Below, in pieces: positions 1-64,000 of a stretch of 64,000 nt of DNA (positions are counted from its first letter, which is position 1; each line of letters begins with the position of its first letter). Source of the stretch: Apostichopus japonicus (Eukaryota; Echinodermata; Holothuroidea; Aspidochirotida; Stichopodidae); the NCBI RefSeq assembly GCF_037975245.1, contig NC_092567.1:20149376-20213375 (forward strand), read 5' to 3'. Under the pieces are notes generated by a model. It saw only the letters and a program-made list of their open reading frames with translations. It made no database searches and was not told the origin of the DNA. A program made the translations under genes and the position numbers.

Positions 1-3000
1 AAAATTTAACCAAACCTGGTGGTGGTGATTTGATTGCACTGAGGGTTCCGTCTCTATGAATTTTAACATCTGATCCAGGTAGGTGGAGAAGATTCTGACC
101 GGCCATGATGCTACTGAGGAGGTCTACAGGACTTGATGCTGGCTCTACGGGCTTTACCAACCTAGGACTAGAGACCAAAAATGAATAATATTGTCATATA
201 CATGAAGCTTAAACAACATAGGACTAGAGACCAGAATAACTCTGTCAAATAAACGACAAACCTACCTTGACAAATGTTTTCTTTTATCAAATTAACTATC
301 AGAGTAGGAATAAATTGAAGTGTATATCCGAAAGTTAATGCATTTCTATGAACACAAGACATTTTTTGGCTCACGTATATCCTTCACAAACAAAACCTTT
401 ACTACGGTCTTTGTGCAGCAAACGTGGGGAAAATTGAGGGCTTTAATAATGCCGCAAAAACTCACACTGGGTAAAACGGTCAGTTATCCAAGGTAACATA
501 TTTACTGACATCACATTTCAATCTTTTTTAGGTTGCAAAAAAGGGCTTCAACAAAGTTAATAGAAAGTCCAACTTGGTGCTGGGAACAATAAACAGCAAA
601 TAAAGCACACCAAACATGAAAAGAGACAGAACTTTACACGTTGATGCAAATTTAAGGAATCTCTCATGCTTCTTCGTGTATCTTTCTACTCGCATGTTTC
701 AGCACATCTATTTTTAACAACAACATTTTGCAAGACTATCTTGTGACACAATACAGAAAATTACAGTCAAATAAATCAAAGTTAGATTCCCTCTGTTTTT
801 TTTTGGGCTCCAGAATATTTCTCTCATTTCAGTATTTCACTTTATCACAATTTCTTGTGCTGATAAGTGCTGCTTTGAATATTAACACACAGGGCGTATG
901 ATCACTTAGCCAGTCCATAATTGACAAATATCATCCATATTGCAAATAGATATTTTGGTATGTTACACTTACCCTCTCAATACTGAAGAAATTCTGGGTA
1001 CTGCAACAGGACCAGCCTCATCCCTGGAGAGAGAGAAGAAAATGGTTAACAAGGTTGTCAAAATTTGACACAGACACACAAAACATTCATAGTATCCAGA
1101 AAGAAAGCAAGTAAACAATACATGAAGCTTCCTTAAAAATTTTCCTCAAAATAATCTAGATATTTATTCTGCTCTCACATGAACCCCTTGATACCCATCC
1201 TGACAGCCCAAGATATTTTGCTCAATACTAGCACTATAAGGTCTATCCTTCCCCTTCATGAGATCTTATTTTCAAGAAATGAAAACCCCCCAAAAACAAA
1301 AAACTAAAATACTCACCCAATGTCCTCTAGAGCGTACTGGTCTCCTCGCAGGGAGAGCGGCGTCAGTCCTATGCGAGATCGGAGGGCACCCAGGGAGTTG
1401 TCGTACGATCCACCTTTGCGTGCAGGAATCACACTCCCGCCTCTTGGTTTGCAGAGACCTAATTTTCCTGCCAGTCTAGCTTTTGGCGTTATGGGCAAGA
1501 CCGACTTGGCTGTTCGGGCTTTCTTCCTGCCGCCCTTTCGTCTCCTCGTTTTCCTCTTCCTCTTTCGAGTTGTTTTCCTCTTGCTCCCCTTTCCTTTGGT
1601 GGTTTTTGTGGTCTTCCTCTTTGTGGTTTTTCTTTTCTTCTTCGGCCCCGGTTTGCGTCTTCTCTTCCTGGTGACCTTTCTGACCGTCTTCTTGCGTGCG
1701 GGAGGAGCGACGTTTGGCATGGCCGAGGAACTGACCTGCAACGGTTCCAAGGAGAAACAATACAGTTGGTACAAAGCGATCAGTTGTGTCTAATTCAATA
1801 CCACAGAATAAGTTTCATGAACAATCTCGGTTTTGTTATTCATGCACTTTAAAATGACGATACAAGAATGACAGTGGAATGAAAGAGTAACTCAAGCCCA
1901 AAACCTGGGAGCAGCATGGATGACATCATCTGTAAGCTAACAATTTTCTCATCTCCTAGAACTAGTATCAATAATTGCGATATATTGTAAGACCCAACTT
2001 CCCAAACAAGTTTCCTTGGCAACTCATGTTCTGGTTTCTCCAGACTCAGTCACAACACATAAATTTCTATAGGCTTAAAATCACCCAATAAACACTCCTT
2101 GGAGATTCATAATTGATTGCTGCACATTAGCATGAAAAAGTTTGTGAACAATGGCACCTTTGTGTGTCAATGAGGAAATTTACTGTCCGTTTGCCATTGG
2201 AAAGATTTACTGATCATATTATTTTTCTTTCCGCTGCACAGCTTGTGACCTAAAATAAAAACGTTTTTGGGGTTGCAAACCATTGTTTAAGAAGCGTGAC
2301 TGTATGACGACATCTAGTCTCCTACGTATATGTAAATTTAAATTCCTAGATGAATCATGAAAAGTTCTTAGTTTTCACAGCCGAAGGAAGTACCTTCTCA
2401 TGACTTCAAAATATTAATTAATAAACATAAACCATCAAGACCATGCTGTTGCCAACCTCCGTCATGCTGCTTTTTGTGAGCACTTACAGGTCTTACATAA
2501 GACTCACCGATGGTGTTTCTGTTAGCAGAATAGCTCTCCTAGCTTCATGCACCCTCCTGCGGACTCTTTCAGTGATGCTGGTACGAGCCACATAACGGGG
2601 GATGTCCCTCCTAAGGTTGCTAAAGTATTCTCCTTCATCGTCACTGCTCTCATCTGACACTGAAGCACAGAGATGATCATCAATCCATTAGTGTTGTTTT
2701 GTGATTCAAATTTTTCACGATTTTTATATCAGAATTTTGTAAGTTCTGATGGACACATGATAACTATTATCTTGTGCCTCTTGGCCAAGCACCATTTTAC
2801 AGTAAATGACACTAACAATCCACTTATCCTGAGCTGTTTCTTTAATTCCATGTTTTCCCTCCGCTGCTGCTAATCAGTTTGAAACGTTCATCAAACAGAA
2901 AACGTTTTTCTTCATACTTTCATTACACAGCAAGCTTAATACAGGCTTTACCTCTGTCAGTGACTCTATTATATATTTGCTTACTTAGTTGATTAACACA

Positions 3001-6000
3001 GCAAATTAAAGCCCATGGTTGATTTCAGCATTTCGGTTGTTTTATTAAGAGTACCCAACATGTATGTTCTACTTCTCTGTAAATTCAATAATGTAATCAA
3101 CAAAACATTTCAGTGCAAATGACTTGTAGTTACTTTCACAGCATTCCTTGCACTAGAAGTAGCAATCAGACTAATCTAGTTGACACATCTACCAAAACAG
3201 GCAAATCTTCAGGTATTAGCAGCTCGGAGGCAGTATGGATGCCAATACCTAGCAAATCACCAAGAACTTTATTCATCTCTCAAGACAAATTAAAATGTGG
3301 CAGTTGCATTGCCTCAAGAAGTACGGTATTGCATGATACTACATGTGATGCAGTATTTCTTGGGTTAGGGTTAGAATTTTCCCTAGGGGTTCCCGGTCCA
3401 GAAGATACGTCATTCAATTGGGCTGTATCATGCATGATGACATTGCTCGACATATTAAACTGTGTACAAAACGGTTCTCTTGAGAAATGCTGTCACGTAA
3501 GGATTGGCTGAAAATTATGGTGTACTCATGAATATTTATGAAGTGAAGTCATATGACACATCCAACCGATTTCAACTTTGTGTGGTGAAGTCAGACTTAC
3601 CCTGGTGAGTGGGGGCGCAATTTGGACAGAACCATTCTTCGACGGGGATGGACTCCAGGGGAGGCTCAAGGCATTCGCAATGGTAGCCTTGGTTGCAACC
3701 ATCACACAAGAGAAGGCGGTCTTCATGGTTACTGTGACCGCACATCTAAAAGTATAGATCAAGAGAGATGACTTGCATACATGTCTTTGAAAAGTTTAAA
3801 TTTATTGATATGATGAGACCAGAGCATCTCTTCAAAGTACTATCTTCCTGCTGCAAGACAAGTTGACAAAATGTATCGTTTATAATAATAATAATAAAAA
3901 TAATAAATGCAAATTTATATAGCGCCAATGTCCAGAGGAAAACTAAGACTCAGTGGCGCTAGTGCTCAGGGAAGGCAGACAAAAATAGATAAGTTTTGAG
4001 TCTGTTTTTGAAAATGTTAACGTTGGGTGCCGACTTGATGTGCAGTGGAAGTGAGTTCCAAAGAGTAGGAGCGGCATAAGAAAACGATCTGAAGCTGATT
4101 ATCTGGTAAACCATATAGAAGCGAGTTGGCATAATCCATAATTCATTTATGATGTTTGGATTGAGTTATTCTCTACTCTCATCATCTCATCCTCTCTCCC
4201 TCTCCTCCTTCACCTAAGGTTATTACATCATTATTTCATTCTTTATGTTAACTCCTGTTCATACCAGATGCAGATCCAGGATTTTGAATAGGACTGAGGT
4301 TATTGAAGCAAACTGCCACTATCTGAGGATTCCTCCATGAATTCAAAATTAATGCCAAAATGGTACATTCCGAGGCATATCGAGGCTATGAACTTATGCA
4401 TATAGTTAGTTCTACATGTGCTAACATCACTTACAATAATAAAATATGACCAAATGAGTCCTGACCTGCATTTGAGGTCTTCCATTATCTGAATTTTTGA
4501 TTTTTGTTTCCAGTCAGAACAATTTTCCAGTGCTTACACTAGTACTGCCCTCTCATATCATGATGCATCAATGCACTCTTACTAACCATACTAGCAGTTC
4601 CTTACCTTTAAAAGATAGAAACATCATATTTATTCTGCTCAAAACTGTTATTGCAAGTGCTTTGAAGCATGACATGAAAGTACCTAATAGGAAAGAATTT
4701 GTCCGAATCAGGTGTTCTCATGCCTTTAGTCTTTCGTACAAATGCAAAATGGTTAAGTGCTGAGATACTGAAAGTTCATTTTATATTTAACTATACATGA
4801 CATAGCAACTTAGAAAGTTTGCCCTTTAAGACCCAAACTGAAAACAGGAACTTTGCATTGATATTTTGCACAGTTTTTTGGTGCAAAAACTCCATATATC
4901 CATATTTTAAGAAGTTTGTATTTTATCGTTTTACCTCACAGAAGGTTAGATCATCTTCAGGTATGGGGTCTTCCGCTTTCTTCTTGTCCACTTTGATTGT
5001 CCTCACGACTTCACCGCCGACAGAGTTCTTTACGAGGATACATTCAAAGAAACTCCGATCGACCGGACACGTGGTTACGTTCTGGAAGTGAAGAGAGCAG
5101 AAATGGACAGAACTTACAAGTTTGTTCAGATAACACACTTAGTTGCAGAATATAAAGCAAGATTTCCTTTGCTTTCCGTACTAATAAAATGAAGTTTTGA
5201 GTACTAGCCCTTGTTTTCTTCATTCGCCAAAATATTTTGCATCTAGTGCATGTTCAAGACGATGAGATACTGACTATATTTGTCCGGACCCGAGGCCTGA
5301 CCTTACAATTTTTTGATGATTCAGACCTAGAATTTCACAATTAAGCGACTGGCGACATAATGCAAGCCCTTAAAAAAAATTGACCGGCTAAAATAAAGTT
5401 CCCACTAGCATTATCCTAAATTACCGTACACATCAGTTACTTTACAGGCTATGGGAACTGCTCAATAAATATTTACTGATGATAAGTAGTAACACATAGC
5501 TCCTATAAGGTACCAAAACTCAAGCCATTTCTTTGACTGATAATTGTCAATACTTATCGTGTGGCCTGTGACTGCACCTAGACATGTATATCAAACTGGC
5601 ATTGTTTTGTGTTGTCCACTGACTGTGCTACTTACCACCTCTGATGGCAATATTTGGGGGCGAAAGGGAAAAATGCTATGGATACTTTTTGCATACAGAA
5701 TAAATTGCCAAAGTTACTAGAGGAATGAAACAACCAATTGATCTCAGAGAATAAATTATCTGGTATCACATCGCTAAATCCTATGCAAAATGCATGGAAT
5801 AATTTACCCAGTATAGCACCAGAAAATGCTATGCAAAATGGAAATTGCTATTCAAGTCCAAAGATGTGTAGAAAGTTTTTTTTTTTATTAAACAGGAAGT
5901 GTGTAGAGAGCGTGGTGGCCAATTGGCTAAGGCGTCGGACTCGTGATCCAAGGATTGCTGGCTCGATTCCTGCGTAGTTCATTGCGTTGTGTCCCTGGGC

Positions 6001-7820
6001 AAGATGCTTTATCTCACTTGCATCTCTCCAACCAGGGGTTAAATGGGTACCTGTGAGGTAACTTGTCATTGGGCGCAGTATAGAACTGCTGCCGACTGAA
6101 GGGATTGTCTCTGGGACAGATTATCATTGACCAGGGGTAATATAACGTCCGTAAAGCGCTTTGAGACTTATCGCTGGTACAAAGCGCTATATAAAAAGCA
6201 AATATTAAAATATTATTAAAGAGTACTTTTTCGTTAAGGGACAAAATTCTGAGCCTTCAACAATACAAAATCTGAACACTAAATTATTCCCTGTGATCAG
6301 TTGGTTGAGGTTCTACGCTTGCATCATTTCAGCAAATGAAGATTCAACCAGCAAAATTTAACTTGTCTAATATCAATCCCGAGTCATTTTGTAAAATTAA
6401 TATATACGACACATTAAAAATGAATCTTGTAAACAACTTCAGAAAAATTGTGAACTGAGAAGTATAATTTTGTCATCGATACAAGATGGATTTATTCCCG
6501 GATGATCCTGGGCATCTTTTAGAATGAGAGGAAATTCGGATATGCCACTTACCTTCGCCCATTCTTGGAGACAATCCAAGCAAAAAGTGTGATCGCAGCT
6601 CTCTGGGACACCAATGTCGTTATCTCTGAATTGTAACAAGCATATTGGACACTTGTCAGAGTCATCGTCAGACTCACTCTCCGAGACTTCTTCACCAACG
6701 TCACCATCTTTCCTGCCCTCCTCCTCCTCATCTTGACCCTCACTTTCCTCCTCATCATCCTCATCATCCTCATCCTCTTCTTCCTCATCTCCATCATCTT
6801 CACAACAAAATAAAAATTGAAATGACAAATGGATATTATTTCTTTGCCTGAAAAAAGTGCCTTAGAACCAACTGTTAATGTCATGCATTTCTCGATTACT
6901 GAATAAATTAGTGATCACATTTTGTATTTATAAAAGTTTATGGAGTTTTACTAAAATATATAAAGGAAAAAAAATAAATAAAAATAATATCCAAAAATAA
7001 AAGAAATAATAGCCAAAAAAATATTTTAAAAAAATAAAGAAATAATATCCAAAAAATATATATAAAGAACAGTGTTCAAATTACTTTGCAATTTGCTAAA
7101 TCATTCTCTTATATAGCTGTTTGTTTTCTTTACTTTTGAAACATAGCAAAATCTTGTTGAAAAATTGATTTCCTTGTTTGATTGCAGATGTGACAAGATT
7201 AGTTGTCAAAACAAATTGATGCAAAATATATGATCTGACACAGAAAATACTATAGGAATTCAACAGGCAATTGCACCATTGATGGCATCTGAAAAGTTAT
7301 TATTTGTGCCACTGTACTTTTAAGTTACTCCCATGCCTCCAACCTCCCCACGCCCCCATCCCCCACAGCCAAATTTGCTAACACCGCCGATAGCACATAT
7401 GCTATGAACGGTTTAAAAGTAACCTCAAGCACCGTTGTCACATAGTGAAATATGTTAGTAATATAAATACATATATGAATACAAACCTTCATCAAAACCA
7501 TCTTCGCTACTTGCTTCCTCTGATGAGTCCTGGTCATCCCCCCGCCCCCATCCCCCACAGCCAAATTTGCTAACACCGCCGATAGCACATATGCTATGAA
7601 CGGTTTACAAGTAACCTCAAGCACCGTTGTTACATAGTGAAATATGTTAGTAATATAAATACATATATGAATACAAACCTTCATCAAAACCATCTTCGCT
7701 ACTTGCTTCCTCTGATGAGTCCTGGTCATCTGTCTGGGCAATTTCTCCTTCTACCGGTTCGTTCTCTTCGTCAAAGATACTTTTTTCTCCCCCACCTCCA
7801 TTTTCCATATTGGGAGGCAT
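1..7820 (-). CDS. PHRF1: PHD and RING finger domain-containing protein 1, 5' part (runs off left edge)
   Basis: Nuclear RING-type E3 ligase that in vertebrates reads chromatin through its PHD finger and binds the RNA polymerase II tail. Exons in transcription order: 7820-7679, 6797-6553, 5081-4935, 3745-3601, 2659-2508, 1735-1317, 1023-973, 167-1 (continues). All junctions are GT-AG and keep frame, giving about 489 residues. Seen: an acidic N terminus rich in D/E/S; a RING finger at about residues 97-137 (CPIC, CDHTFC, CLDC, then CPVDR across an intron); a PHD finger at about 177-226 ([29 protein letters not shown]); a Lys/Arg-rich block; and a motif resembling the family's SSLGxLRxxIG-LSL-GD region near exon 6's end. 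The last exon carries the family-typical [13 protein letters not shown] and IHRDGTLS. The start could be the Met at 7820 or at 7808; an upstream coding exon is not excluded because the exon opens at an acceptor (7835) with no stop before the Met. Confidence 0.95.
3883..4130 (-). mobile_element. 3' end of an L2/CR1-like LINE, truncated
   Basis: Read on the minus strand, this piece encodes the usual carboxyl end of a non-LTR retrotransposon ORF2: [15 protein letters not shown], then [10 protein letters not shown], then a stop. A short 3' UTR follows, with ggcgctatataaatttgc and an (ATT)n tail. It lies in a PHRF1 intron in the same orientation as the gene. The 5' part is missing, as is usual for LINE copies. 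Clade assignment from this tail alone is tentative. Confidence 0.8.
5905..6215 (+). mobile_element. tRNA-derived SINE with LINE-like 3' tail
   Basis: The head is tRNA-like: an A-box region (tggccaattggctaaggcg), an anticodon-like stem-loop around ggactcgtgatcc and a B-box (ggctcgattcc). A unique body follows, and the element ends in aaagcgctatataaaaagc plus an AT-rich ATT tail. That tail resembles the 3' end of the LINE fragment at 3883-4130, which fits mobilisation by such a LINE. It sits in a PHRF1 intron, antisense to the gene. No clear target-site duplication was found. Confidence 0.8.
7347..7730. repeat. 192-bp tandem duplication covering the 3' end of PHRF1 coding exon 1
   Basis: Two near-identical copies, about 7347-7538 and 7539-7730, lie head to tail; I see only two clear substitutions between them. 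Each copy contains the last ~50 bases of the PHRF1 exon, its splice donor and the start of the following intron. The right copy is the functional one because it joins the rest of the exon. The left copy has lost the exon start; it is preceded by a G-rich stretch on the minus strand and has no convincing acceptor. Confidence 0.9.
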
Positions 7821-7835
7821 TAGCCCAATAAGGCT

Positions 7836-9247
7836 CTGTAGATTAAGTATATACACAAGTCAGACAGATGTTAAGATAATTTGCTTGCTCTTACATGTTA
7901 CCATTAATTGGTATTCTACCAAAAAAAAAAAATGTTTCTGTAGATAAATAAAATTTCAATGCAGTTGCTGAATTTCACTCTGATGTTTTTAACTGAACAT
8001 CTAGAAATCTTGAAAGTGTTTCTTTTCATACAGAATCCCAATTCCTCTATTTAAGGCTAAATCCTAAATGTGATAACAATATCAACAATAGTCCTACTTG
8101 TTACACTGATTTTAGGCCTAGGCTAGCCTAACAATAGGTCTAACTAAGCCTAGCCTTGTATAAACCCAACCTTGGCAGACCCGTACTTCAGCAACTGTAT
8201 TAAATGTCAAATAAAAGTCGCTTGTTGCAAACAATTAACTTGATCACAAATTGCCCAATCGCATAGAAATACGATAGGGCTAGCCATAGCCTTTGGCCAG
8301 CATCATGAACAGATTCGATAACATTAGGCCGATAATTAATAAGTACACAACAGTAAAGATGTGAACGTTAGGCAGTCCAGTGGCAAACCCAGTGTAGAAA
8401 GAATTGCCCCAAAGGGAAAAGCGTCTTAAACAGTTATAGGCAACCAAACAAACATAAAGTCACAAAACCTAGAACAAAAATTGATCATGTTACTGAAAAT
8501 TCTTCCTTACGTTACATTTCCCGACGGAACAGCAAAATCAGTTAGTCTTCGTAACTTTTCTACTAACGTATATCCTAATCCTATCCATAGGCCTAGGTAC
8601 CTTTGAAGCAGTTTCTCTGACTGTCAATCCCATCAAACCTTGCGCAGTTCCTTTAAAAACTGATGGGGTAATCAGTTATCACAAATTGCGACAAGGCGAT
8701 TATTTGAGGCCATTTTGTGTCCTATGCACGTTTCGGTGGTATATAATTTTGAGTAAAAGAAGAACGGAACACACTGAATAGGAAAGAGTTTGAAGTTATA
8801 AAAGAGGATCAAAATCCAAGAATTCTGTGGAAATTTTCATTCATTATCTAATTGCTATTTCAAAATATCTTCAGCTGAGTTTGTAAATTTTGAAACTTGA
8901 ATCAAACAAGTGTGATGTCATACAAAATACACAACTACACAAATTGTTTGTTTTCTTCAAACTGTCAGTTTTCTAGTTTATGTTCTCTTGTACAATTATA
9001 ACATATGGTGTTTTTTAATCTTGCATGAAACCATGTTTTAAGTTTGCAACTACTGTTTTAATTTTGTATGAAACCATATTTATTCAAAGGTGAAAACAAT
9101 AACTTTAAAACAACAAAAATCAAAACAACTATGTTTTTGGGGTGCATCTGAGATCATATTTGCTTGTTCTACAAGAGTGATTCAAAACAATGTCACATTT
9201 CATTTGGAAAACCACGCCATGTAAGATTTAGTCACACCAATATGCAT
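7836..9247. other. PHRF1 5' region, no coding sequence seen
   Basis: This should hold the PHRF1 first intron, 5' UTR exon and promoter. It contains a cluster of aggcctaggc-type words at about 8110-8160 and 8588-8600. On the minus strand a YY1-like word (acaaaatggcc) lies near 8710-8720 and could mark a transcription start, but that is a guess. No ORF with family resemblance was found. Confidence 0.4.
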
Positions 9248-9585
9248 ACGTATATGGCAAGCCATATGTGCAATAATTCAATAAACCGAGTTTATCGCCG
9301 TTAAACTCAGTTTATCGCTCGATAAACCGAGTTTATCGAATTGGAACTATGTTTTTCGATCGAAAAGCATAGTTCCTCAAGAAAATTTGATAAACTGAGT
9401 TTAAACTGACTCAAAAAACTTAGATTATCGATTAAGAGACCTCTGCTTTTCGCGCGATAAACTGAGTTTATCTCGAAAAACACTGTTATCCAGTCGATAA
9501 ACTCAGTTTATCGATCGAAAAACAGAGTTTATCGGCGATAAACTCGGTTTATCGAATTATTGCACATGTGGCTTGCCATATACGT
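9248..9585. mobile_element. Fold-back / MITE element with long terminal inverted repeats
   Basis: The left end (acgtatatggcaagcca, then atgtgcaataattc) reappears inverted at the right end with few mismatches over roughly 50 bases. The interior is made of short palindromes of the form gataaactcagtttatc, repeated at least six times and interspersed with cgaaaaac words, so the whole single strand can fold back on itself. No ORF and no certain target-site duplication. It is probably a non-autonomous DNA transposon. Confidence 0.75.
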
Positions 9586-11170
9586 GCCACTGGCTTGTAT
9601 ATTAGCCCTGCCGCAGGCTGTCAGGCTGACAAGGGATAAGTGATTTTTGTGTGTGGCATGAGGTGGGGTGTGGAGAGGGTGACGGGTACGAACTAGTCTG
9701 TGCTGTACGGATTGGGTGAGACAGATTACACGTGTGGCTCGAATAACTCTTAGAAAAGTCAGCGAAAAAAAGTGTGCGTGGGGTATGCCGGTGTTCATCC
9801 CGGAAATTATAATATGAGAAAACCTGTTCAATGACCTTCTGTGTTTTGTTGACTTTATATAAACTTCGGAGTCTCTAAACTATTAAAAAATAATGTGCGT
9901 GTCGTTCTTTATGTAATACACTAAACTAATCTATGATTGTAAATGAATCGAACATATAACACAATCTGCCCAGTAGGTCGATCCACTTCTCTGGAATTTC
10001 GACAGCAACGAAAAAGATATAAAAAGACATATAACCGAAGTTCAATTAATTGTTTGATATAGTGAAGCCATCTATGGAACGCTTGCACATGCGCACAACC
10101 AAAACTTATTACACGTGATTAATATAACATATATGCATCACGATCGATAGGTACCCTTCGTGAAATTACATTGAGGCCCGCCTGCCAACTATATGGCCCT
10201 GAAAGATTCAGGTAACCCATTGTGGATTTGCGCGTAAACCACGTTACATGTGACTAACACGTTGGCCTTACGCTACAGCGCGTAACAAAGAAGATCCATT
10301 TAATCCTGTTTACAGCAGTACTAGTCATCTTATGTCTTCAATTGAGACTACTCATGCGTGACACTTATACATCATCAACCGGATGGTTTCCGGCCCTTTG
10401 AAAAGAACAAAGAACGGAATTCAAAGGATACTGTACATCGGTACCGTACCTTGGACCGCGAATTTACATTCTCATGTATGCATGCCTACGTGGTACTTTA
10501 TGATGAAAGAAGAAGTAAGCAAATCGGAAATCACATGAACTACTCAGACTAAAGTTTATTGAATAGTCGATCAGTTTACATGAACACCACCACTAGATTG
10601 GACACAGTTAAATGTGCACATTATTTGAGACTACAAATGGTCAGGAGTACAAGTGCGCCCATAATCCATATTAAATTCTTTTTTAGTCCGGCTGTTTTCG
10701 GTTGAGTGTTACATTGATTTCAAATATTACTTTTGTCTTCGACATAAGTTATACCAGGCCTCTCTATACTAGGTCTGATTTTTTTATCGTAGAATTTCAG
10801 GCATAGCACGTTTGTGGCAGTCAAGGTGAACCTCCAATTCAATCCTTCACCTCTTTGTTTTCACTTTTGAGGAAAGAAACATATCTTTCTCTCTATTCAC
10901 TTGATTCACGACTTTTCGTTTGTGCAATTTTTGGAAGGGGCGTGTCAAAGCGTATGTTGTTTGTTTACCTGTTTACGGACTTCGCGTTGCTACGAAAACC
11001 ATCGTCTGCTGTCAATCAAAGTGCTAGTGATTTCGTGGAAATGGTTTTGCCTTACTACTACTACCATAGAATGTACTAGACGCAATATCATTAACATATA
11101 GGACTCGTTAGTACGTTACACGTACATATTTATCCTAAGCTTGAGTTGTGAAACGTATATTCTACACATT
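9586..11170. other. Divergent intergenic region and RFESD 5' region
   Basis: No gene seen. The short ORFs here lack any recognisable similarity. The RFESD promoter and 5' UTR should lie in the last few hundred bases, but no TATA box or other decisive signal is visible. Confidence 0.35.
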
Positions 11171-14100
11171 ATGAAGCTTAAATCAGAAAACAACCATGAA
11201 TTCAACGTAGACCAAATGGACGAGAAAGACGAACTGATGTACTTCAAAGTGGACAATTTGCGGATTAATGGTAATTCATAGTCTGAGCGTTTGTTCGGTT
11301 CTTTGAGGTTACGATCGTGAACAACATTTGTTTATATAACTATTACGTTAGCCTACGCCTAATGTTAGATTTTACTTGAAAGTCCTGTGTTACTGTTACT
11401 AGTGTTAGTCTAGTTAGAACCTACAGCAGGCCTAAGCAATAACTTAGTCAGACGTAGACAAGTTGTTAACTTCTAGCTGTGGCAGAGTGTTTCGCTACAG
11501 TAAGTGACTGGCAGAGTGTTTTGCTATGTCAGTAAGGGACTATTATCTTACATAATTAACATTATTTTATATGTATATTCATGGTGGTGGAACTGGGTGA
11601 AATCTGAAGTGTACAGCATCGATTTGATCTTCAAAGCACATGACAGTTCCTTGATTCAGTTACAAAGTTGAAAACTGTACGAGAAGAGTTAGGGATTTGA
11701 TCAGTAAGAAGCATAACAGTTTGCATCCTCTAAAACTATAACTTTATTGAAACTGCATTTTTTGTTTCCTCTTGCTGTATTTTCTTCAAAAAGGTAGGAA
11801 ACATTGTGGGTACCCCATTTTTTGTCTTAGTCAATACTATGTAATTAGTATGTGAGTGACACTTCAACTTCAACTGCACCCATCATTAGAAGGGAATGGC
11901 TGACCAGTTTTCATCCAGCTCATGTTTTCCCTTCCCTTTTTCCTTCCAACTGCAGATAATGTCAACTAAATACTCTCAAGATTGTATTTTGTTTTTCTTA
12001 TCTCCCTTCTTTCTTCTTTTTCCTTCTGAACTCCTTAACCTCCATTGCCACCCTCTCATTTTCATAAGTCCTTTTCATTTCCAGTGGTCAAACCTTTAAT
12101 TACTTGTTACACTTCAATCTCACTGACCATTGTCCTGTCTAATTGCAGCCTATTCACTGTTCAGTCTACACATTAACCTGTCTGTCCCCCGTGTCTTTTC
12201 CATTTTTGTGTTTCAGCCTGCCTCCAAAGAAGATCCTGCTAGGATTAAGCCCTCATCTTCATCTTTAATAACTTGTTTATAGTACTGATTATTGCAGTAG
12301 ATAAGTGGTTTATTAACCGTTTATACTCTGCCCGAAAAAATGGTCAATGTGTCACATAACCAGTGCTTTTTTTAATCCAACCATCTAATATATGCCCATG
12401 TATTATTCAAACTGTAGGATTTACTGGTATTGGGAATTAAAGTTTTGTGAAGCTCAAATGTTAGGAAGCATACAAATGGTTCATTCAAATGCCCAGCCAA
12501 ATGATTGGATTAAAACTAGCATGTTGTGAAGCCTTCATATAAGCAAGAGTGTAGCTCAACCAGTGTTCGACTTATGGCCAAAACATTGCATAGCAACAAA
12601 TTTCGACAATTGCTATACAATATTTTTGTTGCATAGCAGTTCCCCAATATTGAATAGCAGTTTTGAAATTACCACAAAACGGACCAAATGTTGGCGATCA
12701 ATGTATTAACTAGAAAATGTTTGTTTATTATTATTATTTATACTAGTGTTGCTACTATAAAAGTTTTCAATATCGGTATCGGCCGATATTTGCAATATCG
12801 GCAGCATATCGGTATCGGTAAAATTTTGCCTAATTGCCGATAACAGCAAACCGATATTGAACTTTTCTTTTTAACAGCAGAGCTACCTGTACTTATTTAT
12901 ACTTGCAATGATTTGTTAATCTGCCCAAGACGATCCATTTCTTTAGCGTCAGTTAAACTCAGATTCATTTTCGATTAATATCCATGGAAACCTGACTCTC
13001 CGTAACATCTAAAAACACGTCTACGGCGCGCGAATATATCCAATGACCTTCGTGAACCTTGGCCTACACACAGCATTAGTGCAGCATATATACACTGTAC
13101 TAACCATTCATTTCCTCAAAGGCCTCCATGAAAACCTTGAACATGATGCATACAGTAACTGCACAATTCAGCAGTGTTGGAAAACCTTGTTCAATTTCCC
13201 GCGAACACACTGCCGATTTCCCGCCGGTGTTCGCCTGCCTAGCACGCGTAACGTGCGAGCATAAAAGCGTGGTGTCCAGGGGCCCGTCTTAGGGCTATGG
13301 TGGGGTCATGGGGTAGAACCCCTCGTGGGGATCCTGGGGGCGAAAGCCCCCGAAAATTGTTGTCATTTTTTGCGATGTCTGGCGATGAAAAAATTCGCAG
13401 TTGAGGATGCAAAATACCGACAACTTTTTTTATTTAAATTGTCACGAAACTGATGAAAATTTTAAAATGACATGTTAAAGTAGCTATATTATGTTATAAA
13501 ATGAAAAGAGCTTTAATCTATCTTTCAATCTTTAAAAAGTGCAACTTACAATACTACCGATATTATGAAACAAACAACGTTCAGCAAAGCCCCGTTTCTA
13601 GACTGCCTAACAATGAATAGCGTGCACTATGCGTACATTTTTACAACTGCAGTGTTTAACCTTATACCCAACTACTGTACCACGGTACATGTGCTGCGAA
13701 ATTGCCCAGGTACCTTCCCAACAACTGTGAGCTCATCCCCTGTGTAACACCTGTTTGTTAACATATTTTTGGCACGTTGCCAGGGAACCTTTTAGTTACG
13801 TGAGATCCGTAACCGCCGAGGTGGTTAGGCTATTTGCTTTACACTTAACTATGGTAGGATATTATTTTTTCAGGTTTTTTTTTTTTCACTATACGGTCAA
13901 GTGAATAAATTGTACATTGAGTATAAACTCAATAAATTATAACTTCTACATTGTGATCGACAGTTCGTAAGTTAAGGTTTGAGAGTTTGCTCCCAAATCT
14001 GACTAGGAATTTGTATCGCACAAATCGGCACAATGTGCGATGCTGATTTGGAAACGTCTCGCAAGTTTGTCGTTTTGGATCGCATTTTGCGATGCGATAC

Positions 14101-15417
14101 CGGAAAAATCGAACACTGAGCTCAACATCTGATAAATTTCTCAATTACAGAGGAATGTGAAGGTACTGCATTCGACATCCTTGCATCGAGGTGTTGAAAT
14201 GTTGTTTTCAGTCCCAAAGCCATTCCCTTTTCACAGCCAAGAAATACCAAATACGTGGAAGTCTCTGATCATCAGCAAATTCTCCAGTTGTGCTTAGCAT
14301 AATTTTTGTGGAATGGTTGTTTGGTAAAGCTAAAATGCATTTATCTATGTTTCATTCCTCTTATTAATTTCTAGATCTCTTTGATTGGTCTAACGACTAT
14401 GTGAGGTCTGACTCCAGTCCAAAGGTCCAGCCCAGGAGAAAGCGTGAAACTACAGGAAGAAAGTTAAAAACTGGCCGTGCTGTGAAAGTGAACGGTGAAG
14501 AGGTGGCGTTGTTTAGACTTGGGGAGGAAGTTTTTGCAGTGAAAGAAAAATGTCCTCATCAAGGTGAATAATAGATTAAGATAGACCTGCCAAATCTATA
14601 ATTAGTAAAACTGTGTGAACTATTACAGATAGCCGAACATTTCTTTACTTTCTACCATAGTTGGGTGGAGCGGGAGGGAAGGGGTTTAAATGTGTATGCC
14701 ACAATGGCAATCAGTGTCTCATAAGAATCTCCAGAAGAACACCCTGCAATAATGTAATGAGATACAGTAGAACCTCCATCAAAGTGCTTTGGAAAATGTT
14801 TGGCAGAATAGATCACAGTAGTGATCACCCTCAACCTCCTTCCTCAATGTTTCAGTTTTGCAACCCATGGATGAATGTTTTTGTTTTGTTATAAGATGAG
14901 GTTAGAACCTTATTCCACTTGCCTGCTGATTGTTTCTTTTGTCCTGTTGTACTGACTCCAGTGAGATCTATTGTTTTTAATCTATTTACTAGAGAAATAC
15001 TTAAACTCAGTGCTTTTCAAACTTAAAATCGTACAACAACTTCACATTCCTGTTTTGTAAAGATGTTAAATTTCCACAGTTTCAGTCTTTCAAGAACATT
15101 TGTAAACACATAAAAAACATTTAAAAGTTGTTTGTTCATACTGTCAAGGTTCTTTCTGGGTTTTTTCTCTCTCTCTTTCAATTGTAGGTGGTCCTCTCCA
15201 TCTAGGTGACATCGAAGTCCTGCCAGATAGGTCCCTGTGCGTGCGTTGTCCTTGGCACCATTGGTGCGTAGACCTAGCTAGCGGTCGTGTCCGTAGACCA
15301 AGCGGTAGGACGCAGACCACGAACGTCTACATGACGAAAGTCACAACCGATGGCAACATTTTTGTCGGTTTCAAACATTTCTCCGATCAGTATTTCCAAT
15401 CTCAGTGTGAATTTTAA
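11171..15417 (+). CDS. RFESD: Rieske domain-containing protein (RFESD-like), complete
   Basis: Small soluble Rieske [2Fe-2S] protein; the vertebrate family has no settled reaction. Three coding exons: 11171-11270, 14375-14563, 15188-15417 (519 nt, 172 residues), all GT-AG and in frame. Cluster ligands are visible as C93-P-H95 followed by Gly-Gly (first loop) and C117-P-W-H120 (second loop), the standard CxH...CxxH arrangement with 21 residues between the two motifs. LHLGDIE and LASGR flank the loops as in the family. The N-terminal exon is acidic and lacks a signal peptide or membrane helix, so a cytosolic protein is expected. Length is close to the vertebrate orthologue. The ATG at 11171 is the only Met near the exon start that gives a full-length product. 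Intron 1 (3.1 kb) carries a hAT-type insertion. Confidence 0.93.
12561..14118. mobile_element. hAT-type non-autonomous DNA transposon with 8-bp target duplication
   Basis: The element begins cagtgttcga and ends tcgaacactg, i.e. matching terminal inverted repeats with the CAGTG ends typical of hAT elements. It is flanked on both sides by the same 8 bases, agctcaac (12553-12560 and 14119-14126), the target-duplication length of hAT transposons. The 1558-bp interior has no transposase-like ORF. It includes a palindromic atatcggtatcgg cluster near 12765-12860, so it is a deletion derivative or MITE. It sits in RFESD intron 1. Confidence 0.88.
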
Positions 15418-18400
15418 TATACGGTTTACATATTTAACCTTTTTTATTATTGGAATATGATATTTCTGCAACAGCTGTTTACATTTATATCACCTGATAG
15501 CCTTGTTTTAGCCATTAAATACAGCTAAATGGAAGCAATGTGGGTTGTTACAGTACTTTGGTTGATATTGTATCAATCTAACAACACTTGTTGGGAGCCT
15601 TATTTGCATATGACCGGTGTAATGTTCTTTACTGTTGAGAAGCATTACCAGCAAAAACCATCTACTCTGGTCAATGGCAACTGAATATAGTTTTGACTGG
15701 ATGTCATGATAGTTATTCCGATAAATTTGTGGGAAAGTGATATAACGTATGAAAAAAGGTACAGGTGTATGCATTAATAATTGTGGTAAATTATTTGTAC
15801 ATAAGAATCTTTAAGTTAGAAAGTGCAATAATGAGTGTTTTTAATATATAAGTATATCAATTCAAATTGGACTGGGGAGAAAGGAAATGTTAAGTATGTA
15901 AAATGTAAACATTTTTAATAGCATTTTTCAATGCGTTGACCAGATTATTTATTTCCTTCTATATGCAGTAAGGAGTAGAGTTCATTTCATTGTTCTGTGT
16001 CAGTGAGTACCCAGTCATCAAACTGGTTTCATCATGATTCGGGAGGTATATTTTTAGATTTATAAGCAATGGGAAACCAACTTAATAATGGCAGTACAGA
16101 GTGCAACAGATGACTTGGCACCATCTCACACAAAATGCTGAAGATGTCATCCCAGAAATTGGAAATGACAAGTGGTAAATGGGTTACAGTCATTTGCCCA
16201 TCTGAAAAGAATTTGAAAATGAAAGGGATGGATTCTGATCTCATCAAAATCACTGCTCGCAGCAAAAGCAAAACACGTACAAAAAGCATAGGTGACTGTG
16301 GAAAGTATCCATCGTTCTGCAGGCTTGGAACACCAAGCGTAGAACCGGAAACCAATACATAGGCCACTTGTTATGAAGTGTACAGACACAAAACTAAGCA
16401 ATGTTCCAATGGATTAAATTAGTGCTGTCTTTTTGCATAGCAGGTGTGTGGGTTATGAATGCTTTTTGTCAGGAAAAGTGTTGAAAAAAAATTAAAGGAT
16501 TCCTGTGCAAACTATGCTGTATGTCTTAGCCAGTTAAACCAGCATCTTGGTGTAGATGCTATGAGACTAATTCCTACTTTAACTACTCTGCCATGAAACT
16601 GCAGTCACTTCGTCCTTGACGAGGTTACTTGGGCAACCAATTTAAGAAGGCTGAAATGAAATGAATAAGGGCTCTTCTGTTTTAAACTCTTAAGTATGTA
16701 AGACTTAGCCACTGTTCATTCGGTGGGGACTTATGTACAGTTTCTAAAATTTAAATTATTTATGTTATTTATTTTATTCAAGTTTACTTTTATCTTATAC
16801 ACTGAGAAAGACATTTTCTAATTTCCGTCCGTTTGGTTGAGAAGTTGAAGGATCATCTTCTTCTTTTTTTCTACAGTGTAAATAAAGGCCGGGAAACCAA
16901 AGAACACTGTAACAACTTGCCAAAATTTACCAACACTTGTAACATATTTAGGGTTTTTAGATTTTACTAGTAATTTATACAGAACAGGCTGTTTTTTATA
17001 TTGTTTATATTTTGTAAGATAGTTTTCAACAGATTATGTAACATGTTTGATTTTCAAAGTTTTTCACATTCTACAGTTTTGAACATTTTATTCAGTGAGG
17101 TTAAAGGTATGAACACTTAGCAACAAAAGAAAAGATAATCCTTTGACAGTCTGTTGATTTTCTTAAATTTTGTAGTCATTTAATCATATTTTGGATCACA
17201 TACCCATTTTGTTAAATCGCATTGGTTTTTGTTCTTAACCACAGATGTTCTGTTTCATGCACATGTTTTCATTTTTAGAACAAAATTACAAAGAACTGTT
17301 AACCAAAGAAATTTGAAAAGCAGTATTTTTTATAGATCATAGTGTAAATTGTTGACTTTAAATACAAAATTTTTTATTGTGATTATCAAAAACTTACTTT
17401 CCTGTCATTTTTTACATTTTGTGCGTGTATGTTCAGACTTTATTATCCTAGAAATGTGAGTCCAAAGGGGTCTGTCACTACTACTTCTTCACAGTTCAGA
17501 GAAAGTTGGAAACATTAATTTAATTATTTTCATTTTTTGTTGTGTTTAATTTAATGTATTAAAAAACAAAATTTGATTTATATAAATCTTCAAATCACTG
17601 GCTAGCCAGGCGAACATGAAATGCAAAATTCACTGGTATATACCCCCACGCAGTCCTCTAGGCATATAGAATTTCTTAGCAGATTCTGTTGTTGCAAACA
17701 ATTTTTCAGAACTGCACACATGAAAAAGCAGAGCCCATGAATTTATCACATACTATTAACCAAGATTTCATTACAGGGGCGTAGCGAGCGGGGGGGTGTG
17801 GGGGGTGTCACACCCCCAATAATTTGGTCGCTGTCGGCAAATTTTGGGTCTGTCGGCAAAAGGAGAAAAGGTGAAGAGAGCGGAAGGGGAAGAAAGAAGG
17901 AAAGCTGAATAGAGAAAAGGAGAACGGGAGCTTTTTCCGTGCCAGTGTGAACGCCGTGAAAATTTAAACTAGGAAATATGAGATAAACAGAAAGTAAACA
18001 GTTTCCGTTCCTATAGTGGCACTATGACATCACAGATTTACAAAATGACTGCTCCACGACACGACCTTTATCCTAGGATATCTCGCAAACTGATTAAACC
18101 TTTCCCTAGCTGATTGAGGGAACTGTTCTTCGCGAATATCTCGGTCATATACGCTTAAGATAATGGTTGGGTATAAAGCAAGCTCAGATGATAAGTTATA
18201 GGCCTACTCAAACCTAGAAACTTCTTTTTTTTAATATGAAGACTCTGTCTGGACTTTTTTTTAAATTGTGTCTCTTCTGATGTCACGAAGTCTGGAAATC
18301 TAAATTACTTAATTATCTGTGTGAAGCAATACCGGTATATAACTTGAATTGACTGAGGCATATTCTGTTATGGGTAGGTGCCTATCATCTAAACAATAAG

Positions 18401-19650
18401 CTGTCCAACTTGACAAGGACGCGACAATCATCGCAGTAAAACGTGTTGGTTGATATGGTTAATTTTATTTCAATGTTGACTCTGTGTCAGGAATCAAGGA
18501 CATATTTCAGAATATGTGTGACTGTAATATGAAACACGGGTGAAGGATTGCCTGTCATAACTTTCCTTCCTCATCAAAATTTAAAAATCATATAAATAGT
18601 CATGCTAAGAAACGTTCGACCGAAATTATGGCTAGTTTCATATTGGTACTAGATATCACGGCTTATCATTTACGTAGCACCACTGTCAAATTTTGCATGA
18701 ACTGACATTTTAATTCGTCACTGCCCGATAGAGTACAGAGTGACTGAACTTTTCAACTGACCATATCCTACCCATCATATATATAGCTAATGCTTTGGTA
18801 GGCCCGTTGATACCCACATCTTCCGTTCGGACTACTTTTCCCCCATCCCCCAAGGGGGTCACCGTCTGTGTACAAGAAGTTCGCAAGTTACTGAATACGA
18901 CTTTTGTACACCTACTTAAATTGTCGGTACCTCTCCTTAAATTGCTGGTACCCCTCCAACCCAGAGTGCCTAGCTACGAGCTTGTGCTTTGGCCTACCAT
19001 GGTACTTGCAAATGTTCATGTCACAACCAGAATTAACACAACAATCACTATCGTCATGGGGTGGGGGGGGGGGGGTGGTGGAGATCTGCTACGCCATGGT
19101 TTGCCCTCTTGTCTATCGCTTTTCATTCGACTGTTTTTGATGTGATGCTTCGGTAACGTTTAGTATTTATGCAGCAACGAGAATTACCCTTTTGGCACTC
19201 CATAGGTATCTGCCAGCAAAATTAGTCCTTATCGTGCAAGAAACTGTTCGAATGGAGTTTTTCATGTGGTTTAACTTGAAATATTTTGTCTGTTTATAAG
19301 TAAGTATGTAATGGATGTATTGTTTCCAAAGAACTAGTCCACCAACATATTATAGCACCAACAGAAATAAAGCACACACATGTATTGCGAGTATTGGAAA
19401 CACGTTATTTCTTATGATAATGGTTTATCGCATGTACCTATTCTGCGATAATTTCAGCTATACAAGTTACTGTACAGTAATCTTAATTCTTATTAACACA
19501 GTAACAATTAACAGTATATCCTTTTGTGGATCACCTCTGCATTCTCCTGATAACATTTAAATTCGATTCATCACTCACTTAAGCCAGAAAGGTACTTAAC
19601 TAATGAAAAGACAGACAGGCAAAATGTTAATTCGAAAACTCACAAAATGG
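15418..19650. other. RFESD 3' UTR and intergenic region
   Basis: No coding sequence recognised. A possible poly(A) signal (gtaaataaagg) lies near 16876. From about 17775 there is a G-rich repeat fragment (ggggcgtagcgagcggg) of the kind dispersed through this window, followed by purine-rich sequence to about 17930. Otherwise AT-rich unique sequence. Confidence 0.4.
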
Positions 19651-27977
<8,327 letters not shown>

Positions 27978-30429
27978 CCACTAGTCGGCAAGGCGTAACA
28001 GACTCCCAGGACCCCTGTCACAGCTGGGGAGGCAGGGGAGGGGTTGGTGGTGGCCCCCCAATAAGTCACACAGTCACCAGTGGTTATAACAGAGTGTTCA
28101 CTTCAGAAGGAATGTTATCGACTGATTATGAACAGCAAGGGTTGGATGCTACCAGCAGTCAACGGAAGGCAAGACCATGTGTGCAAACTTGGAAGGCACT
28201 CATTTCTTGACTTCAGCAAGTAGGTTTACAGCGATTCTACACTTACCTGTCTCTCTACAACTGTTATGCACTCTCATTTTACCGTGTCTAGCGTGACCTG
28301 GTGACGTTTCACTAGCACTCTCCTCCAACATCTGGTCCATTTTGAAGTACCACACTCCCTTCACCACCACAAGTCTCTGGTGCCTGTTTTCTTGGACAAA
28401 TTTCCAAATTCTTGGATGAATTTATTTGTAGAGGGTTACAGAGGACTTAAAGAGTAGACTTCACATCAGCCGATAGGTCAGTTGTGACCATTTTGAACTC
28501 GTTTTAACTGTATGTCAATTTCATTGATCAATTTTGTCCAGAAAAAATAGTAGAATGTCTCTGAATTTAAACTTCCAGGCCAGGGCCCACACTGCTTTAC
28601 AGGTGGAAGTGTTTAGCCGATAATCGCAATCAAAAATAATCTCAAACAGGGCTGATGAGATTTAATGTTGGAAAGGCTGCATTGCTTTTACCCTTTCAAA
28701 GTTATCACTGAGAGAGGTGCTATAGTTGTTGCCAGTAGCAGATTCAGGATTTCTGTGGAGAGGGGGGGCCTGGAGACAAATATCATTCTGTAGATTTCAA
28801 AATTATAACGGAAAGCTTACTCACTTTTTTCCCCACTATGTACCTTGTTTTGAGCAAAACTATGTTTAAAGATAAGTCTTAGTGACAAAATATTTCAGGT
28901 CAGCTATTTTAGTCGATTGTGGTAAATTGTTGATTCTATAACATTAAGAGTACAGTCGTTGCACCAACAAGATTATATTTTAAATATAAAAGGATGACTC
29001 TTGATATTTTATAATCCTAGTACCTAACAATGTTTCTATTGCTATTCCAATATGGAAGATATCCAGCTGTAAACTTAAAATATATGGAATGCTCCTTTAA
29101 GGCTAAATAGATGCAATGTCAGCTCCTCAGTACAGATATCAATGTGTATGTCAATTCATTGTTTTATTAATTCTTGTAAGCGAACCAAAATACATTCTTT
29201 TAACTTCAGATGAACCACAGAGCACCCTTGGATGACATTTGAGACAATTTGTCTTTGATAAAATTATAATGCATTCTAAACATTTTCATTGAGGCCATAA
29301 AAGACTTCCATTTTCCTGTTCACATTCGTGTTTCATCTGAGTAACTGAAATTATGTGCCGTGTGATAGACTTAGTAGACAAGCCACTTTAACTGATGAGC
29401 CTCAGATGGTTAAAGGGTCATGTTGTAAAAAAAAATAATAATAATATTAGTGGTTTAGAAATATAACCTAGACTGGTAGCAATGTCTTATTTTAGTGATC
29501 TTCAACATGTCAAAGGTCATTTCATATGATTGATACTAATGCAATCAAGTGTCTGGGGTAACAGAAGGTTTGCAATTTGAATGGTATCGGTAAATACTTG
29601 AAATTAAAACCATAATTTATGTGAAGTTCAATGAGGGTGTCTTAGTTTAGTCAATTTCAGTCATATTTTGATTACTGCTCTCTTTTCATTTTAAACAACT
29701 AAAGGCAGAAAAGACTGCTTGAAAGGAGAAACAAGAACGAATAAAGAAGTACAATAAACATAAATGTTGTCTTTTGTGTTGAATCAACTGATTAAGCTCT
29801 TTAGATTTCCCACCACCATCATGAGCAGGGGGTAGGAAGCTTCCAAAAAATTGGGAGCACAACATCAGAGGGGCACTTTCTCATTCCACAACCACCACTT
29901 GTTATGCTATAAACCGATACACACCAGCTATATCACTTAAATATATATATGATGTTTTAGTATGCTATCAATACTATTTATTGAGATTATTTAATGTTAA
30001 CAGTGCTACAAAAAGGTATGGGATGCCAGTTTCAAAATAGCATGTACAGTCTAAAAATAAATAAATAAATAAATAAAATATTAAAATTAACAAAGGCTTA
30101 AGATATCCAAAAGACAGTGCTTCATCAAAGGGTCACTTTTTATTTGCTAGTAGGGCACATTTGCTATTTTGGTAAACAGTGGCTGCTCCTAACCCCTTGA
30201 TCATGGGCATCAAGGGCCCTCTATAATATCTTCATAACTTCCCTGAAAATGAGAAAACGTTATGCTGTTCCCTATCTATCCCGTTGGCCCCTTATGGACC
30301 ATGGGCCTCAGAGCTATAATCCATAATAAACCACTCATAAGGCCCGATCACTTTCCACTGGAGCCAATACTACTAGCAAAGAAGCGTTATAAAGGTGTAC
30401 ACCCCTGACCTACATTTTATTTAATTTTT
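27978..30429. other. KRR1 3' UTR and downstream region
   Basis: No coding sequence recognised. Candidate polyadenylation words (aataaag and aataaac) lie at about 29740-29760, which would give a long 3' UTR. Short A/T microsatellites occur at about 29428-29445 and 30055-30080. Confidence 0.4.
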
Positions 30430-31500
30430 CGCTCAGCTGAAAGCTTTCAGTTGAGCTATAGTGATTCTGTTGAAATTAAATCACTTTTTAGCCACCGTGT
30501 TTGCATGACTGTCATTTTGCATTCGATTTGGCTGAAATTTCGCCAGTGGTATGTGTGAGTTACGTGTTCATACATGCAATCATATTTTAGAAAATTTGAG
30601 GTCACGAGAGGTCATTTCTGAAAACTTAAAAAATGCTACACCTAGAGCGATTGTCCAATACTGCTGAAATGTGGATATAATGTTTGAATGGTGGTGAACC
30701 AAAGATGTTCAGGAAAAATATTTTCGTCATGTGAGGGCCCAAAATAGGGCCTTCTGTAGAGTTTTCAGTTAAAATGAAATGTGGGCCTCAAATCAAATGC
30801 AATGATCATGAAATTTGTTTTTCAACGTTTTAGTATTCATGAAAAGTATGCGCTTTTTGTGAGTAGCAAAATGTCTTCCATTCTTAATTTTGCCGTCATT
30901 TTGGGAATTAATTCCACCCTTGGGAGACTTGATCAAGTCAAATATTTACTTGTTATTCAGGCTCCCTAGTTATTTTGATGTCATTCTCTGTAAAAGGACT
31001 ACTTGGCAGATTTGTCATTTGAACTTTTCCACAGTTTGTTTGTGGAATATAACATGGGAGAATGACTTATATCGTTGCAGCCGACTCCGATTTCTCTGTT
31101 GTACGTGGATCGTAAACAAATTGCAGGTCGTTCTATTATTGCATCTGTGCAATTTTCGTGAGCAAGTTTGGGTCAGCACAATTCAAACGTGATATCCACA
31201 ACATGTTACCACATTTAGTAGAGGAACACTTTCTTTACATTTTCGTTCTTTTATTGCATGAATGAAAAATACGAAGGCCCCCCCCCCGGCCCCCCGCCTC
31301 CTACGCCTATGCCCATATCTCTAAAAGTGTATCATTGGCAACCCTTGTACTTGTAATGTAGGTTGCCCTTATTAGATAGGGGCCTTATTGTTTTAAAAAA
31401 ATGGATAAACTGCTCTGAAATATTGCCAATCAAAACAAATTCTCAAATAGAAGCTTAGCTGAGCTTCTGCAGCCTTGCTGCACCTGTGTGTGTGTGGGAT
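30430..31500. repeat. Putative dispersed repeat with palindromic edge
   Basis: The region starts with a palindromic word (gctgaaagctttcagttgagc) and ends with gcttagctgagcttctgcag. A close copy of the opening palindrome is found at 32628-32652. A C-run followed by gcctcctacgcctatg lies at 31278-31311. The edges suggest one or more nested dispersed elements. I cannot name the family or fix its ends. Confidence 0.4.
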
Positions 31501-31555
31501 TTTTTTATACCGATTTGGGCGATATGACCAAATTCGATCCATTCTTTAAAACTGT

Positions 31556-32887
31556 TTAAATACACGGATACCGCAAACCAATTCTAGCAATAACTTCGCG
31601 ACTCTCCGTCGCTAAAAGGCGTACGGGCTCGTCGTCACTTAGGCACATCAACTTTCGAAAACCGGGAGTGACGTTGATTACTTCAATAGTTGCGTCACAA
31701 GCATGTTGGTCGGATGTTCTCCATGGTAACTGGCAAATATTAGGAGCAGATCTTGAAACTTCGCATTTAATAGCTCTCACGGTAGAGCAGAAGTGGTTGT
31801 CGTAATGATCATGGTCATCGCATACCTCGAAGTTGGGTTCAGGCAAACCGAATTGCAAATCCACTTCTAAAAATTCTTCCGCCTCATGACGGACGAGAGA
31901 AGTTACCGGCTTGCATGGGTTATTGTTGCGTTGAAACTTGACTAACATCTCATCAGTGCCGTTACGCAGAAATAAAATAGTGTCGTTCAACGTGAGTTCG
32001 TCTACTGGAAGATACGGAATGATTAAATTTGGTTTATCTATTTGCTTATTATGTCGATCGTAAAGAATACCGAGAGCTAAGGAATACTGAGGAAGGCCGC
32101 CACGTGGCTTGTCCGTAAGAAGTGGTATAGCAAAGGTCACACCGCTTTCTTCGTTAGAGAGGCAAGGATCTGTCTCATCCAAGAAATCTGTGAAAACGGA
32201 TTCACCAGCACTGAAATAGATCACGTGCTCGTTTGCCTTCAAAATATTGGGAAATGCCGGTTTCTCGGGGAGAAATAATCGAGGTCCTTTCAACATGAAG
32301 AGAAGAAACGAAAGAAAAAGTTACATGTCGACAATTATCAGAAAAATGGTGGTTGCAGGTTAGCTATCGGAGATTGTTAAAATAAAGATAGCTTAATTAC
32401 TCGTAAACACATGCCAATATTTTTTTTTAAACATGGTGAGTGGCCTATATAAACTATCATGATCGCGTGTATGAAAACTTTAACTCACACAAACCACTGA
32501 CGAAATTTCAGCCAAATCGAATACAAAATAACGAACTGACGGCATGCATTCAAACACGGTGGCCAAAAAAAGTGACAGATTTTCTACAGCCTATTCGCAG
32601 GATCTCTATATACCGTAGCCTACCTTAGTTGAAAGCTTTCAGCTCAGCTATAACATTAGTATATACTTACGATGACACGAGCCGGATACGTTTGCGTAAT
32701 AAAACTCATCCAATATTTGTTGTACGGTTTCGCGATTCACGATAACGTACATAGAAATCCCAGTCCATGACTGGTTGACAAGCTTCTCTATGACAATTCC
32801 TCTCACCCAAGGACTCAACAAAATAAATACCACGAGCAAAAACTTAGTTCCTTTAATTATTAGAATTAACGTTATAATGATTAGCAT
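31556..32887 (-). CDS. Secreted or membrane-anchored protein of unknown family
   Basis: I do not recognise this gene. Two exons, 32887-32671 and 32286-31556, join at a GT-AG intron (donor gtaagt; acceptor ...gttgaaag after a strong pyrimidine tract) to give 315 residues ending in TAA. An in-frame stop lies 12 bases before the Met, so the start is internal to this exon. Residues 1-30 are strongly hydrophobic (LIIITLILII, then FLLVVFILL), consistent with a signal peptide or N-terminal anchor. The rest has ten Cys, an even number as in disulfide-bonded ectodomains, and four N-glycosylation sequons (NQS, NVS, NDT, NGT). No further membrane helix, no catalytic motif and no low-complexity stretch. 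It is transcribed away from MTPN. Being open over 731 bases with good splice sites makes a real gene likely. Confidence 0.7.
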
Positions 32888-33496
32888 ATAGGCGTTCTAT
32901 TGAGAACTCGTAAGAGACCATTTATTTTATGTTTACCGCGGCAGACGACACAGTCAGCATATACTGTGTATAGGTACCCGTAGCAATTTTCGTCATATAT
33001 ATCTAGAACAAGACACGGGTAATTACCTCTCTCAAATTATCGCCATTTATTATTTCTCTTGGAGACTGCACGGAAAGCGATACGGCATATTAAGGTTTAT
33101 GCAGGCAAGTTAAACTTAATCATTCGTTGTTTTGGAAATCCGGCTGAATGTAATTGACTAATGCTGAATTTCGTTCTAGTTAACTATTAGTTGAACAACA
33201 GATAATCATGACATCCAAGAGAAATAACGTCAAATCGGTCGGGATTTGACGGTGTCGTATACCCGAGCTCCACGGGGAGGGGAACTGCGGGGGTTGGGGG
33301 TTATATCTTAAAGCTTAGGCTATAGGGGAAAAACCCGGATAGCGGAGTTAAGAACCTGCTGACCAAATTAATATATGGAAATAATTACGGAGCAAACTTG
33401 AGATGGTCTAAATAAACGAACCGTAAATTTTTACTATATTAAATATACGTATAGTGTCATCTTCAGTCAGTCACCTCTCGTGGTATCCAGCAGGCA

Positions 33497-33499
33497 CAA

Positions 33500-33566
<67 letters not shown>

Positions 33567-33605
33567 ATATATATATATAGATATAGATATATTCACACAT
33601 ACATA
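33497..33605. repeat. (CA)n / (TA)n microsatellite
   Basis: A run of CA dinucleotides passes into a long TA-rich tract with gatata and cataca interruptions. It lies between the orphan gene and MTPN. Confidence 0.95.
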
Positions 33606-33904
33606 CATATATCCAAGTATTTGCGGTACAACCGACAAAACGTCCTGCAGCGTTAGTTTAGATGTGATGACATTGTTAGAACGTTTCTACTTACTTTATC
33701 AGCGGCGTATCATAGAGAGCATTAGGGCACAGGTGCGGCAATGGAAATTTACCACCCCCCCCCCGCCCACTCCAACACACCCTCAAAGAACTGCCGATAT
33801 TCTTGCAAGCCTAGCCATGATTAGGGCCTGGGTGAGCTTTATTTTAATGTATATTTGGGCACCCTCCTATAGACATAACAGGCAAGTCCATGATGGAGGA
33901 GCCA

Positions 33905-34278
33905 TGAATTAATAATAATAAATAATAATAATAATAATGGGGACTTGAGTGTCCTCCTGTTTTTCTACTAAGCTAAATTAAAAATCAGCAGTTATTTTTA
34001 CGACGCTTTAGCAACCCCAATTGTGGGAGAAATCCGCAACAGCTTCATGATGGATTACAACTAACACGCCGGATGGCTTCCAATTCAACATTAGAACTCA
34101 AATTTGGAATCTTTTCAATTTGTAGAGGTTATTTCAGATGGGACAAACCGTAAATTTGCTCTTGGATGAATATCTCCACCTTACTATGACTCGGTCGGGT
34201 ATCGAACCCGGAACCTCCCGATTTTCTAAGCCTCATTTGCTTCAAATGCCACCGCCTTTATCCACTCGGCCATGCACA
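33905..34278 (-). mobile_element. tRNA-derived SINE (Ser/Leu-like head)
   Basis: On the minus strand the head reads tggccgagtggataaaggcg (A box), has a stem-loop catttgaagcaaatg where an anticodon arm would be, a long variable-arm-like stretch, and ggttcgatacc (B box). A body of about 250 bases follows and the element ends in an (ATT)n tail at 33905-33940. The arm geometry is degenerate, so this is a SINE and not a working tRNA gene. Confidence 0.75.
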
Positions 34279-34737
34279 GCACCGTAAATTGTAACCTATA
34301 CCGGGCAGATGACTATACATGTGTGGACACTACTACGCAGTGCTTGTAACTTATAACTCTTATTCATACTTTTGAGCGCTCGGTTGGCGTTTATGTCCTC
34401 TAGTAGGATGTTTGTTAACTTAACCCATTCAGATTCAGATTCTTCTGAATGAATGTAAGAGAATACGTGACTGAACAGAGTTTTAATTACCCTGACGGAC
34501 AATCGACTGGTACAATAAGGGAGGGGCCATGGACCGGTCCCTATAGTCTATACCAACCCTCTCACCTTCGCCCCATACCCCCCCCCCCCACACACACACA
34601 ACCCTCCCCTTGCGCGCGTAAATGATCGCTGCGGCGATACAGGGTACGTCCACTTCGAGAAAGATAGTCATAGAACTTTACTAGCCAGCTCGTTCAAGTT
34701 CATTTTGCTACATAATTGTTTTGGTCGTGCGCGCTCT

Positions 34738-34745
34738 ACTTCCGG
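34738..34745 (+). promoter_or_regulatory. ETS-type site upstream of MTPN
   Basis: The word acttccgg lies about 150 bases before the MTPN start codon, a usual position for ETS/GABP sites in housekeeping promoters. Binding is inferred only from the word and its place. Confidence 0.35.
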
Positions 34746-34892
34746 GGTCAGAGTTGCAATCATTGTTGTACACGTTCAGGGCTGTTCCAGTACGTATGGT
34801 ACTTGCTTGTGAGTAAAGGTACAGAAGGCCTGTTATCTGCCTCACTGCAAACTGCAACCAAACTATAAATCTGAAAAAGAAGAAGAAAAAAC

Positions 34893-37800
34893 ATGGCAGA
34901 AAGTTTGGTGTGGGCCGTGAAAAATGGAGACTTGGATGCACTCAAAAGTCAAGCTGAGGTAATTTGTAAATTAGTGTCAGACACATTATAGGCTGGAAAA
35001 TTAATAACTTTTCATGTTGCATGACAATGGTGTTAATAGTTAGGCCTACTGTAGACTGTAGTGTAGGCTTATTACTAACCTAGCTATTCCTAGGCTCATC
35101 ACTATCAATGCCACAAGTAACGTAAAGTTAGGTTACAGTTCCAACAGGTCTAAGCTAATCATGTGTTCGGCTAACTGCAGGCATATGCAAGGAGGAAATG
35201 ATGTACTGTTGACATCCAGGCATTTCATTACTGTCCGCAGTTTGTAGCGACACAAACAAAACGTCACTTGCAAGCAACAGAAAGTTAACTTTTTCAGATG
35301 GCCGCATGCTGTTTGGGGCGAATCTTTAATGCCTTTAATTGTAGACCTACATAAGTCTGTATGACTAAAGCACACGCCATGTTGTGGTAGTGGACTCTGT
35401 GATTCTATGTTAGACTTCTGCAACTTTTCAGATAGTGGCCACCATTTGGCATGTACTTTCTATCATTGTCATGAACCATTTTTTCATCCATGGATTGTAA
35501 GTACTTTGCTCAAACTTAGAGCATACATTCCAAAAGAATATTATTAAGGAGAAAATAATATTTTCATTTTACAAACCCAGATATATCTTTGCAATGTCAG
35601 CCACTCTATTCAGGTACAATTATATACTGTTCCCTAATGTCACCACCCCACCTTCCCATGTTCCCCAATTGTATTTCCAGGGACAAACTAAAACGAATGA
35701 CAGCGAATGACCGAATGACAATTGACTTTGTACAGGGTTAATTATCATTTGCGAATGACACCGAATGACAACGAAGGACAGTATTGAGAAGAGATAGAAT
35801 GATTAACGGAGTGGAGTAAATGCGGTTATTGGTTTTCTGCGCAAAAATGATTGGAGGAAAATCGCATATAACGTGGTTGCAGGGTTTTGGTGTAATTTAC
35901 GGATAGAAACCACAGGGAAAGTTTTTGTGTGAGAATGCGCTTGAGTGCTGTGCTTTTTACCTCTGTACTGTAGATTTATATAGAAAGATAACTGAAGCCG
36001 TTTCAAGATTATAGTATTGTTAGTTTCTAACAATTAATATCGGAAAAATATACCCACGAAGTCTGAACTGTGATTTCCGGTTGAAGCAAATGTCTGTGCT
36101 GTCATTACTGTCATTCGTTTTAGTCAACGCATTGTTTTAGTGTGTACAACATATTGTCATTCGTTATGTGTAACGCAATTGTCATTCGTTTTAGTAACAC
36201 CCGTATTTCCAGATAAAGAAGCCATGGGACTCTTGGTTTTACCACCTTATATCCTTCTGCACATCTAAAAGGTCACTGATTGTTTTTTTTGTTTGACCGT
36301 CGTTATTTTTCAACATTGAGAAAATTGAATAACATATATGGTTGTACATTAATGTATTAATGAAAGCAATGCTTTTGATGGTATCAATTAGTTTTTTTTG
36401 GGGGGGGGGAATGTTTGACAATTATTGACCATCATTTAAATCTCTTGCATATTTGACGCTCAGTTTTGACAAACTTTAAATAAGATGCACATGGCTCCAA
36501 TTAATTTGCATAGCTATCCAATAATCCAGATTTTTTTTATGATCACTCAAAGTTTTTAAAAACGATATCTGAAAATTTTCAAGATATTTTCATAAAAGCT
36601 TGAAAACTTGAGAGCCTTTGAATGGTTTGATCTTGATCTAGGAAGATGGTCGATAACAGATCTTGAGCTATTTCCGTGGAATTCCAGAATTGAAAGAAAG
36701 ATCCATGTGTATTTATTACCCCCAAAAATAATACTTCCACCACGGTAACCGTGTTGTACCTTTCAGCATGCCGGTATCAACAGTCTTTACAAGGAACAGC
36801 TTTTCTTTACCAGTGCTACACGTAGCATCGCTACGAAAGAACCGAATACTCTCCTCTGTGTTTTTAACGATGAGTGGATCTCTTGCTTGTTTACATTATA
36901 AGTTCGATTGCTTTTTTAAGCTCTCAATTTAGTAAAACATGCTTCACAATTTCCTCATGAATGTACACATATGTGCAAAAGTAGCTGCATTTGTCACATT
37001 TACCCGATGATTTTGACAAATCTACGTAAATGTTCTAAACTCACTGATATACAAACTACGTATCTTTAAACCGCAGGCGTCCGGTTTCGATGTGAATGCA
37101 CAAGTGTTACAGGGTAGAGCGCTAATACATATTGCTGCCGACTACGGTCAAGCTGATGTCATTACGTTCCTCATTTCCAAAGGAGCTGAAGTCAATGTGA
37201 GTATATTTTGCCAAAACTTTTTTCGGCCCAAATTTACACAATGGCTTCCTGAGGTAGTTTCATATTACTTGCTAGAAAATAGACTTTTCTTTTGGAATTG
37301 CTATGTCATCAAAATTTTTGAAGTAAACATGATTTGAAGTACAGTACAGGCAGACAATCCTTATTTAATTTGTCTTACTGATATTAAATTTACACGATGA
37401 TTGCAATTCTTGGTTTCATTTTCAAACTAGTCTCGTTAACTTTGTTCAACAATGTTCACCAATCTTGTGTATTACCCAAACTACTGTTAAGTAATATTGC
37501 TGTTGATCACCCTAAGAAAACCCTACCCGATTTTCTTTCTCTGAGTTTTGCTTTTAAAATTCAAATATTGGTTTGTTGAGCGAGAATTCGATGATATTCT
37601 CAACATTTAGGTGGTAATGAAAACTTTTCCTGGTCATTGACAGTTTATCAATCACTTTTTAAAGGAATAGCAGATAATTTCAACTTTTTGTTTTTAAACT
37701 GTTATTGGGCTGTGGAGGTGGTTGGCAGGGGGAGGGGTGGAGGGGGTAGGAGAAGAAGGCAGTCAGTTCTATAATTTTTGAAAGGTATTTATCCCAGTGA

Positions 37801-40800
37801 AGCTACTTGATTTTCTCACTGGTCAAAATCTTTGAGGAGGACAGCCTGCGCACTTCGTAGATGGTTAAAGAAAAAGTTCATTAGCATTTATAGTGTGGTA
37901 TCCGAGCGTAAGAAATGAGACTGTAGATAGTACAAGAAACACAACATGTGGAGTACACAAGATGGAAAATCTATTTGTGTGTTTGTACCAACTGGACGAT
38001 AGCATACAATGCAACAATGAATTCAACTTGGTATAATGGGAATTCAACACTGTGACAAATAGTACAGCATGTTATGGCATTAAAGTTGTAGACACACATG
38101 GCATTGTTTCAAAATGATTTTTTGAGGATTGCCTGCTGCCCTTTGACAATTTTGTTGACTATAATTATTATTTTTGTTATCAAATTTCCTTCTTGTAAAT
38201 GGTAATGTATGAAATTTCTTTTGCATAATTGAGCTAAATATTCAAGTCCAGAACTGAATATGTGTAGGTATATACTTAACATAGTCATATTTCATCGTCA
38301 TAGAGTTTTTCAGCCTAAACGTGGTCTTAAAGTGACGATACTGAACTTTGAGGAGTTAATTTAGACTCTATTTGCCTTGTGTTTCCCATCATTGATGCAG
38401 ATTCACTGCCCGAATTATTTAGTTCTCCTATCTTGTCTTGCAATTTCGAAGTCTGTGAATATTGTGTAGACCTTATCACATATATACTATGGTTACTGTG
38501 TAAAAGACAAAAAGACAAACAAAAAGCCATGCTTGTACACATTGTTGTCACTTGTTCATTCATATTGCATAGCATTTTTGTAATTTGATACGGGATAAAT
38601 TAATTCCACGATTGATACTAGTGACAACTGTGTATGGATCTATATATATATATATATATTATATATATATATATGCTGACAAAGATAAAGGGCTACAGGT
38701 GCTTTCATAAGATGTGTACGTGTAACCTGTTGAGCCCTTTAAGATAAATGCTAGGTCAGTTTTAAACTTGAGCTCCGCAATGTTTATTTTATACCACGTA
38801 TTCCTTCCTGCGTTGGCATTAAAGACTATAATTGGCTTGTTTTTTTTTCCATACTCTTAACTCATTGAATATGTCTTGATCTTTCTTCCTTGTTATCTTT
38901 AACAAAGTTAGAACTTTTGTTTGGAGATTGAACTTAGATGGAGAATGCTTCTTGTGATAGTCAGAATGGCTATTTTTGATTGGAAAATGTAGGAGGCAGG
39001 AAAAAATAACAAAAATGATTTGAATAATTCAGTTATGTCTGGATCTCCACAGACATAAAGGATAAAGCAATTTGTCTAGAGAATTGGACACTAAACTACA
39101 GATCTATGAGTACTAGCTCTTCTTTCAGTGCATGATCACTGCAAGTAACAGTGGGAATAAATGTTAAGAACAATTATGTGTATGTATATTCAAAATAAAA
39201 TAAAACTGTTAGCAAACTGCTTATCCAGTAGAGAGCCTGTGAAAGAGAATGTGTAAAAGTAAGTTGGCCTTCTTCAAAGGCTATATGACAAGTAACAGTA
39301 CCATGAAGGACAAAAACACGCACAGAATACAGACAGGTTAATGAGCATGGTGAACACAGAGAGATAGATGTAAGGGATTAGTAGACAAGGGATGGAGAGA
39401 AGAAAGAAAGAAACCAACAGGGGAAGAGGAGAGGTAGGAGATATAGGAGAGGTGGAGGGACAAAGAGAGGATTAAGGGAAGGGGGTAGGGAATACACTAG
39501 AGAAAGACAAAGACAGAAAGATGTGGAGAAAAAAGGGTGGAAGAGAGCTATGAAAAGAGGAGTGATATATATAGTATAATAGTAAATTGTATATATTCAG
39601 CGCTAAGTACTGTGTTCAGTACTGAAATGCGAACATAGAGTAGGTCACCAGGGGGATTAATTTATCCGGTATCGCATCCCAAAATGCTATGGAAAATGGT
39701 CAAAATAGCTAGATTAGTTCAGAGATGTATATATATAGCAGTTTGATTTTTCAATTGTAATTTCATTAGGGACAAACTTCAGAGACTTCAAAAAGTGGTA
39801 CACAACATTTGAAAACTAAATTAAATTCCCCATTTGTTTCCTGTTCCAGATTGACATTCTATCATTTTCAAAATTTCCAAAATCGTAAGAAATCGGTAAG
39901 CCTCAGACATACTGTGCATAGTCTAACAGTATCGAATAGCCAGTACTAGAAGCTATTTGTGCCTAACATACTGTATTCATATCACAAGTTTCTTCGCCCT
40001 ATTTCTGCAATTCTGTTACTGGATACGTCGTGCTATCGTATCCCTAGTCTCAGATGCTATTAACCTGTCGTCTTTTGTTTCCTGGATACTGCTTTCAGTT
40101 TCCCGGTTAGCGATAAGAAACTATCTTCACAACACAAGGAATTAATGTCTAACAGATAGATTAATTAGATTTATTGCCAGATGGATCGTAAAAATTCATG
40201 ACAGTACGTGCAGTATCCTTAGTGAATAGTCACTCAGTTAATACTGTATGTATATGCAGTTTCTTCCTTGTGTCGTGGAGCTCAAAAGTTTTCTTTGCAC
40301 TTGGCAACGTTCGGTTTGGTATGTTGTAGTATCCATGTTACTTTACATAGTTATACAGTTATTTAAGGTTATATATTTTTAACAAAGTTCATGGCTTCCA
40401 AAACGTGGGATAGAGAGTACTATAAAATTAAAACCAAATGAAAACACCCTCGGTCCAAAACCCAGATGGATAGTTCCTTGAGTGGCTGGGATGTAAGAGT
40501 TTTGAATACATTCTGGTGAGGTGGGAGAATGTCGGAGCTTTACCACTGGACTTGAGAATATGAGAGTGAAAATACAAAGGTCTTCAGGTATGATTCAGAC
40601 TGAACTCAAAATAAAAGTTGAGGCTTCTGGGGGTCATCGTCAGGTGCGAGGTGTAAAGCGTCAAGGGGGTGGGGGTGGGGAGAGATGGGAGAAGTGTTGC
40701 GCGGGTTGAAGTGTGTCTGGTGGGGCCAATGCAGCTGATAAATTGTCGAGCATCTGTCATTTAACATGCTGTAGAATGTGCAGCTTGTAGTAAAATTTAG

Positions 40801-42554
40801 AAAGTTTGCTGCATCTAGTAAATTCCAATGTATTTGTACGGTACAGTTCATGCCAGCCCAATCTTCCAGAGGTTAGGAGAGGATGAATTTCGGGTGTCCG
40901 TAGGGACCAGTGCAGTGGAAAATTGTCTGGCATTCATCATGTGACCAGCCTTTGGGGTATCTTTGCGGTCATTTAAACCTGGTTCTATCCGATACAACTT
41001 CCAGTGTGTGAGCTTGCCAAACTTTTGTGGCCCCAAGCAGGTCTTCTGGTGGTTCTTCTGGGGGTGTCTCACTCAGCCACATCTAAGGTTGATAGCGCAC
41101 GCACAAGTTTTACGAGTTCGTCATTTTAAATCTTGTTTTTCTCACCTTTTACTTGTTGCTACAGTGTGCAGACAAACATGGCATCACTCCATTGTTAGCT
41201 GCTATTTGGGAAGGACACGAGACCTGCGTTAGTCTATTGTTATCAAAGGTGAGTACGAACAATTTTCCATAATTTCACAAAATTATCCAAGTGACAGCAT
41301 GATATTTTAAAAGACATCATACATTGTGCAGAGCATTCTATTCTGAAATGTTTGCAAATTCAACTTTTATGACTTTAACGAAGGATCTAGTCTTAAATTA
41401 TGTGACCGGCCCCTTGACGAAGGAAATTAAGTAATATTAATTAAAATGATTTCACTTCAGGGAATAGGTTCGTCAGGTATCAGCATTGGCTTAATAACGA
41501 TATACAAAAGATGCATCGCAGTTTGCATCCACTGACTGTTTTGTGTAATTTCATAAGTAGCAATTTAATACAAGATAAAACACTCGCAAAGAACAGCTAT
41601 GTACACCAAATCGTGCAGGCGAAATTGTTCCACGTTTTGTTTGAAAGGTGGTAACACCTTATTAATTTTTACCTCTGTTTGTCAGTCCGTCTCCTTCTCC
41701 CTACTGCTGCTCCTTTTAAGGCTAAAATTGAGTATAATGTCAGCTCCACATTGCAGGCGAAAATGTTAACCTCATATTTATCCATTATTTTGTTAAATTC
41801 AAATAACTCTTATCAGAAACATTTATGTTTCATATTAGTAGCAGAGGACCCTGGGATGCTATTATTATTTATTATTATTACTATGTATTTGATAGAGCGC
41901 TATACAGAAACAAATATAAACTACACAATAAAAACAAACACTAATCCTAAACACAAGCAATAAATACAAACATTTTCTCTGCAGTAAATAAGTAATAAAT
42001 AAATAAAGAAATAGTAAATAAATATTCATCACCATTTATTCAAGGCAAAGTTTTATTGCATTTTCAATTGTGTCATTTTAATAATGCCATAAAAGTGTTA
42101 TTTTTTTCCTATTGAGTTTTTGTTTATTGTTGTGTGTTTGTTTCTGGTTGCATCTGAGGATCTGAACTACTTGCTTGTGTGTTAGACTATTAAAATTGTC
42201 CGGTCGCTTAGAATTCTAATGAGCCTCGGGTACATGTGTAAAATGGTAATCGCTCAAAAATTGATGGTTATTAGTACAGAAATACAACCTGCACTGACAG
42301 CAGGTAAATGTGTTGTAATGGTTTGCAACATATGAAACATAAAATTTTGCATCTGATATGTCAATCATTCATGGTTTTTCACCAAAGGGAGGGGGGAGAG
42401 GGGGGTGGTTATTGTGTCCCCTACAGATGTCTCAACCGATTAGTCTTTCTTTCTTTTAATCAAACAGGGAGCAGATAAGAGCGGCAAGGCACCGAGCGGA
42501 GAGTCATACTTAGATTGTGCAGAGAAGGAAAGCATAAAGCAACTTCTTAGATGA
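34893..42554 (+). CDS. MTPN: Myotrophin (V-1), small ankyrin-repeat protein, complete
   Basis: Myotrophin is a compact ankyrin-repeat protein that binds the actin capping protein CP and keeps it off filament barbed ends. Exons: 34893-34958, 37077-37196, 41165-41248, 42468-42554, all phase 0; total 118 residues, the same length as the vertebrate protein. Seen: [12 protein letters not shown] (first repeat helix), [56 protein letters not shown] and a closing [11 protein letters not shown]. These cover the usual four ankyrin units, with TPL/H-A-A-G-LL-GA consensus positions retained. No signal peptide or membrane segment; cytosolic. Intron 1 contains a MITE (35680-36202). Introns 2 and 3 hold mostly unique AT-rich sequence with a (TA)n tract, a Penelope-like fragment and a LINE tail. 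Confidence 0.96.
35680..36202. mobile_element. MITE with 9-bp target duplication, Mutator-like
   Basis: The 523-bp element starts gggacaaactaaaacgaatg and ends as the inverted copy (cattcgttttagtaacaccc). It is bracketed by the direct repeat gtatttcca at 35671-35679 and 36203-36211. A 9-base duplication is typical of Mutator-like elements. The word gaatgac is repeated many times just inside both ends. No transposase ORF. Located in MTPN intron 1. Confidence 0.85.
38640..38675. repeat. (TA)n microsatellite
   Basis: Two runs of TA separated by a single break, in MTPN intron 2. Confidence 0.95.
39188..39290 (-). mobile_element. Fragment of a repeat related to the 59.5-kb fold-back (Penelope-like?)
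   Basis: It shares over 80 bases with 59535-59640: actgttagcaaactgcttat, then agagagcctgtg and gtgtaaaagtaagttggcc. Here the segment between ggcc and ttcttcaaaggct is deleted, which removes the ribozyme-like core discussed for the 59.6-kb copy. Confidence 0.6.
41855..41925 (-). mobile_element. LINE/SINE 3' tail fragment
   Basis: On the minus strand the word gtatagcgctctatcaaata is followed by an (ATT)n-like tail, matching the shape of the LINE and SINE tails at 3.9, 6.2 and 60.2 kb. Only the tail is recognisable. Confidence 0.5.
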
Positions 42555-45500
42555 TTTCTTTCTCTGGCTTCCGTATATTTGCAAGTCGGGTGCAAATTCC
42601 AATATATTTTGGTCCTTTTTTTTTCTTTACCCTTTTTGTTTTACAACTCCGCAAAGAGGTAGAGCTTCTTTCAGCCTGCTACATACGTAGGTCTTTTTTA
42701 ATTGGGAATAAGATTTTGTATCTGACGTTTCCTCTTTGTTTTATTTTGTCCTGTCGACATTCGGGTTATGTTATATTAGTATGCAAACTGCATTTAAAAA
42801 AGACGACAATTACAATTAAATTCCTGATTGTCAGATTACCTTAAAGGTGGTGTATATTTGAACTATTATGAAGCAATTTTTTTTTTTTTTATGAATAAAT
42901 TATAGTTTAGTTACAGCTTTGCAAGTAAAGGCTTCTTTCTAGCTGGAAAAAAATAGAACGTAGAAATTTCCTGAAAATGTTGAGAATGAGTTCTTGAAAA
43001 CTCCAATGACGGGACATTATAAGTTTCTAGAATGTGAATACAAAAGGTGTTTTTTTTTGTCTTAGTGAATCTCAACTACAAAACTTATGGTTTAAAAAAC
43101 CTGCAGATAATAATTCCATACCACAGGCTCAGAGCTTTGCCTTCAATGCAACTTGATTCTTTTTAATTTATGCAAATTTATTCATCTATCTCAAACTGTT
43201 CATCGTCAGTTCGCCCAGAAATCTTTGATGCAGTGTTGGCTTGTCATTTACCCATGCAATGAAATTGTGCAGGACATGTAGCATTATGTTGCTCTGTATG
43301 TATTGTATGGTAACTTCACTGATTTAGTGAGGAATATGTGCTTTAATGTTTCAAGAAAGGGAGGAAGAGGGGGAGGGAAGGGGGTTGGGAATCACTTAAA
43401 AAGTTATACATGATATATATGGTAAAATTCAAATAGTATGAAAATATTAGTCAAAAAGTATTATGTTTTATTAAAGTCCATAGTAGTGATCCATCTCCCA
43501 AAAGGAGTGACAGTTGCTTCAGGGAGAAAACCTCTAAGATGGAGGAAACACTGCCTTGCTAGTAGGATGGGGTGTGGTGGGGGGGGGGGCAGGGGGAATC
43601 GAAGACCCTGGTCATTTTAGAAAGGAGTGTACTAGATGTGGTTGAAGGATTGGCTGAGACATGAGTGGCTTCAATATAACTAATACCTTTGGATTTCTGC
43701 GATTAATTGATTGTATTTAAAGAAGGGTTTTCTCTGGTTTAGGAATACCTTGTCATGCCTTGGGGGTGGGGGTCTAATTTGAAGGGTGTGCTCCTCACCC
43801 TTTGTGGGAAAACCTGATTTTGAATGGTATATATATGAAAATGGTTATAGACTATTTTGGAGTCACAGTTAACCATAATTTGAATCCTACAGTTAAACTG
43901 TTGTCATCATTGTGAAGGTAAAGGTTCCAACAGTTGTGAGTTTTTCTCTGTACGATGGCTTTGAAGGATGATGAAGAAAGAAAGTGTGTGTTAAAAAAGG
44001 GGCTTTGTGGTGTTCAGTGTCTGCTTATGCTTAAAAGTATATATTTTTTATAGCATCGAAAACCACTCAAGTAACAAATCATGTTGGATAAGCTCGGTAA
44101 AGTGCAGCATTTCACAAATAGATTGATGAAATTACAGTGAAGTTAGTTTTGAAGAAAACAAACATATCCTTCATATCCAACAAAAAATTCATGTTCTTCA
44201 AAATTAATTTGTCGACAGTTTATCGTCAAAATTATTGATTGCATGATCGACTGATATCAAATTCACTGTGAAAAGTTGGATTATGAGGAAATGATGTAGA
44301 AATATTGATGAGCATGCTAATATGATATGTAGGTAATGAATTATTCATTAGCAAGTAAAGAAACTTTTTGCTGACATTTGTTAAACTTGACAACGAGAAC
44401 AAGTTAATACATGTCGGAGATTTTCAGATATCAGTTTCACTCTATCAGTGAGGTTGTCTTGAGAGAGGTATTTTGTACGGCAAGAAATTACAAACTCGTC
44501 TGGACTTCCTGGAATAAGGAAAATAGTTTTTTTGGTGGTTTGCATGGTAACTTAGCATTGTTTTATTCCAAATCCAGACATGTATTCTATTGTTTATTAT
44601 TGAATTTTTTGCTTTAATTATTGTATTTTTCGAACAGTAAATGGAGTCGATATTTGACCGGGTTCTTGCAAATTACCTTCCCTCTTTATGATCCAATCTT
44701 GTTTTGAATTATTTTGTTTTTCTTTAATTAATTTCCCTAAACCTTTCCAGGGTGAATCGACGGTCGCGCGACACTCGGTATATTCGGTTGACTTTTGTCT
44801 CCGAACGTCCAAGGAATCTCTGACCGACAACTCTGAACATACTACCAGACAGCATTTCATTTCAACTTTAAAAAATGTTGAGAAAAATCTTGTAAGGCAG
44901 TAAGATTTATTTCAAGTTGCAATCAAAAGTCGCATCGAATATCGATGAGATATTTTTTGGGGTCTAGTACAGTTTAACGAGTGGTGCCGGAATATATGCA
45001 ATGACATTTTTTGTTATATCGGTAATTATGGTTAGTGAATTGGCATCAGAGATAATGGAGAATGGAAAGAATTTGAGTTAACGTTTACAGTTTCGATATT
45101 AAAACAAAACAGGCAGGAAGTGAGGTAGGGTGGGGGGGGGGGGGTGGGGTAGGTGTTGCATGACTCGACAAAACAGTGACAGTGAAGTTTAGTTTGAAAG
45201 AGAACGTTTCTGTCATATCCAACTGAAGGCCAATCTCAAAATTTCATGCTTGTCAAAATCTATGTCAACAGTTTCCCTGATGCTCATTTGCATAAGCAAA
45301 TGACAAAAGTGGATTTAACTCTTCAAATGAGTGTTATTTCATTGAGAAATGTGATGGTTGAATGAAAAATGGAGAATTTTGTTGTTGTTGTTGAGCAATT
45401 CAGTCAGTAATACTTTTAAAACTTGCCTAAATTCCAGGACGTATATTGGACGTATTAAATATTGATAACGTACAGGACGTATTAAATATTGATAACATTT

Positions 45501-45795
45501 ATCAGAAATGATGTTGATGAAGATTAAATGAAGAAAAAAGAGAAAAAAAAGGCAAACTTAAGGAAAGAAAGATTTTGTAGAATAGTATTTACATATCATG
45601 GAATAGAATGCTTGCGTTAACCTATCATGATGTACTCCATCTAAAACTAAGTTGCTTCAATGTCAAAGTGATATGGTAAATAACTTTTTGTATACATATT
45701 ACTTCAAAATTTCTTACTTTCTTTTGTATTTAGTCATCGATGGTAATTTGGAAAAAATATAACTCTTAAAAAGAAAGCTAAAAGATTTGTTTGTG
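42555..45795. other. MTPN 3' UTR and intergenic region
   Basis: No coding sequence recognised. A possible poly(A) signal (gaataaat) lies near 42893. G-rich low-complexity patches occur at about 43360-43385, 43570-43600 and 45130-45150. A short tandem pair (ggacgtattaaatattgata) is at about 45450-45500. Confidence 0.4.
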
Positions 45796-46466
45796 TCAAT
45801 TAGTAGTCACTGACTCCCAGATGTGAAGGAAAGAAACTGCAGCTTCCATAATGATAAACTGAAATTGAGGGGGTGAGGTGGAAATCCTATTCCTAACCAT
45901 AGGGATACCTGGTCTAGGAAACTAACCCTTGGGGATCCTATCTGTGGGGAAGGGACCCGTGGGGAAGTCCACCTGCGGTACAAATGCCTCGAAAATGAAG
46001 GTAATATGAAATTTGCTCTGTGTTAATTAGTAGTCACTGACTACATATGGGAAGGAAAGAAATTGCTTCCATAATGATAAACTGAAACTGAGGGGGTGAG
46101 GTGGAAATCCTATTCCTAACCATAGGGATACCTGGTCTAGGAAACTAACCCTTGGGGATCTTATTTGTGGGGAAGGGACCCGTGGGGAAGTCCACCTGCG
46201 GTACAAATGCCTCGAAAATGAAGGTAATATGAAATTTGCTCTGTGTTAATTAGTAGTCACTGACTACATATGGGAAGGAAAGAAATTGCTTCCATAATGA
46301 TAAACTGAAACTGAGGGGGTGAGGTGGAAATCCTATTCCTAACCATAGGGATACCTGGTCTAGGGAAACTAACCCTTGGGGATCTTATCTGTGGGGAAGG
46401 GACCCGTGGGGAAGTCCACCTGCGGTACAAATGCCTCGAAAATGAAGGTAATATGAAATTTGCACT
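45796..46466. repeat. About 223-bp tandem repeat, three copies
   Basis: Three consecutive copies each run from ttagtagtcactgact through ggtgaggtggaaatcc and accatagggatacctggtc to cctcgaaaatgaaggtaata. The second and third are nearly identical with a period of 223-224 bases; the first is slightly longer and more diverged. No conserved reading frame across copies. Confidence 0.9.
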
Positions 46467-48713
46467 TTTCATTTTAAAAGTTCTAATGTTGGGTGCCACT
46501 TTGAAGATGCTACCAGTCAAAAGATTCTTTCTCGAAAAAATTCTTTCTCGAAATTTTGACTTTTTTTTTAAATTTGACTTGTTTTTCTTGCCAATGGCTC
46601 GACACTTCTAATCTTTCTCTCGGAATTAAACTTTTTGTCGGTTGCGTTCGACTTTCTTTACCGTTCCTTTTCGATAGAGAAATCCTCCCGCAGGGACAAT
46701 TCAAAACTTTGATTGTCTGCAAGGGAGGATTAATATAGTTTGTAAGCCAAAGTACGTTGGATAAGCCTACCCATGTAGCATGGGCAAATACAGGTTTTTG
46801 CTACAACTTGGGCTTGAGAGCCATGCATTTTATAGTCACGGTCCACCGGTCACTTCGCCCGAAGCCCAATTGTTCTCATACTTGGTCGGTTTCCTGGGGT
46901 AAAATGAGTAAACAAACCGGCTTGTTAAGTTAAAAGTCTGCAACGCAAAATAGCTTTCTACACCCTTCCACATATTGTTAATTTTGTGCATCATGTACAG
47001 CAAATTGTTTCACGTCTGTTGGCATTAAGCTGGAAAGGAGAAAACATTATCCTTTCATATTATCGATAGGATAATGTTCTTAGAAAGATTTAATGCTGTA
47101 TAATGAAGGAATCGCATGAATGAAATAAAAAATTCTCTCATATATGATTTATATTGACTATTCTACTGTTTTATTATGACAACAGCGTGTGTTTGAGTCA
47201 CTAATATCATCATAACGCTAAATTGGTGTGTTACATTACAGTACATACTGGTTCCAAAGGCGTCCAAAAATCCTGGAAGTTGTACTGTAAGCAGATCGTT
47301 ATCGATTGCCCCATAACTTCGACTCGGAATTATCCAGTTTTACACAGATAATATTTTCTGAGGCTATGTGTCGTTAACATTTGGATAGGTCACAATCCAG
47401 AAAACAAGGTACTGACGCCAAAGCCAACGTTAGTTAGGGCTGGTCCACAAACCTGTTGTTAGGCCTAACGACAAGGCCTTACATAACATGGCCTAGGCTA
47501 AAGTCCAAATGAGTTAGGCTAGGCCAAGGCTTAAATTAGTACAAGTAGCCGCTTAGGTTAGGTCAAAGTTAATATTACACTAGTACCAGTAGCATAACAC
47601 AAGCATGAATGGGAGCCTATTAGTCTATCCTTTCGTTAGGAAAAAGGCCAGTGTTACTCTGTGGTTATGTTAGGCCTAAGGAAACTGACCAACTCGATTT
47701 GAAGTGCTTTTTGAGACAACAATATATTGTATCTCCTCTATGGGGACTTCCGGTCATGATCTCAGTGTGAGATTTAAGAGCTGCAGGGTATTCTGCAATT
47801 TAGCAAAGACATTGAACAAAGCCTTGTCATTCCATTTTGGGATGACGGTAGCACTAGTACTAGTAGCATGCATGTGTTTCATTGATAGCCTTATTAAGCT
47901 AAGTTATATCCTGCTATGAAAGAGCCACTGTTACTGTTAGATTCTGCCACAGTTAGTTTCCGCCCTAGTTTGGTAGGTGCTTTCCACCATTGGAGAAAGC
48001 AACTTTATGAAGCCTATGGCATAAACCACTGTTTTGATAGGTATGGAACATTGTTTATTTGTTGGAATTACAAACAAGAGTAATGTAGGCCTTACCTCGA
48101 TCAGTCCAAGGCTAGAGATATGTTAAAAGAGAAAGTATACCTTGACTGCATCATTTAGGCCTTTATATATATATTTTTATTATTTGGATGGAAATATCTT
48201 CACATCAATTTAAGATATCTTAAAATAACCTACAGCAGGCCAACATTCATTTCACACACATTTATTGAACCATATCTTTGCTCTTTGTTAATGGTTATAA
48301 ACTTTGATTACCTTGGTACACCCTTTCCATTAACAAGAGAGATCATAAGTTGTGCAAATGCTTTCTATGTTGACTTGTTTTATTATTCCCCACAATGACA
48401 GTAACCTAAGTAATTAATTAGATATGTTTCTGACCATTAAAAATACTGTTGTCAGTCCAGGCTGCAGTTCCTAAGAAAACAAATAAAAAACCTCATTAGG
48501 AAGGCCAAAGACATTGTAATGGTCTTAACAATGTATTGTAGCAGTACAAAGTTGGTTAGAATAAATGTCATTGACTCTCATCTGTTGATTATATTCAAAG
48601 TTAATAGAACATATTTTGGTTGAGTTATTATGTGTCAGGTTAAAATGTGTAGAAACTGTGGTTAATGGGCATACATGTCTGTAATGAACTTTGCAATGAT
48701 GTAATCCCATCAG
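46467..48713. other. Upstream region of ZDHHC17
   Basis: No coding exon found. The first coding exon of ZDHHC17 is preceded directly by cccatcag, a plausible splice acceptor, so a non-coding first exon and promoter probably lie in this stretch. A dense cluster of aggcct/ggcctaggct words at about 47450-47670 and an acttccgg word at about 47747 are the only regulatory-looking signals. Confidence 0.4.
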
Positions 48714-51700
48714 ATGGAGGCTGGCATGAAGCCATATCCGACGCAGCCTGACACCAGCGAAGATCACATATACAGCCTTGCACATGGCGGTGGTCACGGC
48801 CATTCCCATGGAGACGGTCACGGCCATTCCCATGGTGACGGTCACGGCCATTCCCACGGCGGTGGTCACGGCCATTCCCATGGTGGTGTACCCTGCAGTG
48901 GCCACGGGGATCAAGGCCATGGTAAAGGAACCCATTCAGAGAGTGACATGATGGACCATAAATTGGCGCTTCCATTGCCACCTGGATTTGAACCAAGCCC
49001 CAGGACCCATGATATCGTCAAGGCAACGCAGTACGGCTTAATAGACCAAGTGAAGGAAGTCATCGAGGATGGGTTTGATGTTAATCAGCCCGACCTTGAG
49101 AATGTGACCTTACTACACTGGGCGGCCATAAACAACAGACTGGATATTGCTAGGTATTATAACTACACTTTTTGTGGGTTTTTTTTATACTTAATTCTGT
49201 CTTTCTTCTTTGTATATATAACAGATGTAAAATATTTGGTCGCAAAATATATATGGAGCAAAACTTAGAAATCGTGTATGATACTGTTGGAGCAGACAAA
49301 ATTAATAAGAAGCAAAATTGGAGGGGATAAATGCAACAACTGTAGGCTTAGCAACCAAACATAAAACATTTATTTGACAAAAGCAAGGAACTTCATGGGC
49401 ACCATGGGCAGCAGTTTTTGAGCTTTAAACTTTGTCATACTGTGCCAAGATTCTGTGTTCAATCGCTATACAAAATCATCCCTGCATTTAAATTAAAATT
49501 TAGTCCCTTTGGCATACATTCACATTGTACTGTGCCCGACCAGTTAATCTTTTCCTCTTCACCACAAGTTTACAGGTCGTGTACACAGAAGGCAAAAATA
49601 CCGGCAATGACTCCTTTCTATCCATTTCGTCATTTCTTTTCAAAGGTACTTCATCTCAAAGGGTGCCATTATAGAGAAGCTAGGAGGTGACCTCAGTTCC
49701 ACCCCACTTCACTGGGCGGTCAGACAGGGTCATTTGCCGATGGTCGTTCTCCTGATGCAGTACGGGGCGGATCCTTCCATTCGGGATGGGGAAGGTTACA
49801 GCTGTATTCACATAGCTGCTCAATTTGCACACACTGCAGTTGTGGCTTACTTAATCGCTAAGGGACAGGTGAGAAAATCGATAACCCCCCCCCCCCCAGT
49901 CTTGGCTGTTTCTGATGTCCAGTAATCGAACCATAACAGGTGTTCAGAGGATAGTTTAGTGTTCAAACTTTGTGTAGCAGTTTTAAAGATTTTGAATTTT
50001 GTCTCTGATAAAATGCTTACATTCCTATGTACCAAAACTGCTAGACATATCTGCACTTGTGTAGCTATCTGACCTTTTACATACAGGAAATTTTCCAATG
50101 CGATGCCAGATAAAATGGTCCCTGAGGTGTCTCTATGTGAGATTGTCACTGTGCTTCCCCTCTTGCTTTCTTGGAGGGGGGAGGTGGGGGGGGGTTTCTT
50201 TCTGGAAATTAGACAAGTAGACAACTGTATTGTTGAGAACAGTCTGTAAGGAGTGTGTTTGGTAATAAACAACCATATATGATTGCCTACAGGACTCTAC
50301 AGAAATAGAACAACTGTGGCACAAAAAAACATTAGCTAAAAAAAAAAAAAATCCTTTTTTGTTGAACGTTGTCAGAGACCAGGTACACATGCGAAAATTT
50401 AGCGTGTCTTTCTCTTCCTGAGAATCCTGGACTTGACATCACCATCCTACTGTGCCATTACCCTACAGTGTAAACAAAAAATATGAATCATATGAGACAT
50501 TTGATCTTAGATACAGGAGCTAAAAAGATAGAAATATAAATTATTAAAATTTGTCCCTGCAACAGGAATGTTTGTCTGTTTTAGCAAGTGTCAGATTGTA
50601 CTGTTGTTTGTAACACGCTGTAAAGCCAAGCACAAATTGTGTCCTTTTGTTTTAATTAACAGTTCATTGTTGCTGATAATATTTTTTTTGCTTCCATATT
50701 GACAGGATCCTAACATGGCTGATGCTAATGGAATGACACCACTGATGTGGGCTGCGTACAAGACCTTTGCGTGAGTGTTTCCAATTGGCATGGTTATTAA
50801 AAGTACACGATATGTTGAAATCTCATTATGATTAGCTCAGATCGAAATGTAGCAACGCATTTAGAAATAGCTGTCTTTGTAAATTTATATGAAAATATCG
50901 TTGAGGGTTATTCTCTGAAGCTTGGAGACAGTTACAATGCCTAATAAACTATCTGTTTTTTTTTCGTTTTTTTTACTAATATTTTGTCAATATTTAGCAT
51001 CCTTCTAGCCAGTTTTACCCATTTCTAGAGTGATAAATATCTGTGTGCGTAACTTTTGTGTGCGTGCGTATCGTTTTGTGGTGCATTTATCACTTACCAC
51101 AATGCAGTATTAAAACTGGTCTGAAACTTATTTAAATTAATTAGTTAATTGATTATGTAAATTATGTATCTTTGTGTAAATATTTGATGTAAATAGGCTG
51201 TCACTGATGAGCTGAAATCATAATAATCAGTTTTGCTTTTTAAAGGAACATTCCAGAGGTTGAGCAAAAATTGAGCTGAATATCTGGAAAACCAATCTAC
51301 TCTAGCTATGGAAACATTGCTATTACCCAAATGTTTTCTCTCGGTTCATGACGTGTCGAGACTAACATTCTGCATGATGTGTCACCCCTACAACTTGTCT
51401 CGTTTTTTTTTCTACTACAGGATCGATCCTACGAGACTCCTTCTTACTCTCGGAGCCAGTCCAAATATCCAGGATTCTAAATTTTTAAACGGTCCTCTTC
51501 ACTGGGCTGTCGTTACCAACAATACTGCATCTTTGAAGTGTCTCTTGAAGGCTGGAGCTGATACCTATATGGAAAATAAACTGGTGAGTCTTTATACATT
51601 GTAGCTGTTGCATAAGCGGGGGGGGGGGGGAGGGGGGAGGGGAGAGGAGGTGGATCTCTCTTTGTTGGTATATATCTAGTCATCGAATGGTGAATTTCAC

Positions 51701-54700
51701 CTGAAGATCCTTCCCCTGCTACTTTTCCAGGTGGTATCAAATGTAGGTGGGATGTGATTTCTAGTTAAAACGATATGAAAAGATACTGTGGCTTCTGACT
51801 GGTTATCCCCTCCCCTCAAGTAAAACAAACGGCTAGCTATGGAATCATCACCAGCTGGGGGCTGTAGAGCGCAGGACTGAGGTTACTGGGTTGAATTCAG
51901 TTCTAGGCCTAACTTTCATTTCAGAGCTACAGTAGTCCTGCTGGTCAGCTTAGACCCCCATTAACCATGGGCGGCAAGTCTTGTTCATGTTCATTCACTC
52001 CTCATCACCTGTATTGCTCTCTTTACCGCTACCCATGTCTTGGCCCCTCCCCCGTCCACTCGCACCTCAATATTGAAACGTATATATGTTGGAGTTGAAC
52101 CCACAGCAGTATGTTGTACTAAAGCCGACACCTGCTTACCGATGGCAAGCACACAAATCTGTGGCTTCTAAATATTCTTTGGCCTCTTTACTCATGATAT
52201 CTTTGTATTTTTACTAATTTATCAAATATGGCAACTTTGTAATTGTCGTTGTTTACTCTCGTCCAGAAACAAACACCTCTAGACCTCGCATCCATGAGGA
52301 AGAACGGCTTCCTGATCATGAAACTGAAAGAACATAGAGGCGAGACCGTTCAACAAGCCGGTAATTCACTGCTCAACAGACTGAAACAAAACAAAGTAAG
52401 TTTGTAAAATCAGTCTATTTGCTAAACTTTGTTTTATTTTTGATGTAATGATAAATGCCAAACATTGATCAGTACTTTGGTCTTTTAAATGCAAAAAAAT
52501 CATCTGATGGCTTCAGGAAGTAGTTTATCTAATATCAGCGTGGAGAAAGGTAGGAATAGCAAGTTTGTGGACAAAGGGTTAGAATATTTAGTATTCTTTG
52601 GTAAAAGAGAGAGAGAGAGAGAAAAGAAAGGGGGGCCTGAAGCCTTGTTAGTGCCCAAAAAGTAAAGAATTATGTATCATCATTTTCATTAATATACGTA
52701 AAGAAGACGAAGGCTTCAAAGAGGACCCTGGTGAAGTAAAAGTCCTTAGCGACCAAACTAGCTCTCAACACCACTGTTTGTAGATAATATGCTGATTATC
52801 CATGCCAAACACGAGGTAGAAATATGAAAAATAAGCTGAAGCAAGGGAAGATACTTTTCAATCTTGACAGCAGAGCACCAAATAATTTTGAAAGTGATAC
52901 ACAGAACTTATTCTCCATCTCATCGGGATAAATCGATAGAACCGAGGCTCTCTTGGTGAAAACAAAATTTGTGTAACATATCGTTATGTGCCAGTTGTGT
53001 GGCAGTTTTATTCTCATATGGTGGGGAGTGGGTGGTGTACTTTATAGGTACTGATCACCCAATCCTTGACCGAGAGGTGTTTTTCTGCAAATCTGGATGC
53101 CCAAACTGTTCTGAATCTCTGGATGCTTTCAGTTTAGGTCATGTATAGTGCACACCTGCCACCGCACCGCTTAGGTGTGCTTCTGGGGTGAGGGGCCAGC
53201 AACCCCCCACCCGTCAGTAATTCCTAAGCTGCTGTGAACCACTGATTAGCCCATGTGGATTTCTCTTATAGTGCCTCACAGCCTTTATTAGCTCTTGACT
53301 TATGTCAATCTTCATGGGCTATTGTTCACTCTAGCTTTTATATAAAAAATAAAAAAAATCAGTTAAAACCTTATCGGGGCAATCCTCGGTTAGGTTGTAG
53401 ATGCACGATTTCCTCTCTCCCTGGCTGTCATTTCAACTTCTATCAAAGCCTCATAACGATATCGCCTCTCTTCCTCCTCCTCTCCTCCCGTCTTTCTACC
53501 AGGTCCTCAGGAGACGGATTGCCTCTGTGATGCCGTTCATGATCTTATTCTTCGTCGGTTTCATTCCCTCTCTCGATCTGTCCCTCATGATCCGAATACT
53601 GTTGCTCTGTTTTACCTACTTAGGCCTCTACATGGTTGGAAAGTAAGTCACCGTAAGGCACATGTAATGGAATGGTGTAGTGGTGGTCAGCTTAAGGCCG
53701 GTGCAATGGAATGGTGTAGCAGCGGTCACCGTAAGGCTGTAATGGAATGGTGTAGTGGTGGTCAGCTTAAAGCCGATGTATTGGAATGGTGTAGTGGTGG
53801 TCAGCTTAAGGCCGATGTAATGGAATGGTGTAGCGGTGGTCACCATAAGGCTGATGGAATGAAATGGTGTAGCAGTGGTCACCGTAAGGCTGATGCAATG
53901 GAATTGTGTAGCGGTGGTCACCATAAGGCTGATGTATTGGAATGGTGTAGCAGTGGTCACCATAAGGCTGATGTAATGGAATGGTGTAGTGGTGGTTACC
54001 GTAAGGCCGATGTAATGGAATGGTGTAGTGGTGGTCACCGTAAGGCTGATGTAATGGAATGGTGTAGTGGTGGTCAGCTTAACACCGATGTAATGGAATG
54101 GTGTTGTGGTGGTCACCGTAAGGCTGATGTAATGGAATGGTGTAGCAGCGGTCAGCTTTAGGCCAATGTAATGGAATGGTGTAGCAGCGGTCACAGTAAG
54201 GCCGATGTAATGGAATGGTCTAGCAGCGGTCACAGTAAGGCCGATGTAATGGAATGGTGTGGTGGTGGTCACAGTAAGGCCGATGTAATGGAATGGTGTA
54301 GCAGTGGTCACCGTAAGGCCGATGTAACGGAATGGTGTAATGGTGGTCAGCTTAAGTTGGAAGGAGCGAGTTAAATGGAGACAAAAATCGCAACCAGCAT
54401 CATAGTTCTGTGTGATAGAGATAGCTGTATGTATATAGGCCTACATTGTACCTTAACAAGGGGTATCGCGACGGCAATGGTGTAAGGTGTATCAAACAAC
54501 TGGGTTGAAAAGTTAACTACAGTCTGTGTAGCTTGGCAGCAAACAAAGAAATTGGAGAAATCACTTTGGTGACGTCCTCTGTGGAAGATAAGAAGTCATA
54601 ATCCAGGCTGGCAACAAATCGTACATTACAGCACGCATGCAGGCACACACACACGCACTACAACTCATAGTAGAACTACATATAGGCTGATTGGTATTAG

Positions 54701-57700
54701 TTGCAATCTGAATAGCTTTAATCTGATTGGACAATCAAGAAACATCCCACTCCGACACATTTATCATACAAAAAAGTGAGATATTATTTCAATTTTGTGT
54801 GTATTGTATTGCATCGCATCGCATACATGTAGTTTGAACGGTCTCTTACATTGCACACTTTTTATGGTATTGTGTTTCATCTGCTCGTGTCGCGTAGCAC
54901 ATCGTGTGAGCAGGGCCTTACTTCTTTAATAGCTGTGTCTTATATTTCTTGGATTTGACAATTTATGACAGAGTTATAGTATTTCTTGTTCTCATCATTT
55001 TTTGTTTTCCTTCTCATTCAGGAACATTATGGACACACATGCAGTCGAAATTCTTCCAATTTCTCTTGGACTCAGTACCAAACTTTGTCTCTATTCAACA
55101 TTTTTTTACATACTGTGGCCTCATATCCTTTTTATATATAACAGAAAAAAAATAAAATATAAATAATAAGGATCAAATTTCAGTCTCTGGTATGTACACT
55201 TTTAAGAAAGGAAACACCTCCCCTCCCCCCCCCCCAAAAAAAATAAAGATACTATTTGTGTACTGGGTTTTACCAAATGTAACATCCTAAACTTGAAAGC
55301 CATTACTGATGAACTTTTACCAAGTTAAAATACATGTAATATGACAATTGCAATATATACATTTGTTTTTCATTTTGGGGGTAGAAAATTGGCTTTTTCT
55401 GCATAACATTCAGGCGTATAAAATACCATATTCCGTCAACAACGATCGTTTATGGGAATTGTCGTATTTTACTTGTAAAGGGCAAGCAAGCTTTCGGTTT
55501 GAACAAGATTTGAATGAGTCAACTCTGGGGTTAGAAGCCCTGTGCTTACCTGTATATTCTTAGGGTCACAGGGATTGTAAAACCCTAAGGGTCACTGCTT
55601 CCAGTCCCATTATCATATAAAAAGAGTTGTTTTGCTCGTCTAAATTTGGTTACATATTTTCAGGTGTGTTTTCGATAGTGGATTTTTTAAGTGATATTTT
55701 ATTGTCTGTGAACGAGTGGACTTTAACTCACGTCACACATGTTGACTGCATCAAACAGATTGTCTTCCTCTGCTCGTCCTTCATGATGTTACTGTCGTTT
55801 TACAAATGTTGGAAAGGAGATCCAGGGATCATCAAATGTTCTGAAGACGACCGAAAGAGGGTGAGTAAATCAACATTCGTTCATTCAGTGATGTGGGGTT
55901 GGGTGCTAGTGGAGGGGACAGATGGGTTGTCAGATATTTGAAGAAACATTATTTTAGGCCACAAAAGATGGTTTTTCTTCTTTTGATTTGTGTATGGCCA
56001 ATGATGAGCTCCCCTGATGTGTTGGGCAGTGTGCTTGACTCCCTTGTCCAGCCATTTTAATTTATTTGCCATATATGTAAGGTTTTTTGTTTTTTTTCAA
56101 GAAAATAAAACCAAATATAGCAAAGTAGCAATGTACCCTCCAAAAAGTCTTTGTGTACAGTACGGCAATATATTCACCAAAGCAAGGAGAAACTTGTCGT
56201 AGTGTTGAGTGAAGGTACTTGTAAAGTGTTTTTTTTCCAGTAGGTATGTTGGGCATGTTGATGTTGCTATATTACTGATACTTCAGCTCTGACAGTTGTT
56301 GTGTTGGAATGTCAGAATTGTAACACTACGGATGGATAGTTTATCAATTGGGAGGATGTTGTCGTTCCTTAGATCCACCCCCTTCCAGAAACGCAGCTCT
56401 TTGGTGGGTTGGTCGCAAGATTTTTCTCCAGGGGTTGGAATCAATTTCGTCGGCAGTGTTTTCTGAGTTTGTCGACAGAGGTCGATGAAACTATTTGATC
56501 AACCCATCAATTCCAGAGTCCCAGCTAAGCTTTCGAATATTTCAAACATCGATTCTGAATAGTGGGGGAGGGGAGGGGGTGTGGGGGGTCTGGTTGATTG
56601 TGGCTCAGTCCTCTTGGAAGATGGAAGGTCACGGGTCATGCAGGCTTAAAGTTTGCTGGTCCGGCCGCCGCAGATCATGCATTGTAATCTAATCAGTAAA
56701 TTTCTTTGTCCCTAAAATTTGTGTTTTTTCTGACTATGATTTTGTTTGTACTACTTACAGAGGCGTTTTGTCAGAAAAATTATTCCTTTTCTTCTTTCAT
56801 AAAGTTGTGGAAGTGGATATGGGTAGGGAAAGATTAGGGATTTCCAAAACCCTTCTCAATGAAACTTTAGACTAATATTTCCTTTTCTTATATTCTTCAA
56901 GCAGACCATCATCGAGTTAGCGGAAACATCGACGCTGGAGTTAGACAGATTCTGTACCACCTGTCTGATTCGTAAACCCGTTCGTTCCAAACACTGTTCT
57001 CAATGCGACCGCTGTGTGGCCAAGTTTGACCACCACTGCCCCTGGGTGGACAACTGTATCGGTGAGACATACCGCTTTATTCGTTCTACCTTTTGCCGGT
57101 AATTTCTGTTGCATATGTGTGCTGTTTTTGACTGAACCCTGCCATTCTTGTGGTAAGAGGAACCTGAAGCATAGTCTGGGATACTGTCGCGTCCGTCCCG
57201 GTACGGGAAGGCAGATTTCGATGGTCACGTGGAAGGGACGACACGAATAACGTAAATTATCAGTGCAACAGAGATATATAATGATTTCGTTCTATTTATT
57301 TTGCAGGATTGATTAGATTAAATATGTTGAAACCTATATAATTTGGGGTAATAATATGTTTAACGTGCCTTTCACACACGGAGACCTTACACGGTAAAGG
57401 TTAACAGTAAGACTGAAATGTCTTACAAAACTGCCATACACGAGGTAAAAGACATGATACTTTCACCCAATCATAACTAAATGTTTCTGTCACAAGACAG
57501 CAGCAGCCAATCACACTCTTGATTTAATTCCTGGAAATCATTTAAGGGACGTACATCTGCATCTATTAAATATACATGTGGGTTCACGACACTATAAGTG
57601 TTTGACCTAACAGATACTAAGGTCATTTCATTGGCATAATGTAACTCTGAGACAAACTTAATGCATTCACCTAAACACTGGCTCTGGAAAACAGTTTTAC

Positions 57701-60700
57701 CCAAATTCAGGTGTGGAGAGGGTGGGGTGGGGAGGGGGTGGGGTATTTGGACCAGTTCAGCAATTGTTTTACTTTTTATCATGTTCATCTCTGTGTGAAG
57801 GCTTTGGTTAAACAAGTCCATCATTGAATCAAACTCAGGACAGTCAAGATGGAAGGTGATTGACAATCGTTTGGTTTCAGTTTAAAATGATTATTATCGG
57901 TTTATTTCTTTGACTTTTGTACAGACGTCATTATTTTTAAAAAAGGAATTCAAAGTGAAAATTTTCACCGTAGATTTGGGCATTATCATCTCTCAGTAAT
58001 TTTGGTTCATGATAACATCAATCACAGTCGTGGGTGTATGTGTGGTGGTGTTTGGGGAAATGAGAGAGAGTGGAGGGGGATGGGGGGTAAGGGGCATAGA
58101 GGAGGGTAGAAGTAATTGTGCTTTGATTGTTTTTACTAATGCCTTCATCTTTTCTCCCATGGTGTCTTTGACAGCGGGTGTAGGTTCTCTCCTGAGCTGT
58201 AAAAAATATACTCATAATTTCCATTTTTCTTCTTCTTTGTTATCAGGTTCCGGCAATCATATGTGGTTTATCTTTTATCTGACATTTCTGCCTCCCTGCC
58301 TCGCGATCTGCATCAATGGCATGTTGCACTGTAAGTCGGGTTGCCTCCTTTCAGATAGTGTTAAAAGTGTTAGTTGTTTTCATTTGATACTTGTAGCTTC
58401 CTATTTTATAAATTGTTTGAAAATATAGTACTGACATAAAAATGAAACAGAACCTTTTTATTTGGAATCTATATTGTGAGCATAAATCTGGGAGTATGGT
58501 ACACAAAGCAATGAGATGATAAGGGTATCTTAGAAGGTAATATTGCTGATTTACTACACATAAACAAGGCATTTGAAATAATCAAAATTGTGTTGTCTTT
58601 TGACATTTACTGACAGGAACCTTTAATGTCATAACACATTGTGTGAAAGACTCCTCCTCCTCCTGCTCCTCCTCCTGCTCCTCCTCCTGCTCCTCCTCCT
58701 CCTACCCCTCCCCTCCCCCTCCCTGCTCCTCCTCTCCCCGCCTCCTCCCCCTCCCCCTCCCCTCCTCCTCCTCTCCCCTCCCAATCCCCCTCCTCCCCTC
58801 CTACTCCTCCCCTCCTCCTCCTGCTTCTTCTACTCCTCCAACCTCTCATCCTCCTCTTCCCCTTCCTCCTCCTCCCCCTCCTATGCCCCACCTCCCCCTC
58901 CTCTCCCTCCTCCTCCTTCTACCCCTCCACCCCCTCACCCTCCATGCTGTATGCAAGTCCCCCCCCCAACTTTTTCCACTTTGACATGCCAAACATAAAT
59001 TGACCTCTCGAGTAATTATTTTGACCTGCTGTCATCTTCAGTGCTACTACTGGCTAGTGCAGGCTGTCTGTATGTGGCTTGTGCAGGCTGGCTAGCTGTC
59101 TGTCTGTATCTGTGTACATGTGATTGTGAAGTTAATTACACAGAAACGGAAAACAAAAAACATAAGCCAACTGAAATTGACAGTTGCAATTTCCTACGTT
59201 ACACTAACAGTTTCTTTTTCAAGGTTTGTACTTCCTGTACGAGTCGAACATATGTTTCCGTCATGTCCATTGCAATTAGTAGTGTAGATTGTATTTCATG
59301 TTAGTGAAGGCATGGGTATGGCATTGATTGCAGTCAATGTTAAGACGTGAAAATATCTGTCTTTATTACATCCCTTTGTTCATGTCAGGGTTAAAAAAAA
59401 AAAATTATGTAGCCTGTCTGGGTCTGTATAGTCAGTAGCAATTCTAAATTGGATTCGGAAGATTTGATTAGATTAACCGACAAGGAAACAAGATTTATCT
59501 TAAATCATCACACGTTTATACTTTAAATTAAAATAAAATAAAACTGTTAGCAAACTGCTTATCCACTAGAGAGCCTGTGTAAGAGAATGTGTAAAAGTAA
59601 GTTGGCCTGACGTCCTAGCAGGATCTTCTTCAAAGGCTAAAAACAGCCTTTGAAGAAGCCTTTTTTTTAGCCTTGTTTTTTTAGCCTTTGAAGAAGATCC
59701 TGCTAGAATCAAAGTCAGGCCAACTTACTTTTACACATATACTTTAAATTGAGAGAAATAGCTGTTGATCAAACCTTCCATGTCATTTTTCCTAGATTGG
59801 TCGGATGTTTGCCACACGACCTTCGAGGTGGACGGTTTCTGGATCTATCTCGGCCAGGTGACCACCTGTTCCCCGTGGACCTTCTGGATGTTCCTCAACG
59901 CCATCGCTCACATCACTTGGGTCTTGGCTCTCTTGCTTAGTCAACTTTTCCAGGTAATCATATAAGTTATAATATAAAAGGAGACTACAAACCCAAAACA
60001 ATCATTATCGGTTTTATGTGATAAGAGACAAGTGTCACAAACAATCTCTGCCAATTTGCTGAGAAAATATCTCATTCGGTTTCAAATCAGCTCTCAAAAC
60101 GTATCTTTTCACCAAAGCATATATGTTATATCTGTTATTATTATGCTAAGCGCTACGAAAATTATTTCATAATTTGTTTGGCGCTATATAAAAATGATGT
60201 ATTATTATTATTATTATTCCGGTTGAGAGATATCACAGAATTTTATAATTCCACAGAACACCACGCTGAAGACTTGATCAAGTCTAAATCTCACGTCGTC
60301 GTATCACATGTGCTTCATATTTTGACATTTTGTTTTCGTTGTCTTTATTTAAATTTTATATTCTCCTACTTGAGATGGGTTTAGCAATTTCTGCTGAAAT
60401 CTAAAATATTGAACCTTCTTGACATGACCTAATGGCTGCATCGGTTACAGTTTCGTTACTAGACATTTCACTTTGACAAATATTGAAAGATTAAAAAACC
60501 AAAGAGAAAGTAAATGTTTCAGATGCTCATGGCACTATGACATTACAGATTTAACAGATTTAGGAAAGGATAAATTCTCGACACGACTCTTTTAAACTAC
60601 GATATCCCTACGACTCTTCTTGGCTGTTGGGGATGCGGGGAGTGGGGGGGGGGTTGTTCCCAAAGATCTCTGTCATATAAGCCATATGGTTTGGTTTGTG

Positions 60701-61891
60701 TGTCCTTTTCAACATTTTCCTTCTGGGTCGTAATTTGCTCCTGTTCAGGGTTGTAATTTTCCTCCTCCTATTCATGTGGTATTCACACAGTTCCAGAGTA
60801 CAAATAATAATGAAGTATAGAAAGAATACTTAATCATCCTTAGCCAGATTATGAAAAGAACCAAAAAATAAAAACAAATAGCATAGTATTCTCTTTGTGA
60901 TCAAGCAATAGACCAGTGCTGCATTGGTTATTTTAAATAACAGGTTTTCTCAAAGTGCCCACATGGTGAACGTGAGGAAACTATGGGTTGCTATGGTGAA
61001 CGTCTTTTGCCATTGACAAAATCTAAATAGGAGAGAACTGGCAGGTGAAAATCCACCCAACTCTAATTAGAAGGTGTCGTGAAATTTTGGTACGTTCTGA
61101 TGACACCTTCCCGCATTCCCTTTCATGAGGGATTATGATTCACCCGCCGCCTCCTCCTCCCACCCCGACCCCCTCCTCCACCCCCCACCCCGACCCCCTC
61201 CATCCTAACAAGTTTCTCTTTTGTTTGCCTGTAGGTCCTCGTGCTCGGTGTGACTACCAACGAGAGAATGAACCAGACCAGGTATATCAAACAGCACAAG
61301 GACGACGTCCATCAGAAAGGAAAGACCCCTTACAAGTGAGTAGTAGTAGTACCACGGAAAAGAGGGTCGGTGAACGAGCAAAGCGGTTCTAGATCCTTGT
61401 AAATATTATCAAGTAGCTCAGCCTTTTTGAGCCGATTTTGATATTTGGTTGATATTTGCGATATGAAAATGACCCAACTGTTCTTTTTCACAATTGATTT
61501 TTTTTTAATAAAGAGAAGATAGTGTGTGGATGATTAAAATGCTAATCGGGTAATCTTTTAACGGCGCTTCATCTTTCCGCTTGACAGCGGAGCGACGTCT
61601 CGTATCCACGGGCCGTGACCAAAAAAAATTCAAAGAACGGTGTAACTAGAATTAAGTGGTAAACAAGCATCATTCTGAATTCAAATGCCTCTTGTCTCGT
61701 TTTCTCTTTTGCTTGCGGCGTTTAGCCGAGGGTTAATCAAGAACTGTGCCGACTTCTTCCAGTGCGGTTGCTTCGGACTCGTCCGACCCCTGAGAGTCGA
61801 CTGGACCCATCAGTTCACCACCGACCTCACTAACAACGGAGTGTCCAATTTCGTGAGCTCCTCGAGCAGAGAGAATTATCAGTTTGTGTGA
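48714..61891 (+). CDS. ZDHHC17: ZDHHC17/HIP14 ankyrin-repeat palmitoyltransferase, complete
   Basis: Golgi/vesicle membrane S-acyltransferase that recruits substrates through its ankyrin repeats. Exons: 48714-49153, 49646-49868, 50706-50770, 51421-51583, 52267-52395, 53503-53642, 55022-55122, 55739-55860, 56905-57061, 58247-58330, 59796-59953, 61235-61335, 61726-61891; 2049 nt, 682 residues, versus 632 in human. Order: His-rich segment (residues 24-58); DIVKATQYG; ankyrin repeats about 100-330 with [12 protein letters not shown] and [12 protein letters not shown], which hold the Asn and Trp used by HIP14 to grip substrates; TM1-2 (exons 6-7); TM3 (exon 8) and KGDPGIIK; Cys-rich domain from residue 478 with catalytic DHHC at 503-506; TM4; a long luminal loop; TM5-6; TTNE; C-terminal NCADFF-CGCFG region; end YQFV. 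The intron between exons 7 and 8 is of the U12 AT-AC type. The N-terminal Met lies directly after a possible acceptor, so an upstream coding exon cannot be excluded. Confidence 0.95.
48792..48887 (+). repeat. 24-bp coding tandem repeat (GHGHSHG[G/D])
   Basis: Four head-to-tail copies of a 24-base unit (ggtcacggccattcccatgg plus four bases) encode GHGHSHGG or GHGHSHGD at residues 27-58 of ZDHHC17. The copies differ mainly at third positions and at the Gly/Asp codon. Confidence 0.95.
51850..52155 (-). mobile_element. Possible degenerate tRNA-derived SINE
   Basis: Minus-strand words resembling an A box (atcggtaagcaggtgtcgg) and a B box (gggttcaactcc) lie at about 52090-52145. A second tRNA-like patch (tgtagagcgcagga ... 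gggttgaattc) lies at 51868-51900 on the plus strand. It could be a composite of two decayed copies. Confidence 0.35.
53651..54365. repeat. 39-bp intronic minisatellite, about 18 units
   Basis: Units of 39 bases (one of 36) with core atggaatggtgtag, then a tggtcacc or tggtcagc word and gtaaggc or ttaaggc, then cgatgta. It begins within ten bases of the ZDHHC17 exon 6 splice donor at 53643. The period is a multiple of three, so ORFs stay open on both strands; they are by-products of the repeat. Confidence 0.95.
55123..55738 (+). other. U12-type AT-AC intron of ZDHHC17
   Basis: The intron begins atatcctttt, matching the minor-spliceosome AT-AC donor consensus ATATCCTTT at all nine positions. 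It ends cgtcacac|AT, with a branch-point-like ctttaact whose A (55725/55726) lies about 13 bases before the end, the normal U12 spacing. Joining 55122 to 55739 restores a CAT codon and a gap-free alignment to HIP14 between ...FYILWP and VDCIKQ.... No GT donor in the exon gives a sensible frame. Confidence 0.88.
58648..58985. repeat. Polypyrimidine (CCT/CTC)n tract
   Basis: About 330 bases of almost pure C/T on the plus strand, mostly tcctcc units with C-runs. It lies in the ZDHHC17 intron between exons 10 and 11. Long ORFs on both strands here are low-complexity artefacts. Confidence 0.95.
59520..59748. mobile_element. Fold-back copy of a Penelope-like terminal repeat with hammerhead-like remnants
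   Basis: Two inverted arms, about 59585-59640 and 59680-59738, share gtgtaaaagtaagttggcc, agcaggatcttcttcaaagg and their inverse. Each arm, read in the sense agcctttgaagaagatcctg..., resembles a small hammerhead ribozyme: a TTGAAGA core, a gatcc-loop-gatc hairpin (stem II), a GAAAC-like word and gtcaggcc closing stem I. Both copies have lost bases of the GAAA core, so they are presumably inactive. Hammerheads of this compact kind are known from Penelope-like retroelements. Confidence 0.5.
60050..60215 (+). mobile_element. 3' end of an L2/CR1-like LINE, truncated
   Basis: The plus strand encodes [15 protein letters not shown], the usual C-terminal motif of LINE ORF2. A short 3' UTR follows with taagcgctacgaaaatt and ggcgctatataaaaatg, then an (ATT)n tail. 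Same family type as 3883-4130. Lies in a ZDHHC17 intron. Confidence 0.75.
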
Positions 61892-64000
61892 TGCTGACCC
61901 GTGAGGGGGACCCCGGTGCGATCTTCGAATGGAGCGTCCGGACGGTGTGAGACCGGACAGTTTGACAGACGGAGATTCCTACCAGGAAGTGTAGTAGCCT
62001 CCTTCAGGAGTCAAATGACCTCAAGGTCAGCTGTTTTATGACATACTAAAGTTAAGGCATTTGAAAGTGGCATTGAACTGAAAAATCTTTACCGTGTAGA
62101 ATTTTCATACCAGATATTGTGAACGCATTGGTTTCTTCTTTTAGAAAACATAGGAGAACCATCGGTTAATGTCTAAAGGGTGAAATATAGGTCGAAACAG
62201 TTACGTATTGAAGTTTTGAGTAGCAGTTAGTGATGTGTGAAGAACATGTCGGTCCCTTCCGTTGTTATGTGAGGCTCTTTAATGCTTGAATCATTACTTT
62301 AAAAGTCTGTACCAAACCAGAATGCACTGCCTTTAAGGGGTTTTTACTTTTGACCATGTAGTGAGTGACAGAGTAGGTTGAGGGGTCAAGGGACCAAGTC
62401 TATCTCAAATACCCAGATGTGACAGAAGCCATTGTAGACTTGGTTTGGGAGGTGCCAGTGAGGGGGGCTGGGGGAGGAGGGTGCACAGTGAGTTTCAAAG
62501 AATCAAAGTGGTGGCAGCAGATAAGGTAGAATTCTGGATTTGAAAAGGAAATTATAAACATGTCTTACAACAAAAAATGTTTTGCTTGCAAGAGTGACTT
62601 TTTTAAATTCACTTCTAAAAATGGTCTGTCCCTCTCCTTTCTACCTCCTCCTCCTTCCCCACCCCCTCCTCCGTATCCCTCAACAGTTATTTGCGCCGTA
62701 GCATTCGTTCCTGGTCCTGCTGGCTGAGAGGGAAGTCAATTGTTTTGTGCAATATCTGTCTCAGGACACTTCATTTTCTCATTCAAACTTTCATGTTGAA
62801 TTTAAATGTCCTCTTTCTGGAATTTTCTGTCTGGAGAGTTTAAGGTAGATGCAGAGGCTTTTTTATTGGTTCAGCCCCCAATCTTTATGCATGCTTTTGT
62901 TCTGTTACTGAAGTATAACAACAACCATACAAATTTATTCATGTGACACAGGGAAATGTGATGGGGAGATGATATGTGATGCCACCAGCAAGGACTCTCT
63001 CGTATCTGTTTGTTTGATTATATAGTGGTAGGGATTAGGCTAATCACATCTGATTAGGCTAATCACATCTGATTAGGCTAATCACATCTTGATATTTTAA
63101 CACCGATTCCAGTTGTGAACATAACAAACCAAATATGTTAGGTGCGAAACCTTTGGATGTCTATTCCTTATGTGGCTTTATAAAGTGTTATGTTACAGTC
63201 TCCAACCTTTTTTCCAAAAAAATGTTTTATTTCAATCTCAACAAGGATTGCAAAGTAGTACAAATGACATTGAGAGATGCACAACTGGGCTTCCTTTTAT
63301 GTTCTTATTTACGCAGCAGTTCTGGGCTTTAATCTGTAGTACCCCGATGCCTCTGTGGTGTACATACATGCGTCTGACCACAAATGACAGGTATTTTTCA
63401 GACTGAAAGGGGGCACAGAAAGGGGCACTTAGCAGTGGATACCCTGTTTTATTTCCAGTTTAATCCCATTTGTGACCACCTGAACTTTTTCAAGAATGAA
63501 AATAATAAGCAAACTCGATTCCAACTCTTGATATGTGTGGGACAAACCGAAAGCTGTCTTTAAGGGTTGTTAAAGTTTTTTGTGCTTCATTCGGGCCTTT
63601 TTTAAAATTTTTTTTTCGTAACTTGTTCTATAATCCTGCATTTTGGAATTTTGAAAATGTTGTTAAATTTCTTTTATACAATTCTTTTTTAAAGTTAGAA
63701 ATAGAAAAGGAAAAGATAAATTTGTTTTGCCTATACTGTATTTTGATTCAATTGTATTGAGTGATTGGGTCTAAATCCGATTCCAGCGAGAATAAAAAAA
63801 ATATTCTTAAGTTTTTAAGTAAATTCAGAAAAAAAATTAGTCTGGTGGCCTTCCTTTTATGTGCTGTGTCTTTATATTTGATTGTTAGTGTATATTCAGA
63901 ATGAAATTGAAGAAAAGTTTGGAATGGAAATAATTGAGATGAAACTTTTTTTTTTTTTTTTATTAATACTAGTGTCTGTAAATAATCCTCCATGATCATG
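61892..64000. other. ZDHHC17 3' UTR and downstream flank
   Basis: No further gene recognised. The 3' UTR begins at 61892. Its end is not determined because no single poly(A) signal stands out. Confidence 0.45.
63033..63089. repeat. 19-bp tandem repeat, three copies
   Basis: gattaggctaatcacatct is repeated three times without mismatch. The unit contains the near-palindrome gattaggctaatc. Confidence 0.95.

Follow-up and report, generated by a model that had tools for sequence, protein, structure and literature searches.

A predicted U12-type AT-AC intron within the membrane-coding part of the ZDHHC17/HIP14 orthologue of Apostichopus japonicus

The ZDHHC17/HIP14 gene of the sea cucumber Apostichopus japonicus appears to contain, as its seventh intron, a U12-type AT-AC intron whose removal would join base 55122 to base 55739; we assign this reading a probability of roughly 0.93. 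The preliminary description had placed such an intron in the region coding for the transmembrane segments, and the proposal has been borne out by the donor, the distance between branch site and intron end, the terminal AC, the reading frame and the identity of the gene. It is also backed by matches to the U12 and U6atac RNAs and by a control intron in the PHB2 gene of the same genome. The other 11 introns of the gene, all with GT-AG termini, look like ordinary U2 introns, intron 7 being the single exception among 12.

The window, by which we mean the whole stretch of 64,000 nucleotides that was analysed, harbours a gene that is, judged by the protein it predicts, an orthologue of ZDHHC17/HIP14 (Table 1). 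The model is a single open frame with no internal stops, and an upstream extension of its 5' end may exist, because a possible cag acceptor stands immediately before the ATG. The predicted protein shares its architecture and its ankyrin domain with human ZDHHC17/HIP14: ankyrin repeats and a DHHC domain are both detected above the Pfam cut-off, the ankyrin domain structure of the human protein (3eu9) is matched with an E value of 4.9e-94, and the best PDB matches are 3eu9, 5w7i and 5w7j, all of them human HIP14/ZDHHC17 ankyrin structures with E values below 1e-92.

Table 1. Coordinates of the gene model and of the splicing signals around intron 7 (positions are those of the window)
Feature	Position	Strand	Remarks
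ZDHHC17/HIP14 orthologue (predicted)	48714..61891	+	13 coding exons, 682 aa; built by hand, with homology and splice signals as guides
Coding exon 6 (TM1-TM2 region)	53503..53642	+	ends in phase 2, GTAAGT donor
Coding exon 7	55022..55122	+	33 protein letters, ends in phase 1; aligns to human ZDHHC17
U12-type AT-AC intron 7 (predicted)	55123..55738	+	616 nt, phase 1
U12 5' splice site ATATCCTTT	55123..55131	+	9/9 consensus match
Decoy U2-like acceptor ttttcag	55661..55663	+	exon from 55664 adds 25 in-frame residues
Putative U12 branch site GACTTTAAC	55719..55727	+	6/9 consensus match
AC 3' splice site	55737..55738	+	sequence
Coding exon 8	55739..55860	+	41 protein letters; H codon spans the exon 7/8 junction
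Coding exon 9, DHHC motif FDHHCPW	56905..57061	+	gene model and Pfam

Tandem repeats occur in and around the gene. A 24-nt repeat of 4.4 copies (48783-48888) encodes a histidine/glycine-rich stretch in the predicted HIP14 N-terminus, and a 39-nt unit repeated 18.3 times (53647-54356) lies in intron 6 right behind exon 6; since the unit length is a multiple of three, long parts of this array remain open in both strands. A 223-nt repeat is present in three copies with 96% matches at 45785-46463. Elsewhere in the window, the KRR1 small-subunit processome gene, with its KH1 and KH2 exons, lies upstream of ZDHHC17 on the same strand (20542-22247), ankyrin-like exons (37017-37334, 41096-41269) are perhaps part of a separate small ankyrin gene, a RING finger exon is found on the minus strand (6442-6861) and an exon resembling a soluble Rieske-type ferredoxin on the plus strand (15106-15414).

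Exon 7 ends with ...TGGCCTC, intron 7 begins with ATATCCTTTT and ends with ...GGACTTTAACTCACGTCACAC, and exon 8 resumes with ATGTTGACTGC, so that the predicted spliced product carries ...TGGCCTC joined to ATGTTGAC and a histidine codon is assembled as C/AT across the junction (a slash marks splice boundaries here and below). Since each edge of the intron carries a copy of CAT, the junction can be placed in four ways that yield an identical mRNA, and none of the four has GT-AG termini. The signals were scored against the consensus motifs of the U12 donor and branch site (for the latter TTCCTTAAC, also TTCCTTRAC). On this measure the donor is, as had been claimed, a perfect U12 match, whereas the other 11 donors of the gene agree at 2-5 of nine positions. 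The branch site proposed about 13 bases upstream of the AC end fares less evenly: its position holds, the candidate branch adenosine being 55725 or 55726, 13 or 12 nt before the last intron base, but GACTTTAAC agrees with TTCCTTAAC at only 6 of the 9 positions. The best branch matches in the 11 GT-AG introns range from 5 to 7 of 9, and by itself the motif does not discriminate, because four of these introns reach 6 or 7. Preceding the 3' end, the share of pyrimidines in intron 7 is 0.59, the lowest of the 12 introns, compared with 0.71-0.88 in the others, in keeping with the lack of a strong polypyrimidine tract expected of U12-type introns. The distance of 12-13 nt falls within the optimum of 11-13 nt between branch site and 3' end given for U12-type introns in PMC3584512.

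Could an AT-AC intron of this kind be excised by the major spliceosome? AT-AC introns of U2 type do exist, and according to PMC2831892 every such intron in the sodium channel genes carries G at +5. Intron 7, by contrast, carries C at +5 and +6, and its donor matches the U2 consensus at 3 of 9 positions against 9 of 9 for U12, which leaves this explanation the most improbable of those considered.

The junction was also compared with its alternatives. If exon 7 may end anywhere between 55040 and 55299 and exon 8 may start between 55560 and 55809, 476 junctions whose termini are GT-AG, GC-AG or AT-AC can be enumerated, 66 of which are in frame and open (53 AT-AC, 13 GT-AG or GC-AG); the statement that only the favoured junction restores the frame was therefore too strong. 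Scored against a fragment of human ZDHHC17, the favoured junction reaches 424 and none of the 13 GT-AG or GC-AG junctions fits the protein better, the best of them scoring 403 with a donor that shares 2 of 9 positions with the U2 consensus. Seven of the 66 open junctions, however, outscore it (up to 437), all of them AT-AC pairs without a U12 donor, the top two of which keep a few more loop residues. Because of these seven pairs, homology sets the region of the junction but not its exact base or the length of the loop; the exact base is fixed by the U12 donor.

It is very unlikely that the junction belongs to a normal U2 intron with GT-AG termini and weak splice sites, next to which the U12-like signals would be coincidental. 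In-frame, open GT-AG junctions are available to such an intron, for instance with 55114 or 55086 as the last base of exon 7 and 55692 or 55664 as the first of exon 8, and two of them use the ttttcag acceptor. The donors required, ACT/GTGGCC and TTT/GTCTCT, nevertheless match only 2 and 3 of the 9 U2 consensus positions, the junctions score 403 and 382 against 424, both proteins are 13 residues longer than the favoured one, and a perfect U12 donor would have to stand at the end of exon 7 by coincidence. The ttttcag acceptor had been put forward as a trap for automatic gene callers that would add about 25 wrong residues: the number is right, exactly 25 extra in-frame codons being gained, but a caller limited to GT-AG cannot keep the exon end at 55122, and the best-scoring GT partner of this acceptor, a weak site after 55086, also costs 12 residues.

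A second possibility retains the U12 AT donor and employs another AC acceptor, or several. Three AC acceptors are in frame with this donor: besides 55738 (score 424, branch 6/9) these are 55756 (420, 5/9) and 55792 (393, 6/9), both of which leave the frame open. The first comes close to the favoured end in score, yet its branch match is poorer and it deletes six residues, and the second deletes 18 residues of TM4. Use of either acceptor is less probable still than an ordinary U2 intron, and an end at 55738 is the preferred reading.

How often such an arrangement would arise by chance was estimated from shuffled sequences. The ten-mer ATATCCTTTT occurs twice in the window (19516 and 55123) where shuffles predict 0.41 copies, and it is by itself no proof, because two or more copies also arise in 7 of 100 window shuffles. 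The copy at 19516, which precedes the ATG of KRR1 (20545) by approximately 1 kb, was not taken as an intron. Intron 7 itself was shuffled 4000 times with its dinucleotides kept and the exons unchanged, an in-frame, open AT-AC pair near the exon end being required. A donor of 9/9 accompanied by a branch match of at least 6/9 was recovered in 2 of the 4000 shuffles, and in 5 when no branch site was demanded; laxer donors raised the count to 29 (8/9) and 173 (7/9). A chance origin for donor, branch site and AC end jointly in frame at the end of exon 7 is unlikely. An earlier version of the test with a branch threshold of at least 7/9 (24 of 5000 shuffles against one real match) was set aside, as that real match cannot be the proposed 6/9 site.

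The assembly (671.6 Mb in 35 contigs) was searched for components of the minor spliceosome. Among the best candidates scored, at least one match to U12 snRNA (115.9 bits) and at least one to U6atac snRNA (104.2 bits) extend over the full model length and exceed the Rfam cut-off; the 64 kb window contains no Rfam match at the gathering threshold. The 5' region of the U6atac candidate reads GAAAAGGAGAG and includes AAAAGGA, whose reverse complement, TCCTTTT, makes up seven nucleotides of the intron 7 donor (55126-55132). The U12 candidate carries GTAAGGAAAAT, the stretch of this RNA that pairs with the branch site.

PHB2, for which Table 2 of PMC2831892 records an AT-AC U12 intron in both fly and human, served as a control. 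With human PHB2 as the query, an orthologue was located on contig 11; five of the eight fetched loci entered the donor scan, the three on contig 23 being omitted as a paralogue. The exon ending ...AEGEAEAAYM is directly followed by ATATCCTTTT, ten donor bases identical to those of ZDHHC17 intron 7, and the intron, 1892 nt in length, ends with TGCCTTGACATCATTTTCTTAC before LGEAITKNPGYLKLRK, in frame; the junction reads EAEAAYM/ATATCCTTTT...TGCCTTGAC-ATCATTTTCTTAC/LGEA. On the evidence of this donor and this in-frame intron end, predicted AT-AC U12 splicing signals are present in the genome where they are expected.

Other genes of the palmitoyltransferase family were surveyed with the membrane and DHHC region as a query. 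Among the 28 best candidates scored, the 21 matches comprised six at the ZDHHC17 locus, corresponding to its individual exons, and a further 15 elsewhere on other contigs. None of these 15 covers TM1-TM4, since their alignments start no earlier than query residue 122; no second HIP14-like gene was seen among the 28 candidates. U12-like donors were sought at 14 of the 15 off-locus places, the fifteenth having no locus, and one stands directly behind the DHHC exon at two of the 14 (GTATCCTTT donors), donor-like words elsewhere in the flanks being passed over. The two genes are presumably ZDHHC16-like and ZDHHC5/8-like, names that come from comparing short exons with sequences of the family. In the ZDHHC16-like gene (G000:C5:23377404 onwards; L029, L033) the candidate intron is of U12-type GT-AG form and splits the codon after DHHC: KMDHHC/GTATCCTTTT...TCTCCTTAATCCTACTTCTTACAG/CCTGGCTGAAC, 1987 nt, restoring DHHCPWLNNCVG, with the exon resuming as PWLNNCVG. 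In the ZDHHC5/8-like gene (G000:C15:793880-793993; L028, L034) the donor GTATCCTTTAC follows ...GDHRTII, and no acceptor was found in the flanking stretch examined. The minor-type donors of the three DHHC genes do not represent one shared intron, because they lie before (ZDHHC17), at (ZDHHC16-like) and after (ZDHHC5/8-like) the DHHC motif.

A GT-AG intron of U12 type is described for ZDHHC8 in fly and human in PMC2831892, and the donor of the ZDHHC5/8-like gene is perhaps this known intron. Both it and intron 7 are minor introns of DHHC palmitoyltransferase genes, and the genome has a GTATCCTTT donor in its ZDHHC5/8-like gene; the ZDHHC8 intron, in contrast, is GT-AG and its candidate here lies downstream of the DHHC motif, whereas intron 7 is AT-AC and lies between TM3 and TM4, upstream of the motif. 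Other parallels are the U12-type AT-AC introns of PHB2, STX6, SLC9A7/Nhe3 and KCMF1 listed in Table 2 of PMC2831892, with which intron 7 shares a ATATCCTT donor, a nearby branch-like site, an AC end and the condition of a lone minor intron among GT-AG neighbours; the difference is that ZDHHC17 is absent from that table's set of 19 fly introns. In the papers searched, ZDHHC17 is nowhere coupled with a minor or U12-type intron, nor CG6017 with U12; a minor intron of ZDHHC17 may already be listed elsewhere, for instance in supplementary tables or intron databases. That intron 7 is a lineage-specific gain or a conversion from U2 to U12 type, and that several palmitoyltransferases (ZDHHC17, ZDHHC16-like and ZDHHC5/8-like) depend on the minor spliceosome, is a doubtful proposition.

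If intron 7 is of U12 type, its donor ATATCCTTTT would be recognised by U11 and then by U6atac, GACTTTAAC would be recognised by U12 with a bulged adenosine 12-13 nt before the intron end, and the minor spliceosome would join 55122 to 55739, so that the palmitoyltransferase would regain its TM3-TM4 segment. Both the actual splicing and any regulatory effect that might attend it are inferred. Translation into the unspliced intron meets a stop after 14 further codons, and slow splicing or retention would truncate the frame; a regulatory role on this basis is speculation.

The mechanism of AT-AC U12 splicing is well known, and what is new here is the ZDHHC17 example. It corrects the gene model of a neuronal palmitoyltransferase within the portion that codes for its membrane region, at a spot that a predictor confined to GT-AG introns would probably damage. 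ZDHHC17 is thereby added to the candidate host genes of minor introns, and a comparison across animals could ask whether this intron is ancient or was gained.
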